From Halobacterium jilantaiense (GTDB taxonomy: Archaea; Halobacteriota; Halobacteria; Halobacteriales; Halobacteriaceae): 64,000 bases of DNA. Shown piece by piece: positions 1-64,000 of the stretch (positions within the stretch are counted from its first letter, which is position 1; the number at the start of each line of letters is the position of its first letter). A model generated the notes under the pieces. The model saw only the letters and a program-made list of their open reading frames with translations. It was not told the origin of the DNA and searched no databases. The translations under genes were made by a program, and so were the position numbers. The stretch lies in the NCBI RefSeq assembly GCF_900110535.1, contig NZ_FOJA01000001.1, forward strand, positions 186,001 to 250,000, given 5' to 3'.

Positions 1-172
1 CGAGCTCGTAGCCGACGACGGCGACGACGGCCAGCACCGCGGCGACGACAGCCCCGCCGGTCAGCACGGGGTCGCCCTGCGAGAGCGCAACCCCGCCGAT
101 GAGGAACGCCCACGCGAACCCGATGCCGCGGGAGACCGCGCGCACCGGCACCGACAGCGGGTGGAGTCTCAT
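1..172 (-). CDS. PH-domain membrane protein, YdbT-like (5' part only)
   Basis: Only the first 57 codons are inside the window; the gene continues beyond base 1. The ATG at 172 overlaps the stop of the upstream PH-domain gene in an ATGA arrangement, so the two are almost certainly co-transcribed. The visible protein starts MRLHPLSVPVRAVSRG and then has two hydrophobic stretches, as in the N-terminus of YdbT-type bacterial PH-domain (bPH2) proteins, which are usually encoded next to a YdbS-like partner. The PH domains themselves lie outside the window, so the assignment rests on the N-terminal pattern and the neighbour. The cellular function of these pairs is not established. Confidence 0.6.
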   Translation of the reverse strand, partial: MRLHPLSVPVRAVSRGIGFAWAFLIGGVALSQGDPVLTGGAVVAAVLAVVAVVGYEL

Positions 173-648
173 ACCGCGTCACCCTCGCCGTCTTCGGGCT
201 CGCTCTCGATGGCGAGGTGCCGCAGCGTCTCCTGCACGTCGTCCGCACGCGCGACTTCGAGGCCGGGAATCGAGACGTCTGCGCCCCGCGAGCCCGCGGT
301 GTAGACGACGACGCGCCCGAGGCCGAGCACGCGCTCGAGAGGGCCGCGCCGGGAGTCGACGTGCTGGACGCGCACGTAGGGGACGGTGGTTCGGACGGTC
401 ACGAGCACGCCCCGTTCGATGTAGAGGGTGTCCTCGCGGACGTCGAAGCGCCACGCGCGATACCGCAAGGCGACGTGGAGGGAGCCGAGTGCGGCGACGG
501 CGACGAAGACGCCGGCCGCCGCGACGAGCCGGTTCACGTCGACGTTCAGGGCAGTGACGGCGACCCCCGCGATGCCAGCGAGCACGGCGGCGTACACGGC
601 GACGCGCCACAGCCAGACGACGACAACCCTCCGGTCGAGTCGCTCCAT
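169..648 (-). CDS. PH-domain membrane protein, YdbS-like
   Basis: This 159-aa protein starts at the ATG at 648 (MERLDRRVVVVWLWR), preferred over an ATG 27 nt upstream because the hydrophobic helices follow directly. Two membrane segments (about residues 8-30 and 36-57) precede a bacterial PH (bPH2) domain, recognisable from the stretch with YRAWRFDVREDTLYIERG and the later VPYVRVQHVDSRRGPLER, typical of YdbS/DUF304 proteins. It ends in an acidic tail. It overlaps the next PH-domain gene by 4 nt. The pair probably forms a membrane complex; its role is unknown. Confidence 0.75.
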   Translation of the reverse strand: MERLDRRVVVVWLWRVAVYAAVLAGIAGVAVTALNVDVNRLVAAAGVFVAVAALGSLHVALRYRAWRFDVREDTLYIERGVLVTVRTTVPYVRVQHVDSRRGPLERVLGLGRVVVYTAGSRGADVSIPGLEVARADDVQETLRHLAIESEPEDGEGDAV

Positions 649-714
649 GCCACGGGCTCCGGACTCGCGGTACAAGAAGGTAGGCGGGTGACTGCGGGAA
701 CCGCGCTCGGCAGA

Positions 715-2127
715 TTACTCGTCGTCGCCGGAGAGGATGCCGCGGTGGGTCATGCGCTCGGGGTCGAGGACGTCTGCGGCCTCGTCGGCGTTGAGGTAGC
801 CCTTCTCCACGACGACTTCCTCGACAGTCTTGCCCTCCTTGAGCGCGGCCTTCGCGACCTCGCTGGCCTTGTCGTAGCCGATGGTGGGGTTGAGCGCGGT
901 GGCGAGGGCCATCGAACGCTGGACCTGTGCCTCACAGGCGTCCTCGTTGGCTTCGAGTTTCGCGACGAACTTCTCGCCGAACGCCTCGCTCGCGTTCGCG
1001 AGCATGTCCGCCGACTGCAGGAAGTTGTGCGCGAGGACGGGCTTGTAGAGGTTCAGGTCGATCTGGCCCTCGGCCGCGCCCGCGGAGACGGCGGCGTCGT
1101 TGCCGACGACCTGCTTGTGGACCTGGTTGACGGCCTCCGCCACGACCGGGTTGATTTTGCCGGGCATGATCGAGGACCCGGGCTGGTTCTCGGGCTGCTC
1201 GATTTCGCCGAGCCCGTTGCGCGGGCCGGACGCAAGCAGGCGGAGGTCGTTCGCAATCTTGTTCAGCGAGCCCGCGATGGTGCGGAGCGCGCCGTGGGCC
1301 TCGCTCATGGCGTCGTGGGCGGCCTGCGCCTCGAAGTGGTCGTCGGCCTCGCGGAACTCGACGCCCGTCTCCTCGCTGATGTACGCCGCGGCCTTCTCGG
1401 GGAACTCGGGGTGCGTGTTGAGACCGGTGCCGACGGCCGTCCCGCCGAGCGCGAGCTCGGCGAGCCGGGGCTTCACGGACTCGGCGCGCTCGATGCCCTT
1501 CTCGACCTGCGTGCGGTAGCCGCCGAACTCCTGGCCGAGGCGGACGGGCGTGGCGTCCTGGAGGTGGGTGCGGCCGGTCTTCACGACGCCGTCGAACTCG
1601 TCGGCCTTCGCGTCGAGTTCGTCGCGAAGCGTCTCCAGACCGGGCTTCACGTCCTTCACGAGCGCCTCCAGGCTCGCGACGTGCATCGCGGTTGGGATGA
1701 CGTCGTTGCTGGACTGGCCGTAGTTGACGTGGTCGTTCGGGTGGACGACGCGGTCGCCGATGTCCTCGCCGAGAATCTCCGCGGCGCGGTTCGCGATGAC
1801 TTCGTTGGCGTTCATGTTCGAGGACGTCCCGGACCCGGTCTGGAAGACGTCCACGGGGAACTGGTCGTCGTGTTCGCCCGCGATGACCTCGTCGGCCGCC
1901 TCGACGATGGCGTCGGCCTTCTCCTCGCCGACGAGGCCGAGGTCGCGGTTCGCCTGTGCGGCGGCCTTCTTCACGACGCCGAGCGCGCGCACGAACCGGC
2001 GGCCGAACGCGATGCCGGAGATGGGGAAGTTCTCGACCGCGCGCTGGGTCTGCGCGCCCCAGTAGGCGTCGGCCGGGACCTGCATCTCGCCGAGGCTGTC
2101 CTGCTCCGTTCGGTAGTCGTCTGCCAT
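715..2127 (-). CDS. fumC: Fumarate hydratase, class II
   Basis: This 470-aa, full-length enzyme of the fumarase/aspartase superfamily interconverts fumarate and malate in the cytoplasmic TCA cycle. The family signature GSSIMPGKINPV is at residues 317-328 and supplies the catalytic serine on the mobile loop. GRTHLQDA with the conserved His188 and TGSGTSSNMN around residues 97-106 (substrate binding) are also intact. The ATG at 2127 (MADDYRTEQDSLGEM) is chosen because it matches where the family begins; the frame upstream is open but basic and unlike this protein. It is divergent from the sugar transporter operon. Confidence 0.95.
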   Translation of the reverse strand: MADDYRTEQDSLGEMQVPADAYWGAQTQRAVENFPISGIAFGRRFVRALGVVKKAAAQANRDLGLVGEEKADAIVEAADEVIAGEHDDQFPVDVFQTGSGTSSNMNANEVIANRAAEILGEDIGDRVVHPNDHVNYGQSSNDVIPTAMHVASLEALVKDVKPGLETLRDELDAKADEFDGVVKTGRTHLQDATPVRLGQEFGGYRTQVEKGIERAESVKPRLAELALGGTAVGTGLNTHPEFPEKAAAYISEETGVEFREADDHFEAQAAHDAMSEAHGALRTIAGSLNKIANDLRLLASGPRNGLGEIEQPENQPGSSIMPGKINPVVAEAVNQVHKQVVGNDAAVSAGAAEGQIDLNLYKPVLAHNFLQSADMLANASEAFGEKFVAKLEANEDACEAQVQRSMALATALNPTIGYDKASEVAKAALKEGKTVEEVVVEKGYLNADEAADVLDPERMTHRGILSGDDE

Positions 2128-2236
2128 GTTCGAGTGGTCGAAGTGCCGGCGCGTAAAACTCCCGAAACGGCCCCGACGGTCGGACGGGATGCGACGACCA
2201 TCGCGCCCCCGGAACCACCCTTTACTCGGTTCTGGA

Positions 2237-2254
2237 TTAAATATGAGTAACAAT
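2237..2254 (+). promoter_or_regulatory. A/T-rich promoter candidate for sugar ABC operon
   Basis: TTAAATAT at 2237-2244 is the clearest TATA-like box between divergent fumC and the ABC operon. It would place a transcript start near 2265-2270, about 35-40 nt before the ATG at 2306. GTAACAAT at 2247-2254 follows and resembles the motif seen in the glycan region, but its distance to the start codon (51 nt) does not fit that pattern. Confidence 0.4.
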
Positions 2255-2305
2255 TAAGTGCGCCGCTACGAACCCTCTGAGTAGGTTCTACACAGGCTCA
2301 CTACA

Positions 2306-3628
2306 ATGACATCCGATAACAACAGCAATCTGACGCGACGACGGTATCTGGAAGCGAGCGGTGCCGCGGGCGCAGTCATCGCGATGGCGGGCTGCATGGG
2401 CGGCGGCGGAGACGGGGACTCGACCGACGACGGCGAGGAGTCGTCCGGCTCGGGCGAGCAGGAACTCGAAATCGTACACTGGTGGACCGCGGGCGGTGAA
2501 GCCGACGCGCTCGAAGCGCTCATCGACGGGTTCGAGGAGGAGTACCCCGACGTCACCGTCAACAACAACGCCGCACCCGGCGGCGCGGGGAGCGCCCTGG
2601 ACACCGAGATTCAGAGCCGCGTCCTCAACAACGACCCGCCGAGCACGTTCCAGATCTGGCCCGGGAAGGCACTGGACACGTACACGGAGTCCGAAGTCCT
2701 CGAAGACATCGGCGACAGCGTCTGGGACGAGGAGATGCGCGACGCGTACCTCGACGGCGTCAAGCAGCTCTCCCAGCCGGCCGGCGACTTCGTCGCCGTC
2801 CCGCTGAACATCCACCGCCTCAACAACCTCTTCTACAACGCCTCCGTCCTCGAGGACGCCGGCGTGGACCCAGCCGCTATCGACTCGCCGTCGGCGCTCC
2901 TCGACGCGATGGAGACCATCGACTCGGAGACGGACGCGACCCCGATGGCCCACCAGACGCAGGCCCCGTGGTCGACCATCCAGCTCTGGGAGAGCGTCCT
3001 CATCGGCGTCGGCGGCGTCGACGTCTACCAGGACGTCCTCGCCGGGAACGTCTCGGACAACGAAGACGCCGTCCGCGAGTCGCTCCAGCTCGTCGCCGAC
3101 TACAGCGAGTACTTCAACGACGACGCCGGCTCCGTCGCGTGGGACGAAGCGAACAACGGCGTCATCCAGGGCGAAGCCGCGTTCCTCCATCAGGGCGACT
3201 GGGCCGCCGGCCAGTATCAGGCCGCCGACGGCTTCGAGTACGACTCCGACTGGAGCTACGTGCCGTTCCCCGGCACGGACGGCGTCTACCACGTCGTCAC
3301 GGACTCGTTCGTGATGCCGACCTCGAACCCGTCCCCGGAGGCGACCGAGAAGTGGCTGAGCTACTGTGGGTCCGTCGACGGCCAGGAGCGGTTCAACCCC
3401 GTCAAGGGCTCCATCCCGCCCCGCACCGACGTGCCGAACGACGAGTTCGGCCCGTTCCTCACCACGCAGCGTGAGGACTTCGACAACTCCGACGCCCAGC
3501 CCCCGTCCATCGCGCACGGGACCGGCGTCACGCCGGAAGTCAAGAGCAACGTCGAGGGCGTGTTCTCGTCGTTCAACGGTAGCTGGAACGTCGACAGCGC
3601 GTACAACGGACTCACGAACGCGTTCTAG
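2306..3628 (+). CDS. Sugar ABC transporter substrate-binding lipoprotein
   Basis: This 440-aa extracellular solute-binding protein of family 1 is the first gene of a four-gene transporter operon. It has a twin-arginine signal (RRRYLEASG from residue 11) and a lipobox ending at Cys30 (AMAGC), so it should be exported folded by Tat and lipid-anchored outside. An acidic linker follows, then EIVHWWTAGGEADALEAL, typical of glucose- or trehalose-binding members such as haloarchaeal TsgA-type proteins. The exact sugar cannot be read from sequence. An AGE-family epimerase about 4 kb downstream supports a hexose or disaccharide substrate. Confidence 0.88.
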   Translation: MTSDNNSNLTRRRYLEASGAAGAVIAMAGCMGGGGDGDSTDDGEESSGSGEQELEIVHWWTAGGEADALEALIDGFEEEYPDVTVNNNAAPGGAGSALDTEIQSRVLNNDPPSTFQIWPGKALDTYTESEVLEDIGDSVWDEEMRDAYLDGVKQLSQPAGDFVAVPLNIHRLNNLFYNASVLEDAGVDPAAIDSPSALLDAMETIDSETDATPMAHQTQAPWSTIQLWESVLIGVGGVDVYQDVLAGNVSDNEDAVRESLQLVADYSEYFNDDAGSVAWDEANNGVIQGEAAFLHQGDWAAGQYQAADGFEYDSDWSYVPFPGTDGVYHVVTDSFVMPTSNPSPEATEKWLSYCGSVDGQERFNPVKGSIPPRTDVPNDEFGPFLTTQREDFDNSDAQPPSIAHGTGVTPEVKSNVEGVFSSFNGSWNVDSAYNGLTNAF

Positions 3629-3637
3629 ACGCGAGAA

Positions 3638-4684
3638 ATGGGTTCACGCATTTTTCGGCTGTTCCGCGCGGACGGCGAGCGCGACCCGGACGCCGAGGAC
3701 GGAGCCGTCCGAACGGACGGCGGCACGGCGACCAGCGACGGTGCCGAGTCGACCGGCGCGCGCTCCCGGGTCGGCCGACTGCTCGAAACCGAGTTCGCGC
3801 AGTCACTGCCGTTCTGGCTGCCCGCGACCCTGCTCGTCGGGCTGTTCGTCTACGGCGCTATCGGGTGGAACTTCCTCATCTCGCTGACGGACTGGTCGGG
3901 GCTCCGGACGCCCACGTACGAGTCGTTCGACTTCGAGATGTACACGCGGTTCTTCGAGGCCGTCGCACGGGGCGGACTGTTCTCCGGCCCCCAGGAGTAC
4001 TGGGCGCTCCGGAACACGTTCGTGTTGCTGGTCGTGTTCACGGTGGCAGCGCTCGCCGTCGGGCTGCTGCTGGCGATTCTCGTCGACCGGGACATCCGCT
4101 TCGAGAACACGTTCCGCACAATCTACCTGCTGCCGATGAGCCTGTCGTTCGTCGTGACCGCCATCTTCTGGGCGTGGATGTACAACCCCACGACCGGACT
4201 GATAAACGAGGGGCTCCGCCTGTTCGGCCTCGGGTCGCTCACTCAGCAGTGGATCAGCGACCCGCAGCTCAAGCTGTTCGCGGTGATGTTCGCGCTCGTC
4301 TGGCAGTTCAGCGGCTACGCGATGGTCGTCTACCTCGCCGGCCTGCGCGCCATCCCGACCGAGCAGTACGAGGCGGCGAAAGTCGACGGTGCCGGCCTCG
4401 TGAAGATGTACTGGCGGACCATCATCCCGCAGCTGCGGGCGTCCACGACCAGCGCCGCCGTCGTGCTGATGGTGTTCGCGCTGAAGGCGTTCGACTTCCT
4501 GTACGTGATGTTCGGCACGCGGCCCGGCCCGTCGGCGGACATCCTCGCGATGATGATGTACCGCGAGTCGTTCGGCACGACCAACTGGGCGTACGGCTCC
4601 GCGATCGCGATGATTCTGTTCGCGCTCGCGCTCGGCGTCATCGCACCGTACCTCTACCTGCAGTTCAAGCGAGGTGAACTCTGA
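3638..4684 (+). CDS. Sugar ABC transporter permease (MalF-like)
   Basis: This 348-aa inner-membrane permease starts 9 nt after the binding-protein stop. The first 50 residues are a charged cytoplasmic extension. About six membrane helices follow, and near residue 245 is the EAA-type loop with EQYEAAKVDGAGLVKMYWR, which docks on the ATPase. It belongs to the binding-protein-dependent MalFG family and should pair with the next permease. It overlaps that gene by one base (TGATG), implying translational coupling. Confidence 0.92.
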   Translation: MGSRIFRLFRADGERDPDAEDGAVRTDGGTATSDGAESTGARSRVGRLLETEFAQSLPFWLPATLLVGLFVYGAIGWNFLISLTDWSGLRTPTYESFDFEMYTRFFEAVARGGLFSGPQEYWALRNTFVLLVVFTVAALAVGLLLAILVDRDIRFENTFRTIYLLPMSLSFVVTAIFWAWMYNPTTGLINEGLRLFGLGSLTQQWISDPQLKLFAVMFALVWQFSGYAMVVYLAGLRAIPTEQYEAAKVDGAGLVKMYWRTIIPQLRASTTSAAVVLMVFALKAFDFLYVMFGTRPGPSADILAMMMYRESFGTTNWAYGSAIAMILFALALGVIAPYLYLQFKRGEL

Positions 4685-5559
4685 TGGCTTCCGACAGTTC
4701 CTCCGGCCGCTCGTGGAACCGAATCGGCCTGTACGCGGCGCTCTTGGCGCTGGTCGCGTTCTACCTCTCGCCGTTGGAGAGCGCAGTCATGACCGCGTTC
4801 AAGTCCCAGACCGGGTTCTTCCAGACGTCGCCGATTGCGCCGCCGGGACCGTCGACGTTCACTCTGGCGGCCTGGGGCGACGCGTTCTCGCGGCTCCAGG
4901 ACGGACTCGTGAACAGCCTCCTGTTCACGATTCCCGCGACGGTGCTGTCGGCGACGCTCGGTAGCTTCGTCGCGTACGGCCTCACGAACACGAAGTGGCG
5001 CGGGCAGTCCGTCGTGTTGGTGTTGCTCATCGCGGGCATCTTCATCCCGTACCAGTCCGTGCTCGTGCCGCTGTCCCGGTTCTGGTCCATCGTCGACCTC
5101 GGCAGCCTCCTGTCGTGGCTGCCGCCGGTCGCGGACCGCTCGGGGCTGGTCGCGCTCGCGATCACCCACACCGCGTACGGCGTCCCGATCACGACGCTGC
5201 TGTTCCGCGCGCACTACCAGTCGCTGGACGACTCCATGCTGGAGGCCGCGCGGCTGGACGGCGCGACGATTCGGAAAATCTACACGCGTATCGTGTTGCC
5301 GCTCTCGATTCCGATGTTCGCAGTCGCGCTGATTTACCAGTTCACGAACATCTGGAACGACCTGCTGTTCGCGCTCGTGCTCATCCAGAACCCGAGCAGC
5401 GACGTGGTGACAATCTCCCTGACCTCCCTCCAGGGGTCTATGGTGAGCCAGTACAACCTGCAGATGGCGGGCGCGTTCATCACCGCGCTGCCCACCCTGC
5501 TCGTGTACATCTTCTTCGGCGACCAGTTCGCCGAAGGAGTCGCCGGCGGAGGTGCCTAA
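4684..5559 (+). CDS. Sugar ABC transporter permease (MalG-like)
   Basis: This 291-aa second permease of the transporter has about six membrane helices and an EAA loop (DDSMLEAARLDGATIRKIY) near residue 185. The short N-terminus with one helix followed by a periplasm-facing loop is typical of MalG/GtsC-like subunits. It shares one base with the upstream permease. Its stop is 1 nt before the ATPase start, with a strong Shine-Dalgarno GGAGGTG inside its last codons serving the ATPase gene. Confidence 0.92.
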   Translation: MASDSSSGRSWNRIGLYAALLALVAFYLSPLESAVMTAFKSQTGFFQTSPIAPPGPSTFTLAAWGDAFSRLQDGLVNSLLFTIPATVLSATLGSFVAYGLTNTKWRGQSVVLVLLIAGIFIPYQSVLVPLSRFWSIVDLGSLLSWLPPVADRSGLVALAITHTAYGVPITTLLFRAHYQSLDDSMLEAARLDGATIRKIYTRIVLPLSIPMFAVALIYQFTNIWNDLLFALVLIQNPSSDVVTISLTSLQGSMVSQYNLQMAGAFITALPTLLVYIFFGDQFAEGVAGGGA

Positions 5560-5560
5560 C

Positions 5561-6706
5561 ATGGCTGAACTACAACTCGACCACATCACCAAGACGTTCG
5601 ACGACGGAGGCGACGAGATCGTCGCAGTCGACGACGTGTCCATCGACATCGAGGACGGCGAGTTCCTCGTGCTCGTCGGGCCGTCCGGCTGCGGGAAATC
5701 GACCACGCTGCGGACCATCGCGGGCCTCGAGTCCATCACCGACGGCGACATCCGGCTCGACGGCGAGGTCATCAACGACAAGCGCCCGCAGGACCGCAAC
5801 ATCGCGATGGTGTTCCAGTCGTACGCGCTGTACCCGCACATGACCGTGCGCGGCAACATGTCGTTCGGGCTCGAGGAGTCGACGGACCTCTCCGACGACG
5901 AGATCGACGAGCGCGTCACGGAAGCCACCGAGATGATGGGCATCGCCGACCTTCTGGACCGCAAACCCAGCGAGCTCTCCGGCGGCCAGCAGCAGCGCGT
6001 CGCGCTCGGCCGCGCCATCGTCCGCAACCCCGCGGCGTTCCTGATGGACGAACCGCTCGCGAACCTCGACGCGAAGCTGCGCGCGCAGATGCGGACGGAA
6101 CTCCAGCGCATCCAGGAGGAACTCGGCGTGACGACCGTCTACGTCACGCACGACCAGACCGAGGCGATGACGATGAGCGACCGCATCGCTATCCTCGACG
6201 ACGGGGAGCTCCAGCAGGTCGGGACGCCGCTGGAGTGCTACCACGAGCCCGCGAACCTCTTCGTCGCGGAGTTCATCGGCGAACCGTCGATGAACACCTT
6301 CGAGATGCGCGTCGAGGGCGACTCGCTCGCCGACGACGACTTCGAGTACCCGCTCTCGGCGAGCCACGCCGACGCCATCGGGGACGCCGACCGGGTCGTC
6401 TTCGGCGTCAGACCAGAGGACATCGAGATCGACGCGGACCCCGAGGACGCCCACAGCTACGCCGTCGACGTCGACGTCGTGGAGCCGAAGGGCAACGAGA
6501 ACTACGTCCACATGACGTTCGACGGGGCCGCCGAAGACCGGGAGAAGTTCGTCGCGGCCGTCGGCGGCCTCGAACGGGTCGACGAGGGCGCGCGCGTCGT
6601 CGCCCGGTTCCCGCCGGAGGCCGTCCACCTCTTCGACGCGGACACGGGCCGAGCGCTGCACAACCGCTCGCTGGAAGCGGTCGAGGACCCCGAACTCACG
6701 TCGTAG
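5561..6706 (+). CDS. Sugar ABC transporter ATP-binding protein (UgpC/MsmX type)
   Basis: This 381-aa ATPase energises the sugar permeases. It has Walker A GPSGCGKST at residues 40-48, Q-loop Gln86, ABC signature LSGGQQQR from 139 and Walker B AFLMDEP at 159-165. A C-terminal TOBE/OB region (about 235-375) is typical of MalK, UgpC and MsmX. The ATG at 5561 is chosen over a GTG three codons upstream because it has GGAGGTG 6 nt before it and begins the family-typical MAELQLDHI. It is the last gene of the operon. Confidence 0.93.
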   Translation: MAELQLDHITKTFDDGGDEIVAVDDVSIDIEDGEFLVLVGPSGCGKSTTLRTIAGLESITDGDIRLDGEVINDKRPQDRNIAMVFQSYALYPHMTVRGNMSFGLEESTDLSDDEIDERVTEATEMMGIADLLDRKPSELSGGQQQRVALGRAIVRNPAAFLMDEPLANLDAKLRAQMRTELQRIQEELGVTTVYVTHDQTEAMTMSDRIAILDDGELQQVGTPLECYHEPANLFVAEFIGEPSMNTFEMRVEGDSLADDDFEYPLSASHADAIGDADRVVFGVRPEDIEIDADPEDAHSYAVDVDVVEPKGNENYVHMTFDGAAEDREKFVAAVGGLERVDEGARVVARFPPEAVHLFDADTGRALHNRSLEAVEDPELTS

Positions 6707-6762
6707 CGGGTCGTCCCGTTCCGGAACGCCCTTGCGGCGGGAGCGAATTCTCGGAGGCGTCG

Positions 6763-7449
6763 ATGCTCCCGGCACCTTTCCGGTACCCGTTCCGCGGCGA
6801 GCGCGCGGTCGACGCGCTGCTCGTCGGCGGTGCGCTCCACTTGCTGACTGTCTACGTGCCGGTCGTCCCGTTGATTCCGCTGGTCCCCGTGCTCGGCTAC
6901 CTCCTCGTCGTCTTCGCGGCGCTCTCGACCCGCGAGCCCGCCGACCGCTTCGACTCCCTGCCGGCGTACCCCGGCGTCCGCAGCGTCCTGCGGACCGGTC
7001 TCCGCGGCGCGGTCGTCGTCGCGTCGTTCCTGGTGCCGGCCACGGTCGTCTTGCTCGTGACGGTCGCCGGCGCGTCACAGCTCACGCTGACCCCCGGTGA
7101 CGTGAGCGCGGGGACGTCTGTGGCGTTCGCGCTCGGGTCGACGACATCGCTGCTGCTCGCCGTCGTCTGCGTCTACTTGCTCCCGGCGGCGCTCGCGAAC
7201 TTCCTCGCGAACGGCCGGATTCTCGCGGCCTACGACACCGACGTGCTGGCTCGCGCAGCGGGCCACGGCGCGTACTTCTACGACGTGCTCGTCGGACTCG
7301 TCGCCGGTGCGGTTCTGCTCACTGTCGCGGGTGCCACCGTCTCGGTCGCCGTCGGCTTCTTCGTCGCGTTCTACGCCGAACTCGTCGCCGTCGGCTTCTG
7401 GAGTCGCGGCGTCAGCCGCGCGCTCCCGGACGTGGTCGCTGCGGCGTGA
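6763..7449 (+). CDS. DUF4013-like membrane protein
   Basis: This 228-aa protein is almost entirely hydrophobic with about five to six membrane segments. The opening LPAPFRYPFRGERAVDALL followed by a helix and the VPVLGYLLVV stretch resembles DUF4013 proteins, whose function is unknown. The ATG at 6763 follows a short gap after the ABC ATPase. It could be read through from that operon, though membership in sugar uptake is not implied by the sequence. Its stop abuts the stop of the convergent epimerase gene with no spacer. Confidence 0.7.
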   Translation: MLPAPFRYPFRGERAVDALLVGGALHLLTVYVPVVPLIPLVPVLGYLLVVFAALSTREPADRFDSLPAYPGVRSVLRTGLRGAVVVASFLVPATVVLLVTVAGASQLTLTPGDVSAGTSVAFALGSTTSLLLAVVCVYLLPAALANFLANGRILAAYDTDVLARAAGHGAYFYDVLVGLVAGAVLLTVAGATVSVAVGFFVAFYAELVAVGFWSRGVSRALPDVVAAA

Positions 7450-8718
7450 CTACAGCGACTCCAGCGTCTCGATGCACTCCAGGAGCGCGCGGCCGTTGTG
7501 GTAGGCTCCCTTGTACATCGCGCCCTTCCGGCCGACCGGTTCGAGGTCGTCGTTCACGCCGGAGTGCCACTCGCCGTGTTCGTCGTCGACGTGGTGGGTC
7601 TCGACGAAGTCGTAAGTCTCCTCGAAGACCTCGCGGTACCGCTGCGCGCCGGTCGCCTCGTACATGCGGAGCGCGCTGGTCATGCACTCGGCCTGCACCC
7701 ACCACGCCTTGATGCGGTTCGTCGCGTCGCCGTCGAGCGGCCCGAAGAAGTAGAAGCCGCCGCGGTCGTCGTCGTAGCCGTGGTCGAGGGAGAACTCGAA
7801 CAGCGCCTCGTAGAGGTCGACGAAGAGCCGGTCGGAGACGTCCAGGGCGTCGGCGGCCTCCATCGTCAGCCAGACGTTCTCCAGGTCGTGGCCGTACGAC
7901 ACGACGCGGAAGTCCTCGTCGTTGAGGCGCGGCGTCCAGTCGGGGTCGTACTTGTCCGTGCACGCCGTGCGGTCCTTCCGGACGACCGTGTTCGTGCAGA
8001 TATCGAGAAGTTCGTGGAGGCGCGCCCGTGCGGTCTCGTGGCCCGTCGCGCGGTAGAATGTCGTGAACGCCTCCATGAGGTGGAGGTGGGTATTCATCAG
8101 CTTCAGCGTCGGGTCGAGGACGCTGTCCCCGGACTCCTTCGGCGACCAGTCCGGCTCGATGTTCGCGAGGTAGGTCGTGCCCTCCGTGACCTGCGTCCAG
8201 TCGGCCTCGAAGTACTCCCGGTAGCCGCCGTTCGCGTGGTCTTTCGCGGCGTCGTCGACGGTCTCGAAGAGGTCGACTGCGAGGTCGCGGGCGGCCTCGT
8301 CGCCGGTCGCGCGGTAGTACTCCGAGAGGCCGTAGAGCGCGAACGACTGGCCGTAAAGGTGTTTCCGGGGTTTCAGAACGTCACCGGTCCGGTCTACCTC
8401 CCAGACGAAGCCCCCGTGTTCGTCGTCGTGCATCTCGTCGCGGAGGAACTCGTAGCCCAGTTCCGCCTCGTCGAGGTAGTCGCCGTCGACGACGTCGGAG
8501 CGCGAGAGCCGGGAGAACAGCCACAGCATCCGCGACTGCGTGACGAGCATCTTGTGGTCGTTGCCCGCGAAGGCTCCGGTCTCGTCGTAACTCAGGACGT
8601 AGCCGCCGTGTTCGTCGTCGAGACACCGCGGCAGCCAGAAGTCCAGCACCACGTCTTCGAGGTTCCGGCGGAGCTTCGGGACGTACTCCGCGGCGAGGTC
8701 GTCGGAGCCAGTACTCAT
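7450..8718 (-). CDS. AGE-family sugar 2-epimerase (cellobiose/mannobiose epimerase-like)
   Basis: This protein is 422 aa from the ATG at 8718; an ATG six codons upstream is possible. It is an N-acylglucosamine 2-epimerase-fold (alpha/alpha six barrel) enzyme. Visible family elements include SRMLWLFSRL near the N-terminus, NTHLHLMEAFTTFYR in the middle, KAWWVQAE near residue 330, and YHNGRALLE close to the C-terminus; the His-containing motifs hold the acid/base residues in cellobiose 2-epimerases. It likely isomerises a free sugar or disaccharide at C2. The opposite-strand sugar ABC operon next to it suggests it processes an imported sugar. Confidence 0.85.
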   Translation of the reverse strand: MSTGSDDLAAEYVPKLRRNLEDVVLDFWLPRCLDDEHGGYVLSYDETGAFAGNDHKMLVTQSRMLWLFSRLSRSDVVDGDYLDEAELGYEFLRDEMHDDEHGGFVWEVDRTGDVLKPRKHLYGQSFALYGLSEYYRATGDEAARDLAVDLFETVDDAAKDHANGGYREYFEADWTQVTEGTTYLANIEPDWSPKESGDSVLDPTLKLMNTHLHLMEAFTTFYRATGHETARARLHELLDICTNTVVRKDRTACTDKYDPDWTPRLNDEDFRVVSYGHDLENVWLTMEAADALDVSDRLFVDLYEALFEFSLDHGYDDDRGGFYFFGPLDGDATNRIKAWWVQAECMTSALRMYEATGAQRYREVFEETYDFVETHHVDDEHGEWHSGVNDDLEPVGRKGAMYKGAYHNGRALLECIETLESL

Positions 8719-8766
8719 TGTCGAGTGAGTGTTCACAGAACCGCCACTAAGCGCTGTCGCTCCCGC

Positions 8767-9024
8767 TCAGTCCGCTCGTTCGTCGGCTTCCGACGGCGTG
8801 TACGTCGTCAGTTCGAGCGCGTGAATCTCGGTGGTCATCGCGTCGCCGAGCGCGTCGTACACCAGGTCGTGCTGGGCGACCAGCGACTCGCCCTCGAAGG
8901 CCGACGAGACGACGGTCGCCGCCAAGTGGTCGTCGTCGTGGTCGCCGCGGGCGCGGGTCACCGTCGCCTCGCAGTCCGCCTCGAAACCGTCCTCGATTCG
9001 CGCTTCCACGTCGGAGAGGTCCAT
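8767..9024 (-). CDS. BolA family protein
   Basis: This 85-aa protein has the BolA/IbaG pattern: an N-terminal helix ([14 protein letters not shown]), then [21 protein letters not shown] and [13 protein letters not shown] with the conserved His of the class II KH-like fold. BolA proteins work with monothiol glutaredoxins or Fe-S carriers in iron-sulfur cluster handling in other organisms. No such partner is adjacent here. The ATG at 9024 matches the family start; the frame upstream encodes an Arg-rich extension not seen in the family. Confidence 0.85.
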
Positions 9025-9268
9025 ACGCGTCCTCGGTCGGCCGGCGAGAAAAGCGCGGGGGTCCGCGGCGGCCACCGTGGTCGCGGAGTGACGAGAGGCG
9101 GCCGGCGACTTGGTTCCGCCCGCACCCGTACGTATTTGTGAGCGCCACCGGCAGTCGTGCGCATGGATTGATCTTCGAGTTCACGCCCTGACGCATCTAC
9201 CTCGAACAGTCAGTCGGCTTCCTGCTGGTCTCCGGAGGAACCCTCGCCGTCGGCGGCCTCTATCTACT

Positions 9269-10252
9269 TCAGGTCCACTGGTCGAGGCCGGTCTGGACGA
9301 CCGACTCCTCGATGCGTTCGAACCCGCGGGCGACCTCGTCGGCGTCGACCTCCCACTCGTCGGTGACGAACTCGCGGGCCGCCTCGACGTCCGGAGAGAG
9401 GTCGGTGTGGACGCTGTAGTCGTCGGTGACCTCGGGGTTCAGGAACAGTTCGCGGATGCGGTCGCCGGACTCGACGTGCTCGCCCTCGGCGTCGAGGACG
9501 CTCCAGAGGTCGCCGTGTTCGCGAATGGCGTTCAGCGCGGTCTTCGGGCCGAAGCCGTCGATGCCGGGGTTGAAGTCCGTGCCGCAGAGGATGCCCACGT
9601 CGACCAGTTGCTCCCACGTGAGGTCGTGTTCGGCGAGCGTCGCCTCGAAGTCCATGCGCTCGGGATCGCCGGAGCTCGTGAGCTGGCGGAGCGTCACGGG
9701 CGACCCGAGCAGCAGGCAGTCGTAGTCGTCGCTGCCCACGCAGTCCACGTCGTCGTCGACTCTCGCCATGTACGACGCCTGCGCCTCCCCCTCGGCGGGC
9801 GCTTCGACCTGCGGCACGTCCAGCAGGTCGAACAGCGCCCGCGTGGTCTCGTGGATGGTGTCCGTGAGCCGCTGCGTGCGCGCCTCCAGACGGGCGGCTT
9901 CGACGGCGTCGCCTTCCTCGCGGGCTTCTTCCAGTTGTTCCTCGTAGCTCTCGCGTTGCTCGCGTCGCTCGGCCACTTCCTCGTCCTTGAGTTCGGTGAC
10001 GCCGCCGTCCCAGACGAACACGGGCGTCAAATCGTGCTCGAAGAACTTCGGGAGGCCCTGGACGGCGCCGACGAGGTTCGCCACCTCGGTGCCGTCGCTC
10101 GTGGTGTAGATGTCCTCGCTGGTCCACTGGACGGTCGTCGTGAGGTACTTGTACAGCCAGTTGTGGGCGTCGACGGCCACCACGCTCCCCTGGAGGTCCG
10201 CGAAGGGAGTCTCCTCGATGGCCGCGAGCTGCCGGAGGTCCGCGTTACCCAT
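9269..10252 (-). CDS. fen: Flap endonuclease-1
   Basis: This 327-aa structure-specific nuclease removes 5' flaps in lagging-strand maturation and repair. The XPG N domain has the metal ligand Asp28 ([11 protein letters not shown]) and Asp82 (FVWDGG). The XPG I region has the acidic cluster around [11 protein letters not shown] and DDYDCLLLG. The H3TH part carries [17 protein letters not shown]. The C-terminus QTGLDQWT is a degenerate PCNA-interacting (PIP) box: Gln, Leu and Trp are in register but the last aromatic is Thr. The start at 10252 (MGNADLRQL) is chosen over a Met one codon upstream, since the N-terminal Gly is needed in FEN1. Confidence 0.96.
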
Positions 10253-10277
10253 CACCCGGAGTTCGGGCTCCCCGGAT

Positions 10278-10502
10278 TTAACCGTTGAGCAACGCCGGCA
10301 GCCCGTACCCGATGGTCACCAGCGAGATGCCGACGGACGTGACACCGGCCCCGAAGCCGCGCCACTCGCGGCGGTCACCGACCGCCTCGGCGTACCTCTG
10401 CGGGAGCCGGCTGCAGACGAATTCCGGCGCGAGCAGCGCCGGCAGGCCGGCGGCGAGGTGGACCGCGCCGACCGCAATCAGGGCCGTCGGAAGCAGCGCC
10501 AT
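10278..10502 (-). CDS. Small two-helix membrane protein
   Basis: This hypothetical protein of 74 aa has two predicted membrane helices (about residues 2-25 and 50-72) joined by a charged loop with [20 protein letters not shown]. Clean hydrophobic segments, a Gly-Ala-rich helix and Asp/Arg-balanced loops make it look coding. It lies 25 nt upstream of fen on the same strand and might be co-transcribed. I recognise no family. Confidence 0.6.
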
Positions 10503-10533
10503 GTAGAGAGTCGCGGCCGCAGCGAGAAAAAGA

Positions 10534-11112
10534 CTACCAGTCGACGCGGACCGGCGGGGACTGCCCGCGCTTGCGGTCGAGGAACGCCTCCTCCTCGGGC
10601 GAGAGGTCCCGCTCCCGGTACCGGTCGAGGCCGTCCTGATAGCCGGCCGCGCGGTCCTCGCAGGGGCGTTCCAGCACGAGTTCGGCGATGCCCGTCTCCT
10701 CGCCCGTGAATCCGAAGCCGGCCTTGTGGAGCGCCTCGTACGCGAACGGATTGTTCACGGCGATGCGGACGCGGTCGCAGTCGTCGAGCAGGCGGTCGGC
10801 CGCGAACGCGCAGAGCCGCGCACCCACGCCGTCGCCCCGTCGGTCGCCGCGGACGGTGACGTACCGCAGCCACGCCGTCCCCGGGTCGGTGCGGTCCTCG
10901 TTGAACGAGACCGCGCCGACCACGTCCGCGACCGGGTCGTCGGCCTCCCTGGCGGCCGGCGGCCAGCCGTCGCGCTCCCCGACCGGCGGACCCTCGTAGG
11001 CGACTGCCTTCCCCGTGTTCGACATCACGAACTTGCCCGCGTAGCTGAACGCCTCCCAGTCCAGGAGGAGCGTCGGGCCGTCGTCGGGGCCGCCGAGGAC
11101 TGCGTAACGCAC
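10534..11112 (-). CDS. GNAT family N-acetyltransferase
   Basis: This 192-aa protein begins with a GTG at 11112. The acetyl-CoA-binding motif A is visible around residue 85-105 (LRYVTVRGDRRGDGVGARL, with the Q/RxxGxG/A pattern), preceded by the beta strand VGAVSFNEDR and followed by VRIAVNNPFAYEALHKAGFGF, the usual motif B region. The substrate amine is not predictable. A C-terminal segment rich in Arg, Glu and Asp extends past the core fold. It is divergent from the methyltransferase gene at 11171. Confidence 0.82.
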   Translation of the reverse strand: MRYAVLGGPDDGPTLLLDWEAFSYAGKFVMSNTGKAVAYEGPPVGERDGWPPAAREADDPVADVVGAVSFNEDRTDPGTAWLRYVTVRGDRRGDGVGARLCAFAADRLLDDCDRVRIAVNNPFAYEALHKAGFGFTGEETGIAELVLERPCEDRAAGYQDGLDRYRERDLSPEEEAFLDRKRGQSPPVRVDW

Positions 11113-11170
11113 ACTCGCTCTTCGCGCAGCGACACAAAGTATTGCCTGCCTCGGTCGCGTCGGAGTCGGT

Positions 11171-11740
11171 ATGCACGACGTGCCCTACTTCGACCGGTTC
11201 GCGCCGTTGTACGACCTCGCGATGCCGGCGGCCGACCGGGCGGACCTCGCCCTGGCGCTCGCGCTCGCCGACCGGCCAGTCGAGCGCGTGCTGGACCTCG
11301 GCGGGGGGACTGGCCGGGTCGCCCGCGCGCTCGGCGGCGACGCCGTCGTCGCGGACGCCAGCCGCGGGATGCTTTCAGAAGCCCGCGGCGCGGGTCTCGA
11401 AACCGTCCAGACCGACGTCCGGCGGCTCGCAGTCGCCGACGAGTCCGTCGACGCCGTCGTGATTGTGGACGCGCTCCACCACTTCCCCGCGCGCAGCACG
11501 GCAATCGAGGAGGCGGCGCGCGCGCTGCGCCCCGGTGGGGTGGTCGTCGTGCGGGACTTCGACCCCGCGACGCTCCGCGGCTGGCTGCTGGTCGCCGGCG
11601 AACACCTCCTCGGGATGGGGTCGCGCTTCGACACCGCCGACGAGTGCGGCCGCCGACTCGCCGACGCGGGTCTGGACGCGCGACTCGTCGACACGGGGTT
11701 CGCGTTCACCGTCGCGGGCGTGAAACCGGGACAGCCTTGA
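11171..11740 (+). CDS. Class I SAM-dependent methyltransferase
   Basis: This 189-aa protein of the UbiE/Methyltransf_11 type has motif I VLDLGGGTGRVARAL (about residues 40-54), the acidic residue ADAS after strand 2, TDVRRLAVADESVD, and motif III LRPGGVVVVRDFDP. DALHHFP fits the small-molecule methyltransferase pattern. The substrate is unknown. The DUF3054 membrane protein follows after 22 nt, so the two may be co-transcribed. Confidence 0.85.
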   Translation: MHDVPYFDRFAPLYDLAMPAADRADLALALALADRPVERVLDLGGGTGRVARALGGDAVVADASRGMLSEARGAGLETVQTDVRRLAVADESVDAVVIVDALHHFPARSTAIEEAARALRPGGVVVVRDFDPATLRGWLLVAGEHLLGMGSRFDTADECGRRLADAGLDARLVDTGFAFTVAGVKPGQP

Positions 11741-11762
11741 CCCACCCGTTCGAAGCCCGCCC

Positions 11763-12164
11763 ATGAAGCTGACCGACGTCGACGAGCGCGCAGTCACCCG
11801 ATTCCTACCCGGCGACGTGCTCGCTATCCTCGCACTCGTGCTCGTGGGGACGGTACAGCACGGGACACTGAACCCACAGCACTACGCGGGCGTCCTGCTG
11901 CCGTTCCTCGTCGGCTGGCTGGCGGCCGCGCCGCTCGTCGGCGCGTACAGTTCGCGCGCCGCGGAGTCCTCTCGCGCGGCGCTGCTGCTCGCTGCCGGCA
12001 CGTGGCTCCTCGGGGACCTCGTCGGCCAACTGCTGCGGAACACGTCGCTGTTCCCCGGGAACGCCGACCCGACGTTCTTCCTCGTGATGTTCCTCGTGGG
12101 CGCGCTGCTGCTGTCGGTCGTGCGGTTCGGGTCGCTGGTGGTCGCCGACCTCGTCGGGAACTGA
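11763..12164 (+). CDS. DUF3054 membrane protein
   Basis: This 133-aa protein has four predicted membrane helices. The layout (short N-terminus with RFLPGDVLAILALVLVGTVQHG, then a GWLAAAPLVGAY helix and a LLAAGTWLLGDLVGQLLR segment) is that of DUF3054, a family common in actinobacteria and haloarchaea with no known function. The ATG at 11763 is the only reasonable start. Confidence 0.8.
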   Translation: MKLTDVDERAVTRFLPGDVLAILALVLVGTVQHGTLNPQHYAGVLLPFLVGWLAAAPLVGAYSSRAAESSRAALLLAAGTWLLGDLVGQLLRNTSLFPGNADPTFFLVMFLVGALLLSVVRFGSLVVADLVGN

Positions 12165-12332
12165 CCCGCGCCGAGATATCGGCGGCGACCGCGAAACCGG
12201 CGACAGCACGGCCGTTCCCGTTCACGGCGTCTCTGTCGGGGCACCGCGGCTTGTCGCGTAGCGCTCTGTAATGCCCCAGAGTTCGCCGCCGGGGCCTCAA
12301 TCCTTTTCGTGCCGTCGGCCGAACAACCGGGC

Positions 12333-13331
12333 GTGACAGAGACGCTGTTCCTCTCCGACGACGACCTTGCCGGGCTCGCTGACCTCGCTGACTACGTGAA
12401 CGCCGTCCGAGACGGGTACCGCCAGCGCGGCGAGGGCGCGCCGGCCGAACCCCGAACGAAGCTCGTCCGGGGCGACCCGCCGGGGATGCTCACCGACTAC
12501 TCCGCCATTCTCCCGGAGACCGGCGCGATGGGCGGGTACACGTACAGCGCGGGGTTCGGAGCCGAGGACGCGTGGTTCGTCACGCCGCTGTTCGACGCCG
12601 AATCCGGCGAGCCGCTGGCGCTGCTGGACGGCGCACGCATGAACCCCTTCAAGACCGGCGCGACCGGTGCCGTCGGTGTCGACGCGCTCGCCCGCCGGGA
12701 CGCCTCGACGATGGCCGTCGTCGGGAGCGGCGCGCAGGCACGCGGACAGCTGAAGGCGGTGGCGACGGTCCGTGACCTTGACACCGTCTGGGTGTACTCG
12801 CGGACGAAGGAGAGCCGCGAGGCGTTCGCCGCGGAGCTGAACGACTCCCTCGACGCCTCGGTCGCGGCGGTGGCGTCGAGCGCAGCCGCCGTCGAGGGCG
12901 CGGACATCGTCGTCACGGCGACGAACGCCAGCGAGCCGGTCTTCGACGGCGAACACCTCGACGACGGCGCGCACGTCACGGCGATGGGTCAGTACCACCC
13001 GGAGAAGCGCGAACTGGACGCGACGACCATCGAGCGCGCGACCTACGTCCCCGACCTCCGCGCCCGAGTCAGTCAGGACGCCGGCTCGTTCCTCGCGGCC
13101 GTCGAGGCGGGCGTCGTCGACGAGGACCACGTCCACGCGGAACTCGGCGAAGTCGTTGCCGGGGAGGCAGAGGGCCGCCAGGGGCCCGAGGACGTGACTG
13201 TGTTCGACAGCGGCGGCACGGGCATCGAGACGGTGGCGGCCGCCCACATGCTCTACGAGCGCGCCGTCGAGCAGGGGCTCGGCACCGAGATTCCGTTCGC
13301 GCCCGCGAGCGAAGCGCTCACTGGGGAGTAA
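12333..13331 (+). CDS. Ornithine cyclodeaminase / mu-crystallin family dehydrogenase
   Basis: This protein is 332 aa from the GTG at 12333 (MTETLFLSDDDLAGL). A GTG 24 nt upstream would add eight residues that do not look family-like. The pyrimidine-rich CCTTTT at 12302-12307 sits where a weak TATA-like box would for a leaderless transcript. The substrate half contains LLDGARMNPFKTGATGAVG, and the Rossmann half begins MAVVGSGAQARGQLKA near residue 128. The family includes ornithine cyclodeaminase, alanine dehydrogenase and imine reductases, so the substrate is open. Confidence 0.85.
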   Translation: MTETLFLSDDDLAGLADLADYVNAVRDGYRQRGEGAPAEPRTKLVRGDPPGMLTDYSAILPETGAMGGYTYSAGFGAEDAWFVTPLFDAESGEPLALLDGARMNPFKTGATGAVGVDALARRDASTMAVVGSGAQARGQLKAVATVRDLDTVWVYSRTKESREAFAAELNDSLDASVAAVASSAAAVEGADIVVTATNASEPVFDGEHLDDGAHVTAMGQYHPEKRELDATTIERATYVPDLRARVSQDAGSFLAAVEAGVVDEDHVHAELGEVVAGEAEGRQGPEDVTVFDSGGTGIETVAAAHMLYERAVEQGLGTEIPFAPASEALTGE

Positions 13332-13349
13332 TCAGTACCCGGTCCGGAC

Positions 13350-13529
13350 TCAGTCCGGAAGCAGGTCTCCGCCCCGCGCCCGGCTGGCGGCTGACGCGAG
13401 CGCCGAAGCGCCCAGCACGACGAGCAGCGCGCGCTGCCACGGCTCGGTCACGGTGACCGCGCCGCCGAAGCAGAACGCGGCGAACAGGGCGTTCCAGCCA
13501 GCTATCGCGGCGACAGTTTTCCCCGGCAT
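13350..13529 (-). CDS. Small two-helix membrane protein (59 aa)
   Basis: This short gene starts at the ATG at 13529 and ends at TGA 13350-13352. The product begins MPGKTVAAIAGWNALF and has two hydrophobic helices (about residues 6-26 and 34-49) with a Glu-Pro-Trp turn between them and an acidic end (GGDLLPD). It fills the space between two well-supported genes and has haloarchaeal codon use. I recognise no family; it is hypothetical. Confidence 0.55.
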   Translation of the reverse strand: MPGKTVAAIAGWNALFAAFCFGGAVTVTEPWQRALLVVLGASALASAASRARGGDLLPD

Positions 13530-13577
13530 CGCCTAGCCGTTGGGTCCGGCGCGGCTCAAAGGTTGGGGTGGTCGCCG

Positions 13578-14534
13578 TCAGAGGTACGGCGCGAGCCCGA
13601 GCGCCTCGACGAGGGGGATGCCGGCGGCGAGCGCGCCGGCGAGGTAGCCGGCGATTGCGCCGCCGTTCAACAGCGGGAGGCCGGCGTGCGCCCGGCCCTT
13701 GAACACCATCCGCATCAGGACGAGCAGCCCGAGGATGGTGCCGACCATCGCGGTGAGGGGGGCGAGTTCGACGCCCGGGAGGACCTCGGGAGTGTCGAGG
13801 AAGAACGCGGCGCTGGCGACGAGAATCGAGGGCATCACGGCGTCGCCGAGGCCGATGAAGTACGCGGGGCGGTCGGCGGGATTACTGGCCTCACGCTCGC
13901 CCTCACCGGCCTCGTCGGCGGTCTCCTGGGCATCGTCCACGAACGAGTACTCCAGCGTGGTCGGGACGACGAGGACGATTGGCAGTTGGAGCTCCATCAC
14001 GCCGGAGGCGAGCGTGAGCATGTGTTCGGTGCCGTAGACGCTGATGGCGTCGTACACCGCCAGCGCGGTCAACAGGACGAGCGCCGGCAGGACGCCGAAG
14101 CTGATGCCGAACAGCGCGGCGGCACCCATCCCCATGAGTGCGCCCGCCGAGTCGATGACCCACCACTCGGGGTAGGCGTACAGCGCGACGACGAGCGCGA
14201 CGGCCGGCACCCAGACGGCGAGGTTCACGCCCGCGACCGTGACGGCGGGGAAGACGACGGCGAACACGTAGGAGGCGACGAGGCCGCTCGTCAGGAGGAC
14301 GAAGCCCTTCAGCACCCACTGCTGGTCGTACTTGATGACGAGCAGGATACCGCCGGTGGCGACCAGCAGGAAGGCGACGTAGACGATGCTGTTCAGCGGA
14401 TTCTGGGGGTCCTCGGTGGACTGCAGGCCCGCGCTCTGGAAGGGTTCGACGAGCGCGAGCGCGCCGACCTGGACGACGACGAACAGGGCGACGACGCCGG
14501 CGAGCACGCCGGCGACCCGCGTCGAGTCGTTCAT
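13578..14534 (-). CDS. Presenilin-family intramembrane aspartyl protease (PSH-like)
   Basis: This 318-aa protein has about nine membrane helices. It carries the two catalytic motifs of the A22 family: YD at Tyr161-Asp162 (LAVYDAISVY) and GxGD at 228-231 (FIGLGDAVMPS, Asp231). An acidic cytosolic loop (about 199-222) separates them, as in archaeal presenilin/signal-peptide-peptidase homologues that cut transmembrane peptides. The third motif, normally PAL, reads AGLPLL at about 284-289. The gene lies just downstream of gar1 on the same strand. Confidence 0.87.
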   Translation of the reverse strand: MNDSTRVAGVLAGVVALFVVVQVGALALVEPFQSAGLQSTEDPQNPLNSIVYVAFLLVATGGILLVIKYDQQWVLKGFVLLTSGLVASYVFAVVFPAVTVAGVNLAVWVPAVALVVALYAYPEWWVIDSAGALMGMGAAALFGISFGVLPALVLLTALAVYDAISVYGTEHMLTLASGVMELQLPIVLVVPTTLEYSFVDDAQETADEAGEGEREASNPADRPAYFIGLGDAVMPSILVASAAFFLDTPEVLPGVELAPLTAMVGTILGLLVLMRMVFKGRAHAGLPLLNGGAIAGYLAGALAAGIPLVEALGLAPYL

Positions 14535-14573
14535 GTACTCTCCCTGGGAGCGCCCCCGTCTTGCCTTTTCCGT

Positions 14574-14801
14574 CTACCGGACGTACAGCGTCTCCCCGAC
14601 GAGGCCGGCGAGGTGGACGCCGGACTGGGGCGTCACCGCGAGGTAGGGGCGCTCGACGGGCCCGAAGACGTCGACGACTCGACCGACGGCGTCGAGGTTC
14701 TGGTCGACGAGCGCGGCCCCGATTCCGGGGTGGGCGTCGTCGTCGCTGCGCACGACGGCGACGTTGCCCGCGGTCCGCGTGACGCTGCCGGCTCGCTCCA
14801 T
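14574..14801 (-). CDS. H/ACA RNA-protein component Gar1
   Basis: This 75-aa protein of the Gar1/Naf1 fold is a subunit of the H/ACA pseudouridylation particle, where it binds Cbf5 and helps substrate turnover. Visible pattern: the first strand GSVTRTAGNVAVVR, then GAALVDQNLDAVGRVVDVFGPVERPYLAV, which is the core six-stranded barrel typical of archaeal Gar1. Its ATG at 14801 overlaps the stop of the SRP19 gene by one base, so the two RNA-binding proteins are translationally coupled. Confidence 0.85.
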   Translation of the reverse strand: MERAGSVTRTAGNVAVVRSDDDAHPGIGAALVDQNLDAVGRVVDVFGPVERPYLAVTPQSGVHLAGLVGETLYVR

Positions 14802-15079
14802 CAGCTCCGGAGCGCGCCGACGTAGGCGGCGACGGCCTGCACGAGGTCGTTCTTCGAGTCGTCGGCGTCCTTCACCAGAACGCGCCCCGAGTCCGTCCAG
14901 TGCTGCCGGGGGTAGGCCACGTCGCGTTCGACGACGGCGTCGTAGCCGACCTGCTGGACGGCGGTCGCGATTTCGTCGACGGTGGGCTCCTCGACGGCGA
15001 GGTCCTCGGGGACACGGCGGCCCTCGCGGCGGGAGAGCGCCGCGTCGAAGTAGGCGGGCCAGATGACGTTCTCGACCAT
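14801..15079 (-). CDS. srp19: Signal recognition particle 19 kDa subunit
   Basis: This 92-aa archaeal SRP19 binds the tips of helices 6 and 8 of 7S RNA and organises it for SRP54 binding during co-translational targeting. Diagnostic segments: [19 protein letters not shown] at the N-terminus, then [26 protein letters not shown], and [22 protein letters not shown] at the end. The length is normal for haloarchaea. It is the first gene of the pair with gar1. Confidence 0.93.
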
Positions 15080-15118
15080 GCCCGCCGCTACCAGACGGAG
15101 AAAGGAAACGGTGTCGGC

Positions 15119-16246
15119 CTACCGGCGCGCGAACAGAGCGGCACCGAGCACGGCGACGACGCCCGTGGCGACGCCGAAGCCGGGCGCGGAGCCACCGGAG
15201 GAGCCGTCACCGCCGTCGGTCGTCGTGGCGGCGGCCGTGGTGGCGGTCTCGGTCTGGGTCGTCGGTTCGGCGGTCGTCGCCGTGGTCGTCGTGTTGGCCT
15301 CGGCGTACGCGTCGGGGTGGAACGCCTGCGCCATCTGCGTCATCGGTTCGACGACCCGGGGGGCGGGCTGATTGATGTGGTTGACGTTCACCGCGACGAT
15401 GTTGCCCTCCTCGTAGGCAGTCGTGTTCCGGACGACGGAGTCCGCGCCGATGAGTTCGGACTTGTCGGCGTTCATCTGCGCGGCGGGCACGCCGACGACG
15501 ACGTGCTCGGGGTCCTGCTCGGCGACGAACTCCTCGGACGGCTGCGGGTACGGTTTGCTGAAGTTCCCGTCAGCGGCGATGTTGTGGCCGCCCGCCGTGT
15601 CGATCATCGAGCCGATGAAGGTGCTCGGGCCGGCGGTGTAGCCGCCACCGAGGGCGTAGTAGACGCTCGGGCGCTCCTGCCCGTCGACGGCCTGCCGGAT
15701 GGTGTCGACGCGGTCGCGCATGTCCGAGACGGTGGTTTCGGCGGCGTCGCACGCGCCGACGAGCCTGCCGATAGTCTCGGTCTTCTCGTAGACGGCGTCC
15801 AGGGAGTTCGCGAACTGGAAGCGGTAGACCGTGACGCCGGCGTCACGGAGCTGGGTGACGGAGTCGTTGTCGATGGTGTTCGGCGCGAGCACGAGGTCGG
15901 GTTCGAGCGAGATGACCTGCTCGGCGTTCACCTGTGAGGGGCTCCCGGAGGTGACGACCTCGCGGTCGCCGGCGTCCTCGAGGTAGCCGGCGAACTGGGA
16001 GACGCCGACGACTTTCTCGCGCGCGTCGAGTTCCCACATGGTCTGGGCGGCGCTCGGGTTCAGCGTGACGACGCGCTCGGGTTCGGCGTCGACGGTGACG
16101 TTAGCGTCGCTGGCGTCGGTCATCGTGACGGGGAACTCGCAGGACGGGTCTTCCTGAGCGGCCGGTGCGTCGAACGCGCCGGCTGCGGGGACTGTGGCAC
16201 TCAGAACCAGTAGAACGACTCCGAGTACGATTGCGGGTCTGCGCAT
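15119..16246 (-). CDS. btuF: Corrinoid ABC transporter substrate-binding protein, PGF-CTERM anchored
   Basis: This 375-aa protein starts at the ATG at 16246 (MRRPAIVLGVVLL), preceded by the divergent control region; the open frame upstream is the antisense of btuC. A Sec-type signal peptide (about 1-25) leads into a BtuF/FepB-like helical-backbone domain (ERVVTLNPSAAQTMWEL, SLEPDLVLAPNTI, YALGGGYTAGPSTFIG). A Thr-rich linker and a tail with the PGF motif (APGFGVATG), a helix and two Arg follow, indicating archaeosortase processing and lipid anchoring rather than a lipobox. It is divergent from btuC. In Halobacterium the homologous BtuCDF set salvages cobinamide, but iron chelates cannot be excluded. 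Confidence 0.82.
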   Translation of the reverse strand: MRRPAIVLGVVLLVLSATVPAAGAFDAPAAQEDPSCEFPVTMTDASDANVTVDAEPERVVTLNPSAAQTMWELDAREKVVGVSQFAGYLEDAGDREVVTSGSPSQVNAEQVISLEPDLVLAPNTIDNDSVTQLRDAGVTVYRFQFANSLDAVYEKTETIGRLVGACDAAETTVSDMRDRVDTIRQAVDGQERPSVYYALGGGYTAGPSTFIGSMIDTAGGHNIAADGNFSKPYPQPSEEFVAEQDPEHVVVGVPAAQMNADKSELIGADSVVRNTTAYEEGNIVAVNVNHINQPAPRVVEPMTQMAQAFHPDAYAEANTTTTATTAEPTTQTETATTAAATTTDGGDGSSGGSAPGFGVATGVVAVLGAALFARR

Positions 16247-16270
16247 GTGTGGTAGAGGCCAGTAGCGCAA

Positions 16271-16293
16271 TAAATATTTGGCTAAACCAAATA
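16271..16293. promoter_or_regulatory. Divergent btuF/btuC promoter with palindromic operator
   Basis: The 60-bp gap holds a self-complementary TATA-like box (TAAATATTT, 16271-16279). It is usable in both directions: about 28 nt before the btuF ATG (leaderless) and about 30 nt before the btuC ATG at 16307. Overlapping it is a perfect inverted repeat, TATTTGG and CCAAATA around a 5-nt centre (16275-16293). Its position over the btuC TATA region is what a repressor operator would occupy. Confidence 0.55.
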
Positions 16294-16306
16294 GGATTGA
16301 CCAACA

Positions 16307-17410
16307 ATGAGCGTCTACACCAGGGCGACGGTCTGGACCGTGGCGTCGGCCGGGCTGCTCGTCGCCGTCGCCCTGGTGAGCGCCACCATCGGTCACGCCT
16401 CCATCTCGCTGCCGGAGGTCGCGCTCGCCGCTCTCGACGTGTTCGCCGTTCCCTCCTCGGTCTCGGTCGCGTTCCGCGACCACGCCGTCCCCGCGCTCGG
16501 CGGCGTCCCCTGGCCCGCGTTCGATGTCGGCTACACGTCGCCGCTGCACTTCGCCGTCCCCGACACCAAGCAGTACATCGTCGGGCAACTCCGCCTCCCC
16601 CGCATCGTGCTCGGCGCGACCGTCGGTGCCTCGCTCGCCATCTCGGGGGCCGTCATGCAGGGGTTCTTCCGGAATCCGATGGCAGACCCCTCCATCGTCG
16701 GCGTCTCCTCGGGTGCCGCCGTCGGCGCTGTCGCCGCCATCACGGCCCCCACGGTCGTCACCATCGGCATCCAGCCCGCCGCCTTCGTCGGCGCGCTCGT
16801 CGCCGCGTTCACCGTCTACCTCGTCGCCACCGAGAACGGCCGCACGCCCGTCGCCACGCTGCTGCTCGCGGGCGTCGCCGTCCAGACGCTGCTCGGCGCG
16901 TTCACCTCCTTTCTCATCGTGAACTCCGGCCGGGAGATTCGGGAGGCGATGTACTGGATGATGGGGAACCTCCACGGCAGCCGCTGGCACGAGGCCGAGG
17001 CCGCGCTCCCGGTCGTCGTCCTCGGCAGCCTCGCCCTGCTCGCGTACGCCCGTGACATGAACGTCCTGCTGGCCGGCGAGGAGGACGCCCACACGCTCGG
17101 CGTCGAGGTCGAACGCACCAAGCGCCTCCTCCTGGCGGTCGCCAGCGTCGTCACCGCCGCGGCCGTCTCGTTCGCGGGCGCAATCGGCTTCGTCGGGCTC
17201 ATCGTCCCGCACGGCGTCCGCCTCGTCGTCGGCCCCGACCACCGCGTCCTGCTGCCCGTCAGCGCCTTCGTCGGCGGCGCGTTCCTCGTCGCCGCCGACA
17301 CCATCGCCCGGTCGGGCGCGGGGAACCTCCCGGTCGGCATCGTCACCGCGTTCGTCGGCGCGCCCTTCTTCCTCTACCTGCTCCGCGACCGGGAGGTGCA
17401 CGCGCTGTGA
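16307..17410 (+). CDS. btuC: Corrinoid ABC transporter permease (FecCD/BtuC family)
   Basis: This 367-aa FecCD-family permease has about ten membrane helices. Family hallmarks: [39 protein letters not shown] (the conserved NPLAxPxxLG-type segment) and a C-terminal cytoplasmic loop [20 protein letters not shown] that docks on the ATPase. An unusual insertion after the first helix (about 45-90) contains [14 protein letters not shown]. It overlaps btuD by 4 nt. With BtuD and the divergent BtuF it makes a complete importer. Confidence 0.88.
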
Positions 17411-18621
17411 CCCTCGACGTCTCCGGCGTCGACGTGTCTCTCGCCGGCACCCGGATTCTGGACGACGTGAGCACGACCGTTCCGGACGGCCGGCTCGTCG
17501 GCGTCGTCGGCCCGAACGGCGCGGGCAAGTCGACGCTGCTGCGCGCGATGAACGGCGTCGTCGACCCCGACGCCGGCACGGTGCTGGTCGACGGCGAGGC
17601 TGTCCACGACCTCTCCTCGAAGGCCGCCAGCCGCCGCATCGCGACCGTTCCGCAGGACACGCACGTCTCCTTCGACTTCACCGTCCGGCAGACCGTCGAG
17701 ATGGGGCGACACCCCCACCAGCCCCGGTTCGGGAGCGACAGCGACCCGGACGCGGTCGACCGCGCGATGGAGCGCGCAGAAGTCGCGCAGTTCGCCGACC
17801 GGGACGTGACCTCGCTGTCCGGCGGCGAGAAACAGCGCGTCCTGCTGGCTCGCGCGCTCGCTCAGGACGCCCCGATCCTGCTGCTGGACGAGCCGACGGC
17901 GAGCCTGGACGTGAACCACCAGGTGCGCACGCTCGAACTCGTCCGGGGGCTCGCCGACAGCGACGACCGGGCCGTCGTCGCCGCCATCCACGACCTCGAC
18001 CTCGCCGCACGGTACTGCGACGAACTCGTGCTGGTCGCCGACGGCGAAGTACTGGACAGCGGCCTGCCCCGGGACGTACTCACACCCGAGGCAATCCGGT
18101 CGGCCTTCGACGCCCGGGTGGCCGTCGGCACCGACCCGGCGACCGGGTCCCCGACTGTGACACCGCTGCCGGACGCCGACGCCGACCTCGACGCTCGCGT
18201 CCACGTCCTCGGCGGCGGCGACACCGCGACCCCGCTCGTCCGGGAACTGGTCGACGCCGGCGCGGCCGTCTCCGTCGGGCCGGTCGTGGCTGGCGACACC
18301 GACCACGAGACCGCCGAGCGATTCGGCCTCGACTGCGTCACCGTCGACCCGTTCGGGCCGCCGGGTGACGAAGCGGACGCCCGGGCCCGCGAGCACGTCG
18401 CGGCCGCGGACGCCGTCGTCGTGGCCGCCGACGCCGCCGACTGGGGCGCGAACGCGAGTCTCCGGAGCGCGGCCGAACGCGCCGTCGTCGTCGGTGAGAC
18501 GGCCCTCGGCGACGCGGGCACCGCCAGCACTCGGGTCGCGACGGGCGACGTGGCGGACGCGGTCGCCGCGCTCGACGACGCCGGGGGGCGACCCGCAGTC
18601 GCGGACGGCGGCAGCGACTGA
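17407..18621 (+). CDS. btuD: Corrinoid ABC transporter ATPase with C-terminal extension
   Basis: This 404-aa protein starts with a GTG at 17407 that overlaps the btuC stop. The ATPase domain (about 1-240) has Walker [10 protein letters not shown] near 35-43, signature [11 protein letters not shown] and Walker [13 protein letters not shown], and resembles FecE/BtuD/HmuV proteins. The extra 160 residues form an alpha/beta region opening with [20 protein letters not shown]. My recollection is that haloarchaeal BtuD is also about 400 aa, so the extension is a lineage feature rather than a local fusion. Its role is unknown; it could sense a ligand or nucleotide. Confidence 0.85.
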
Positions 18622-18664
18622 GCTAGCCAGTCGCCCTATGTGGCTCGCGCCCGGAGTGTGTCGC

Positions 18665-20686
18665 ATGGACCGCGCGGCCGTCGCTGTCGTCGCCCTGCTC
18701 GTCGCGTCGCTCGCCGCCCCCGTCGCCGGCCAGCCAGCCCCCGCAGCCGACGACCACTCGACTGCCGTCGAGGCCGACACCGAACTCGTCCGCCAGTCCG
18801 CGACCGACGCGCTGTCGGCCGCCGACGCGGACTCGGACGGACAGACGGCAACCATCCAGAAGCGCGTCGAACTGTTCCTCACGCCCGAGGAGCCCGGCCG
18901 CATCGACGTCGTCGTGGCGTACACGCTCCCGGACGCCGTCTCGTCGCTGTCGGTCCGGGTGCCCGACCGCACCGTCGGTGTCGAGACCAGCGACTTCGAG
19001 CAGACCAGCGACGACTACGAGTGGGACGGCGAGGACGACGCCGCACAGCTCCGCGTCACTGTCGACGCGAACCGCAGCGCGAGCGGGTCGCGGTCGGGCG
19101 CGCTCGCCCAGGAGGGCGAGTACTCGTTCCTGGACGCTGGCGACTGGGCGGTCGTCACCGTGCCGACGTTCCGCACCGGCTGGGGCTGGTCGGGCCCCGA
19201 GGGCCTGACCGTCGACATCTCGGAGACGACGAGTGTCGCCGGCGAGGGGTCGACCGGCGGCGAACTGGCGCTGCTCGGCGACGTGACCGAGTACACGCGG
19301 ACCGCCAGCGGCCAGACGTTCACCCTCGCCGTCCCGGCGCGCGCCGACATGGCAGAGGGCGTGGACGACGTGCTCGACGCGCTCGCGGCCGCCTCACAGC
19401 GCATGCAGGTCGGGGACCGCGACGACCGAGTCTGGATTGGGGTCGCGCCGACCGACGCCGAGTGGGGCGTCCGCGGCGTCGAGTACGGCGGCAACGACGC
19501 CTGGGTGCTCGCCGACGCCCGGCTGGACGAACCGTCGAACGTCTGGCTCCACGAGTACGTCCACACCCGGCAGGGCTACACCACGGCCGAGTCCGGGCGG
19601 TGGACGATGGAGGCGGCCGCCGAGTACTACGCCGCCGCGCTCTCTCTGGACCTCGACTACGTCGACTTCTCGCAGTACCGCGAGTACCTCGGGTACGGCG
19701 GCCGGGACCCCTGGCGCGAGGCCGTCCTCGCCTCGCCGTCGACGTGGTCGTCGGGCGCGAACTACCTGAAAGGCAGCCTCGTCTGGGGCGACCTCGACCG
19801 TCGGGTGCGGCTGGCGACCGACCACCGGGCGGCGATGCGGGACGTCCTCTGGGCGCTGAACCGGCAGGACGGCGACGTCTCTAACGGGGACGTGGTGGAC
19901 GCCGTGCGGAACGCGTCGACGCCGGCCGTCGCGAGCGCGGCCGAACGGTTCACGACCACGGACGCCACGCCCGAGATGTGGTCGCGGGGCGAGTACTCGG
20001 CGGCGTTCTCCGTGGAGCCGCCGCGGCTGACCGTCGCCGACACCGAGTACAGCGTCGCCGGGCCGTTCCGGAACGAGACGTTCCAGACGGTGCCGACGCT
20101 GTACGTCGGGGAGACACTGACTGTCACCGCGACGGTGACCAACGCCGGCGGCACCCGGGGCGAGTACGAGGCGCGACTCGACGACGGTAACCGGACCGTG
20201 GCCGTCGACTCGGGCTCGCTGGCGGGCGACGAGTCGACGGAACTCGCCGTCGAGCACATGCTCGCGTCGGCCGGCACCTACAATCTCACGCTCGGCCGCG
20301 ACACGCGGCCGGTGACGGTACGGTCGCCGGCGACCGTCCGAGTACAGGACCTCTCGGTGGACCCCGACCGCGTGCCGGTCGGGGGACGCGTCAACGTCAC
20401 CGCGACCCTCGCGAACCCGACAGCAGACCCCGCCAGAGGGCCGGTCGCAGTGACACTCGACGACGAGCGGGTCGCCGCGCTGAACGTCACGCTCGCGGCG
20501 GGCGCGTCCACGACCAGGACGACGACACTCACGCTCTCCGCGGCGGGCCGGTACGAGGTCGGCGCGGGAGACCAGATGGTCACCGTGCGTTCGGGCGAGA
20601 GCAGTGGGACAGCGCCCGGATTCGGGCTCACGGTCGCAGCACTCGCTGCCTCGGCGGCCGCACTCGTTGCCGCCAGAGCGCGGTGA
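18665..20686 (+). CDS. Secreted gluzincin-type metalloprotease, PGF-CTERM anchored
   Basis: This protein is 673 aa from the ATG at 18665, which starts a clean signal peptide (to about residue 24, AAPVAGQ); an ATG nine codons upstream is less likely. The central domain has the zinc-binding helix HEYVH at residues 296-300, and downstream acidic residues in WTMEAAAEYY (Glu316, Glu320) could give the third ligand. From about 460 on there are Ig-like CARDB-type repeats, then a tail with PGF (TAPGFG), a helix and Arg, which signals archaeosortase anchoring. It should act on the cell surface. The substrate is unknown, and the protease family cannot be fixed from motifs alone. Confidence 0.75.
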   Translation: MDRAAVAVVALLVASLAAPVAGQPAPAADDHSTAVEADTELVRQSATDALSAADADSDGQTATIQKRVELFLTPEEPGRIDVVVAYTLPDAVSSLSVRVPDRTVGVETSDFEQTSDDYEWDGEDDAAQLRVTVDANRSASGSRSGALAQEGEYSFLDAGDWAVVTVPTFRTGWGWSGPEGLTVDISETTSVAGEGSTGGELALLGDVTEYTRTASGQTFTLAVPARADMAEGVDDVLDALAAASQRMQVGDRDDRVWIGVAPTDAEWGVRGVEYGGNDAWVLADARLDEPSNVWLHEYVHTRQGYTTAESGRWTMEAAAEYYAAALSLDLDYVDFSQYREYLGYGGRDPWREAVLASPSTWSSGANYLKGSLVWGDLDRRVRLATDHRAAMRDVLWALNRQDGDVSNGDVVDAVRNASTPAVASAAERFTTTDATPEMWSRGEYSAAFSVEPPRLTVADTEYSVAGPFRNETFQTVPTLYVGETLTVTATVTNAGGTRGEYEARLDDGNRTVAVDSGSLAGDESTELAVEHMLASAGTYNLTLGRDTRPVTVRSPATVRVQDLSVDPDRVPVGGRVNVTATLANPTADPARGPVAVTLDDERVAALNVTLAAGASTTRTTTLTLSAAGRYEVGAGDQMVTVRSGESSGTAPGFGLTVAALAASAAALVAARAR

Positions 20687-20847
20687 CGGACCCAGTGGCC
20701 GTCTGTCGAGCCCGCCCACGGCCGTCTGCGCGTTCGCTCGCGCGGACGTGACCGGCGTCTGTGGGGCCGGCTGACGAGGACGCAACGCTGGATTAATATC
20801 GTTCGCCAGTCCAGTTGCGTCCCAGCCCTCGGGAAGTAAACTGCCGG

Positions 20848-20853
20848 CTTAAG
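20848..20853 (+). promoter_or_regulatory. TATA-like box for sensor kinase pair
   Basis: CTTAAG, in an otherwise G+C-rich gap, is the best core promoter candidate for the kinase gene starting at 20909. It predicts a short leader of about 30 nt. Confidence 0.35.
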
Positions 20854-20908
20854 TGAGCGGACCCGCACACATTCGGACAACGCCGCCGCCTCACCGAGGT
20901 ACTCGCCG

Positions 20909-22660
20909 ATGACACCCTCTGACACATACGCCGCCGTGCTCGACAGTGTGACCGACCCGGTCGTTGTCGTCCGCGACGGCACCGTCACGTACGCCAACAC
21001 GTCGTTCAGCGAACTGACCGACTCGGTGGACCCCGTCGGTGAGCCGATTCGGTCGTTCGCTCCGAGAGACACCGCCGCCGACGTCGAACGGTTCTGTGAC
21101 GCCGTCGCGACGGGCGCGACGGTGGACGACCGCGCGAGACTCGTGTTCGCCGGCGACGGGGGCGACCGCCGTCTCGTCACCGTCGACGCCACGCGAATCG
21201 GCTCCGACGACGACGGCCACGCCACGGCACTCGTCGTCGTCGACTCGCTGGAGACCGACAGCGCGTGGACGCATCAGGAGCGAATCCTCGACGCTCTCCC
21301 GGTCGGCGTCTTCAGAGCGCGGCTCACGGACGGCGAACTCCTCGCCGCGAACGACGAACTGGTGGCGCTCGCCGACGCCGACTCGAAGGCCGACCTTCGC
21401 GGTCGCGACACCGAGATACTCTACGCCGACCCGGAGGCCCGGGAGGCCGTCGCCGACACGCTCCGCGAAGACGGTGTGCTCCAGGAGACGGAAGTGGAGC
21501 TAGAGACGCTCTCCGGCGACACCTTCTGGGGGTCGCTCAGTGCCGTGACTGACGACCTCGGCGACGAGGTCGTCATCGACGGCGTCGTCCAGGACGTCAC
21601 CGAGCGCCGCGAACTCGAGACGGAACTCCGACAGCGCGCCGAGCAGTTCCGCCGGATGTTCAGACGCCACTCCGCGCCGATGCTGCTCGTCGACCCGGAC
21701 ACCGGCGGCATCCGGAACGCCAACGACGCCGCCGCGGAGTTCTACGGCTACTCGACCGGCGAACTCGCGGGCATGACCGTCGACGACCTCAACGTCATGC
21801 CGCCCGACGAACTCGAAGCGGAGCGTGAACGCGCCGAGGCCCGCGAGCGCAACCACTTCCTCTTCGAGCACGAACTCGCGGACGGCCAGATGCGGACGGT
21901 CGAGGTCCACTCCTCCCCCATCGAACTCGAAGACGACGCGCTGCTGTTCTCCATCGTCGTCGACGTCACCGACCGCGCGGACTACGAGCAGCGCCTCGAA
22001 ACCCAGCGGGACAACCTCGAAGTCCTCAATCAGGTGTTGCGCCACGACATCCGCAACGACCTCCAGCTCGTGCTGGCGTACGCCGAGATGCTCGCCGGCG
22101 AGGTGGCCGACGAGCAAGACGACTACGTCGAACGCATCCTGGACAGCGCGGACCACGCCGTCGAACTGACGAAGACCGCCCGCGACATCGCGGACGTGAT
22201 GCTGACCGAGACGGACAACAACCACCCGGTGGCGCTCCGGTCGACGCTGGAGACCGAACTCGAGGAGGTCCGGACATCGTTCCCCGGAGCCGCAGTCACC
22301 GTCGCCGGCTCCATCCCGGACGCCACCGTCCACGGCAACGACATGCTCGACTCGGTGTTCCGGAACCTCCTGAAGAACGCTGTCCAGCACAACGACAAGC
22401 CGGTGCCGGAGGTGACCGTCAGCGCCGAGCGGAACGGCGACACCGCCACTGTCAGAGTCGCCGACAACGGACCGGGGGTCCCCGACCCGCACAAGGACGC
22501 CATCTTCGGGAAGGGCGAGACCGGGCTCGAAAGCGACGGCACCGGCATGGGGCTGTACCTCGTAGAGACGCTCGTGGACGCTGTCGGCGGCGACGTATCG
22601 GTCGCCGACAACGACCCCGAGGGAGCGGTGTTCGCGGTGACACTCCGGGTCGCTGACTGA
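20909..22660 (+). CDS. Soluble PAS-domain histidine kinase
   Basis: This 583-aa protein has no membrane segments. Three PAS regions can be seen: about 5-110 (YAAVLDSVTDPVVVVRDG), 115-230 (ILDALPVGVFRARLTDG) and 240-360 (FRRHSAPMLLVDPDTGGI). The HisKA box has phospho-acceptor His379 (LRHDIRNDLQLVLAYAEML). The ATPase domain has an N box NLLKNAVQHN, G1 VADNGPGVP and G2 GTGMGLYLV. It probably senses a cytoplasmic signal and phosphorylates an unlinked response regulator, because none is encoded nearby. The next kinase gene begins 2 nt after its stop. Confidence 0.9.
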   Translation: MTPSDTYAAVLDSVTDPVVVVRDGTVTYANTSFSELTDSVDPVGEPIRSFAPRDTAADVERFCDAVATGATVDDRARLVFAGDGGDRRLVTVDATRIGSDDDGHATALVVVDSLETDSAWTHQERILDALPVGVFRARLTDGELLAANDELVALADADSKADLRGRDTEILYADPEAREAVADTLREDGVLQETEVELETLSGDTFWGSLSAVTDDLGDEVVIDGVVQDVTERRELETELRQRAEQFRRMFRRHSAPMLLVDPDTGGIRNANDAAAEFYGYSTGELAGMTVDDLNVMPPDELEAERERAEARERNHFLFEHELADGQMRTVEVHSSPIELEDDALLFSIVVDVTDRADYEQRLETQRDNLEVLNQVLRHDIRNDLQLVLAYAEMLAGEVADEQDDYVERILDSADHAVELTKTARDIADVMLTETDNNHPVALRSTLETELEEVRTSFPGAAVTVAGSIPDATVHGNDMLDSVFRNLLKNAVQHNDKPVPEVTVSAERNGDTATVRVADNGPGVPDPHKDAIFGKGETGLESDGTGMGLYLVETLVDAVGGDVSVADNDPEGAVFAVTLRVAD

Positions 22661-22662
22661 CG

Positions 22663-24300
22663 ATGCGGTCGCGCCGCATCTTCGTCGTCCTGCTGGTCAC
22701 GTCAGCGGTCGTCCTGTCCGGGGCGACGTGGGCGGGCTTCCAGGCGTACCAGGACGCCGTCATGGACGAACACCACGCCGACGTCGAGCGCAGCGGCGAC
22801 CTCGTCCGCGTGGGCCTCGACGCGCGGCTGGCCGCTCAGCGACAGACGGTCGAACTCTGGTCCGGTGTCCCCGCGGTCGCCGACCACGGCACTGACGGGC
22901 AGCGCGCGGCGCTCGACCGACTCGTCGGGGACACGCTGTTCTCGGGCGCGTCCGTGGTCGCCGCGAACGGCACGATGACGGCGCTCGTCTCCGACCTCTC
23001 GCCGGCGGACCGCGACGCGGTCGTCGGCACGAACTTCGGCGACCGGACGTACGTCCAGCGCGCGATGGCCGGCGAGACGTACGTCAGCGACCCCGTCGCG
23101 GCTCAGACCGGCAACACGGTCGTCACCGTGAGCGCGCCAGTGCGCCACGACGGCGAGGTCGTCGCCACCCTGAACGCGGCGCTGCACCTCTCGGAGACCG
23201 AATTCTTCGACGCGGCGACTGGAAGCCTCGACGCAGAGACCGGCGTGACGGTCACCGCGAGTGACGGCACCGTCATCTACGAGAGAGCGCCGTCCCCGAA
23301 CACGTCGCTCACCACGGCCCGCGTGTCCCTCTCGGAGGTGCCGTGGCGGGTGACGGTGTCGGAGTCACGGGCCAGCGTCCAGCCGGCAATCCGCCGGCTC
23401 AGCCTGCTTCAGGCCGGCAGCGTGGCGGCCGTGCTGGCGGTCGTCGCCGGCTTCGGCTGGTGGAACTACCGCCGGAACGTCTCCCAGTTCGAGGCGCTCC
23501 GCGACGGATTCGAGGCGCTGCAGAACGGCGAGTACGGCACCCACATCGACGTCGGCGGCCCCGACGAGTGGGAGCGCATCGGCCGCGGCTTCGACGAGAT
23601 GAGCGACACCGTCCGCCGGTCTGTCGACGAGAGCCGCGAGCGAGCGCGCCAGCTCCAGGTGCTCGACCGCGTGCTCAGACATACGCTCCGGAACGAACTG
23701 AACGTCGTCCGCGGACGCGCCGAACTCCTCGCCGACGCCGACGACCCCGGAGTCGCCGGCCACGCCGCCCACATCGTCGAGCGATGCGACGACCTGCTCG
23801 AAACCGCGGAGAAAGAACGCGTCATCAATCAGGTGCTCGACACCGACACCAGCGCGGGCCCGGTCGACATCCCGCACGCCGTCGAGCGCGCGGTCGAAAC
23901 CGCTCGCGACGACTATCCGGACGCGGCCATCGCCCTCGACGCCCCCGACCACGCGCGCGCCGTCACCGTGCCACAGTTCGGAGTCGCGGTCCGGGAGCTC
24001 GTCGAGAACGGCATCCGACACGCCGACCGCGGCCCCGCACAGGTCGCCGTCGACGTCACCGCCGACGAGGACGTCGTCCGCGTCCGCGTGACTGATCACG
24101 GCCCCGGCATCCCCGAGATGGAACGCCGCGTCCTCAGCGGCGAGGACGCCATCGACGAACTCCACCACAGCCAAGGCCTCGGCCTCTGGCTCGTCCACTG
24201 GACTGTCGCGCACTCCGGGGGCGACCTCTCGTTCGCCGACAACGACCCCCGGGGGTCGGTCGTCACTATCACCCTCCCCGTCCCGCCGGAGGGCCCCTGA
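22663..24300 (+). CDS. Membrane sensor histidine kinase with extracellular Cache domain
   Basis: This 545-aa protein has an N-terminal helix (about 5-27), an extracellular Cache-like domain of about 220 residues (NFGDRTYVQRAMAGETYVSDP and VVTVSAPVRHDGEVVATLNAAL are typical), and a second helix near 250-268. A HAMP region follows, then a kinase core with His340 (LDRVLRHTLRNELNVV) and ATPase motifs ELVENGIRHAD, VTDHGPGIPEME and QGLGLWLV. It detects an external small molecule. Co-transcription with the PAS kinase suggests a shared regulator or cross-talk. Confidence 0.9.
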   Translation: MRSRRIFVVLLVTSAVVLSGATWAGFQAYQDAVMDEHHADVERSGDLVRVGLDARLAAQRQTVELWSGVPAVADHGTDGQRAALDRLVGDTLFSGASVVAANGTMTALVSDLSPADRDAVVGTNFGDRTYVQRAMAGETYVSDPVAAQTGNTVVTVSAPVRHDGEVVATLNAALHLSETEFFDAATGSLDAETGVTVTASDGTVIYERAPSPNTSLTTARVSLSEVPWRVTVSESRASVQPAIRRLSLLQAGSVAAVLAVVAGFGWWNYRRNVSQFEALRDGFEALQNGEYGTHIDVGGPDEWERIGRGFDEMSDTVRRSVDESRERARQLQVLDRVLRHTLRNELNVVRGRAELLADADDPGVAGHAAHIVERCDDLLETAEKERVINQVLDTDTSAGPVDIPHAVERAVETARDDYPDAAIALDAPDHARAVTVPQFGVAVRELVENGIRHADRGPAQVAVDVTADEDVVRVRVTDHGPGIPEMERRVLSGEDAIDELHHSQGLGLWLVHWTVAHSGGDLSFADNDPRGSVVTITLPVPPEGP

Positions 24301-24312
24301 CCACCTCGCGAG

Positions 24313-25086
24313 TCAGCGGCCGTACCGCGGGTGGTCGACGAGGTCGCCCACGTCGCTCTCCAGGCGACTGAGCCGGTTCGCGAGCCGGTCTCGGCCGTGG
24401 CGGAGCTCGCGGTACTCCCAGTCCAGGTCGTCGTCCAGCGACACGAACGCCAGTTCGTCGGACTCGACGTCGTACTCCTCGCGGTAGCACGCCGACGCCG
24501 TCCGGAGCGCGTGCGCCCGCCGCATCGCCGCCGCCCCGGATTCGAGGTGGTTCTGAGCCGCAGTGTACGCCTCGCGGGCGTCGTCGACGAGCGACTCGAA
24601 GGACTCCTCGCCCTGCACGCCACCCATCTCGTTCCGGTACTGCAGCGCCTCCTCGGCCTCCTCGACGGCCGTCTCGCCGTCGCTCCGCCGGCCTCTGGCC
24701 TCGCGGAACGCGGCCTCGGCGGTGTGGAACCGCGCGAACGACTGCAGCGCCAGTAACTCGCCGAACCGCCGCGCCGCCGTCCGGAACGCCGCCCACGTCA
24801 GGCCCTGTTCGCTGCCGTGTTCGCCGAGCGTTCCGAACCAGTCGTCGTCGTACTGCGCCCGCACGAACTCTCGGAGGTGCGCGACCGCGTCCTCGTCGTC
24901 GAGCGCAGCCCCCGGGACACCGTCGCTGTCCGCCACGGCCGACGCGACCCCAGAACTGTGCTCGCGCATCGCGTCGAACAGCTCTGGTGTCTCCTCGCTG
25001 AGGTGTTCCGAGCACGCGTCCGCCGCCCGCTCGACTGCCGTCTCGTCGTCTGTCAATCCGACTCGCCCGTCCGGCTTCACGACCAT
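24313..25086 (-). CDS. Hypothetical acidic helical protein
   Basis: This 257-aa protein has no membrane segment, no Cys cluster and no motif I recognise. It is predicted to be almost all helical, with long Glu/Ala/Arg stretches (ETAVEEAEEALQYRNEM, DDDLDWEYRELRHGRDRL) compatible with a coiled coil near the C-terminus. The ATG at 25086 lies about 25-30 nt from an A/T-rich element at 25108-25117 (ATAAATG read on the other strand), giving a likely leaderless promoter. It is convergent with the sensor kinase. It appears to be haloarchaea-specific. Confidence 0.7.
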   Translation of the reverse strand: MVVKPDGRVGLTDDETAVERAADACSEHLSEETPELFDAMREHSSGVASAVADSDGVPGAALDDEDAVAHLREFVRAQYDDDWFGTLGEHGSEQGLTWAAFRTAARRFGELLALQSFARFHTAEAAFREARGRRSDGETAVEEAEEALQYRNEMGGVQGEESFESLVDDAREAYTAAQNHLESGAAAMRRAHALRTASACYREEYDVESDELAFVSLDDDLDWEYRELRHGRDRLANRLSRLESDVGDLVDHPRYGR

Positions 25087-25214
25087 CTCGCCGACAATAG
25101 ATAGACAGGTAACATAAATGCCCGCTCTCGCCTCGACGCGTCCGTGTCGACGACATCACGACTGCCCACGAGAAGCGACACGGCCGTCTCTCCGCGGTGA
25201 AACAGTACCAGAAG

Positions 25215-25236
25215 AGCCGGTGGAGGGATTTGAACC
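25215..25236 (-). repeat. Duplicated 3' end of tRNA-Thr (candidate att remnant)
   Basis: These 22 bases repeat exactly the last 22 bases of the tRNA-Thr gene (25335-25356): discriminator, acceptor 3' strand and half of the T arm, in the same orientation and 120 bp away. Duplications of a tRNA 3' end are left by integrases that target tRNA genes. The sequence between the copies holds no gene I can recognise. Confidence 0.6.
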
Positions 25237-25334
25237 ACGGGAAGACGAACCGCTCGCGCTGCTCGCGGTTGCGACTCCCCTGGTTCGAATCCCGACGGTC
25301 GCTCCGCTCCTCCCCGAAGTTCGTCGCAGAAGCA

Positions 25335-25406
25335 AGCCGGTGGAGGGATTTGAACCCTCGGCCTATTCCTTACGAAGGAATCGCTCTACCGCTGAGCTAC
25401 ACCGGC
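25335..25406 (-). tRNA. tRNA-Thr (CGU)
   Basis: Read on the minus strand, this 72-nt sequence folds as a complete tRNA. The acceptor GCCGGTG pairs with CACCGGC and the discriminator is U. The D arm is GCTC/GAGC with a GG loop, the anticodon stem ATTCC/GGAAT has the loop TTCGTAA, and the T stem GAGGG/CCCTC has loop TTCAAAT. The anticodon is CGU (threonine, codon ACG). No intron is present and CCA is not encoded. Its 3' end is duplicated 120 bp downstream. Confidence 0.95.
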
Positions 25407-25483
25407 ACGGCGCGACAGTGCATCGCGTGCCGACTCCTCTTCGCACCCAATCGTAGCCGGATACGAGAAATAAGGCTTGCGAA

Positions 25484-26515
25484 TCACCGGCGCGTCAGGC
25501 GGACGTCCAGCACGACGTTGAACTCGTGGGGCGCGTACGACCGGACCGTGTGCCGGGTCTCGACTGCCACGTCGTACTCGGGCTCGGCTGCCGCCCGAAT
25601 CGCGGTCTCGCCGGCCTCGAAGCGCCCGTCCTCGTGCTGGATGTCGTAGTAGTGCAGCACGCAGTCGTCGCCCGCGAGCGCGACGGCGGTGTCGAGGAAC
25701 TCGCCCGCGGTGTGCGGGAGATTCATCACAACGCGGTCGGCCCAGTCCTCGTACTCGCCAGTGACCTCGCGGACGCCGTCACTTCGATCCGCTCGTGACG
25801 AGCCCGAGACTACGTCTCGGACGTCCCCCGCGATAGCGGTCACGCGGTCGCCGACGCCGTTCCGCCGGGCGTTCTCGTGCAGGTACTCGATTGCGGTCTC
25901 GTTCACGTCGGTCGCGACGACCTCGGCACCGGCCGACGCCATCGGGACCGCGTACGGCCCGACGCCCGCGAACATGTCGAAAGCGTGCTCGCCGGGACTG
26001 ACCTGCTCGATTACGCGGTGGCGCTCGGTCGCGAGCCGGGGCGAGAAGTAGACGGCGTCGAGGTCGAGCGCGAACTCGTGGCCGTACTCCCGGTGGACGG
26101 TCTCCGTCGAGTCGCCGACGAGCACGTCCCAGTCGCGGACGCGCTGCTCGCCCTTGATCTTCGACGCGCGGTTCAGCACCGTCTCGACGGGGATGTCCGA
26201 GTCGACGACCGCGTCAGCGATGTCACGGGCGCGCTCGTCGTCGTCCTCGTCGACGACCACGATGTCTCCGAGGCGCTCGTACGAGGGGTCGAAGCCCAGA
26301 ATGTCCGCGGGCGTGGTCTGGGTCCGGCGCTCGGGCGCGTCGAACTCGACGACGTCCAGGTCGTCGGAGACAGATTCGGGGGCGGTGACGGGGATGTAGA
26401 GCGCGTCGTCGTCGCCCGTTATCGCGTAGTCGGCGTCCACGAGGTCGGCGTCGGCGAGGCGCTGCCGGGTGGCTTCACCGTCCTCGACCGGGACGCGGAC
26501 GCAGGGTACTGCCAT
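25484..26515 (-). CDS. tRNA (guanine37-N1)-methyltransferase Trm5 family
   Basis: This protein is 343 aa from the ATG at 26515; the longer open frame upstream is antisense to dph5. It has the archaeal Trm5/Tyw2 layout: an N-terminal D1-like part (AVPCVRVPVEDGEATRQRL), then ETVHREYGHEFALDLDAVYFSPRLATERHR, a SAM motif DMFAGVGPYAVPMASAG and the NLPHTAGEFL motif IV. It should methylate G37 next to the anticodon, preventing frameshifting. Separation of Trm5 from Taw2 paralogues by sequence alone is imperfect. It is divergent from dph5. Confidence 0.85.
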   Translation of the reverse strand: MAVPCVRVPVEDGEATRQRLADADLVDADYAITGDDDALYIPVTAPESVSDDLDVVEFDAPERRTQTTPADILGFDPSYERLGDIVVVDEDDDERARDIADAVVDSDIPVETVLNRASKIKGEQRVRDWDVLVGDSTETVHREYGHEFALDLDAVYFSPRLATERHRVIEQVSPGEHAFDMFAGVGPYAVPMASAGAEVVATDVNETAIEYLHENARRNGVGDRVTAIAGDVRDVVSGSSRADRSDGVREVTGEYEDWADRVVMNLPHTAGEFLDTAVALAGDDCVLHYYDIQHEDGRFEAGETAIRAAAEPEYDVAVETRHTVRSYAPHEFNVVLDVRLTRR

Positions 26516-26611
26516 CGCCGAAACTCGGTCGGCGCGGGCCTTACCGGTGTCGCTTGCACCACGGCCGGGACGACTCGAAACCCATAGGGACGGCCCGCGC
26601 GAAGCGTAGGT

Positions 26612-27394
26612 ATGCTCACGTTCGTCGGACTCGGGCTCTACGACGAGCGGTCGGTCACCGTCGAGGGGCGGGACGCCATCGCGGCCGCCGACCGCGCGTT
26701 CGCCGAGTTCTACACCAGCCGCCTCGTCGGGGCCGGCGTCGACGACCTCGAGGACTACCACGACACGACCATCGAGGTCCGCGACCGCGCGGGCGTCGAA
26801 CAGAACCCTGAGCCCATCCTGGACGCCGCCGAGGACGGCGACGCCGTCTTCCTCACGGCCGGGGACACGATGATTTCGACGACGCACGTCGACCTCCGGC
26901 TGCGCGCCGCCGACCGCGGCATCGAGACGCGCGTCGTCCACGCGCCGACCGCCGAGTCCGCCGCGTCGAGCCTGACCGGCCTCCAGAACTACCGGTTCGG
27001 GAAGGCGACGACGCTCCCCTTCGAGTGGGCGCACGGGGCCGACGGCGTCCCGGCCTCGGTCGTCGAGACCGTCGAAGCGAACCGCGAGCGCGGCCTCCAC
27101 ACCCTGGTCTACCTCGACATCAAGGTCGACCACCCGAGCGTCGACGGCGACGCCTACATGACCGCCAGCGAGGCCGCGGGGCTGCTCGCCGAACACTGGG
27201 ACCCGGACGCCCTCGGCGTCGTCGTCGCGCGCGCCGGCGCTCCGGACGCGACCGTGCGCGCCGACCGCCTCGGTGCGCTCGCGGAGTCGGACTTCGGCGA
27301 CCCGCTACACCTGCTCGTGGTGCCGGGCGACCTCCACCACGTCGAGGCGGACGCACTCGCCGGACTCGCGGGCGCGCCCGAAGACGCCCTCTGA
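26612..27394 (+). CDS. dphB: Diphthine synthase
   Basis: This 260-aa SAM-dependent methyltransferase of the tetrapyrrole methylase fold methylates the modified His of elongation factor 2 in diphthamide synthesis. The pattern is clear: MLTFVGLGLYDERSVTVEG at the start, FLTAGDTMISTTHVDLRLRA, and APTAESAASSLTGLQNYRFGKATTLPF. The length and the start at 26612 match the family. It is convergent with trmO. Confidence 0.95.
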   Translation: MLTFVGLGLYDERSVTVEGRDAIAAADRAFAEFYTSRLVGAGVDDLEDYHDTTIEVRDRAGVEQNPEPILDAAEDGDAVFLTAGDTMISTTHVDLRLRAADRGIETRVVHAPTAESAASSLTGLQNYRFGKATTLPFEWAHGADGVPASVVETVEANRERGLHTLVYLDIKVDHPSVDGDAYMTASEAAGLLAEHWDPDALGVVVARAGAPDATVRADRLGALAESDFGDPLHLLVVPGDLHHVEADALAGLAGAPEDAL

Positions 27395-27400
27395 GACCGG

Positions 27401-27781
27401 TCAGTCGAGTGGCGGCTTGAGGTCGAGGACGGGACTGCCGTCCGCCATATCCACCCCCCGGACTGCGAGTGTTCCGTCGTCGGTGTCGACGGCGACGACC
27501 TCGCACTCGGTGAAACAGATGGGGTTCGGGCGCGCCGGCGAGCGCGTCGAGAAGACGCCGCGCTCGCCGTCCCTGACCCGCAACACGTCGCGGTCGGCGC
27601 GGTCCGCCCACCACACCACGACCACGCTGTCGCCGTGCGCGAACTCGCCGATTCCGTCCCGGAACTGCTCGTCGACGCGCACGTTCCCGCAGTACGCCGT
27701 CTCCTCGCCCTGCGGCGGGGCCTCGCTCGTCGTCTCGAACGGTGTCTCCACGCGGCCGATTGGCACGACGTCCGCGCTCAT
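27401..27781 (-). CDS. trmO: tRNA N6-methyltransferase TrmO
   Basis: This 126-aa protein is of the TrmO (YaeB/UPF0066) family, a SAM-dependent beta-barrel enzyme that methylates t6A37 in ANN-decoding tRNAs, notably tRNA-Thr. Signature stretches: IGRVETPFETTSEAPPQG, VWWADRADRDVL and GVFSTRSPARPNPICFTECEV with the SAM-binding SPxRPNP. The start at 27781 (MSADVVPIGRV) overlaps the stop of the small membrane protein gene by 4 nt. Confidence 0.92.
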   Translation of the reverse strand: MSADVVPIGRVETPFETTSEAPPQGEETAYCGNVRVDEQFRDGIGEFAHGDSVVVVWWADRADRDVLRVRDGERGVFSTRSPARPNPICFTECEVVAVDTDDGTLAVRGVDMADGSPVLDLKPPLD

Positions 27782-27996
27782 CGAATCACCTGCTGGGCGA
27801 GCAGGGCCAGCACGACGACGCTGAGTCCGGTGACCGGGACGGCCCACAGCTGGCCGCCCAGCCCCTCGCCGGCCAGCACGCTGCCGCCCGCGTACCCGAG
27901 CAAGAGGAACAGGACGCCGAGGGCGACGAGGAACACGCCCCACTCGTTGCCGTCCGTGGCCGTCGCCAGCCGCTCTCGGAACGGGGTGTCTGCCAT
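27778..27996 (-). CDS. Small two-helix membrane protein upstream of trmO
   Basis: This protein is 72 aa from the ATG at 27996 (MADTPFRERLATATDG). A hydrophilic N-terminus precedes two helices (about 20-40 and 50-70), with LALLAQQVIR at the end. It overlaps trmO (ATGA) and is likely translated with it. It has no recognisable family and no obvious link to tRNA modification. Confidence 0.65.
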   Translation of the reverse strand: MADTPFRERLATATDGNEWGVFLVALGVLFLLLGYAGGSVLAGEGLGGQLWAVPVTGLSVVVLALLAQQVIR

Positions 27997-28089
27997 ATCT
28001 GGCTGCACGCCGTCGCCCTACAAAAGAGAGGGGGTCGGTCGCGTCGCCTGCAAGCGGTCTGCGTCCGCGGTGCGGTGTCGGCCTGTCGA

Positions 28090-28872
28090 CTACGAGCGGT
28101 CCATCGGCGACGCGTCGGGGTTCAGAACCTCGATCTCGTGGCCGTCCGGCGTCTTCGTGAACGCGTAGTTGTCGTCGCAGGACTCGGGGTCGCGGTAGTC
28201 CTCAGACTCCCGCGTCATCAGGGTCGCCCAGTCGTCGTGGAGGTCGTCGACGCGCACGGCGAGGTGGCCCCAGCCGTCGCCGAGCGTGTAGCTCCGGCCG
28301 TCGTAGTTGTACGTGAGCTCGACGGCCATCGCCTCGTCGCCGCCGTCCTCGGGCTTCAGGAAGTAGTTCGCGAAGGAGTCGGCCTCCCAGCGGCCCGTGT
28401 GCTCGTACTCGAACTTCCGCGTCCAGTAGCCGAGGTGCTGGTCGGCGTCCTCGACGCGCACCATCGTGTGGTCGATGCTCCAGCGCGGCCCGACCTCGCG
28501 CTCGACGATTTCTATCTCGTGGCCGTCGGGGTCTTTCACGAAGGCGTAGCTGCCGCCACAGGACTCGGGGTCGCGGTAGTCCGCGACGCCCGCGTCCATC
28601 AGCTCCTCGTAGGCGTCGAAGACGTCCTCGACGCGCACGGCGATGTGACCGAACGCGTCGCCGTTGTCGTACTCGTCGGTGTCGTGGTTCTCGGTCAGTT
28701 CGAGGAACGCGCCGTCCTCGCCGGGGTCCTCGGGACCGAGGTAGACGTTCGTGAACGTGTCGGCCTCCCAGCGCGCGTGTTCGATGTAATCGAGGTGCTC
28801 GCCGTACCAGTCGAGGGACTCCTCGAGGTCGCCGACGCGCATCATCACGTGGTCGAGTACGAAGTCTGCCAT
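28090..28872 (-). CDS. Tandem VOC/glyoxalase-fold protein
   Basis: This protein is 260 aa from the ATG at 28872. It contains two glyoxalase I-like (VOC) units, about 4-128 and 130-252, each with a His near the first strand (LDHVMMRVGDLEESLDWY; IDHTMVRVEDADQHLGYW), a second His (FGHIAVRV; WGHLAVRV) and a Glu near the end (DGHEIEIVE; DGHEIEVLN). The metal-binding set of a lactoylglutathione-lyase-like enzyme is therefore present in both halves. Haloarchaea use other thiols than glutathione, so the true substrate is uncertain. Confidence 0.85.
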   Translation of the reverse strand: MADFVLDHVMMRVGDLEESLDWYGEHLDYIEHARWEADTFTNVYLGPEDPGEDGAFLELTENHDTDEYDNGDAFGHIAVRVEDVFDAYEELMDAGVADYRDPESCGGSYAFVKDPDGHEIEIVEREVGPRWSIDHTMVRVEDADQHLGYWTRKFEYEHTGRWEADSFANYFLKPEDGGDEAMAVELTYNYDGRSYTLGDGWGHLAVRVDDLHDDWATLMTRESEDYRDPESCDDNYAFTKTPDGHEIEVLNPDASPMDRS

Positions 28873-28928
28873 ACCAGAACGGTCACGAGGCGCGTCGAAA
28901 AGCGTACCGGAGCCGGAACCAGCGTCGG

Positions 28929-29351
28929 CTACTCGCGGCCCGCCGCGAACGCGTAGACGGCGGCCGCGCCGAGCGCGAGCGCGCCCACCGGAATCCCGGT
29001 GACGGTCCGATGGCGGGACAGCGCCAGCGCCAGCGACCCGACGCTCCCGGCCGCGAGCGCGAGCAATCCGGCGGTCATCTTCCGGTCCATGTCCAGCCCC
29101 GCAGCGGCGATGCCCGCCAGCCAGAGCGTCGTCGCAACGGGCCACGCCCGGTACTGGGGTGGGACGGTGCCCGTGCGCTCGACCCATACCGGCAGTGAGG
29201 TGAACGTCAACGGCTCGGTGTAGAGGAAGCCCACGGAGAATAGGGGATACACGCCGTTCTCCAGCACGACCACGACCCATGGGAGAAGGCCTACGAGGAC
29301 GGCCACTGCGACGACTCGCCGTCGCGCGGTGCCCAGCAAGCCACCGGCCAT
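28929..29351 (-). CDS. Four-helix membrane protein, haloarchaeal family
   Basis: This 140-aa protein has about four hydrophobic helices and a conserved-looking loop with PLFSVGFLYTEPLTFTSLPVW. It resembles the haloarchaeal TIGR04206-type membrane family as I remember it, but I cannot confirm this. The gene starts where the GTPase gene ends: its ATG (29351) and that gene's stop (29352) are adjacent, suggesting co-transcription. The function is unknown. Confidence 0.65.
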   Translation of the reverse strand: MAGGLLGTARRRVVAVAVLVGLLPWVVVVLENGVYPLFSVGFLYTEPLTFTSLPVWVERTGTVPPQYRAWPVATTLWLAGIAAAGLDMDRKMTAGLLALAAGSVGSLALALSRHRTVTGIPVGALALGAAAVYAFAAGRE

Positions 29352-30464
29352 CTACCGGCGGGCGACCACGCGCAACACGTCCTCGTCTTCGAGAACGTGG
29401 TCGCGGCCGACCTGCTGCTCGTCGTGTATCGCCGACGGTCCCGTCACGCGCGCGAACCGGAAGCGCTCGTCGAGGGTGCCGCCGAGCTTCTGGAGGGCGT
29501 CGTCGACAGTCTCGCCCTCCCGGATTATCAGCGGCTCCTCCCAGTCGATGCCCCGGCCGGGCTTGTCCATGTAGATGCGGATGAGCCCGAGCTCCGCCCA
29601 CATCTGGTCTTTGAGCGAGTCCAGACCCTTCTCCTCCGCCGCGGAGATGAAGATGGCCTCGTCGGGGTCGATGCCCTGCTCGCGCAACTGGGCCTTCATC
29701 GTGTCCACGTACGACGGCTCGATGAGGTCGACTTTGTTCACGGCGACGAGCGACGGCATGTAGACGCGGTTGTCCATCACGCCGTCGATGAGCTTGTCCA
29801 CCGAGGGGTTGCCGCGGATGGTCACGTCGGCGTTGATGAACCCGCGCTCGCGGAGAATCTCCTTGACGGTGTCCTCGTCGAGGTCCATGTCGCCGGACGT
29901 GTTCACGTCGATGCCGTCCTTCCCCTTCCGCCGAACCGTCACCGACGGCGGCTCCTCGTCCACGCGGATGTTCACGTTGTACAGTTCCTCGGAGAGCCGC
30001 TCGTACTGCTCGACCTCGAACGCCGACAGCATGAAAATGACCAGGTCGGCGGCGCGGATGACGGAGAGAATCTCTTTCCCGCCGCCGCGGCCGCCGGCCG
30101 CGCCCTCGATGAGCCCCGGCACGTCCAGCAACTGGATGTTCGCGCCGCGGTACTCCAACATTCCGGGGTTCACGTCGAGGGTCGTGAACTCGTAGGCACC
30201 GACCTCGCTGTCCGCGTTCGTCATCGCGTTGATGAGCGAGGACTTCCCGACCGACGGGAAGCCGACCAGCGCCACCGTCGCGTCGCCGTGCTGCTCGACG
30301 GCGTAGCCGCCACCGCCGCTCCCGCCCGCCTCCTGGGCCTCCAGTTTCTCCTTCAGCTCGGCGAGCTTCGCCTTCAGGCGGCCGATGTGGGCCTCCGTCG
30401 ACTTGTTGTACGGCGTCTCGGCGATTTCTTCTTCGAGCGATTCGATATCCTCCTCGAGCCCCAT
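29352..30464 (-). CDS. DRG/Obg-family GTP-binding protein
   Basis: This 370-aa cytoplasmic GTPase has an N-terminal coiled coil (about 1-45, EEDIESLEEEIAETPYNKST) and G1 GFPSVGKSS near residue 68. DVPGLIEG is the G3 region, NKVDL G4 and SAAEEKG G5, and a C-terminal TGS domain (GLIRIYMDKPGRG onward) completes it. This is the archaeal DRG architecture, associated with ribosome or translation functions. It sits upstream and divergent from the rpl11 region. Confidence 0.92.
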   Translation of the reverse strand: MGLEEDIESLEEEIAETPYNKSTEAHIGRLKAKLAELKEKLEAQEAGGSGGGGYAVEQHGDATVALVGFPSVGKSSLINAMTNADSEVGAYEFTTLDVNPGMLEYRGANIQLLDVPGLIEGAAGGRGGGKEILSVIRAADLVIFMLSAFEVEQYERLSEELYNVNIRVDEEPPSVTVRRKGKDGIDVNTSGDMDLDEDTVKEILRERGFINADVTIRGNPSVDKLIDGVMDNRVYMPSLVAVNKVDLIEPSYVDTMKAQLREQGIDPDEAIFISAAEEKGLDSLKDQMWAELGLIRIYMDKPGRGIDWEEPLIIREGETVDDALQKLGGTLDERFRFARVTGPSAIHDEQQVGRDHVLEDEDVLRVVARR

Positions 30465-30533
30465 TACTCGCTCGTAGACCGCAGGTGCCGAAAAGCGCTT
30501 TCCTCCGCGGCCCCGTGAATTCGTTTCGACACG

Positions 30534-30539
30534 TTAATA
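30534..30539 (+). promoter_or_regulatory. TATA-like box for the 68-aa gene
   Basis: TTAATA sits 25 nt before the ATG at 30565, the spacing expected for a leaderless haloarchaeal transcript. Confidence 0.4.
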
Positions 30540-30564
30540 CGCCGGCTGAAGCCACGACGAAGTG

Positions 30565-30771
30565 ATGGGAGACCCCTCCACGTTCCGAGACAGCACGCAG
30601 ATCGTGCTGCCGGAGTCCACAGTGGAGGGACTCGACACCGACCTCGAAGCGGAGTTCATGGTCTCCGTCTTCGAACCCGAGGACGCCGCCGTGGTCCGCA
30701 TCATCGGGAGTCCCGTGGTCATCAAGGAGGTCAGTGACTTCCTCGCGCGCCAGGGCGTCCACCTGCCCTGA
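30565..30771 (+). CDS. VNG_1110C-type conserved small protein
   Basis: This protein is 68 aa from the ATG at 30565; a GTG directly before it is possible. Sequence and position between the DRG GTPase and rpl11 match, from memory, the Halobacterium small protein VNG_1110C. It alternates beta and alpha stretches (FRDSTQIVLPESTVEGL, VVRIIGSPVVIKEVSDFLARQGV) and has no membrane segment. The function is unknown, but its conserved place next to ribosomal genes hints at a translation link. Confidence 0.75.
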   Translation: MGDPSTFRDSTQIVLPESTVEGLDTDLEAEFMVSVFEPEDAAVVRIIGSPVVIKEVSDFLARQGVHLP

Positions 30772-30822
30772 GTTCGAGGCACCGGACGGGGCGCTCGCTC
30801 CCCCGCCTCCCACGAAAGACAA

Positions 30823-30833
30823 GGGTTAAACCC
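30823..30833 (+). promoter_or_regulatory. rpl11 promoter, palindromic TATA element
   Basis: GGGTTAAACCC is an 11-bp inverted repeat with TTAAA in its centre, ending 21 nt before the rpl11 ATG at 30855. The spacing indicates a leaderless or nearly leaderless transcript. Confidence 0.5.
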
Positions 30834-30854
30834 GCGGCGGCGGTTTCTCGGAGT

Positions 30855-31346
30855 ATGGCTGAGACGATAGAAGTGCTCGTCGCCGGTGGGCAGGCCGACC
30901 CTGGTCCGCCCCTCGGTCCCGAGCTCGGTCCCACACCCGTCGACGTACAGGCGGTCGTCCAGGAGATCAACGACCAGACCGAAGCGTTCGACGGAACAGA
31001 AGTCCCCGTCACCATCGAGTACGAGGACGACGGTTCGTTCTCCATCGAAGTCGGTGTCCCGCCGACGGCCGCACTCGTGAAGGACGAGGCCGGCTTCGAG
31101 ACGGGCTCCGGCGAACCGCAGGAGGACTTCGTCGCGGACCTCTCCATCGAACAGCTGAAGACCATCGCGGAGCAGAAGAAGCCCGACCTCCTCTCCTACG
31201 ACACGCGGAACGCCGCGAAGGAGGTCGCCGGTACGTGTGCGTCCCTCGGCGTCACCATCGAGGGCGAGGACGCCCGCACCTTCAAGGAGCGCGTCGACGA
31301 CGGCGACTACGACGACGTCCTCGGCGAGGAAGCGGCGGCCGCATAA
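30855..31346 (+). CDS. rpl11: Ribosomal protein L11 (uL11)
   Basis: This 163-aa component of the ribosomal stalk base binds the GTPase-associated region of 23S rRNA. The N-terminal domain has the diagnostic GGQADPGPPLGPELGPTPVD. The C-terminal RNA-binding domain has KKPDLLSYDTRNAAKEVAGTCASLGVTIEG. It has its own promoter upstream and a 213-nt gap downstream before rpl1. A short T-rich tract near 31369-31376 could end its transcript. Confidence 0.97.
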   Translation: MAETIEVLVAGGQADPGPPLGPELGPTPVDVQAVVQEINDQTEAFDGTEVPVTIEYEDDGSFSIEVGVPPTAALVKDEAGFETGSGEPQEDFVADLSIEQLKTIAEQKKPDLLSYDTRNAAKEVAGTCASLGVTIEGEDARTFKERVDDGDYDDVLGEEAAAA

Positions 31347-31451
31347 TCGGTTCTTCGACCCGGTTCAGTTTCTCTTCGCAGTCGATTCGGTAGCCGGCGG
31401 CTCGGCCTCGTGGGGTTGCGTGGACGGCTCTCACGCCCGGTGCGCTTCGAC

Positions 31452-31559
31452 GCTTTTAAGCACGGGATGGCCGTCTGTCGAAGCGAGACAGGCTTCGCCT
31501 GTTTCACTGACCCGTAGGAGATCCGACCTTCACAGGGTCACGCACTACGGAGGTGAAAG
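31452..31559 (+). promoter_or_regulatory. Promoter and structured leader of the rpl1-rpl10-rpl12 operon
   Basis: CGCTTTTAAG (31451-31460) is the TATA region, placing the transcript start near 31480 and giving a leader of about 75-80 nt. The leader contains a 9-bp hairpin (31485-31493 with 31497-31505, loop TTC). A second stem, TGACCC/GGGTCA (31508-31513 with 31535-31540), encloses GTAGGAGATCC. A Shine-Dalgarno GGAGGTGA precedes the rpl1 ATG. In haloarchaea L1 is known to repress its operon by binding an rRNA-like structure in this leader; the second stem is the likely target. Confidence 0.6.
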
Positions 31560-32198
31560 ATGGCAGACAACGATATAGAAGAGGCCGTATCCAGCGCACT
31601 TGAGGAGGCCCCAGAGCGGAATTTCCGTGAGACCGTGGACCTCGCTATCAACCTGCGCGACCTCGACCTCAACGACCCGTCGAAACGTGTCGACGAGGGC
31701 GTCGTGCTGCCGTCGGGCACCGGACAGGAGACGCAGATCGTGGTCTTCGCAGAGGGCGAGACCGCGGTTCGCGCAGAGGAGGTCGCCGACGAAGTCCTCG
31801 ACGAGGACGACCTCGACGACCTCGCGGACGACAACGACGCCGCGAAGGACCTCGCAGACGAGACCGACTTCTTCGTGGCGGAGGCTCCGATGATGCCTGA
31901 TATCGGGACGAAGCTCGGTCAGGTTCTCGGTCCGCGCGGCAAGATGCCGACTCCGCTCCAGCCCGGCGACGACGCCGTCGAGACGATCAACCGAATGAAA
32001 AACACCGTGCAGCTCCGCAGCCGCGACCGCCGCACGTTCCACACGCGCGTCGGCGCGGAGGACATGTCCGCGGAGGACATCGCGAGTAACATCGACGTCG
32101 TCATGCGTCGTCTGCACGCGAACCTCGAGAAGGGCCCGCTGAACGTGGACTCCGTCTACGTGAAGACCACGATGGGGCCTGCCGTGGAGGTTGCTTAA
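31560..32198 (+). CDS. rpl1: Ribosomal protein L1 (uL1)
   Basis: This 212-aa protein is first in the L1-L10-L12 operon. It binds 23S rRNA at the L1 stalk and also serves as autogenous repressor of the operon in archaea. Typical segments: [39 protein letters not shown] and [11 protein letters not shown] at the end. Start ATG 31560 has a strong Shine-Dalgarno. Its TAA overlaps the rpl10 ATG (TAATG). Confidence 0.97.
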
Positions 32199-33244
32199 TG
32201 TCCGCCGAAGAACGCACCACCGACGAGGTTCCCGAGTGGAAGCAGCGCGAGGTCGACGAGCTCGTCGACCTCCTGGAAGCCCACGACAGCGTCGGTGTCG
32301 TGAACGTCACGGGCATCCCGAGCAAGCAGCTCCAGGACATGCGACGCGGCCTGCACGGGCAGGCGGCGCTCCGGATGAGCCGGAACACGCTCCTGGTCCG
32401 CGCGCTCGAAGAGGTCGACGACGGCCTGGAGGACCTGACCCAGTACATCGAGGGTGAGGTCGGGCTCGTCGCGACCAACGACAACCCCTTCGGGCTGTTC
32501 CAGCAGCTCGAAGCGTCGAAGACGCCGGCACCCATCAACGCCGGCGAAGTCGCGCCGAACGACATCGTCGTCCCCGAAGGCGACACGGGCATCGACCCGG
32601 GTCCCTTCGTCGGCGAACTGCAGACCATCGGCGCGAACGCACGCATTCAGGAGGGCTCCATCCAGGTCCTCGAAGACTCGGTCGTCACCGAGGAAGGCGA
32701 GGTCGTCTCCGACGACGTCGCCAACGTCCTCTCCGAACTCGGCATCGAGCCGAAGGAGGTCGGCCTGGACCTGCGCGGCGTCTACTCCGAGGGCGTCCTG
32801 TTCACGCCGGACGAGCTCGAGATCGACGTCGAGGAGTACCGCGCGGACATCAAGTCCGCGGCCGCGTCCGCACGGAACCTCTCCGTGAACGCGGCGTACC
32901 CGACGGAGCAGACGGCACCGGCGCTCATCTCGAAGGCCCAAGGCGAGGCGAAGAGCCTCGGCCTGCAGGCCGCCGTGGAGAGCCCGGACCTCGCCGACGA
33001 CCTCGTCAGCAAGGCGGACGCCCAGGTGCGGGCGCTCGCCGCGCAGATCGACGACGAGGAGGCGCTCCCTGAGGAGCTCCAGGACGTCGACGCCCCCGCG
33101 GCTCCGGCCGAGGGTGGCGACGACAGCAGTGAGGAACAGAGCGACGAAACGACTGATTCCGAGGCGGACGCCGACGACTCCGACGACGACGATGACGACG
33201 ACGGAGACGCCGGCGCAGAAGGCCTCGGGGAGATGTTCGGATAA
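32198..33244 (+). CDS. rpl10: Ribosomal protein L10 / P0 (uL10)
   Basis: This 348-aa archaeal P0-type stalk protein anchors L12 dimers to the ribosome. The N-terminal rRNA-binding domain has [20 protein letters not shown] and LRMSRNTLL. The long helical spine for L12 follows, then a very acidic tail ending AEGLGEMFG that matches the end of L12. It overlaps rpl1 by one base and is followed by rpl12 after 2 nt. Confidence 0.97.
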
Positions 33245-33246
33245 CC

Positions 33247-33588
33247 ATGGAATACGTCTACGCAGCACTCATCCTGAACGAGTCTGGTGAAGAGCTGAAC
33301 GAAGAGAACATTACCGGCGTCCTCGAGGCCGCCGGCGTCGATGTCGAGGAGTCCCGTGTCAAGGCCCTGGTGGCCGCGCTCGAGGACGTCGACATCGAGG
33401 AGGCCGTCGAGCAGGCCGCCGCCGCGCCTGCCGCCGCGCCCGCCGCGTCCGGGTCCGCCGACGAGGCGGACGCCGACGAGGGCGGCGACGACGAGGAGGA
33501 AGCCGACGAGGCCGCCGAGGCCGAGGACGCTGGCGACGACGACGACGAGGAGCCCAGCGGCGAGGGTCTGGGCGACCTCTTCGGCTAA
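33247..33588 (+). CDS. rpl12: Ribosomal protein L12 / P1
   Basis: This 113-aa stalk protein recruits and stimulates translational GTPases. The N-terminal dimerisation domain begins [24 protein letters not shown]. It is joined by an Ala-rich hinge to an acidic linker and the conserved end GLGDLFG. It is the last gene of the operon. A T-rich tract (33611-33619) follows as a probable terminator. Confidence 0.97.
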
Positions 33589-33610
33589 TCCGGTTCGACT
33601 ACACCCACGA

Positions 33611-33619
33611 ATTTTCTTT
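33611..33619 (+). terminator. T-rich tract after the L1-L10-L12 operon
   Basis: ATTTTCTTT, 22 nt after the rpl12 stop, is the only T-run in the gap before the next gene and fits archaeal intrinsic termination. Confidence 0.4.
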
Positions 33620-33696
33620 CGCGCGCTGCGTCGACCAGCGGCAGCGTTGCGCAGGGCTACGTAGCTTGAAGTAGGGGAGCGCGGCCACCCGAGAGT

Positions 33697-34938
33697 ATGG
33701 ACGTTCTGGGTGCCCGAGTACTCCTGTCGCCGGCCGGAACGGTGGCGGCGCTGGCCGCGGTGTCAGCGGGTATCGCGCTCGGGACGTGTTCGGGGCTGGT
33801 GCCGGGGTTGCACGTGAACACGCTCGCGCTCCTGCTCGCCGCAGCGGCACCGCTGGCTCCCGGCCCACCACACCTCGTCGGCGCGGCGCTGCTCGCGGCC
33901 GGCGTCACGCACTCGTTTCTGGACGTCGTGCCGATGCTCGCGCTCGGCGTCCCCGACGCCGCGATGGCGGTGAGCACGCTGCCCGGCCACCGCCTCGTGC
34001 TCGGCGGTCGCGGGAGGGAGGCACTCCGCGTGTCCGCACTCGGTAGCGCTGCGGCCGTCGCCGTCGCGTTCGTCCTCGGTGCGCCGGTCACGTGGCTCGC
34101 CGTCCGAGCCGCGCCAGCGGTGTACGACCACCTTCCGCTCGTCGTGGCCGTCCTCCTGGGGACGCTCGTCCTCCGCGAGGACTCGTGGCGCGCCCGAGCG
34201 GGCGCAGTCCTCGCGGTGGTCGCGAGCGGCCTCCTCGGCGTCGTCGCGCTCCCGATGCAGCCAGACGGCGTCGTCCCGACAGGCGACGTGCTGTCGCCGC
34301 TGTTCGCGGGGCTGTTCGGCGCACCAGTGTTGCTGGCGGCGTTCCGCGGTGCCGGCGTGCCCGCGCAGGCAGACTCGGCGGTCGCAGTCCCGCCCGGAGC
34401 CGTCGTCCGGCCCGGTGTCGCCGGCAGTCTGGCTGGCGCGGCTGTCGCCTACGTTCCGGGCGTCTCGGGCGCTATCGCCGCGATATTCGCGCTCGATTTC
34501 ACTAGTGCAGAGGGAGACCGGGCGTTTGTCGCGGCGCTCTCCGGCGTGAACACGGCGAACACCATCTTCGCGCTGTTCGCGCTGTTCGCACTCGGCTCGC
34601 CGCGGACGGGCGTACTCGTGGCGTTCGAGCGGGCGAGCCTCCCGCGGACGCTGCCGCTGCTACTCGCGAGTGTCGCGCTCGCGGCCGTCGTCGCCGCCGT
34701 GCTGGTGCCGGTGCTCGGCGACCGCTACTTCCGGCTCGTGCGAGCGGTCGACCACCGCTGGCTGACGGCCGCGGTCTGCGTGCTACTGGTCGCGCTGGCG
34801 TGGCTGCTCGCTGGCCTCACCGGCGTCGTGTTGCTCGGCGCGGCGACCGTCGTCGGACTGATTCCGCCCGCCGTCGGCGCGCGCCGCGTCCACCTGATGG
34901 CCGTCCTCCTGGTTCCGGTCGCGCTTCAGGCGGGCTGA
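33697..34938 (+). CDS. TctA/DUF112-like transporter permease
   Basis: This 413-aa membrane protein has about ten to twelve helices. It resembles the TctA (tripartite tricarboxylate transporter, DUF112) large permease through two internal repeats, each with a Gly-Pro motif: GTCSGLVPGLHVNTLALLL near residue 30 and AVAYVPGVSGAIAAI near 250. No TctB or TctC partner is next to it, as is common for haloarchaeal members. The substrate is unknown. Confidence 0.75.
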   Translation: MDVLGARVLLSPAGTVAALAAVSAGIALGTCSGLVPGLHVNTLALLLAAAAPLAPGPPHLVGAALLAAGVTHSFLDVVPMLALGVPDAAMAVSTLPGHRLVLGGRGREALRVSALGSAAAVAVAFVLGAPVTWLAVRAAPAVYDHLPLVVAVLLGTLVLREDSWRARAGAVLAVVASGLLGVVALPMQPDGVVPTGDVLSPLFAGLFGAPVLLAAFRGAGVPAQADSAVAVPPGAVVRPGVAGSLAGAAVAYVPGVSGAIAAIFALDFTSAEGDRAFVAALSGVNTANTIFALFALFALGSPRTGVLVAFERASLPRTLPLLLASVALAAVVAAVLVPVLGDRYFRLVRAVDHRWLTAAVCVLLVALAWLLAGLTGVVLLGAATVVGLIPPAVGARRVHLMAVLLVPVALQAG

Positions 34939-35058
34939 GCTCGGTCGAGGTGCGACCAGTCCCGCGGGCTGAACGCAGACCGGTCGAGTGCGTGTGGAGG
35001 GTCGTGTTAGAATCCGCCGGTAGGGGGAGGTTACCGCGACTTCACGGTGTCGACGGGG

Positions 35059-35295
35059 TCAGACCATCGTTTCGAGGTCGAGGATGTCGTCCGCGTCGGC
35101 GACCATGAACGCGTCGTCGCGGAGCATGTCCTCGTCCGCGGGGAGGACGAGCACCTGGTCTCGCTGGCCCGGGTCGTGGTGGATGACGTCGAGGTCGACC
35201 ATCTCGTAGCCGAGGTCGTCGTGGACGTCGGGGTTCTGACCGACGTCCCACCAGTTGGTCTCCTCGCCGTCCTCCGTGGATGTGGCTGGGGACAC
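35059..35295 (-). CDS. Small acidic hypothetical protein (78 aa)
   Basis: This short gene starts with GTG at 35295, two bases after the stop of the upstream beta-helix protein gene (35298), so it is probably co-transcribed. The product (MSPATSTEDGEETNWWDVG) is strongly acidic, has no signal peptide or membrane helix, and contains VDLDVIHHDPGQRDQVLVL followed by DEDMLRDDAFMVADADDIL. No family is recognised. A longer reading with an Arg-rich N-terminus is antisense noise. Confidence 0.5.
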   Translation of the reverse strand: MSPATSTEDGEETNWWDVGQNPDVHDDLGYEMVDLDVIHHDPGQRDQVLVLPADEDMLRDDAFMVADADDILDLETMV

Positions 35296-35297
35296 TG

Positions 35298-37085
35298 TCA
35301 GTCGTTGCGCGCCATGTACACCGCGGCGTCGCCGTCGACGGTGAGGTCGGTCACGTCGCCACTGTGCTGGAACACGTCGACGCCGTCGCCGACGAGGCCG
35401 ACGACTTTCCCGCCCTCTGCGACGTCCTCGATGGCACACCACGTGAGGCCGTCGTCGCTGGACGTGCTGTTCTCGGCGTCCCGGTTGACGTCCCCGGTGA
35501 CGGTGAACGTGTACGTGGTCACGTCGGTCGCGGACTGGCCGTCGATGACGATGGACTTCGGCAGCGAGGTGCTGTCGTCCTCGCCCGTACTCGTGTCCGT
35601 CGAGCCGTCGGGCGTGCCCGAGCCGTTGTAGTCGAACGTTCCGTCGGTGAGGTTCTCGAAGGTGGTCGTCTTCCCGTCGACGGAGACGGTGTACCCGTAG
35701 CCGTCGTCGACCACGTAGTCCGTGACCTCGCCGTCGAACTCGAAGGAGTCGAACTCGTCTGGCTTGAGGTTGTTGACCTTGATCGTGGTCGTGCCGTCGG
35801 CGTTCGTGTAGACCCTGTCGGAGTCCGGTTCCGCGTCCTCGCCGTAGTCGGCGCTCCCGGAGACGGTGACCAGCATGTCGAGGTCGCCGGGCGCGGCGTC
35901 GTCGGAAAGCGGATTCTCGGGGTCGGCGTGCACGACGAGCGTGTGGTCGTAGCTGTCCGACTCGCTCGTGCCACCCGAGCCGGTGGCGTCGCTACTAAAC
36001 GGGCCGACGTCCGGGCCGATGCCGTCGATTTCGTCGGCCGCGTCGTAGCCCGTGATTTCGGACGGTAGGGGGACCGTAACTGACTCCTCAGTGAACCCGT
36101 TGCCGTCGAAGCTCGGCTGGACCTCGCGGTTGCCGGAGCCCGCGATGGTGCAGTCCTCGATGGTGACGTCCATCTCGCCGCCGGACTTGTCCCGGACGAT
36201 GCGGCCGCCGCTGTCGTTGTAGAAGTGCGTGTTCCGGATTTCGACGGTGGAGCCGGGAGCCTCGTCGTGGAGCTCGACGAGGTCCGCGGTGCCGTCGACG
36301 TCGAGGAAGACGACGTAGCAGTTCTCGATGACGAGGTGCGCGGGGTGGCGGAGACGAATGCCTCGCGCGTGCGACCCGGCTTCGTCGTCGTGGCGCGGGG
36401 TCTCCGTGACCGCGACCAGACAGTTCCGGATGTAGGTGGTCTTCTCGCGGGGGTTCGAGGTGCCCTTCCGCTCCCAGTGGCCGACACGGATGTTCGCGAT
36501 GTTGTTGTTCACCGCGGCGACGTTCTCCATCGTCACGGGTGCTTTGTCGATGTACGCGCCGTTGTTCGCCATCCAGCCGAACGCCGAGTTGTGCACTTCG
36601 GTTCGGGAGCCGCCGTCCGGGTGGTAGAGTGCGCGGTCCTCGCTCTGGCCGCCGCCCTCGGGCCAGACGAAGCCGTCGATGACGCCGCCGGGTGCCAGAT
36701 CGATGCCCGCCTTCGGGGCGGGGTTGTCGCCGCGGACGACCACGTTCTCGAGGCGGCCGGAGACGGTTCCGTCCATCGTGTCCGAGTTCAGGTTCCAGAC
36801 GACGTCGCCCGCCTCGCCGCCGCCGGCGAGCGTGTCGCCGCTGCCGACGGAGAGGCCGTCGCCGTCCCAGTCGTACTCGCCGGCGGGAATCGTCTGGGTG
36901 CCGTCCGGGGGGAGGTAGCCGTCGAGTGACTCCTGGGCCGACGCGCGGCCGAAGAGAGAGGCAGAGCCACCGACGGTCGCCGCGGCGGCGAGGCCCTTCA
37001 CGAAGGTGCGGCGGGTGGTAGACGCGTCCTTCTCGTCGGTAGGGTGGTCGTTACGCGATTCGTCGTCGGCGTTGGGTTCCGACAT
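35298..37085 (-). CDS. Tat-exported right-handed beta-helix protein
   Basis: This protein is 595 aa from the ATG at 37085 (MSEPNADDESRNDHP). A twin-arginine signal (TTRRTFVKGLAAAATVGG) ends near ASAQES. The next 300 residues are parallel beta-helix repeats rich in Asn and Gly (LENVVVRGDNPAPKAG, TTYIRNCLVAVTETP, HLVIENCYVVFLD), as in pectate-lyase-fold proteins. The C-terminal part (about 340-595) has beta-rich segments with an Asp-rich linker. No catalytic set is evident and there is no lipobox or anchor. It is a paralogue of the product of the gene at 41191. It may act on, or be part of, the cell-surface glycan. Confidence 0.8.
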   Translation of the reverse strand: MSEPNADDESRNDHPTDEKDASTTRRTFVKGLAAAATVGGSASLFGRASAQESLDGYLPPDGTQTIPAGEYDWDGDGLSVGSGDTLAGGGEAGDVVWNLNSDTMDGTVSGRLENVVVRGDNPAPKAGIDLAPGGVIDGFVWPEGGGQSEDRALYHPDGGSRTEVHNSAFGWMANNGAYIDKAPVTMENVAAVNNNIANIRVGHWERKGTSNPREKTTYIRNCLVAVTETPRHDDEAGSHARGIRLRHPAHLVIENCYVVFLDVDGTADLVELHDEAPGSTVEIRNTHFYNDSGGRIVRDKSGGEMDVTIEDCTIAGSGNREVQPSFDGNGFTEESVTVPLPSEITGYDAADEIDGIGPDVGPFSSDATGSGGTSESDSYDHTLVVHADPENPLSDDAAPGDLDMLVTVSGSADYGEDAEPDSDRVYTNADGTTTIKVNNLKPDEFDSFEFDGEVTDYVVDDGYGYTVSVDGKTTTFENLTDGTFDYNGSGTPDGSTDTSTGEDDSTSLPKSIVIDGQSATDVTTYTFTVTGDVNRDAENSTSSDDGLTWCAIEDVAEGGKVVGLVGDGVDVFQHSGDVTDLTVDGDAAVYMARND

Positions 37086-37106
37086 GGCGCAGTAGAGCAA
37101 CGTTAC

Positions 37107-37113
37107 CTAAAAA
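37107..37113 (-). promoter_or_regulatory. TATA-like box for the beta-helix gene
   Basis: On the minus strand CTTTTTAGG lies about 22-28 nt before the ATG at 37085, a canonical leaderless spacing, unlike the ATAACAAT-type promoters of most other units in this region. Confidence 0.45.
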
Positions 37114-37418
37114 GGAATTCTGACGAGTTCGAGGTACAGAAACGGTACGTAGGCCCTACTTTGCGGCGGATATCGGCCGAATCGTTACAGAATAGTTACC
37201 ACGTAATTACCAGCCGCTGTATCGTTGTCCGACCCGCGAGTAGGGTCCGCGGAACGCCAGTAGCCACTCCCAACTCTCGGTAGGCTGTGGTGAACGCCGT
37301 GCGTCGGGAGTCGCCGAGCCGGCCGTGTCCACGGGCGTCTGGCCTGTTGGCCCGGTAGGACCGCATTACGGACGGCTCTACTGGCGAAGCACGAGCCTAC
37401 TGGCTGTGTGCGCACCCA

Positions 37419-37426
37419 ATAACAAT
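37419..37426 (+). promoter_or_regulatory. ATAACAAT promoter motif, copy 1
   Basis: ATAACAAT ends 25 nt before the GTG at 37452. It overlaps the alternative ATG at 37425, which argues that the GTG is the real start. It occupies the place of a TATA box for a leaderless transcript. Confidence 0.55.
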
Positions 37427-37451
37427 GCGCCGACCGGCGGACGCCTACGGT

Positions 37452-39056
37452 GTGACCGACCAGTCCGGCCTGCGGACGCTGCTCGTGGGGCTCGGCGGTG
37501 TCTGCGAGCGCACGCTCCGTCCGCACGTCGAGGCCGGGCGTGCGTCGACCGTCGGCGACCTGATCGCCGACGGCGCGGCCGCGTCGATGGCGTCTCAGGT
37601 GGTGCCGGAGACACACAGCGCGTGGCCGTCGCTGTACACGGGCGTGAACCCCGGCCGTCACGGCGTCTTCGGTCGGCGAGCCTTCGACGGCCGCGAGTGC
37701 TCGCGCGCGACGTTCCGGGACGTCCGCGAGCACGCGCTCTGGGAGCTGCTGGACCGCCGCGGGCGCTCCAGCGTCGTCGTGAACGTCCCCGTGACCGCGC
37801 CCCCCAGCCCGTTCGACGGTGCACTCGTGTCGGGGTGGGGCGGCCCGGACCGGCCGGCCTGCCACCCGGAGGGCGCGCTGGCGGCCCTCGACGGCATGCC
37901 CGACGACTACCGCGTGTACGTCCCCGGGGACGCCACCGGTGACGAGCGCGTGGCGTGGTCGCGTCGGCTCGCCGCCGCTCGCGCGACGGCGTTCGTCCGG
38001 CTCGTCGACCGAGTCGGCCCCGACTTCGGCTTCCTGGGGTTCCACCAGACGAAGACCGTCTTCCGGGACTGTCCCGACGACCCGAGTGCGCAGGCCGCCG
38101 TCTTCGACGCCGTCGACGACGCCGTGGCGACTGCCGTCGAGGCGACCGACCCGGATACCGTCGTGCTCGCCAGCGACCACGGGGTCGCGCCGCTGGACGG
38201 CCCGTCGTTCCGTGTCAACGATTTCCTCCACGACCGCGACCTGCTGTCGACGACGCGCGGCGGCACGGACGCGCTCCCGCCGCGGCCGGCAGCTGACTCC
38301 GGCCACGAACCGGACGGCCGGAGCCTCGGGGCGCGGCTGGCGGGGCTCGCGGCGAAGGCGGGCGCGACGAGCCAGCGCGTGGCGTCGCTCCTCGACCGCG
38401 TCGGCCTCGATGGACTCGCCGGCGGCGTCCTCCCGCGCCGAGTCGTGTGGGCGGCCACCGAGCGCGTGGACCGCGACGCGTCGGTGGCGTACGCGCGCTC
38501 CGGCGAGCGGTACGGAGTCCGCGTCAACTGCGCCGGCCGCGACCCGGACGGCGTCGTCTCGCCCGCGGAGTACCAGAGCGTGCGTTCGGACCTCGTGGAC
38601 GCGCTCCGGACCGTGCGCACGCCGGACGGTGAGCGCGTGTTCTCGGCCGTCGGACCCGCGGAGCAGTTCTTCGGCGGCCCGCACGTCGAGGCGGGCCCGG
38701 ACGTGGTGACGGTGCCGCGGCGCTTCGACGTCCACCTGGACGCGGCGTTGTGCGGCACCCAGTTCGGCGACCCCGAGAGAGCGTACGCGAACGTTCCCAG
38801 AGGGCTGCTCGCGCTCGCTGGCGACGGCGTCGACGAGTCGGCGTCCGTCTCCGAACCACACCTCTTCGACGTCGCGCCGACCGTGCTGGCGTCGCTGGGA
38901 GTCCCACCGAGTACTCGCATGGACGGGGACGTGCTCGCGCCAGTCGACACTCTGGAATCGACAGAGTACGCGCCGTTCACCGACGGGCCGCCCGGCGACA
39001 GCGGGCCGAGTCGGCGGCTGTCGCGGCCGGGGCAGCCCGACGGCGAGGAGCCCTGA
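37452..39056 (+). CDS. Alkaline phosphatase superfamily protein, possibly inactive
   Basis: This protein is 534 aa from the GTG at 37452 (MTDQSGLRTLLVGLGG). An ATG nine codons upstream lies inside the promoter motif. It has the type I phosphodiesterase/nucleotide pyrophosphatase layout: HSAWPSLYTGVNPGRHGVFG near residue 55, DFGFLGFHQTK and VLASDHGVAPLDG with the Asp-His metal pair. However, the first metal-binding Asp of the family (GLDG) is replaced by Gly (VGLGGVCERTL), and the region of the usual Thr/Ser nucleophile is atypical. A paralogue at the other side of the glycan cluster (57219-58832) keeps the Asp. It may act on a phosphorylated glycan or lipid, or be regulatory. Confidence 0.78.
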   Translation: MTDQSGLRTLLVGLGGVCERTLRPHVEAGRASTVGDLIADGAAASMASQVVPETHSAWPSLYTGVNPGRHGVFGRRAFDGRECSRATFRDVREHALWELLDRRGRSSVVVNVPVTAPPSPFDGALVSGWGGPDRPACHPEGALAALDGMPDDYRVYVPGDATGDERVAWSRRLAAARATAFVRLVDRVGPDFGFLGFHQTKTVFRDCPDDPSAQAAVFDAVDDAVATAVEATDPDTVVLASDHGVAPLDGPSFRVNDFLHDRDLLSTTRGGTDALPPRPAADSGHEPDGRSLGARLAGLAAKAGATSQRVASLLDRVGLDGLAGGVLPRRVVWAATERVDRDASVAYARSGERYGVRVNCAGRDPDGVVSPAEYQSVRSDLVDALRTVRTPDGERVFSAVGPAEQFFGGPHVEAGPDVVTVPRRFDVHLDAALCGTQFGDPERAYANVPRGLLALAGDGVDESASVSEPHLFDVAPTVLASLGVPPSTRMDGDVLAPVDTLESTEYAPFTDGPPGDSGPSRRLSRPGQPDGEEP

Positions 39057-39077
39057 CCGGGAAAACGAGTGGGCCGG

Positions 39078-39362
39078 TTACTGCCAGACCTCGACGGCTC
39101 GCTGGCTCACGCGGACCTGGACTTCCTCGTACGAGAACGTGACCACCAGATCGTCGGCGTCGGCACCGTCGAACAGGCGGTCGAGCGCGTCGGCGTCGAT
39201 GGTGTACTGGAGCGGCTCCAGGTCGGTCTGGTCGCAGTCCAGAGCGGTCGCGACCGCTCTGGAGACGGCTGCCGCTGCGCCGTCGAAGGTCGTTCGGTCG
39301 ACGGAGGAGATCTTCGTGTCCGCGCTCGGCACGTCTTCGTCGAGGTCGTGGTCGGGACTCAT
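39078..39362 (-). CDS. HalOD1 output-domain protein
   Basis: This 94-aa protein is composed mostly of a haloarchaeal HalOD1-type domain: VSRAVATALDCDQTDLEPLQYTIDADALDRLF followed by DDLVVTFSYEEVQVRVSQR. Such domains occur as single proteins or fused to receiver domains and are thought to mediate signalling output. The sequence is soluble and acidic. It stands alone between the phosphatase-like gene and the zinc-finger gene. Confidence 0.8.
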   Translation of the reverse strand: MSPDHDLDEDVPSADTKISSVDRTTFDGAAAAVSRAVATALDCDQTDLEPLQYTIDADALDRLFDGADADDLVVTFSYEEVQVRVSQRAVEVWQ

Positions 39363-39435
39363 CAGTAAATCGGCCAGTTGTCAGTGGTAACGCGCTCTCC
39401 GGTAAATATTCCCGGGATCCGGCGGTGTTCGTCGC

Positions 39436-39612
39436 TCAGTCGCTCCAGGCGTGGCGCGCGTCCACGGTCCCGTCGGCGTTCGAGGCGGCACCGTCGTCGA
39501 GCTCCGCGTTCGGCACACAGCTCATGCAGTTGTGGACGGTGTCCTGGTTGTCCCCGAACACCTTGGCGAACTGGACTGTCACGTGGCTCCCGCAGTTTCT
39601 ACACTGAGGCAT
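39436..39612 (-). CDS. Small double-CxxC zinc-ribbon protein (58 aa)
   Basis: This short gene runs from the ATG at 39612 to TGA 39436-39438. The product starts MPQCRNCGSHVTVQFAKVFG and has two CxxC pairs (Cys4/Cys7 and Cys29/Cys32) that should bind one zinc. It closely follows the haloarchaeal DUF7563-type pattern of MPxCxxCGSHV with an aromatic FxxVF segment. It is a probable nucleic-acid or protein-binding adaptor with unknown target. Confidence 0.8.
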   Translation of the reverse strand: MPQCRNCGSHVTVQFAKVFGDNQDTVHNCMSCVPNAELDDGAASNADGTVDARHAWSD

Positions 39613-39961
39613 CGTAGAACAACGCGCCCGCCACTGGTTTGGTTATACACCCCCGAATGCGCCGCAGGACGGGGTTACGGCGTCTCACGGCCGTCCAGCG
39701 CGCCCCGGTAACGGTCGCTATGGCGCTGCTTGGCAGCCATTCGACGGGTGCTAACCACCCAATAACCAAGCCATCGAGGGCCGTTCGGAAAGACGCCCCT
39801 ACCCGAGACCGCGGCGCTGCGCGCCGCTGGCAGCCGTCGAGCGGAGGTGGCGGCGACCCCAGCGCGGTCGAGTAGCGTCGGGCCGATTCTCGTAGCCGAG
39901 TTATTACAATGCCGTCTCGCAGCGTGGTGCCTGTAGCGGCCAGACGGCCGCAGATTCACCA
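39613..39961. other. Intergenic region without recognised genes
   Basis: No convincing coding frame is seen in these 349 bases. TTATTACAAT (39901-39910), just before the PRC-barrel gene, is A/T-rich and contains TTACAAT. With 51 nt to the ATG at 39962 it would give a leader of about 25 nt if it is the promoter. Confidence 0.45.
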
Positions 39962-40198
39962 ATGGCACGAGCATTCAGAGACAGCGACGAAGGCATGAAA
40001 GTAGTGACCAGCGACGGCGACGAAATCGGGACAGTCGCGGAGGTACACGGGGACAAAGCGCACGTGACGCCGGAGTCCGGACTGGGCGAGAGCATCCGGC
40101 AGCGACTCGGCTGGGGGGACGACGACAACGACACGTACGAGCTCTCGCACAGCCGCGTGCAGTCGTTCTCCGGGAACAAGATTCACCTCCAGGACTGA
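39962..40198 (+). CDS. PRC-barrel-like small protein
   Basis: This 78-aa acidic protein has a PRC-barrel-type opening: MKVVTSDGDEIGTVAEVHGDKAHVTPE, the same short beta-barrel pattern found in haloarchaeal PRC-barrel and DUF2171-like proteins. The C-terminal half (LGWGDDDNDTYELSHSRVQSF) is also typical. Such proteins bind RNA or protein partners or act in stress; the specific role is unknown. Confidence 0.75.
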   Translation: MARAFRDSDEGMKVVTSDGDEIGTVAEVHGDKAHVTPESGLGESIRQRLGWGDDDNDTYELSHSRVQSFSGNKIHLQD

Positions 40199-40308
40199 GT
40201 GAGAGCGGGGCACACCCGACTGTCAGACAGCGAGCGCCCCGGTAGCGGTCGCCGGCCGCGGCATGGCCGGGCGGCGACCCGACTCGGGGGCGTTCGTCCG
40301 CCTCGCGG

Positions 40309-41055
40309 TCAGCAGTTCCGTATCTCGTTTTCCACGCCGTCGAGGTGACTGAAGCCGACGACGGCCACGACCACGTCGTCGGCGGCGAGCCCGGCGATTC
40401 GCCGCCCCATCTGGCGCTCGCGGACGGCGTCGAGGACGCGCGTCGCGGGCGGCGGGTCGAACGCGCGCAGCAGCGACGTGCTGCGCTCCAGCCGGGCCGT
40501 CTCGTCGGCGGCCTGCTCGCTCGCGGGGTCGGTGGTCGCGCAGTCGTACTCCTGAGCGCGGTCGAACTCGCCGCCGAGCCAGCGCGCCGGGACGCCGGCG
40601 GCCCGGAGTCGGTCGCGGGCAGCGTGCGCGCCGATGCGAGCCAGGCTCCGGAGCGTGCCGGCGACGGCCGACGGGCCGGGCTTGTCGTCGGCCAGCACGG
40701 CCGCGAGCGACGACAGCGTTCCTCGGCTGGGCGCGTCGACGCCGACGACGTCGGCATCTCCGGCGGCGGCGACGGCTGCAGTCATCTCGCCGCCGGTCGC
40801 GTCGCCGGCCCGCGCGTGCGAAGCAAACACCGGTGTGACCGCGTCGGGTGCTTCGAGCGCGACCACGCCCGGGTCGAGGGCGGCGACGGTGCGTCGGGCG
40901 CGGTAGACACTCGCTGGGTGGTCGTGGACGACGCCGACGAGGACGACCGGCTCCGGCGTCGCGTCGACAAGCCGAACGTACTGTCCGTCGAGTCGCGGGT
41001 CGTCGCCGGCGAGACCGTCGAGCCGGCGGCGGAGCGGTGGGTTGTCTGTCGTCAC
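40309..41055 (-). CDS. TraB/GumN-like family protein
   Basis: This 248-aa protein resembles the TraB/PrgY/GumN (EreA-like) fold. The N-terminal VVLVGVVHDHPASVYRARRT carries the GxxH-type motif and PGVVALEAPD the acidic strand. The C-terminal VRERQMGRRIAGLA and VVAVVGFSHLDGV carry the Arg and second GxxH-like motif. Unlike archaeal TraB homologues it lacks a C-terminal set of membrane helices. It may be a metal-dependent hydrolase, with substrate unknown. It is divergent from the lipoprotein gene of the glycan region. Confidence 0.65.
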   Translation of the reverse strand: MTTDNPPLRRRLDGLAGDDPRLDGQYVRLVDATPEPVVLVGVVHDHPASVYRARRTVAALDPGVVALEAPDAVTPVFASHARAGDATGGEMTAAVAAAGDADVVGVDAPSRGTLSSLAAVLADDKPGPSAVAGTLRSLARIGAHAARDRLRAAGVPARWLGGEFDRAQEYDCATTDPASEQAADETARLERSTSLLRAFDPPPATRVLDAVRERQMGRRIAGLAADDVVVAVVGFSHLDGVENEIRNC

Positions 41056-41153
41056 GGGAAGTGGTCGAGGACGACCGTTGGCCTCGTTATCGGCTGTGCC
41101 TACTTACGTTTCCCGGCGGCGTACGGTCGACTTACCGGGTGCTGTCGCCCTCC

Positions 41154-41161
41154 ATAACAAT
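41154..41161 (+). promoter_or_regulatory. ATAACAAT promoter motif, copy 2
   Basis: ATAACAAT, preceded by C, ends 29 nt before the ATG at 41191. Confidence 0.55.
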
Positions 41162-41190
41162 CCCCTCCGGATGTCTGAGTCCGGACGATA

Positions 41191-42612
41191 ATGCGACGCC
41201 GGAAATTCCTGGCCGCCGCGGCAGCGGCCGCCACAGTCGGACTCGCCGGGTGTGGCGACCGCAGTCAGGACACGACGACCCCGGAGGGCGGTCCGTCGCG
41301 GCCGACCGACCAGCCGCCGAGCACACAGCCCACGCAGGGCGAGCAGGGCCCGTACCCCGCTTCGATGGCCGAGGAGTGGGGACTGGACCGGGTCGTGAAC
41401 CTCGCCACGGAGGGCGCTGACCAGTCCGGCGCTCGGGAGACCGCCGACTACTTCGACGACCACCTCCGGGACGGCACCCTCGTCTACCTCCCGCCGGGTC
41501 GCTACAGGCTCGGCCGGACGGTGCGGGCGGACGGCGGCCGAGTCGGTGTGGTGGGAGAGAACGCGACCATCGTCCCGCCCGACGGCTTCGACGGCACCCT
41601 GTTCGCGTTCGGCTACCCGGAGACGCTCTCGGACGTGGTCATCGAGGGTCTGACCTTCGACTTCCGCGCCGAGAACACCGGTGCGCGGCCGCTGTACGCG
41701 ATGGCGAGCGACCGCATCGCCGCCCGCGAAATCGAGGTCAGGGGCGAGGTCGACGTCGAGCAGGACCAGTTGCGCTTCGACGTCACCGACCCCAAGGGGA
41801 CGGCGCTCGTCGAGGACGTGAGACTGCCGGACGGGGCGGTTCCCGGGACGGGCGTGACCGGTATGGAGGTCGGTGATCAGAACCACGGCGACCTGACGTT
41901 CGCGGACTGCCACGTCGCCGGCTTCCCGGACAACGGCCTCTACGCGAACCCGCCGGAGGGCGAGGTGTCCGTCCTCGGCGGCTCCTACCTGAACAACGGC
42001 ATCTCGGGCGTCCGCATCGAGACGAGAGACGCCAGCGTCGTCCGCGGCGTCCACGTGCGCTGTGACGACGGCAGCGGGGCCGGGGAGAACATGCGCGGCA
42101 TCCGGCTGCGCAGCGGCGAGTCGCTGCTCGTCGAGGACTGCCTCGTGGAGATGCTGGAGGTCACGTCCAGCGACGGCGGCATCGTGTTCTCCTCGGAGCT
42201 CGGGTCCGCGACCGTCCAGAACTGCCAGGTGCGCGTGGACGCCGACGACATCAACGCCATCCGCATCAAGAGCCCGGGCGACGGCACCGCCGACGACGCA
42301 CACCACGGGCCGTTCCGCTGTGAGAACGTCCTCGTGACGGGGAACGCCGCGGGCGGGGCGGCCGTCGCGGCGGCGAACCGTCAAGGCTGCGAGTTCTCGA
42401 ATCTCTGCGTCCACCAGCCCGGGCAGCGCCGGGACGGCATCGTCGCCGAGAACGTCCACGGCGAAGTACACGACTCCTACGTCTCGGTCACCGGGACGCC
42501 GCTGTCGTTCTCGGGCTCGTCCATCAGCCGGAAGAACGTCGTCGTCGACCGGTCGCCGGAGAACAGCGACGATGACGTCCAGCGTCGCTGTTCCGTACCG
42601 TCCGGAGAGTAG
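41191..42612 (+). CDS. Tat lipoprotein with right-handed beta-helix
   Basis: This 473-aa protein starts MRRRKFLAAAAAAATVGLAGCG: a Tat signal and lipobox with Cys21, so it should be a surface lipoprotein. The body is a parallel beta-helix with repeats such as VVIEGLTFDFRAEN, FADCHVAGFPDNGLY, GIRLRSGESLLVEDCLVEML and ATVQNCQVRVDADDI. It is a paralogue of the exported protein at 35298-37085: both contain a GIRLR segment followed by an xxVENCxV turn. It could be a glycan lyase, epimerase or structural surface protein. It precedes the sugar biosynthesis operon. Confidence 0.82.
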   Translation: MRRRKFLAAAAAAATVGLAGCGDRSQDTTTPEGGPSRPTDQPPSTQPTQGEQGPYPASMAEEWGLDRVVNLATEGADQSGARETADYFDDHLRDGTLVYLPPGRYRLGRTVRADGGRVGVVGENATIVPPDGFDGTLFAFGYPETLSDVVIEGLTFDFRAENTGARPLYAMASDRIAAREIEVRGEVDVEQDQLRFDVTDPKGTALVEDVRLPDGAVPGTGVTGMEVGDQNHGDLTFADCHVAGFPDNGLYANPPEGEVSVLGGSYLNNGISGVRIETRDASVVRGVHVRCDDGSGAGENMRGIRLRSGESLLVEDCLVEMLEVTSSDGGIVFSSELGSATVQNCQVRVDADDINAIRIKSPGDGTADDAHHGPFRCENVLVTGNAAGGAAVAAANRQGCEFSNLCVHQPGQRRDGIVAENVHGEVHDSYVSVTGTPLSFSGSSISRKNVVVDRSPENSDDDVQRRCSVPSGE

Positions 42613-42644
42613 CCAGGCGGCTGCTAACGCTGTCAAACGCGTCT

Positions 42645-42652
42645 ATAACAAT
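42645..42652 (+). promoter_or_regulatory. ATAACAAT promoter motif, copy 3 (biosynthesis operon)
   Basis: ATAACAAT lies 117 nt before the ATG at 42770, further than in the other copies. Two short frames lie in between: 42667-42702 (11 codons) and 42699-42773 (24 codons). The stop of each overlaps the next ATG, ending at the first operon gene. Confidence 0.5.
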
Positions 42653-42698
42653 GGCCTGACGCTGGCATGCACCGACAACCGCCAGCGCGGTGTTCACA

Positions 42699-42773
42699 AT
42701 GAAGGATTACTCAGCGGAAGACGCGCGTGGGACCGAGCTGACAGCAACGCAGGCCGGTCGGGGGCGGCGATGA
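42699..42773 (+). CDS. Possible 24-codon leader peptide
   Basis: This frame (MKDYSAEDARGTELTATQAG, four more residues, stop) ends in a TGA that overlaps the ATG of the acetyltransferase gene (ATGA), the same coupling used by every later gene in the operon. It could carry ribosomes to the operon start. The ATG is itself overlapped by the stop of an 11-codon frame. Chance overlap in G+C-rich DNA cannot be excluded. Confidence 0.25.
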   Translation: MKDYSAEDARGTELTATQAGRGRR

Positions 42774-43339
42774 CAGACGCCGGGACGAGCCCGGACGGCG
42801 TCCACCCGGACGCCACCGTCGGGGAAGCCGGCGACGGCGAACCGACCATCGGGGCGGACCCCACGATTCGCAGCGGGGCGGTCGTCTACGCCGACGTGCG
42901 CATCGGGGACGGATTCACGACTGGTCACGGTGCGGTCGTCCGCGAGGACACGACAATCGGGGACGACGTGCTCGTCGGTACGCACGCCGTCGTCGACGGG
43001 TCCTGTCGGCTCGGGGACGGAGTGAGCCTCCAGACCGGCGTCTACCTGCCGACCGGGACGACTGTCGGCGACCGGGCGTTCTTCGGCCCGCACGCGGTCC
43101 TGACGAACGACCCGTACCCGCTGCGCGGGGACGGCGGCCTGACCGCGCCGACCGTCGAGGCCGACGCCTCCATCGGCGCGAACGCCACCGTGTTACCGGG
43201 CGTGACCGTCGGCGAGCGCGCGTTCGTCGCTGCGAACGCCGTCGTCACCGAGGACGTGCCGCCCGAGACGCTGGCCGTCGGCGCGCCCGCCAGCCACGAA
43301 CCACTGCCGGAGCCCCTCCAGGGGCGGAACACACAATGA
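42770..43339 (+). CDS. Left-handed beta-helix N-acetyltransferase (WbpD-like)
   Basis: This 189-aa protein is made of hexapeptide repeats (IGADPTIRSGAVVYADVRIG, TIGDDVLVGTHAVV, SIGANATVLPGVTVGERA) forming a left-handed beta-helix. Closest by feel is WbpD/WlbB, which acetylates the 3-amino group of UDP-2-acetamido-3-amino-glucuronate. YLPTGTTVGDRAFFGPHAVLTNDPYP is typical of that group. The next three genes are the aminotransferase, the oxidoreductase and the 6-dehydrogenase of the same pathway, which supports this role. The start at 42770 is favoured because the reading upstream is not conserved-looking. Confidence 0.82.
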   Translation: MTDAGTSPDGVHPDATVGEAGDGEPTIGADPTIRSGAVVYADVRIGDGFTTGHGAVVREDTTIGDDVLVGTHAVVDGSCRLGDGVSLQTGVYLPTGTTVGDRAFFGPHAVLTNDPYPLRGDGGLTAPTVEADASIGANATVLPGVTVGERAFVAANAVVTEDVPPETLAVGAPASHEPLPEPLQGRNTQ

Positions 43340-44451
43340 TTCCTCTCGCAGACCCACAGCTCGGCGACGCCGAACGGGAGGCCGTTCGGTCGGTCGTCGA
43401 CGACGGACAGCTCGCGGACGGCCCGGTCGTCCGCCAGTTCGAGGCAGAGTTCGCCGACCACACCGGCGTCGGGCACGGCGTCGCGACGACGAACGGCACG
43501 ACCGCCCTCCACGCCGTCTTCGAGGCGCTCGGCGTCGGCGACGGCGACAGAGTCGTGACCACGCCGTTCTCGTTCGTCGCGAGCGCGAACGCCGTCCGGC
43601 TCGCCGGCGGTACGCCGGTGTTCGCGGACGTCGACCCGGAGACGCTCACGCTCGACCCCGACGCCGTCGCCGATGTGGTCGCCCGCACCGACGACGTGGC
43701 TGCGATTCTCGCGGTCCACCTCTACGGCACGCCCGCCGACATGCGCGACCTCCGCGACATCGCCGACGACTACGGACTCGCGCTCGTGGAGGACGCCGCG
43801 CAGGCCCACGGCGCGCGCTACCGCGGGGAGCCGGTCGGGTCGCTGTCGGACGCGGCGTGCTTCTCGTTCTACCCGACGAAGAACATGACCAGCGGCGAGG
43901 GCGGGATGGTCACCACCGACCACGACGCCGTCGCCGAGCGCGTGCGGCGGTTCGCCGACCACGGCCGCACCGAGGGGTACGCCCACAGCGAGGTCGGCCA
44001 CAACTTCCGGATGACGAGCCTGTGTGCCGCCATCGGCCGCGAACAGCTCCGCCGGCTCCCGGCGTTCAACACGGCGCGCCGCGAGCACGCCGAGCGGCTC
44101 ACGGAACGGCTCGCGGACACGCACGTCGAGACGCCGACCGAGCCCGCGGACGGCACGTCGGTCTACCACCAGTACACGATTCGGACCGACCACCGCGAGG
44201 ACCTGCGCGCGCACCTCGCCGACGAAGGCGTCCAGACGGGCGTCTACTACCCGACGCCCATCCACGAGCAGCCCGCCTACGACGGCTGGGACGGCGACTT
44301 CCCGGCCGCGGAGCGCGCCGCCGACCGCGTGCTCTCGCTGCCGGTCCACCCCGCCCTCGACGACGCGGACGTCGACGCGATTGCGGACGCCGTGGCGTCG
44401 TTCGACGCCGCCGTGCTGGACGCCCCGGAACCGGAGGTGGTGGACTCGTGA
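43336..44451 (+). CDS. DegT/DnrJ/EryC1/StrS aminotransferase (WbpE-like)
   Basis: This 371-aa PLP enzyme overlaps the acetyltransferase gene by 4 nt. The PLP Lys182 is in FSFYPTKNMTSGEGGM; GTTALHAVFEALGVGDGD and VEDAAQAHGARYRG are further family motifs. In the WbpD-E-B-A setting it would transfer an amino group from glutamate to the 3-keto group of the UDP-sugar acid. This gives UDP-2-acetamido-3-amino-glucuronate. Other nucleotide-sugar transaminations are possible on sequence alone. Confidence 0.88.
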   Translation: MIPLADPQLGDAEREAVRSVVDDGQLADGPVVRQFEAEFADHTGVGHGVATTNGTTALHAVFEALGVGDGDRVVTTPFSFVASANAVRLAGGTPVFADVDPETLTLDPDAVADVVARTDDVAAILAVHLYGTPADMRDLRDIADDYGLALVEDAAQAHGARYRGEPVGSLSDAACFSFYPTKNMTSGEGGMVTTDHDAVAERVRRFADHGRTEGYAHSEVGHNFRMTSLCAAIGREQLRRLPAFNTARREHAERLTERLADTHVETPTEPADGTSVYHQYTIRTDHREDLRAHLADEGVQTGVYYPTPIHEQPAYDGWDGDFPAAERAADRVLSLPVHPALDDADVDAIADAVASFDAAVLDAPEPEVVDS

Positions 44452-45416
44452 GCGACCCGCTGCGGGTCGGCGTCGTCGGCGTCGGGAGTATGGGCCGCAA
44501 CCACGCCCGCGTCTACAGCGGCCTGCCGGACGCCGAACTCGTCGGCGTTGCGGACGCCGACGTGGAGCGCGCGAGCGAGGTCGCCGACGCCCACGCCACC
44601 CGCGCCTACGACGCGCAGACGCTGCTGGAGATCGTGGACGCCGTCTCGGTGGTCGTGCCGACCGCCTACCACGCCGACGTGCTCGCGGACTGCATCGAGG
44701 CGGACGTCCACGCGCTCGTCGAGAAGCCGTTCGTCGCCGACGTGGAGACCGGCCGCGACCTCGCGGCCCGCGCACGGGACGCCGGCGTCACGCTTCAGGT
44801 CGGCCACATCGAGCGGTTCAACCCCGCGGTCCGGACGGTCGCGGACATCGTCGCGAACCTCGACGTGCTCGCCGTCGACGCCGAACGCCTCGGCCCGCCG
44901 CTGGACCGCGACCTCGGGTCGAACGTCGTCCACGACCTGATGATTCACGACCTCGACGTGGTGTGTGCGTTGCTCGACGCCACCCCGGACTCGGTGACGG
45001 CCGCCGGCGGCCACGATGGCCAGTACGCCACCGCGACCTGCACGTTCCCGGACGGCGTCGTGGCGTCGTTCACGGCGTCTCGGGTCACCCAGCAGAAGGT
45101 CCGCCGGCTCGCCATCACCGCCCGCGAGTGTCAGGTGCTCGTCGACTACACGGGCCAGTCCGTCGAGATTCACCGGTCGTCGGCCCCCGAGTACATCGCG
45201 AGCAGTGAGGGGTTCCGTCACCGCACGGAGAGCGTCGTCGAGCGCCCGATGGTCGACAACGGCGAGCCGCTCGCCCACGAACTCCGGGCGTTCCTGGCGG
45301 CCGCCCGCGACGCCACCGAGCCCGTGGTCTCCGCCGAGGACGGCCTGCGCGCGCTCGAACTCGCGACCAGAGTGGACGACCTCGCCAGCCGCCGGCTGAC
45401 GGAGGTGGCTCCGTGA
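44448..45416 (+). CDS. Gfo/Idh/MocA oxidoreductase (WbpB-like)
   Basis: This protein is 322 aa from the GTG at 44448 that overlaps the aminotransferase stop. The Rossmann motif VGVVGVGSMGRNHARVYSG is at the N-terminus, EKPFVADVETGRDLA carries the catalytic Lys, and GHIERFNPAVR and HDLMIHDLDVVCAL follow. Members next to DegT aminotransferase and hexapeptide acetyltransferase genes are typically WbpB, oxidising C3 of UDP-GlcNAcA with NAD. The next gene (6-dehydrogenase) would provide that substrate. Confidence 0.87.
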   Translation: MSDPLRVGVVGVGSMGRNHARVYSGLPDAELVGVADADVERASEVADAHATRAYDAQTLLEIVDAVSVVVPTAYHADVLADCIEADVHALVEKPFVADVETGRDLAARARDAGVTLQVGHIERFNPAVRTVADIVANLDVLAVDAERLGPPLDRDLGSNVVHDLMIHDLDVVCALLDATPDSVTAAGGHDGQYATATCTFPDGVVASFTASRVTQQKVRRLAITARECQVLVDYTGQSVEIHRSSAPEYIASSEGFRHRTESVVERPMVDNGEPLAHELRAFLAAARDATEPVVSAEDGLRALELATRVDDLASRRLTEVAP

Positions 45417-46804
45417 GCCGCGCGCTGTACGGCGCTCGCGCCGACGAGGAGGTCCAGCGCGGCTGGCTCCGCACCGCCGAGGTCCCCGTCGCCGTCTACG
45501 GGCTCGGGAAGATGGGGCTGCCGCTGGCCGCCGTCTACGCCGAGACCACCGGGAACGTCACCGGCGTCGACATCGACGAGACGGTCGTCGACGCCGTCAA
45601 CGCCGGGGAGTGTCCCGTGGAGCGCGAGCCCGGGCTCCCCGAACTGGTGGCCTCGCTCGTGAGCCGGGGCGCGTTCGCCGCGACCACCGACGGTCCGGCG
45701 GCGGCCGCCGAGGCCAGCCTCCACGTCGTCATCGTGCCGACGCTCGTCGCGGACGGCGAGCCGGACCTCTCGGCCGTCGAGGCGGTCGCCCGGGACGTGG
45801 CGGCCGGCCTGGAGGCCGGGGACACCGTCGTCTTCGAGTCGACGCTCCCGCCCGGTGCGACCGAGGACGTGCTCGTCGGGCTGCTCGCCGACGAGAGCGG
45901 GCTCGACGCGGACGCGTTCGGCGTGGCGTTCTGCCCGGAGCGGACGTCCAGCGGGCGCGCGCTCGCCGACGTCCGGGGGACCCACCCGAAGGTCGTCGGC
46001 GGCACCGACGCCGAGGCCACCCGGGTCGCCGAACTCGTCTACGGCGAACTCGTCGACAACGAGGTCGTCCCGGTCTCGGACGCCCGCACGGCTGAAGCGG
46101 TGAAGGTCTTCGAGGGCCTGTACCGGGACGCGAACATCGCGCTGGCGAACGACCTGGCGCGGGCCGCCGACGACCTCTCGGTGGACGTCCGGGAGGCCAT
46201 CGACGCCGCCAACACGCAGCCGTACTGCGAGATTCACACGCCGGGGCCGGGCGTCGGCGGCCACTGCATCCCCTACTACCCGTACTTCGTACTCGGGTGG
46301 CTCGACCGCGACGTGCCCCTGGTGCGGACCGGTCGCGAGGTCAACGACGCGATGCCCGGGTTCGTCGCCGACCGGGTGGCCGAGGGGCTGGCGGCCGACC
46401 AGCGCGCGGCGGTCGACGGCGGCGTCGCTGCGGATTCGCCCGGCGACGCGGACGACCTCGCGGGCGCGAGCGTCGCCGTGCTCGGACTCACGTACCGGGC
46501 CGGTGTGAAGGAGACGCGGGCCAGCCCCGGCGTCGACATCTGCGAACAGCTCGCCGAGCGCGGTGCCACGGTCCACGCCGCCGACCCGCTCGTCACCGCC
46601 GACGGCGTTCCCGCCACCGACGTGGCAATCGAAGACTTGCCCGTGCTGGACCTGGACGCCGCCGTCCTCGCCACCGACCACGACGAGTTCGGGGCCGTGG
46701 ACTGGCGGGCGTTCGCGCCGATGGTCGTCGTCGACGGCCGGAACGCCGTCGACCTGTCGGGGACGGACCACCGCCGCTACGTCGTGGGGAGGGGGTGGCA
46801 GTGA
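45413..46804 (+). CDS. Nucleotide sugar 6-dehydrogenase (WbpA/WecC type)
   Basis: This 463-aa UDP-sugar dehydrogenase starts with GTG at 45413 (overlap 4 nt). NAD domain: VAVYGLGKMGLPLAAVYAE. The catalytic Cys285 is in GPGVGGHCIPYYPYF, and the C-terminal UDP-binding domain has LGLTYRAGVKETRASPGVDI. It oxidises the C6 alcohol of a UDP-HexNAc to the uronic acid. The neighbours point to UDP-GlcNAc as substrate (WbpA role). UDP-ManNAc dehydrogenase is the alternative. Confidence 0.88.
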   Translation: MSRALYGARADEEVQRGWLRTAEVPVAVYGLGKMGLPLAAVYAETTGNVTGVDIDETVVDAVNAGECPVEREPGLPELVASLVSRGAFAATTDGPAAAAEASLHVVIVPTLVADGEPDLSAVEAVARDVAAGLEAGDTVVFESTLPPGATEDVLVGLLADESGLDADAFGVAFCPERTSSGRALADVRGTHPKVVGGTDAEATRVAELVYGELVDNEVVPVSDARTAEAVKVFEGLYRDANIALANDLARAADDLSVDVREAIDAANTQPYCEIHTPGPGVGGHCIPYYPYFVLGWLDRDVPLVRTGREVNDAMPGFVADRVAEGLAADQRAAVDGGVAADSPGDADDLAGASVAVLGLTYRAGVKETRASPGVDICEQLAERGATVHAADPLVTADGVPATDVAIEDLPVLDLDAAVLATDHDEFGAVDWRAFAPMVVVDGRNAVDLSGTDHRRYVVGRGWQ

Positions 46805-47577
46805 CCGAGGACTTCACGCACGCCGCCTACGCCGAACTCGTCGACGCGCTCGACGACGCCGGCTACGAGACGCTCACCGTCCGCGAGTACCTCTCGCCGG
46901 GCCGCCTCCCCGAGCGCTTCGTCGTGCTGCGCCACGACGTCGACCGGAAGCCACAGCGAGCGGAGGCGCTGGCGCGTCTGGAAGCCGACCTCGGCGTCTC
47001 CGCGTCGTACTACTTCCACCCGAGCGCGTTCCGGGAGACGCGGGCCGAGCGCGTCGTCGACCTCGGCCACGAGGTCGGCTACCACTACGACGACGTCGCC
47101 ACCGCCCGCGGCAACCTCCGGACGGCCCGGGCGCTGTTCGCGAACAACCTCCGGGTGTTCCGGCGGGCGTGCGACGTCGACACGGTGAGCCCGCACGCGG
47201 CGGCGCTGTCGGCCCACGACAACACCGGCCTCTGGGCGGACGGGCCGGCAATCGAGGACTTCGACCTGCTCGGGGACGCCGACCGCTCGGTGGACTACGT
47301 CGACCTGGCGTTCCTCTCGGACGCCGGCCGGACGTTCCGGGAGCGACCCGCCGACCGCGCCCGGGCGCTCGGCGAGCGCGACCAGCCCGCCACCGCCGAC
47401 ACCACCGACGCGCTCGCGGCCCAGTTCCGCGAGGGAGCCATCGAGCGGGCGTGTCTGCTCACGCACCCGCGGCGGTGGACGAACTCGCTGCCGGCCCGGG
47501 TGCTGTCGCGGTCCCGGGACCGCGCCGCGACGCTCGTCCACCGGGGCGCGCTGCTGTTCGCCGGGACGGGGTCATGA
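46801..47577 (+). CDS. NodB-like polysaccharide deacetylase family protein (1)
   Basis: This protein is 258 aa from the GTG at 46801 (overlap 4 nt). The N-terminal RFVVLRHDVDRKPQRAEALA has the Asp-Asp/His-type metal motif of the NodB homology fold, followed by SASYYFHPSAF and GHEVGYHYDD. A C-terminal histidine (LLTHPRRW) completes the set. Membership in the operon suggests deacetylation, or another C-N or C-O cleavage, on the nascent glycan or its precursor. No membrane helix or signal is visible, so it is likely cytoplasmic. Confidence 0.72.
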   Translation: MTEDFTHAAYAELVDALDDAGYETLTVREYLSPGRLPERFVVLRHDVDRKPQRAEALARLEADLGVSASYYFHPSAFRETRAERVVDLGHEVGYHYDDVATARGNLRTARALFANNLRVFRRACDVDTVSPHAAALSAHDNTGLWADGPAIEDFDLLGDADRSVDYVDLAFLSDAGRTFRERPADRARALGERDQPATADTTDALAAQFREGAIERACLLTHPRRWTNSLPARVLSRSRDRAATLVHRGALLFAGTGS

Positions 47578-48617
47578 GCGACGGCCTGCGCGTGCTGGTG
47601 GACGTCACCCACCCGGCGCACGTCCACCTGTTCCGGAACGCCGTCGACGCCCTCGACGCCAGCGGCCACGAGGTCCGCGTCGCCGCCCGCGAGAAGGACG
47701 TGACGACCGACCTCCTGGACGCCCACGGCCTCGACTACGCGGTCTGCTCGGCGAAACGCGAGGGCGCGCTGGCGCTGCCCCGGGAGTGGGCGCTCCGCGA
47801 GGTGTCGCTGTACCGGTACGCCCGCAGTTTCGCCCCGGACGTCGTCCTCAGCCACCTGAACCCGGCTGCGGCGCACGTCGCCGCGGCGGTCGGCGCGGAG
47901 AGCGTCGTGTTCCACGACACCGAGGTCGCGGGCGCGGTCGAGCGGTTCACGCTCCCGTTCGTGGACGTGGTCTGCACGCCGACCGAGTTCTCCCGGGACC
48001 TCCCGGGCGACCACGTCCGGTACGCGGGCTTCCACGAACTGGCGTACCTCCACCCGGCGCGCTTCGACCCCGACCCCGACGTGCTGGCCCGCAACGGGGT
48101 CGACCCCGACTCGCCGTTCTCGGTGGTGCGGCTCGTCTCGATGGACGCCCACCACGACGTCGGCACCGACGGCTTCGGCCGCGGGACGGTGCGGCGGCTG
48201 GTCGACGGGCTCGCCGACCACGGCGAGGTCTACCTCTCCACCGAGGGCGACCTCCCCGCGGAGTTCGCCGACCACGCGCTCCCGGTCAGAAGCCACGAGC
48301 TCCTCGACCTGCTGGCGTTCGCGGACTGCTACGTCGGCGACTCCGGCACGATGGCGACCGAGGCGGGCGTCCTCGGTACGCCCGCCGTTCGCTACGACCC
48401 CCTCGACGCCGAGATGGGGAACTTCGCCGCGCTCGCCGACTACGGGCTCGTCGAGTCGACGACGGACCAGCGGGCCGCGGTCGAGCGGGCCGTCGAACTC
48501 GCGGGCGACCCGGACGCCGGGCGGCGGTGGCGGCGGCGCAGGCGCGACCTGCTCGCGGACAAGGTCGACGTGACCGCGTTCACCGTCGCGCTCGCCGAGG
48601 AGGTGGCCGGCGCGTGA
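47574..48617 (+). CDS. DUF354 glycosyltransferase-like protein
   Basis: This protein is 347 aa from the ATG at 47574 (overlap 4 nt). DUF354 proteins resemble UDP-GlcNAc 2-epimerase/GT-B folds. Visible are VDVTHPAHVHLFRNAVDAL, FHDTEVAGAVERFTLP, DVVCTPTEFSRDL, LVSMDAHHDVG and ADCYVGDSGTMATEAGVLGTPAVRYD, the last resembling the nucleotide-sugar site of GT-B enzymes. It could transfer the diacetamido sugar or perform the 2-epimerase step, which lacks another obvious candidate in this window. Confidence 0.8.
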   Translation: MSDGLRVLVDVTHPAHVHLFRNAVDALDASGHEVRVAAREKDVTTDLLDAHGLDYAVCSAKREGALALPREWALREVSLYRYARSFAPDVVLSHLNPAAAHVAAAVGAESVVFHDTEVAGAVERFTLPFVDVVCTPTEFSRDLPGDHVRYAGFHELAYLHPARFDPDPDVLARNGVDPDSPFSVVRLVSMDAHHDVGTDGFGRGTVRRLVDGLADHGEVYLSTEGDLPAEFADHALPVRSHELLDLLAFADCYVGDSGTMATEAGVLGTPAVRYDPLDAEMGNFAALADYGLVESTTDQRAAVERAVELAGDPDAGRRWRRRRRDLLADKVDVTAFTVALAEEVAGA

Positions 48618-49552
48618 CCACCGACTGGGACCCCGACGGCGACGGCGAACGCCCGATTCCCGACGGCCACGACTTCGCGCTGCTGCTCACGCACGACGTC
48701 GACCGGCCGTACAAGACCCACCAGTCGCTGTACTACGCGCTCTCGGACTCCGGGCGGCGGCTCCAGCACCTCCGCGACCTGCTGCCGGGCCGCAACCCCT
48801 ACTGGCAGTTCGACCGCGTGGCGCGCATCGAGGACAAACTCGGCGTGCGCTCGGCGTTCTACCTGCTCGACGAACAGCCGCTCCGCGAGCGCCCGCCCGG
48901 CGAGTGGCTGTCGATGGACGCCTGGCGGCTGTACGGCGGCCGGTACGACCTCACCGACCCTGCAATCCGGTCGGTCGTCGACGACCTCCGGGCCGGCGGC
49001 TGGGAGGTCGGGCTCCACGGCTCCTACGAGTCGTTCGACGACCGCGAGCGACTCCGCCGCGAGAAGGCCCGCGTCGAGTCGGTGGTCGGCGAGCCCGTGC
49101 GTGGCGGCCGCCAGCACTACCTCAACCTCGACGTCCCCGAGACGTGGGCGCACCACCGGGCGCTCGGCCTCCAGTACGACGCCAGCCCCGGGTCCAGCAG
49201 CGAGGCCGGCTTCCGGTACGGCCACGGCGTCCACCGCCCCTTCGACGACGAGTTCGTCGTCTTCCCGCTGACGCTCATGGAGACCGCCCTCCCTGACCCC
49301 GGCGAGGACTACGACGCGGCCTGGGCGGTCTGCGAGGACCTCCTCACAGAGGCCCGCGACAACCGCGCGGTCATGTCGGTGCTCTGGCACCCCCGGTACT
49401 TCACGGAGCGGGACTTCCCCGGCTACGCCGCCGTCTACCGGGAGCTGGTGGCGTGGGCGCTCGACCACGGTGCCTGGGTCGGCTCGCCCGCGGACTTCTA
49501 CGACGCGGCCGACCTCGGCGAGCGCGTCGACCCGGCCGCCCACACCCCGTAG
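48614..49552 (+). CDS. NodB-like polysaccharide deacetylase family protein (2)
   Basis: This protein is 312 aa from the GTG at 48614 (overlap 4 nt) and last in the seven-gene chain. FALLLTHDVDRPYKTHQSL carries the metal-binding Asp pair, and GVRSAFYLLDEQPL, GGWEVGLHGSYES and SVLWHPRYFTERD supply the other conserved positions of the polysaccharide deacetylase-like fold. It is related in fold to the product of 46801-47577 but not a close paralogue. It ends just before a new promoter motif at 49560. Confidence 0.75.
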   Translation: MTTDWDPDGDGERPIPDGHDFALLLTHDVDRPYKTHQSLYYALSDSGRRLQHLRDLLPGRNPYWQFDRVARIEDKLGVRSAFYLLDEQPLRERPPGEWLSMDAWRLYGGRYDLTDPAIRSVVDDLRAGGWEVGLHGSYESFDDRERLRREKARVESVVGEPVRGGRQHYLNLDVPETWAHHRALGLQYDASPGSSSEAGFRYGHGVHRPFDDEFVVFPLTLMETALPDPGEDYDAAWAVCEDLLTEARDNRAVMSVLWHPRYFTERDFPGYAAVYRELVAWALDHGAWVGSPADFYDAADLGERVDPAAHTP

Positions 49553-49559
49553 TCGGGGC

Positions 49560-49567
49560 ATAACGAT
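49560..49567 (+). promoter_or_regulatory. ATAACAAT promoter motif variant, copy 4
   Basis: ATAACGAT (one mismatch), preceded by C, ends 26 nt before the ATG at 49594. Confidence 0.5.
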
Positions 49568-49593
49568 GGGGATGCCGTCCCCCCTGACTGCCA

Positions 49594-50601
49594 ATGGACA
49601 TCGAGGTCCTCACGCTCGACGAGTGGGCAGACGCGCTCCCGGACACGGGGTTCGAACTCTTCCACGCGCCCGAGGCACTGCGCACGCTCGACGAACACAC
49701 CGCCGGGGAGATGCGGCTGTACGGCGGCTTCAAGGGCGACCAGCCGGTCGGCCTGTTCCCCGTCTTCGTGCGCGAGCAGGCCGTCGGTCGCGCCCTGCTG
49801 TCGCCGCCGCCCGGCCGGGGCGTGCCGCGGCTCGGCCCGCTCGTGATGCCGAGTTCGCCGAAACGCCGCAAACGCGAGAAGGTCAACGGCCGGTTCGCGG
49901 AGGCCGTCCTCGACGAGATCGACGTCGAGGACTCCCTGACGGTGTTCCGAACGGTCTGCCCGACCGCGTACCCGGACCCCAGACCGTACGTCTGGTCCGA
50001 CCTCGACCTCGACACCTCGTTCACGTACCACCTGGACGTCCCCGAGGACACCGACGCGCTGCTCAAGTCGTTCTCGAAGAGCCTCCGCCGGGAGATTCGG
50101 GACGCGAAAGAGCTGGACGTCACCGTCGAGGTCGACAACGACGACGGACCCCGGGCGGTGTTCGAGCGCACGCGCGACCGCTACGACGAACAGGACCGGC
50201 CGTTCCGGCTGACGTGGCCGTACGTCGCCGACCTCACGGACGCGCTCGCGGAGACCGACCGCTGCCGGACGTACCTCGTGAGAGACGCGGACGGCAAGCC
50301 GCTGTCGGGCATCGTCGTCCTGTACAGCAACGACGCCGCCCACTACTGGCTCGGCGGCGCTCGCACCGTCCACGACGGCGTCAGCGTCAACAGCCTCCTG
50401 CACTGGCACATCATCCGGGACATCGCGGCGGGCGTCCCCCGCGAGTCCGTCGACACCTACGACCTGATGGGCGCGAACACCGAGCGGCTCTGCCGGTACA
50501 AGGCGAAGTTCGGCGCTGACCTCGTCCCCTACTACAGCCTCGAATCCGGGGGTGCGGCGACGACGGCCGCGAAGACCGCCTACCGCCTCGTGTCCCGGTA
50601 G
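49594..50601 (+). CDS. FemAB-like GNAT-fold aminoacyl/acyl transferase
   Basis: This 335-aa protein has two GNAT-like halves as in FemX/FemAB and the PEP-CTERM/exosortase FemAB family. Visible are KGDQPVGLFPVFVRE, FSKSLRREIRDAKELDVTVEV (typical helix before domain 2), YLVRDADGKPLSGIVVLYSND and YDLMGANTERLCRYKAKFGADLVPYY near the end. Bacterial members use aminoacyl-tRNA to add amino acids to peptidoglycan; haloarchaea have none. The acceptor here is likely a glycan or lipid in this cluster. It has its own promoter motif and is followed after 2 nt by the GT4 gene. Confidence 0.8.
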   Translation: MDIEVLTLDEWADALPDTGFELFHAPEALRTLDEHTAGEMRLYGGFKGDQPVGLFPVFVREQAVGRALLSPPPGRGVPRLGPLVMPSSPKRRKREKVNGRFAEAVLDEIDVEDSLTVFRTVCPTAYPDPRPYVWSDLDLDTSFTYHLDVPEDTDALLKSFSKSLRREIRDAKELDVTVEVDNDDGPRAVFERTRDRYDEQDRPFRLTWPYVADLTDALAETDRCRTYLVRDADGKPLSGIVVLYSNDAAHYWLGGARTVHDGVSVNSLLHWHIIRDIAAGVPRESVDTYDLMGANTERLCRYKAKFGADLVPYYSLESGGAATTAAKTAYRLVSR

Positions 50602-50603
50602 TC

Positions 50604-51539
50604 GTGCGCGTCCTCAACCTCGTGACGACGCCGCGGTCGCGGTTCTACCGCCAGCAGGTCGAGGCACTCACCGGGCACGGCGTCGAGGAGACCACGCTGG
50701 CCGTCCCCGGCCACCACGAGTACGGGGAGTCCGACAACGGCCGGACGGTCTTCGACTACGCCCGGTTCCTGCCGACCGTGCTCCGGCACGCCGCCGGGAA
50801 CTACGACCTCGTCCACGCGAACTACGGGCTGACCGCGCCACACGCCGTCCTCCAGGCCCGCCTCCCGGTCGTCGTCTCGCTGTGGGGGTCGGACCTCGCC
50901 GGGCGCTACGGGCAGGTGTCCCGGCTCGCCACCCGGTTCGCGGACGCCGTCGTCGTGATGTCCGAGGCGATGGCCGACGACCTCGGCCGCGACTGCCACG
51001 TCGTCCCGCACGGCGTCGACCTCGACATGTTCCGACCGGAGCCCACCGGAGCGGCCCGCGACCGCCTCGGCTGGCGCGACGACGCCCGCTACGTTCTCTT
51101 CCCCTACCCGCAGGGCCGAGCGGTCAAGAACTACCCGCGGGCCGACCGGGTCGTCGACGCCGCCCGCGACCGCGTCGACGGCGACCTCGTCCTCCAGTCG
51201 GTGCAGGGCGTCGACCACGAGGACATGGCGACGTACTTCAACGCCGCCGACGTGCTGCTGTTGACCTCTCGCCGCGAGGGCTCCCCGAACGTCGTGAAAG
51301 AGGCCCTCGCCTGCAACCTCCCCGTCGTCTCCACCGACGTGGGAGACGTCCGCGAGCGAGTCGCCGGCGTCACCGCCTCCCGGGTCTCCGACGACGACGA
51401 CGAGCTCGCCGACGGGGTCGTCGAAGCCGTCGGGGTCGACGGAGCACCCGACGGCCGAGCGGCCGCCCGGACCGTCGGCAGAGAGCGCTGCACGGAGCGA
51501 TTGCTCGACGTGTACCGGTCCGTCCTCGACGCCGCCTGA
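50604..51539 (+). CDS. Glycosyltransferase family 4
   Basis: This 311-aa GT-B fold protein starts with GTG at 50604. The N-domain begins MRVLNLVTTPRSRFYRQQVEAL. The C-domain contains VPHGVDLDMFRPEP and the E-x7-E-type motif SRREGSPNVVKEALACNLPVVSTDVGDVRE that binds the nucleotide-sugar phosphate. It transfers a sugar from a nucleotide donor. It is shorter than many GT4 enzymes because the loop between domains is small. It probably shares the promoter of the FemAB-like gene. Confidence 0.88.
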   Translation: MRVLNLVTTPRSRFYRQQVEALTGHGVEETTLAVPGHHEYGESDNGRTVFDYARFLPTVLRHAAGNYDLVHANYGLTAPHAVLQARLPVVVSLWGSDLAGRYGQVSRLATRFADAVVVMSEAMADDLGRDCHVVPHGVDLDMFRPEPTGAARDRLGWRDDARYVLFPYPQGRAVKNYPRADRVVDAARDRVDGDLVLQSVQGVDHEDMATYFNAADVLLLTSRREGSPNVVKEALACNLPVVSTDVGDVRERVAGVTASRVSDDDDELADGVVEAVGVDGAPDGRAAARTVGRERCTERLLDVYRSVLDAA

Positions 51540-51587
51540 CCCCGGGGCCGCGGCCGTCGCAGCGACCCGCCCGGGGCTACGCTCCGC

Positions 51588-51595
51588 ATAACAAT
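51588..51595 (+). promoter_or_regulatory. ATAACAAT promoter motif, copy 5
   Basis: ATAACAAT, preceded by C, lies 45 nt before the ATG at 51641. This implies a leader of about 15-20 nt with a possible Shine-Dalgarno GGGGAG. Confidence 0.5.
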
Positions 51596-51640
51596 CCCCC
51601 GACGCGCCGGACTCACACCAACTACCCCACGGGGAGACAC

Positions 51641-53470
51641 ATGGCACGACTCACACACCGCCTCGCGAAGCTCGCGCTCGCCGCCGCCCTGGTCGCGTTC
51701 ACCGCCGGCGTCTGGGCCGCCCACCGAGCGCCCACGACCGGCTACGAACTGTCACTCTACGCCGCCACCCCGGACGCCACCTGGGTCGGCGTCGGCACCG
51801 CGCTCGTCGTCGGCGGTGCCGTCGCGCTCACCGCACCCCGGGACGGACGGCTCCACGACGCCGGCCTCGTCGCCGTCGGCGCGGCCGGCCTCACCGTGTT
51901 CGCGCTCCCCGTCCTCCGGGGGTACGCGTACTACGGCGGCGGCGACTCCCTGACGCACCTCGGCTGGGCGTCCGAACTCGCGGACGGCAGCCTCGCCGTC
52001 ACCGAACTGCTCTACCCGGGCGTCCACACCACCAGCGTGTTCGTCGCCGAGGCGGCCGGCGTCGGCCTGCCGCGAGCCATCATGTACGTCGTGCTCGTCG
52101 CCGTCCCGCTGGTGTACCTCCTGTTCGTCCCGCTGACCGTCCAGGTGCTGGGCGGCGGCCGCCGCGCGCTCGCCGCCGGTCTCCTCGCCGCCGCGCTGTT
52201 CGTCCCCGTCAACAACGTCAGCGTCCACCCAGTCGCGCACCCGACCAGTCAGGCCATCATGCTGTCGGCGTTCGTGCTCTACCTCCTGCTCTCGTACGTC
52301 TCGGGGCCGAGCGCCACCAGCACCACCGCCAGCCCCGCGCCCTCCGGGTCGCGGTCGCGGTTCGACGGCGTCTCCGGGCTCGGCGTGCTGCTCGCTGCCG
52401 CGGGGGTCGCCGTCGTGCTCGTCCACCCCCAGCAGGCGGTGAACCTCGCGCTCGTGTTCGTCGCCGTCGCCGCGCTCCGCGCGGTCCTCCGGCGGTGGAC
52501 GGACGGCCCGGCCACCCGCCACCGCGGCATCTACGCGCAGACCGGCGTGCTCGTCGTCGCGCTCGCCGCGTGGGCACCGCGCTTCGAGCGCGTCGGCGGC
52601 GCGACGGAGGCGACGTTCGGCAGCCTGCTGGCGAGCGGTGCCACCGCCGGCGAGGTCGTCTCCCAGCGCTCCACGTCGCTCACCGAGGTCGGCGGCAGCA
52701 TCGGCGAGCTGTTCGTGAAGCTGTTCCTGCCGGCGACGGTGCTGTCCGCGCTCGCCGCAGGGCTGGTCGCGTTCGTCGCGTACCGGCGGCTGCGCAGCGA
52801 CGACGACACGCTCGCCGGCTACGTCGTCGCCGGCATGGTCCCGCTGGCGGGCGCGTTCCTCGTGATGTTCGCGGCCGACATCGGCGACCAGTACTTCCGG
52901 TATCTGGGCTTCCTGATGGTGCCCGTGACCGTCCTCGGGGCCGCCGCGGCCGCCCGGCTCGCGGACGGACTCGACGCCCAGTCCGGGCGGCGGGTCGGCA
53001 CCGTCGTCGCCGTCGTCCTGCTGGTCGGTCTGGTGCCCGTGGGCGTGCTCGCCGTCCACCCGTCGCCGTACATGTATCAGGCGAACAGCCAGGTGGCGGA
53101 CACCGAGTTCAACGGCTACAGCAACACGTTCGACGCCCGTGAGGAGAACGTCCCGTTCGCGGGCGTCCGCGGCGGGCCGCGGCGGTTCGTCGACTACCAC
53201 TACGGCACCGAGTACACGGACGAACAGCTCGAATTCCCGGGTGACCGCACCGGCATCCCCGAGGGGGTGTTCGCGGCCGGGAACTACACGTCGGCGTACG
53301 AGGCCGACCGCTACCTCACCGTCACCCGGGGCGCGTACCTCCGCGAGGTCGTGATGTGGCGGAGCTTCAGGTACCCCCAGTCCGGGTTCGCGGCGCTCGA
53401 CGCCACGCCCGGCGTGAACCGGGTGCGCGCGAACGGCGGCTTCACGCTCTACCGGGTCGACGCCGAATGA
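51641..53470 (+). CDS. GT-C-like polytopic membrane protein
   Basis: This protein is 609 aa from the ATG at 51641 (MARLTHRLAKLALAAALVAF). About twelve membrane helices occupy residues 8-490, then a 120-residue outward-facing domain follows. After the third helix YYGGGDSLTHLGWASEL resembles the Asp-containing first external loop of GT-C transferases (ArnT/PMT-like). This would suit a polyprenyl-phosphate-sugar-dependent glycosyltransferase or a polymerase. No specific family could be fixed. It overlaps the flippase gene by 4 nt. Confidence 0.72.
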   Translation: MARLTHRLAKLALAAALVAFTAGVWAAHRAPTTGYELSLYAATPDATWVGVGTALVVGGAVALTAPRDGRLHDAGLVAVGAAGLTVFALPVLRGYAYYGGGDSLTHLGWASELADGSLAVTELLYPGVHTTSVFVAEAAGVGLPRAIMYVVLVAVPLVYLLFVPLTVQVLGGGRRALAAGLLAAALFVPVNNVSVHPVAHPTSQAIMLSAFVLYLLLSYVSGPSATSTTASPAPSGSRSRFDGVSGLGVLLAAAGVAVVLVHPQQAVNLALVFVAVAALRAVLRRWTDGPATRHRGIYAQTGVLVVALAAWAPRFERVGGATEATFGSLLASGATAGEVVSQRSTSLTEVGGSIGELFVKLFLPATVLSALAAGLVAFVAYRRLRSDDDTLAGYVVAGMVPLAGAFLVMFAADIGDQYFRYLGFLMVPVTVLGAAAAARLADGLDAQSGRRVGTVVAVVLLVGLVPVGVLAVHPSPYMYQANSQVADTEFNGYSNTFDAREENVPFAGVRGGPRRFVDYHYGTEYTDEQLEFPGDRTGIPEGVFAAGNYTSAYEADRYLTVTRGAYLREVVMWRSFRYPQSGFAALDATPGVNRVRANGGFTLYRVDAE

Positions 53471-54936
53471 CGCTCGCAGACCGCCTCGCCAGCGGCACGA
53501 AGGCCGTCTTCGGCGGGAACCTGATCGGGATGCTCGCGCAGGGCGGGCTGGTGCTCGTGCTCACGCGGGTGTTCATGACGCCCGACGAGTACGGCGAACT
53601 GAACGTCGCGCTGTCCGCGTTCGGCGTCGTGGTCATCCTCGCGACGCTCGGCCTCCCGAAGTCCGCGGCGCGCTACGTCACCGAGTTCGCGGAACGGGAC
53701 CCCGGACAGGTCCCCCACGTCCTCCGGCTGTCAGTCGGCTATCTCGCCGCGCTCGTCGCCGTCGTCGCGGGCACCACGCTGCTGTTCGGCGGCCCCGTCG
53801 CGCGGCTCGTCGGCACGCCGTCGCTCGTGCCGTTCGTCGGCCTCGGTGCCGCCTGGGTCGCCGCCCGCGCGTTCACGTCGTACTTCGGCGCGCTGTTCCA
53901 GGGGTTCAATCGCGTCCAGTACAGCGCGACTCTGCGCGTCGTCACCCGGGCCGGACAGTTCGTGTTCGTCGTCGCGTTCGTCGCCCTCGGGTTTGGCGTG
54001 CTGGGCGCGTTCGCCGGCTACGTCGCCGGCCTGCTCGTCGCGGCCGGCGTCGGCGGCTTCGTCGCGTACACGAAGTTCTACACCGACTACGAGGCGGCCA
54101 CCGAGCCGGTGGCGGGACTCTCCCGTCGGCTCCTGGAGTACAGCGTCCCGCTGACGGCGACCCGGGGCGCGAACGTCCTCGACAAGAAAGTGGACACGCT
54201 GCTCGTCGGCGCAATCACGGGGCTGTCGGGCGCGGGGTTCTACACCGTCGCCAAGCAGGTGTCGAACTTCGCGTCGATGCCCGCGGCCTCCTTCGGCTTC
54301 ACGCTCTCCCCGGCGCTCGGCGAGCAGGCCAACCGGGAGAACGGCGAGCGCGCCGCCCGCCTCTACGAGCAGTCCCTCTCGTACGTCCTGCTGGCGTACA
54401 TCCCGGCGTCGGTCGGCCTCGTGCTCGTCGCCGAGCCGATGGTTCGGTACGTCTTCGGCACCGACTACATCGGCGCGGTCCCCGTGGTTCAAGTGTTCGC
54501 CGGGTTCGTGCTCGTGAACGCCGTCAACAAGATCACGACCGACGCCCTCGACTACCTCGGCCGGGCCCGCGCTCGCGCGGTCGTGAAGGCCGCGACCGCA
54601 GTCGCGAACCTCCTGTTGAACCTCGTGCTCATCCCCGTCTACGGCGCGACCGGGGCCGCCGCCGCGACCGTCGCGACCTACACGACGTACACGCTCGCGA
54701 ACGTCTACATCATCCACAGTGAACTCGGCGTCCACCTCCGGCGCGTCGGCCGCCGCGTCGGCGTGGCGTGTCTGGTCTCCGTCGGGATGGCGTCCGCGGT
54801 CGTGCTCGCGCTCCCGTACGTCTCCGGCGTCGTCACCCTGCTCGCCACCGTCGGGCTGGGTGCCGGCATCTGGGCCGTGCTGGCGGTCGCCAGCGGCGCG
54901 GTCGACCCGGACGCGGTCCGCCGGTTCGTGGCGTAG
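53467..54936 (+). CDS. Wzx-type oligosaccharide flippase
   Basis: This protein is 489 aa from the ATG at 53467 (overlap 4 nt). About fourteen helices and the MATE/MVF-like sequence style (FGGNLIGMLAQGGLVLVLTRVFMTPDEYGELNVALS, and later KKVDTLLVGAITGLSGAGFYTVAKQ) identify a polysaccharide biosynthesis (RfbX/Wzx) family member. It should flip lipid-linked oligosaccharides to the cell exterior. Coupling to the GT-C-like gene suggests the two act at the membrane together. Confidence 0.9.
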   Translation: MTLADRLASGTKAVFGGNLIGMLAQGGLVLVLTRVFMTPDEYGELNVALSAFGVVVILATLGLPKSAARYVTEFAERDPGQVPHVLRLSVGYLAALVAVVAGTTLLFGGPVARLVGTPSLVPFVGLGAAWVAARAFTSYFGALFQGFNRVQYSATLRVVTRAGQFVFVVAFVALGFGVLGAFAGYVAGLLVAAGVGGFVAYTKFYTDYEAATEPVAGLSRRLLEYSVPLTATRGANVLDKKVDTLLVGAITGLSGAGFYTVAKQVSNFASMPAASFGFTLSPALGEQANRENGERAARLYEQSLSYVLLAYIPASVGLVLVAEPMVRYVFGTDYIGAVPVVQVFAGFVLVNAVNKITTDALDYLGRARARAVVKAATAVANLLLNLVLIPVYGATGAAAATVATYTTYTLANVYIIHSELGVHLRRVGRRVGVACLVSVGMASAVVLALPYVSGVVTLLATVGLGAGIWAVLAVASGAVDPDAVRRFVA

Positions 54937-54943
54937 CCGGGCC

Positions 54944-54951
54944 ATAACAAT
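54944..54951 (+). promoter_or_regulatory. ATAACAAT promoter motif, copy 6
   Basis: ATAACAAT, preceded by CC, ends 25 nt before the ATG at 54977. Confidence 0.55.
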
Positions 54952-54976
54952 TCCCGCGCTGACCGTCGCACCGGCC

Positions 54977-55936
54977 ATGCCAGGCACGCCACACCAGCGG
55001 GTCGACGCGGGCGACCTCCGGAACCAGACGGTCCTCGTCACCGGGGGCGCGGGCTTCGTCGGCGGCCACCTCGCCGACGCGCTCGTCGACGACAACGACG
55101 TGCGCGTCCTCGACGACTTCTCGAACGGCCGGCGCGAGACTATCCCCGAGGGAGCCGCCGTAATCGAGGGCGACGTCCGGGACGCCGACACCGTCCGGGC
55201 GGCCGTCGACGGCGTCGACGTGGTCTTCCACCAGGCCGGCCTCGTCTCGGTCCCGGCTTCCGTCGAGGACCCGCGAGCGAGCCAGTCCGCGAACGTCACC
55301 GGGACGCTGCACGTCCTCGAAGCCGCCCGCGAGGCCGACGCCCGCGTCGTGGTCGCGTCCAGCGTCGCCGTCTACGGCGACCCGGTCGACACCCCCATCT
55401 CGGAGGACGACCCGAAGCGACCGCTGTCCCCGTACGGCGTCGACAAGCTCGCCATCGACCACTACACGCGGCGCTACCACGACCTCTACGGCCTCGACAC
55501 CGTCGCGCTCCGGTACTTCAACGTCTACGGCCCCGGTCAGCAGGCCGGCGACTACAGCGGCGTCGTCTCCACGTTCCTCGAACAGGCGGGCTGCGGGCAG
55601 CCGCTGACTGTCCACGGCAGCGGTGCTCAGACCCGGGACTTCGTCCACGTCTCGGACGTCGTCCGGGCCAACGTCGCCGCCGCCACTACAGAGAACGTCG
55701 GCCGGGCGTACAACGTCGGCACCGGCGACAGCATCCAGATCCGGGAGCTCGCCGAACTCGTCCGGTCGGTCACCGGCGCGGACGTCGACGTCGTCCACAC
55801 CGAGGCCCGGGACGGCGACATCGCGCGCAGCGAGGCCGACGCCGCCCGGGCGCGCCGCGACCTCGACTGGGCGTCGACGGTGCGGCTAGCCGACGGCCTG
55901 CGCGGGCTCGCGGAGACCGCTGCCCGCGTGCAGTAG
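54977..55936 (+). CDS. NAD-dependent nucleotide-sugar epimerase/dehydratase
   Basis: This protein is 319 aa from the ATG at 54977. An extended SDR with NAD motif TGGAGFVGGHLADAL near residue 22, SSVAVYGDP (catalytic Ser/Thr region), YGVDKLA (Tyr-x3-Lys) and LRYFNVYGPGQQ. The pattern fits UDP-glucose/GlcNAc 4-epimerases of the WbpP type. It would supply a galacto-configured UDP-sugar to the glycan pathway. Confidence 0.88.
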   Translation: MPGTPHQRVDAGDLRNQTVLVTGGAGFVGGHLADALVDDNDVRVLDDFSNGRRETIPEGAAVIEGDVRDADTVRAAVDGVDVVFHQAGLVSVPASVEDPRASQSANVTGTLHVLEAAREADARVVVASSVAVYGDPVDTPISEDDPKRPLSPYGVDKLAIDHYTRRYHDLYGLDTVALRYFNVYGPGQQAGDYSGVVSTFLEQAGCGQPLTVHGSGAQTRDFVHVSDVVRANVAAATTENVGRAYNVGTGDSIQIRELAELVRSVTGADVDVVHTEARDGDIARSEADAARARRDLDWASTVRLADGLRGLAETAARVQ

Positions 55937-55994
55937 GCCGAGTCACGGCGTTTGGCTGTGGCTACTGATAGCCGCCCGGTTCGTCTGCCGTGGT

Positions 55995-57176
55995 ATGGAA
56001 CGCCCCCGCAACCGGGCGCTGGTGCCGGCCGGCAACGACGCCTCGGCGTACACCTGCGTGCGGTCGCTCGCGAAGCACGGCGTCGGCTCCGTCGTCGCGT
56101 CCGAGAAGTCGAACCCGCCGGCCGCGGCCTCGAAGTACTGCGACGAGTTCGCGGCCCTGCCCGACCCCCGGGCCGACCTGCTCGCGTACCGCGACGCGCT
56201 ACTGGACCTCGCGGCTCGCGAGGACGTGCAGACCGTGATTCCCATCCGCTGCGAGGACGGCTACGTCCTCTCGAAGTACCGCGACGCCTTCGAGGCCCAC
56301 GTCTCGCTCGTGGTGCCGCCGACGGACGCCCTCGCCAGCGTCCACGACCGCCTCGCACTCGCCGACGCCGCAGAGGCGGCCGGCGTCCCGGTCCCCGAGA
56401 CCCGGCTGCTCTCCGAGGCGGACGACTGGGCCGACGCCCGCATCGTGAAGTCGCGGTACAACGTCCTCACCGACGCCTACGTCGACGACTTCGGCGAGCG
56501 CGACGTGGACGTGGTGAAAGCCCTCCACCACGTCGAGGCCGGCGAGCGCATCGACGCCGACGCGGTCCGCGCGGAGATGCATCACGACCCCATCGTGCAG
56601 TCGTTCGTGGAGCGCGACGGCGAGTACATGGTGGCGGCGCTCTGCGAGGACGGCGAGGTCGTCTCGTCCTTCCAGCACCACCAGCTCCGCGGGAACTCCT
56701 ACACGGGCGGCGGCGGCGTCTACCGGCGCTCGATGTACGACCCCGACCTCGAATCGGTGGCCGTCGACCTCCTCGAAGAACTGGAGTTCCACGGGCTCGC
56801 CTGCATCGAGTACATGCAGGAGGCCGGCACCGGCGACTACGTCCTCACCGAAATCAACCCCCGGATGTGGCAGTCGCTGCCGTCGACCGTTCACGCGGGC
56901 GCGGACTTCCCGTGGTACTACTGGCTCGCCGCCGCCGGCCGCACCGACGACGTCGTCGACGACTACGAGATGGGCGTCGGCACGCACTACCTGCACGGCG
57001 AGGTCGGGCACCTCGCGAGCGTTCTCACGGACGACTCGCCGAACGTCGTCCGACCGTCGCTTTCCGGGACGGCGTGGACCATCGCCGCGTCGATGGTCAC
57101 CGAACCCCACTTCGACTACCTCAAGCGCGACGACCCCGGGCCGTTCCTCGCCGGCCTGCGAACCGTGGTCTCCTGA
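55995..57176 (+). CDS. ATP-grasp ligase (carboxylate-amine ligase type)
   Basis: This 393-aa protein has a pre-ATP-grasp domain (NRALVPAGNDASAYTCVRSLAKHG; CEDGYVLSKYRDAFEAH) and an ATP-grasp core with ADARIVKSRYNVLTD, FVERDGEYMVAALCEDGEVV and the metal-binding ACIEYMQEAGTGDYVLTEINPRMW. It is like the carbamoyl-phosphate-synthase-like enzymes found in glycan and cofactor clusters. It should activate a carboxylate as acyl phosphate and join it to an amine. Uronic acid carboxylates made by the upstream operon are a plausible substrate. No ATAACAAT motif is present before it. Confidence 0.83.
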   Translation: MERPRNRALVPAGNDASAYTCVRSLAKHGVGSVVASEKSNPPAAASKYCDEFAALPDPRADLLAYRDALLDLAAREDVQTVIPIRCEDGYVLSKYRDAFEAHVSLVVPPTDALASVHDRLALADAAEAAGVPVPETRLLSEADDWADARIVKSRYNVLTDAYVDDFGERDVDVVKALHHVEAGERIDADAVRAEMHHDPIVQSFVERDGEYMVAALCEDGEVVSSFQHHQLRGNSYTGGGGVYRRSMYDPDLESVAVDLLEELEFHGLACIEYMQEAGTGDYVLTEINPRMWQSLPSTVHAGADFPWYYWLAAAGRTDDVVDDYEMGVGTHYLHGEVGHLASVLTDDSPNVVRPSLSGTAWTIAASMVTEPHFDYLKRDDPGPFLAGLRTVVS

Positions 57177-57218
57177 CTGGGCGTCCACGTTCCGGTACGC
57201 TCGCGCAGCCCGCGCGAC

Positions 57219-58832
57219 CTACTCGATGTAGCCGAGGCCGCGCAAGCGGTCCTCCACGTCGCTCACGTCACCGTCCGTCGTCTCGCCGCCGCTCGCGTCG
57301 TAGTCGAGGTCGACACTCGCCACGTCCCGGCTGGCGGGCGCGGCGTCCGGGTCGAACGCCTCGGACAGCACGCGGCCGTCGACGTGGTCGGGGACCGGTT
57401 CGCCGATGGCGTGCAGGACGGTCGGTGCCACGTCCACGACGGTGGCGTCCTCGGTTCGCGCGCCGGACTGGACGCCCGGCCCCCAGGCGAAGAACACGCC
57501 CTCGGGCCGGTGGCCGGCGGCCTTCGTCTCGGCCTCGTGGAAGGTCTCGTCGGTCAGCATCGTCAACACCTCGTAGCCGTCGCGGCCCGACAGCACGAGG
57601 TCGGGCGCGTCCTCGTCCCGCGGGAAGACGTCGTCACCGTCGGCCACGTCGAAGACGCGGTCGCCAGTCTCCGGGCCCGTGACCCCCTCGAAGAGGTCGA
57701 CGAGCTCGGCTTTCACGGTCGCGCGCTCGGCCGGGGCGACGACGCCGTCCTCGAAGCGCCCGGTGTCGTTCACGTAGACGTTGCCCGCGCCGTGGACGAA
57801 CGCCGTCGTGTTCGCGTGGTCGACGTCGTAGAGGCTGTGTTCGCCCGGCACCTGCATCGCCGCCACGTCCACGAACCCCTGTGGGACGTAGTCCACGATG
57901 GCCTGCTCGCTGATGCCGACCCGGTTCAGTTTCGAGAGGACGCTGTCCTTGTCGATGCCGAGGTTCGCGAGCACGCCGCGCATTCCGGACTGCTCGCGCC
58001 GGGAGAGGTAGCCCGCCCGCTCCAGCACGGTCGCCGCGGAGACGACCGTCTCGTTCGGCCCGAAGCCGTGGTCCGAGACGACCGTCAGCATCGCGTTCCG
58101 CTCCTCGGCGTAGTCCATCACCTCCCCGACGATGTCGTCGAAGCGCTCGTACCACGCCAGCAACACCGCCTCGTTCCAGACGAGGTGCTGGAGGCGGTCG
58201 GGTGCCGTGTACACGAAGAAGAACAGCGACCAGTCCGACCGGGCTTCGAGTTTCTCCCGGAGCGCGTTCCGCGCCGCCAGGAGGTCGTCGAGGTCGTCCT
58301 GGAACGCGCCCTCGCGGTCGGCGTACTCGCCCCAGTCCAGGCCGATTTCGTAGTCCGGAAGCTCGTCGTCGACCGTCTCGCCCAGCGAGGACGGGTGGGT
58401 GAACCCCTCGTCGCGGCGCGGCGTCATCATCCCCGCGACGAGTTCGCCGTCGACCGCTGTCGCGGGGTACGTCATCGGGACGTTCGCGGTGACGGACGGC
58501 GAGACCAGCTCCCAGAGCGCCGGCCGGGAGACGTCCCCGCTCGTGTTCATGCGGTGCGTGTAGTCGGGCCCGAGGCGCTGGAAGCCGTAGACGCCGTGCT
58601 GGTCCGGCCACGTCCCCGTCGCGATGGAGGGCCACGCGAGGGCGGTGTGCGCGGGCGTCGTGCTCTCGAGGACGCCGCTGGCACCCTCGTCGAACAGCCG
58701 CGCGAAGTTCGGGAGGTGGCCGTCCTCGACCCAGTCTCGCAGGAGTCCCCAGGGGACGCCGTCGAGCCCGAGGACGAACGCGCGGTCGGGCTGCCCGGAC
58801 GGCGCTGCTCGGTCGCTGTCGGTGTCGCTCAT
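57219..58832 (-). CDS. Alkaline phosphatase superfamily phosphodiesterase
   Basis: This 537-aa protein has FVLGLDGVPWGLLRDWVEDG with the first metal Asp and TPAHTALAWPSIATGTWPDQHGVYGFQ around the nucleophile. LTVVSDHGFGPNET carries the Asp-His pair and a further His occurs in the C-terminal third (PGVQSG region). It is a full-length type I phosphodiesterase/nucleotide pyrophosphatase-like enzyme and the paralogue of the product of 37452-39056, where that Asp is lost. No signal peptide is visible. A role in handling phosphorylated glycan, lipid or sugar donors is inferred from position. Confidence 0.82.
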   Translation of the reverse strand: MSDTDSDRAAPSGQPDRAFVLGLDGVPWGLLRDWVEDGHLPNFARLFDEGASGVLESTTPAHTALAWPSIATGTWPDQHGVYGFQRLGPDYTHRMNTSGDVSRPALWELVSPSVTANVPMTYPATAVDGELVAGMMTPRRDEGFTHPSSLGETVDDELPDYEIGLDWGEYADREGAFQDDLDDLLAARNALREKLEARSDWSLFFFVYTAPDRLQHLVWNEAVLLAWYERFDDIVGEVMDYAEERNAMLTVVSDHGFGPNETVVSAATVLERAGYLSRREQSGMRGVLANLGIDKDSVLSKLNRVGISEQAIVDYVPQGFVDVAAMQVPGEHSLYDVDHANTTAFVHGAGNVYVNDTGRFEDGVVAPAERATVKAELVDLFEGVTGPETGDRVFDVADGDDVFPRDEDAPDLVLSGRDGYEVLTMLTDETFHEAETKAAGHRPEGVFFAWGPGVQSGARTEDATVVDVAPTVLHAIGEPVPDHVDGRVLSEAFDPDAAPASRDVASVDLDYDASGGETTDGDVSDVEDRLRGLGYIE

Positions 58833-58858
58833 CGTCGGGCCAGACTCGGCGATGGGGC

Positions 58859-58866
58859 TTCGTTAC
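58859..58866 (-). promoter_or_regulatory. Weak ATAACAAT-like motif, copy 7
   Basis: GTAACGAA on the minus strand matches five of eight bases and ends 26 nt before the ATG at 58832. It is included because the spacing agrees with the other copies. Confidence 0.3.
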
Positions 58867-59681
58867 CCGCCGCCTGTGCCGGACCCGTCCCCGGCTCCGT
58901 CCGGCAGGTCCGGGTGGTCCGAGTCGGCGTCGACGGCCTCCCCCCGGGCGACCGCGTCCCGGGTGGCCTGCCAGTCGGCGTGCCGTCGCAACACCCGGAC
59001 CGGAACCGAGTCCAGACCCAGCAGCTTCGCGATCGAGAGCCGGTTCCGGCCGTCCGCGAACAGCACCGCGCCGTCCCGGCCGACGTGGACGGCGACCTCG
59101 CGTTTGCGGCGCTCCGTCGGCAGCCGCGACGGCTCGCCGAGTGTGCCGCCGCCGTCGCCAGCGAGCGCCGCCTGCGAGCGGAAGCCGTCGCTGGCGATGG
59201 CCTCGTAGAGGTCGTCGAGGCGCTCGCAGCGCGCGTCGAACTCCGCGCGAGTGGAACAGCCCCACCGGACGCGCCCCGAGTCGAGTTCGTCCAGAATCCG
59301 GTCGTAGAAGGCCGTGTCCCGCCACGGGACGCCGTCCTCGAAGTGCGCCCGGTAGGCTCGGTAGACGTCGGTGTCGTCGAACCGCTCGTCGACGCGGTCC
59401 CAGTCACCGTCCTCGACCACGCCCGCGGCCCGGTACATCGGCCGGTCCCGACCCACCATCCCCTGCACGTCGGCGGGGTCAACGTGAACAAGGCGGTACG
59501 GGTCGGGCGGCGCGTCGTACCGCAGCCGGTTCCGCAGGCGCGTGGCGGCGACGTAGGCGCGAGCGTAGCGGTCGCGGGCGACCAGCAGCCAGCGTTCGGC
59601 CGCCGGCGTGGTCGCTGCGAGCCGGCGACCAGCCCCGGTGACCAGCGCATCGACCGTCCGCTGGACCGACCCGAGCGCCAT
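58863..59681 (-). CDS. ParB-like fold protein of unknown function
   Basis: This 272-aa protein has an N-terminal helical part (about 1-60) with an Arg-rich segment. Its C-terminal third carries a ParB/sulfiredoxin-like fold: REVAVHVGRDGAVLFADGRNRLSIAKLLGLDSVPVRVL, where DGRNRL is the usual DGxHR-type nucleotide-binding motif. It follows the oxidoreductase gene by 3 nt. In a glycan cluster a DNA-partition role is unlikely; the fold also serves in CTPases and kinases acting on small substrates. The function is not established. Confidence 0.65.
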   Translation of the reverse strand: MALGSVQRTVDALVTGAGRRLAATTPAAERWLLVARDRYARAYVAATRLRNRLRYDAPPDPYRLVHVDPADVQGMVGRDRPMYRAAGVVEDGDWDRVDERFDDTDVYRAYRAHFEDGVPWRDTAFYDRILDELDSGRVRWGCSTRAEFDARCERLDDLYEAIASDGFRSQAALAGDGGGTLGEPSRLPTERRKREVAVHVGRDGAVLFADGRNRLSIAKLLGLDSVPVRVLRRHADWQATRDAVARGEAVDADSDHPDLPDGAGDGSGTGGG

Positions 59682-59684
59682 CGG

Positions 59685-60800
59685 TCAGTCGTCGTCGGCG
59701 GCCGCGCCGACGTTCTCCTCGACCGCGCCCGCGTCCCGGTCGGCCGCGGAGCGCACCGCGGCCATCAACTGGACCATCCAGCGGGACTCCTCTAGGGGCA
59801 CCGGCATCTCGCCGTCGCCCAGCAGGGCGCGGGCCTCCGTGTCGGTCTGGTAGTAGTGGGGGTTCAGGAGGCGCTTGGACTCCCAGGTGTCGTCGCGCTT
59901 GCGGCGCAACACGGCGCGGGCGTTCTGGACCGTGCCGGCCACCCGGTCGACGGCCTGGTCGACGTTGTTCAGGGCGCGGGCCGCCGCCGACGCCTTGTAG
60001 TCCCGGTCGTGCTCGATGAGGGTCTGGGAGATGAGGTCCACGGTCAGGGACTTCTCCGAGCCGTGAATCAGCACCATGCGCACCGGCTGCGTGTCTCCGA
60101 GGACCTGCACCGAACACAGCACGTCCTCGTCGGTCACGAACTGGAGCTGGGTGGCGTCGTACGAGAAGTCCCGCTCGTAGTCGTCCTGGAGGGCGGTCAT
60201 CGCCTGGATGTCGCCCTCGCCGCGCGGGTAGCCCGCCGCCCGCAGCGCGAGGTAGAACGGGTGCGGGAGCCCCTCCTCGAACTCGCCGCCCGCCAGCTCG
60301 AAGTTCCACGGACCGCGGTTCGGGTCGTCCGGCCGGCTGGACGCCGTGTACACCACGTCGACGCCCCGAACCTCGCCGAGTTCGCCGGCGCGTTTCTGCG
60401 CCATCGCCGCCCGCATCACCGGCACGAAGTTGTGGTTGTGGACCTCCGTGACGGGGACGCCGTGGCGCTCGCTGTGGGCGGCCAGCTCCTCGAACTCCGC
60501 GACGGTCTCCGTAATCGGCTTCTCTATCTGGACCGGGACGCCCGCCTCGATGGCGAGTTTCGCGATTGCGAGGTGGCTCTGGACGGGCGTGCAGACGTGC
60601 AGCCAGTCGAGGTCGGCCTCGTCGAGCAGCGTCTCGGTGTCGTAGTAGGCGTCGACGTCCCAGTCGGCCGCGATGTCGTCGGCCGTCTCCTCGTCGAGGT
60701 CGCAGATGGCGACAAGGTCAGTCCGGGGGTTGTCGTCGAGCGCAGCGAGGTGTTTCCCCGAGACCGTACCGCCACCGGCGACAGCAGTTCGCAGTGTCAT
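59685..60800 (-). CDS. Gfo/Idh/MocA oxidoreductase (second copy)
   Basis: This protein is 371 aa from the ATG at 60800 (MTLRTAVAGGGTVSGKHLAAL). An NAD-binding N-terminal domain with DLVAICDLDEETADDIAADW is followed by VQIEKPITETVAEFEEL (catalytic Lys) and a C-terminal sheet domain (ATQLQFVTDEDVLCSVQVLG). A glycan or nucleotide-sugar substrate is inferred from context. It is not a close copy of the WbpB-like gene product at 44448. Translation from an ATG 22 codons upstream would cross the promoter motif and is unlikely. Confidence 0.85.
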   Translation of the reverse strand: MTLRTAVAGGGTVSGKHLAALDDNPRTDLVAICDLDEETADDIAADWDVDAYYDTETLLDEADLDWLHVCTPVQSHLAIAKLAIEAGVPVQIEKPITETVAEFEELAAHSERHGVPVTEVHNHNFVPVMRAAMAQKRAGELGEVRGVDVVYTASSRPDDPNRGPWNFELAGGEFEEGLPHPFYLALRAAGYPRGEGDIQAMTALQDDYERDFSYDATQLQFVTDEDVLCSVQVLGDTQPVRMVLIHGSEKSLTVDLISQTLIEHDRDYKASAAARALNNVDQAVDRVAGTVQNARAVLRRKRDDTWESKRLLNPHYYQTDTEARALLGDGEMPVPLEESRWMVQLMAAVRSAADRDAGAVEENVGAAADDD

Positions 60801-60825
60801 CGTCGGATGCACCCGGCGTCGAGGC

Positions 60826-60833
60826 ATTGTTAT
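60826..60833 (-). promoter_or_regulatory. ATAACAAT promoter motif, copy 8
   Basis: ATAACAAT on the minus strand (preceded by CT) ends 25 nt before the ATG at 60800. Confidence 0.55.
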
Positions 60834-60862
60834 AGAGCCGCTATCCGGCGGCCGGACGGGGC

Positions 60863-61441
60863 TCACGAGTTGGCGGTCGGCCGGCGGAGACGCCGCCGCA
60901 GCGCGCCCAACACGGGGGTGCCGTCCGCGACCCAGACGGCGAGTGCGACCGCCAGCAGCCCCAGTTCGGCCGCCAGATAGACCGCACCACGGGGCGTCGA
61001 GAGGAAGGCGGCGAACGAGCCCAGGAGTTCGCGGACGTGCGGCAGCGCGCCGTCCGCGCCGCCGCCGACGGGGACGAGCGGCCAGAACAGGAACCCGGCT
61101 CGGAGGTCACCGCGGACCGCGAGCGGGTAGAGGACGTCGCCAGCGAGGTGGCCGGCCCAGCCGACGACGAACGCGGCGGTACCGCGCAGTGACCCGCGGC
61201 GGACGCCCAGTGCCGTGGCGACGGCGGCCAGCGGGAGCAGCGCGAACAGCGAGTGCGCCAGGGACTTCCCGGCCGGCAGCACGTCGAGGATCCACGCCAG
61301 CGGCTTGTCGACGAGGTCGGGCGCGACCGCCGCGACGCCCACGACGAGCGCGCCCCGGGTCGACGGCGGCTCACCCCAGACCAGACGGCTGCACGCCGAG
61401 TACGCGAGGTAGCCCACGGCGACGTGTTCCCACGGCCACAT
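60863..61441 (-). CDS. Membrane-bound metal-dependent hydrolase (YdjM-like)
   Basis: This 192-aa protein has about five membrane helices. It begins MWPWEHVAVGYLAYSACSRLVWG with the HxxxGY pattern, and later shows AVAPDLVDKPLAW, GKSLAHSLFALLPL and GWAGHLAGDVLYPLAVRG. These conserved His/Asp positions define the LexA-binding/YdjM (DUF457) membrane hydrolase family, which may cut membrane lipids. It starts 1 nt after the DUF1616 stop, so the two are co-transcribed. Confidence 0.8.
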   Translation of the reverse strand: MWPWEHVAVGYLAYSACSRLVWGEPPSTRGALVVGVAAVAPDLVDKPLAWILDVLPAGKSLAHSLFALLPLAAVATALGVRRGSLRGTAAFVVGWAGHLAGDVLYPLAVRGDLRAGFLFWPLVPVGGGADGALPHVRELLGSFAAFLSTPRGAVYLAAELGLLAVALAVWVADGTPVLGALRRRLRRPTANS

Positions 61442-61442
61442 C

Positions 61443-62474
61443 TCAGGCCCCGTCGGCGGGCGAGACGTCGACCCAGAGCGTGAGGTGCTCGGTCGCGGAC
61501 GCCCCGGTGGGCTCCGCCGGCGGGTCGCCTGCGTAGACGAGCACGCGCAGCCGGAGGTCCTCCCCGAGCAGGTCCGGCGTCACGGAGACGGCCTGCTGGG
61601 CGCGCTCGCCGTCTCCGAGCGACAGCGACTCGCGGCCGAGCTCCTGCTGTTCGAGGACGCTCACAGACTCGCCGTCCGTCTGCACGCGCTGGAGGACCAC
61701 CACCGTCGTGTAGTCGGTGGCCGCCCCCTCGTGGTTCTCGACGACGAGCGTGAACGACGCGGGCTCGCCCGCGGTCAGGTCCGTCGGGTAGTCGCCCGCG
61801 ACCAGCTTGCCGTCCGACTCCGTGAGCAGCGCGGCCTCGGTGTAGGCCTCTCCGGACTGCGGGGCGGCCAGCCCGACCGCGAGCGCGGCCACCGCGGCGA
61901 CCACCGCGACGGCGAGCGCGACGTTCAGCGCCGCGTCCACGCCGGAGCCCGCGTCGACAGTCGCCGCCCGGGCTTCGTCGTGCCAGCGGTCGACCGGCGC
62001 GGTCGCGCGGTCGCCGGGGGCCAGCCGGGCTCGCAGGCCGCCGGCGGCCAGCGCGGCGACGGCCGTCAGCGCGACGACGACTGTCACCAGCGGCGCGGTG
62101 GCGAACGACGACCCGGCCAGCGAGAGCGCGAGCGCGAGCAACACCAGGACGACGACGGAGACGGCCAGCGAGAGCGCGACGCGCTCGACCCACTCAACGC
62201 CCGGCCGCCGCAGCACCGCCGCGGACAGCACCGTCCCGTCCCCGCCGCCGTCCGGCGGCTCGGCGGGGAACAGCGCGGCGACGACCGCGTAGCCGGGCAG
62301 GAAGAACAACAACGGACCTGCGACCAGCACTCGCATCGGCCCCTCGACGACCCCGGACAGCACGAGGAAGCCGCCAGTCAGGGCGTACGCTAGCACCGCG
62401 CCGAGGTCGCCGAACTCGCGGAGGAAGCCCCGCGCCGGGCCGTGCGCGTTCTCGGTCGCCGTCGCACGCCTCAT
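61443..62474 (-). CDS. DUF1616 membrane protein
   Basis: This 343-aa protein has two N-terminal helices (LGAVLAYALTGGFLVLSG; VLVAGPLLFFLPGYAVVAALFP), typical of DUF1616. Two more helices near 90-150 precede a soluble, beta-rich outward domain (about 200-343: LTAGEPASFTLVVENHEGAATDYT), which looks like an Ig-fold. DUF1616 genes are common in haloarchaeal S-layer glycosylation regions. The promoter motif at 62547 is upstream; a 14-codon frame lies between. Confidence 0.82.
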   Translation of the reverse strand: MRRATATENAHGPARGFLREFGDLGAVLAYALTGGFLVLSGVVEGPMRVLVAGPLLFFLPGYAVVAALFPAEPPDGGGDGTVLSAAVLRRPGVEWVERVALSLAVSVVVLVLLALALSLAGSSFATAPLVTVVVALTAVAALAAGGLRARLAPGDRATAPVDRWHDEARAATVDAGSGVDAALNVALAVAVVAAVAALAVGLAAPQSGEAYTEAALLTESDGKLVAGDYPTDLTAGEPASFTLVVENHEGAATDYTTVVVLQRVQTDGESVSVLEQQELGRESLSLGDGERAQQAVSVTPDLLGEDLRLRVLVYAGDPPAEPTGASATEHLTLWVDVSPADGA

Positions 62475-62515
62475 CGCGGTTCCCCCATCGTCGGCTCGGT
62501 CGCGTACCGAAGCAT
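62471..62515 (-). CDS. Possible 14-codon leader peptide before the DUF1616 gene
   Basis: MLRYATEPTMGEPR starts at the ATG at 62515, 31 nt after the promoter motif. It ends in a TGA that overlaps the ATG of the DUF1616 gene (ATGA). If transcripts are leaderless, ribosomes would enter here and reinitiate on the main gene. The sequence gives no further support for a functional peptide. Confidence 0.28.
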   Translation of the reverse strand: MLRYATEPTMGEPR

Positions 62516-62546
62516 CTGAACGTCGGAGTGCACGCCGACCGGGTGG

Positions 62547-62554
62547 TTTGTTAT
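62547..62554 (-). promoter_or_regulatory. ATAACAAT promoter motif variant, copy 9
   Basis: ATAACAAA (one mismatch) on the minus strand, preceded by CC. It ends 31 nt before the ATG at 62515 and 72 nt before the DUF1616 ATG. Confidence 0.45.
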
Positions 62555-62721
62555 GGAGCGGGTATCGCGTCGACCGTCCGCCAGCGGTCCCGAATCCGTG
62601 CGCCCGCGCTGCCGTCGCTGCGCGCCTGCAGCGCGGCGTGACACGCCGGCGTCACTGGGCCGCGTAAGCACTACCTTCGACAGTTCGGAAAGCAGAGGCC
62701 GTCAGACGGCGAAAGCTCCGG

Positions 62722-62729
62722 CTTACAAT
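62722..62729 (+). promoter_or_regulatory. ATAACAAT-like motif, copy 10
   Basis: CTTACAAT (two mismatches) ends 29 nt before the ATG at 62759, the same spacing as the better copies. Confidence 0.4.
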
Positions 62730-62758
62730 GTGTGCTTACTACATCTGACCGGTGTCGT

Positions 62759-64000
62759 ATGCTCGACGTACACACCTCCGGGGGCCGCGGTGTGACGGCG
62801 CTGGTCGTCGCAGCGCTCGTCGCAACCGCCGGCATCCCGGTCGCGACCGCCACCAGCACCACCACGGCGACTCAGGTCTCGGCCTGCGGGACCATCGACT
62901 CACCCGGCGTCTACGAGATCACCGCGAACGTCACGGACGCGCCCACCGACGGCTGCATCGTCGTCACCGCGGACGACGTCGTCCTCGCCGGGAACGGCCA
63001 CCGCGTCGCCACCGCGAACGGCACCGGACCGGGCGTCCTCGTGCGTGACGCCAGCCGCGTGAGCGTCGACGGGCTCGTCCTCGACGGCTGGGCGACCGGC
63101 GTGGCCTACCGGAACGTCTCCGGTGGCGGGGTCCTCGACGTGACGGTCCGGAACAGCACTACGGGTGTCGGCCTCACCGACGCCACGGCGGACGTCACCG
63201 TCGACTCCGCCACGGTCACGAACGCGTCGACGGGCGTCCGGCTCGCTGGCGACGGCGACAGCGTCCTCTCTCGGAGCAGCGTCGACGCCCCGAACGGCAC
63301 GGGCGTCGCCGTCCACAGCGATGCGTCGACGGTCGTCGCGACCACTGTCGCGAACGCCAGCACTGGCGTCCGCGTGACGACTGCGTACGACGCGGCCGTC
63401 ACTCGGAACACCGTCGCGAACGCGACAACCGGTATCGCCGTCGAGGAGGCCGGCGGCGTCGACGTCGAGAGCAACGAGGTGACCTACGTCGGCGGGCGCG
63501 CCATCTTCGTCGGCGGCGACCTGTCGCCCAGGTACGTCGAACCGCCGCGCGCACCCGACGGCAGCCAGGTGTTCCACGCGACGGCGTTCCAGCCGAATCG
63601 CGTCGGCCACGAGGTGACGAACAACACGGTCGCCGGCGGCAACGACTACGGCGTGCTCGTCGTCGACGCGGTGGACGCCGAAATCACCGGGAACGACGTG
63701 ACCGACACCGAGGACGGCATCGGGCTCGGACACACCGAGGGCGTCCGCGTCGCGAACAACTCGGTGACGGCCGTCGGCGACGACGGCGTCCACCTCGCGA
63801 ACGCCGACGGCACCGTGTTCGCGTGGAACACCATCGACGGCACCGGCGACGACGGCGTCTACGTCGTCGGCGACCGAAACCGGGTCGCGAACAACACGCT
63901 CGCGAACGCGACCGACGACGGCGTCGACGTCCAGAACGGCGCGCTCGCCGCGCTCGTCGACAACCACGTCACCGACAGCGGCGACGACGCGCTGTTCCTG
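62759..64000 (+). CDS. Secreted right-handed beta-helix (NosD-like) protein, 3' part missing
   Basis: The first 414 codons are in the window and the frame is open to the end. A signal peptide (MLDVHTSGGRGVTALVVAAL to about residue 32) is followed by ACGTIDSPGVYEITANVTDAPTDGC and then regular parallel beta-helix repeats of the NosD/periplasmic copper-binding type (DDVVLAGNGHRVATANG, TNNTVAGGNDYGVLVVDA, ANNSVTAVGDDGVHLANA). The many N-x-S/T sequons suggest heavy N-glycosylation at the surface. The C-terminal anchor cannot be seen. It is divergent from the DUF1616 unit. Confidence 0.85.
   Translation, partial: MLDVHTSGGRGVTALVVAALVATAGIPVATATSTTTATQVSACGTIDSPGVYEITANVTDAPTDGCIVVTADDVVLAGNGHRVATANGTGPGVLVRDASRVSVDGLVLDGWATGVAYRNVSGGGVLDVTVRNSTTGVGLTDATADVTVDSATVTNASTGVRLAGDGDSVLSRSSVDAPNGTGVAVHSDASTVVATTVANASTGVRVTTAYDAAVTRNTVANATTGIAVEEAGGVDVESNEVTYVGGRAIFVGGDLSPRYVEPPRAPDGSQVFHATAFQPNRVGHEVTNNTVAGGNDYGVLVVDAVDAEITGNDVTDTEDGIGLGHTEGVRVANNSVTAVGDDGVHLANADGTVFAWNTIDGTGDDGVYVVGDRNRVANNTLANATDDGVDVQNGALAALVDNHVTDSGDDALFL

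Follow-up and report, generated by a model that had tools for sequence, protein, structure and literature searches.

A conserved 32-bp element between btuF and btuC of Halobacterium jilantaiense as putative operator of a haloarchaeal B12 regulon

Bacterial cobalamin riboswitches control btu, cbi/cob and cbtAB genes as well as the B12-independent ribonucleotide reductase (RNR). For some archaea, a CBL-box was reportedly predicted by Rodionov et al. (2003) upstream of B12 genes as the site of a hypothetical B12 regulator. The CBL-box shares with the site described here the notion of a protein site before archaeal B12 genes that replaces the riboswitch, and the element at btuF/btuC of Halobacterium jilantaiense may in part be this known prediction. 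What we describe here comprises a 12-8-12 layout, a broader range of targets and a candidate for the regulator. Logic and targets are common to the bacterial riboswitch and the system considered here, whereas here a putative DNA operator lies over TATA boxes and the leaders are only a few nucleotides long. A search of positions 15900-16700 with Rfam found no cobalamin riboswitch, only a sub-threshold unrelated match. The operators of DtxR, IdeR and SirR are, like the btu site, palindromic and overlap promoters, but the btu element differs from them in conserved bases and in targets. MarR-family repressors have the winged-helix fold in common with our candidate and bind palindromic operators over promoters; the candidate differs by an extra beta domain, a DUF7839 domain and a proposed double operator. 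Transcriptional control of cobalamin genes has been described for a similar organism, Halobacterium salinarum, where the accessible part of PMC3794607 infers from expression dynamics a second regulator of cob/cbi genes acting as an activator, with no protein or site named with certainty in that part. The literature searched names no haloarchaeal B12 regulator or site, and among it we found no paper on DUF7839 and none using the term CBL-box.

The window, the whole 64-kb stretch of DNA that was analyzed (positions 186001-250000 of contig C1 of the 2.95-Mb source genome, labeled G000), has a GC content of about 70%. The genes btuF, btuC and btuD (Table 1) encode BtuCDF, which we take to be the corrinoid transporter of Halobacterium. 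BtuC scores above the NCBIfam equivalog cut-off for vitamin B12 permeases and BtuD slightly below that for corrinoid ATPases. The ABC portion of the 404-residue BtuD reaches to about residue 255 and is followed by a C-terminal extension. Also within the window, at 26612-27280 (C1:212612-213280) and apart from the cbi cluster, is a TP_methylase gene (E 2.4e-20).

Table 1. Features of the btuF/btuC locus, genomic sites of the 32-bp element and the candidate regulator gene of H. jilantaiense. Positions are those of the window unless preceded by C1.
Feature	Position	Strand	Description
btuF	15119..16246	-	start at 16246; PGF-CTERM-anchored Peripla_BP_2 substrate-binding protein (NCBIfam)
btuC	16307..17410	+	vitamin B12 ABC permease; PRK09535 equivalog, 560.8 bits vs cut-off 461
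btuD	17407..18621	+	corrinoid ABC ATPase with C-terminal extension; PRK09536, 534 bits vs cut-off 537 (NCBIfam)
Palindrome TATTTGG-N5-CCAAATA	16275..16293	.	formed where TATA box, spacer and right box overlap; particular to this species
32-bp B12 element CAATAAATATTT-GGCTAAAC-CAAATAGGATTG (12-8-12)	16268..16299	+	0 mismatches to CAANNNNNNTTNNNCTANNNCAANNNNNNTTG, best of six genome sites; kept in 62 aligned intergenic regions
Left box CAATAAATATTT	16268..16279	.	also TATA-like (AATAAATATTT) for btuF (-) and btuC (+), putative, from sequence and column conservation
CTA within 8-bp spacer	16282..16284	+	kept in 62, 61 and 60 of 62 sites at its three positions
Right box CAAATAGGATTG (CAA-N6-TTG)	16288..16299	.	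downstream of TATA towards btuC
Degenerate second element	16202..16233	.	4 mismatches; within codons 5-15 of btuF, at a distance of 66 bp from the first
Genome site	C1:761628		1 mismatch; upstream of methylmalonyl-CoA mutase B12-binding subunit and its GTPase
Genome site	C1:2553571		1 mismatch; between cobT and cbiX
Genome site	C1:2574017		1 mismatch; between cbiT and regulator gene
Genome site	C1:2560078		2 mismatches; between cobN and chlID
Genome site	C1:2569293		2 mismatches; upstream of corrin-ring TP_methylase gene and divergent RDD-family gene
Candidate regulator gene	C1:2574136-2574948		270 aa; winged helix (MarR_2, HTH_24) and DUF7839 (PF25211); beside cbiT

The palindrome TATTTGGCTAAACCAAATA, with the spacer CTAAA, is present between the two genes just as the first-pass annotation had described it. 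It is the sole match at up to 3 mismatches in the window, with 0 expected from 100 shuffles, and lies above chance level there. As a genome-wide motif we rejected the 19-bp dyad, since no second site in the genome has fewer than 3 mismatches; the next best sites, at 3 mismatches, number 11 against 6 for a reversed-pattern control. Across 65 btu loci all seven arm positions pair in H. jilantaiense only, and six of seven pair in four more loci. The dyad as written, which the annotation had taken as the recognition unit, is absent from the btu loci of close relatives. The perfect dyad is peculiar to H. jilantaiense, and the conserved unit is the larger element that surrounds it.

This element consists of two 12-mers of the form CAA-N6-TT(G/T), separated by 8 bp that contain CTA, and overlaps the TATA box of both genes. 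We compared it across haloarchaea, where BtuC was matched in 54 of 59 genomes. These yielded 54 btuC upstream loci, including two duplicates and one genome represented twice, while three genomes with weak or cut BtuC matches contributed none. Together with 13 loci from named haloarchaea the set comprised 67, or 65 after removal of the two duplicates. The pattern CAANNNNNNTTNNNCTANNNCAANNNNNNTTG was matched with 0 mismatches in 34 of the 65 loci, 1 in 21, 2 in eight, 3 in one and 5 in one, counts that describe rather than test it as the pattern was drawn from the same loci. An alignment of 62 sites, which omits the two duplicates and the poorly matching L016, L122 and L132, gives the conserved form CAAYAARTATTTRNCTAANNCAANNNNNNTTG, in which CAA (1-3), CTA (15-17), CAA (21-23) and TTG (30-32) are invariant or nearly so. 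The center of symmetry of the element is at position 16.5 (window 16283.5), half a base off that of the palindrome. Six conserved pairs are complementary about this center compared with three about the palindrome center; as 559 of 20,000 shuffles also reach six, the symmetry is only modestly unlikely and by itself a weak point. The position of AATAAATATTT would suit a btuF transcript that lacks a leader and a btuC transcript with one of about 6 nt, and this putative start geometry fits a TATA-like box serving both genes. The proposal that a single operator could act on btuF and btuC in both directions is supported.

Within the 150 bp preceding the main element, the top-scoring match falls at exactly -66, the position of the second, degenerate copy, in 12 of 13 congeners, with 1-2 mismatches in eight of the 13. 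Its position suggests an operator within the btuF coding sequence, or alternatively conservation of the signal peptide.

In the whole genome of H. jilantaiense six sites have 2 or fewer mismatches and all six are at B12 loci (Table 1), a test that is partly circular because the pattern was shaped with the btu, cobT/cbiX and mutase sites already known. Every further match carries 3 mismatches, and these matches are scattered. With R1, a 38-position profile of the whole btu element, the btu site alone was recovered because this profile includes the TATA sequence, and the simpler pattern was used instead. A shorter, half-element pattern was likewise discarded, as it gave fewer matches than its control (16 versus 38), indicating that only the full architecture is specific; several of its matches fell within the cobalamin cluster.

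These genomic sites bear on whether the element reflects anything beyond the core promoter. Conservation of TATA/BRE and start-site signals, with no specific operator, would account for a left box that coincides with the TATA box, and for the distances, in eight listed loci, of 5-7 nt from the end of the element to the btuC start and of 14-23 nt from its beginning to the btuF start. Yet the right box, the CTA in the spacer and the spacing itself are found again at B12 genes whose TATA is placed differently (cbiT, cobN/chlID and mutase), and within 2 mismatches the genome holds no site outside B12 loci. We regard this explanation as very improbable.

The same data address the first-pass suggestion of a DtxR-family metal-dependent repressor (Idr/SirR-like) that controls an iron-chelate transporter. 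The site is indeed palindromic, AT-rich and placed over TATA, and to the eye it resembles an IdeR-type box. Against this stand the poor conservation of the dyad, a regulon made up of B12 genes, and a permease that passes the B12 cut-off, which also speaks against an iron chelate as substrate. The 32-bp element is not common to iron-uptake genes either: none of its matches with up to 3 mismatches lies at either of the other two FecCD transporters encoded in this genome. Of the 3-mismatch sites of the 19-bp dyad, one lies beside one of these two FecCD loci. We reject the iron/DtxR reading on dyad conservation and target genes, and assign it next to no probability. The palindrome TATTAGGCCGGCCTAAAGA (L136:2655-2673; C1:1579654-1579672) has a substrate-binding gene on one side and a FecCD permease gene on the other and is closer to a DtxR-type box than the btu element is.

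We then extended the search to nine further haloarchaeal genomes from seven genera, counted together with G000 as ten. Of their 34 sites at 1 or fewer mismatches, 32 fall at loci for B12, cobalt transporters or RNR; of the other two, G007 has one at a gene for a YciA-like thioesterase and G044 one at a gene for a NikA-like substrate-binding protein. At up to 2 mismatches, 45 of 67 sites are at B12, cobalt or RNR loci, two at thioesterase, two at NikA-like and 18 at other genes, where the sorting into target kinds is a reading of gene calls and family matches. The targets include cbiX, cobN/chlID, cbiT, cobT, cbtA, cbtB, mutase and the cobO/cbiB region (G001), and among the RNR genes both B12-independent nrdAB (G007, G038) and B12-dependent nrdJ (G048). 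Thus, one cis element is common to B12 transport, B12 synthesis and B12-dependent genes and to little else. The notion that corrinoid control at this locus would be protein-based rather than exerted by a riboswitch gains support from the presence of the element at cob/cbi, mutase, RNR and cobalt-transporter genes, alongside the negative Rfam search. The gene cbiT, found in 24 of 59 genomes, has a CAA-N6-TTG box 37-43 nt before its start in all 24, with TTTT directly after the box. On named plasmids the full element with up to 2 mismatches is found at -62 to -71 of cbiT in all six viewed, out of eight matched.

Several sites adjoin genes with less obvious roles. In two genera (L355:6035-6066 in G007 and L334:1892-1923 in G018) the element precedes, by 31-32 nt, a gene for a YciA-like acyl-CoA thioesterase, which may be an unexpected addition to the B12 regulon. 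The element also precedes similar substrate-binding genes, judged from their sequence to be of the NikA-like (nickel/peptide) type, in two families (L328:1953-1984 in G044 and L344:1893-1924 in G048); they perhaps belong to a cobalt importer. In G029 (contig C2), one site (L341:1954-1985; 2 mismatches), some 720 bp ahead of an RNR small-subunit gene, was left out of the B12 count. A single stretch of G038 (L357:545-6189) holds cobT, the element, nrdA, nrdB and the DUF7839 regulator gene.

Such targets raise the question of the signal. If it were cobalt, or nickel, rather than a corrinoid, the B12 genes would belong to a cobalt-homeostasis regulon, in line with the boxes at the cobalt transporter genes cbtA and cbtB (G048, G058) and before the NikA-like genes. 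The boxes at nrdAB, nrdJ and mutase better match cobalamin status, however, and the winged helix of the candidate regulator resembles metal regulators only weakly, in sequence matches confined to the common DNA-binding fold. A cobalt or nickel signal is therefore improbable in our assessment.

Outside haloarchaea, ten genomes contain seven sites with 1 or fewer mismatches, two of them at B12 genes and both in G066. The family of G066, a distant one represented by four genomes, has 42 distinct sites with up to 2 mismatches. Among 11 of its sites, picked for low mismatch or symmetry and none from G084, seven are at btuF, cbiA or cobT, two flank a ThiC-like gene and two show nothing. The ThiC-like gene, recognized by eye, has elements on both sides in G066 (L381:1501-1532 and L383:1501-1532), and a B12 lower-ligand synthase, a relative of ThiC, would fit.

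A candidate reader of the element is encoded beside cbiT. Its winged helix matches Pfam MarR_2 (PF12802, E 1.8e-7; best structural Z 13.0), and a homolog is found in 58 of 59 haloarchaeal genomes, almost always as a single copy; the family occurs in 47 of 60 genomes of the phylum. A CAA-N6-TTG box is located in the regulator's own promoter in 13 of 13 loci (L163-L175), while most of the more distant orthologs (about 45-55% identity) have no box in front. Three of the six named plasmids carry, divergent from cbiT, a gene whose annotation is MarR family regulator and whose product shares 63-65% identity with the candidate. In G038 the regulator gene follows nrdAB, with cobT and the element 4-5 kb away.

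The AlphaFold2 model of the regulator has a pLDDT of 90.4 overall and 93.8 for the C-terminal part. Among the matches listed, fold searches with the full protein covered the winged helix only. For residues 166-268, searched separately, the best structural alignments are to tetrapyrrole-methylase N-domains and the superfamily they belong to: CysG (Z 10.1, rmsd 3.0 over 97 aligned residues), NirE (9.5), CbiL (9.0) and the isolated domain 3hh1 (9.6). The 50 structural matches listed all belong to this superfamily, although the lack of other folds in either list is no evidence against such folds, and Foldseek gave no match for the domain at E<=0.001. In the model, the DUF7839 domain appears to resemble a tetrapyrrole-methylase N-domain, a likeness of fold rather than of function.

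Another haloarchaeal transcription factor, for example a TrmB-dependent one of those proposed for the cob/cbi genes, might read the operator, with the DUF7839 protein as a mere neighbor. In 40 of 58 genomes no B12 gene lies beside the regulator within the stretch viewed, and in most of these the box is missing; B12 neighbors were likewise not seen in 20 DUF7839 loci of other families. In addition, PMC3794607 names different candidate factors for the cob/cbi genes from network inference. On the other hand, the regulator gene is divergent from cbiT or cobT, or adjoins btuD, in 18 of 58 genomes from several families, a repeated link to three B12 gene sets. The box in its own promoter, the tetrapyrrole-methylase-like domain and the recognition-helix residues T47, Q49 and S52, invariant in 38 orthologs, also favor the DUF7839 protein. 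We consider a different reader possible but unlikely.

Overall, we find it probable that the palindrome is the core of a 32-bp operator of a haloarchaeal B12 regulon, read by the DUF7839 regulator, which would sense a corrinoid or tetrapyrrole and repress when B12 is sufficient. The element, its conservation and its near-exclusive tie to B12 and cobalt genes are direct observations; for the reader, its ligand and the sign of control we infer the following. In the predicted operator, two 12-bp CAA-N6-TTG boxes are arranged in tandem at an interval of 20 bp, both on one face of the DNA, and enclose CTA. The left box at btuF/btuC would double as the TATA box of both promoters, and a protein bound there would compete with TBP/TFB, so that btuF and btuCD are switched together. 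At cbiT the right box abuts a putative TATA-like TTTTA, and in the regulator's promoter the box would lie near the TATA position. The winged-helix regulator encoded beside cbiT may sense its ligand through the C-terminal domain shaped like a tetrapyrrole-methylase N-domain, and sufficient B12 would lead to repression of uptake and synthesis genes. Since a bound protein would block TBP/TFB, repression with plentiful corrinoid is the simplest reading. Simple repression of every target is at odds with a set that contains the B12-dependent mutase and NrdJ as well as the B12-independent NrdAB. Given this mixture, and the activator inferred in PMC3794607, activation at some promoters is possible.

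More tentatively, and with rather more doubt than conviction, the Halobacteriota might possess a protein-based B12 regulon of ancestral origin rather than the riboswitch, with a single-copy winged-helix reader, a sensor recruited from the corrin/tetrapyrrole methylase fold and a double operator able to serve as a TATA box as well. The element provides a precise, conserved putative operator and one candidate protein for archaeal B12 control without a riboswitch, and its target list explains itself: uptake, synthesis, cobalt entry, the choice of RNR and mutase. If the sensor domain is a relative of tetrapyrrole methylases, its origin would be unusual among vitamin sensors, and the regulator would gauge the pathway by means of a domain related to enzymes of that very pathway.
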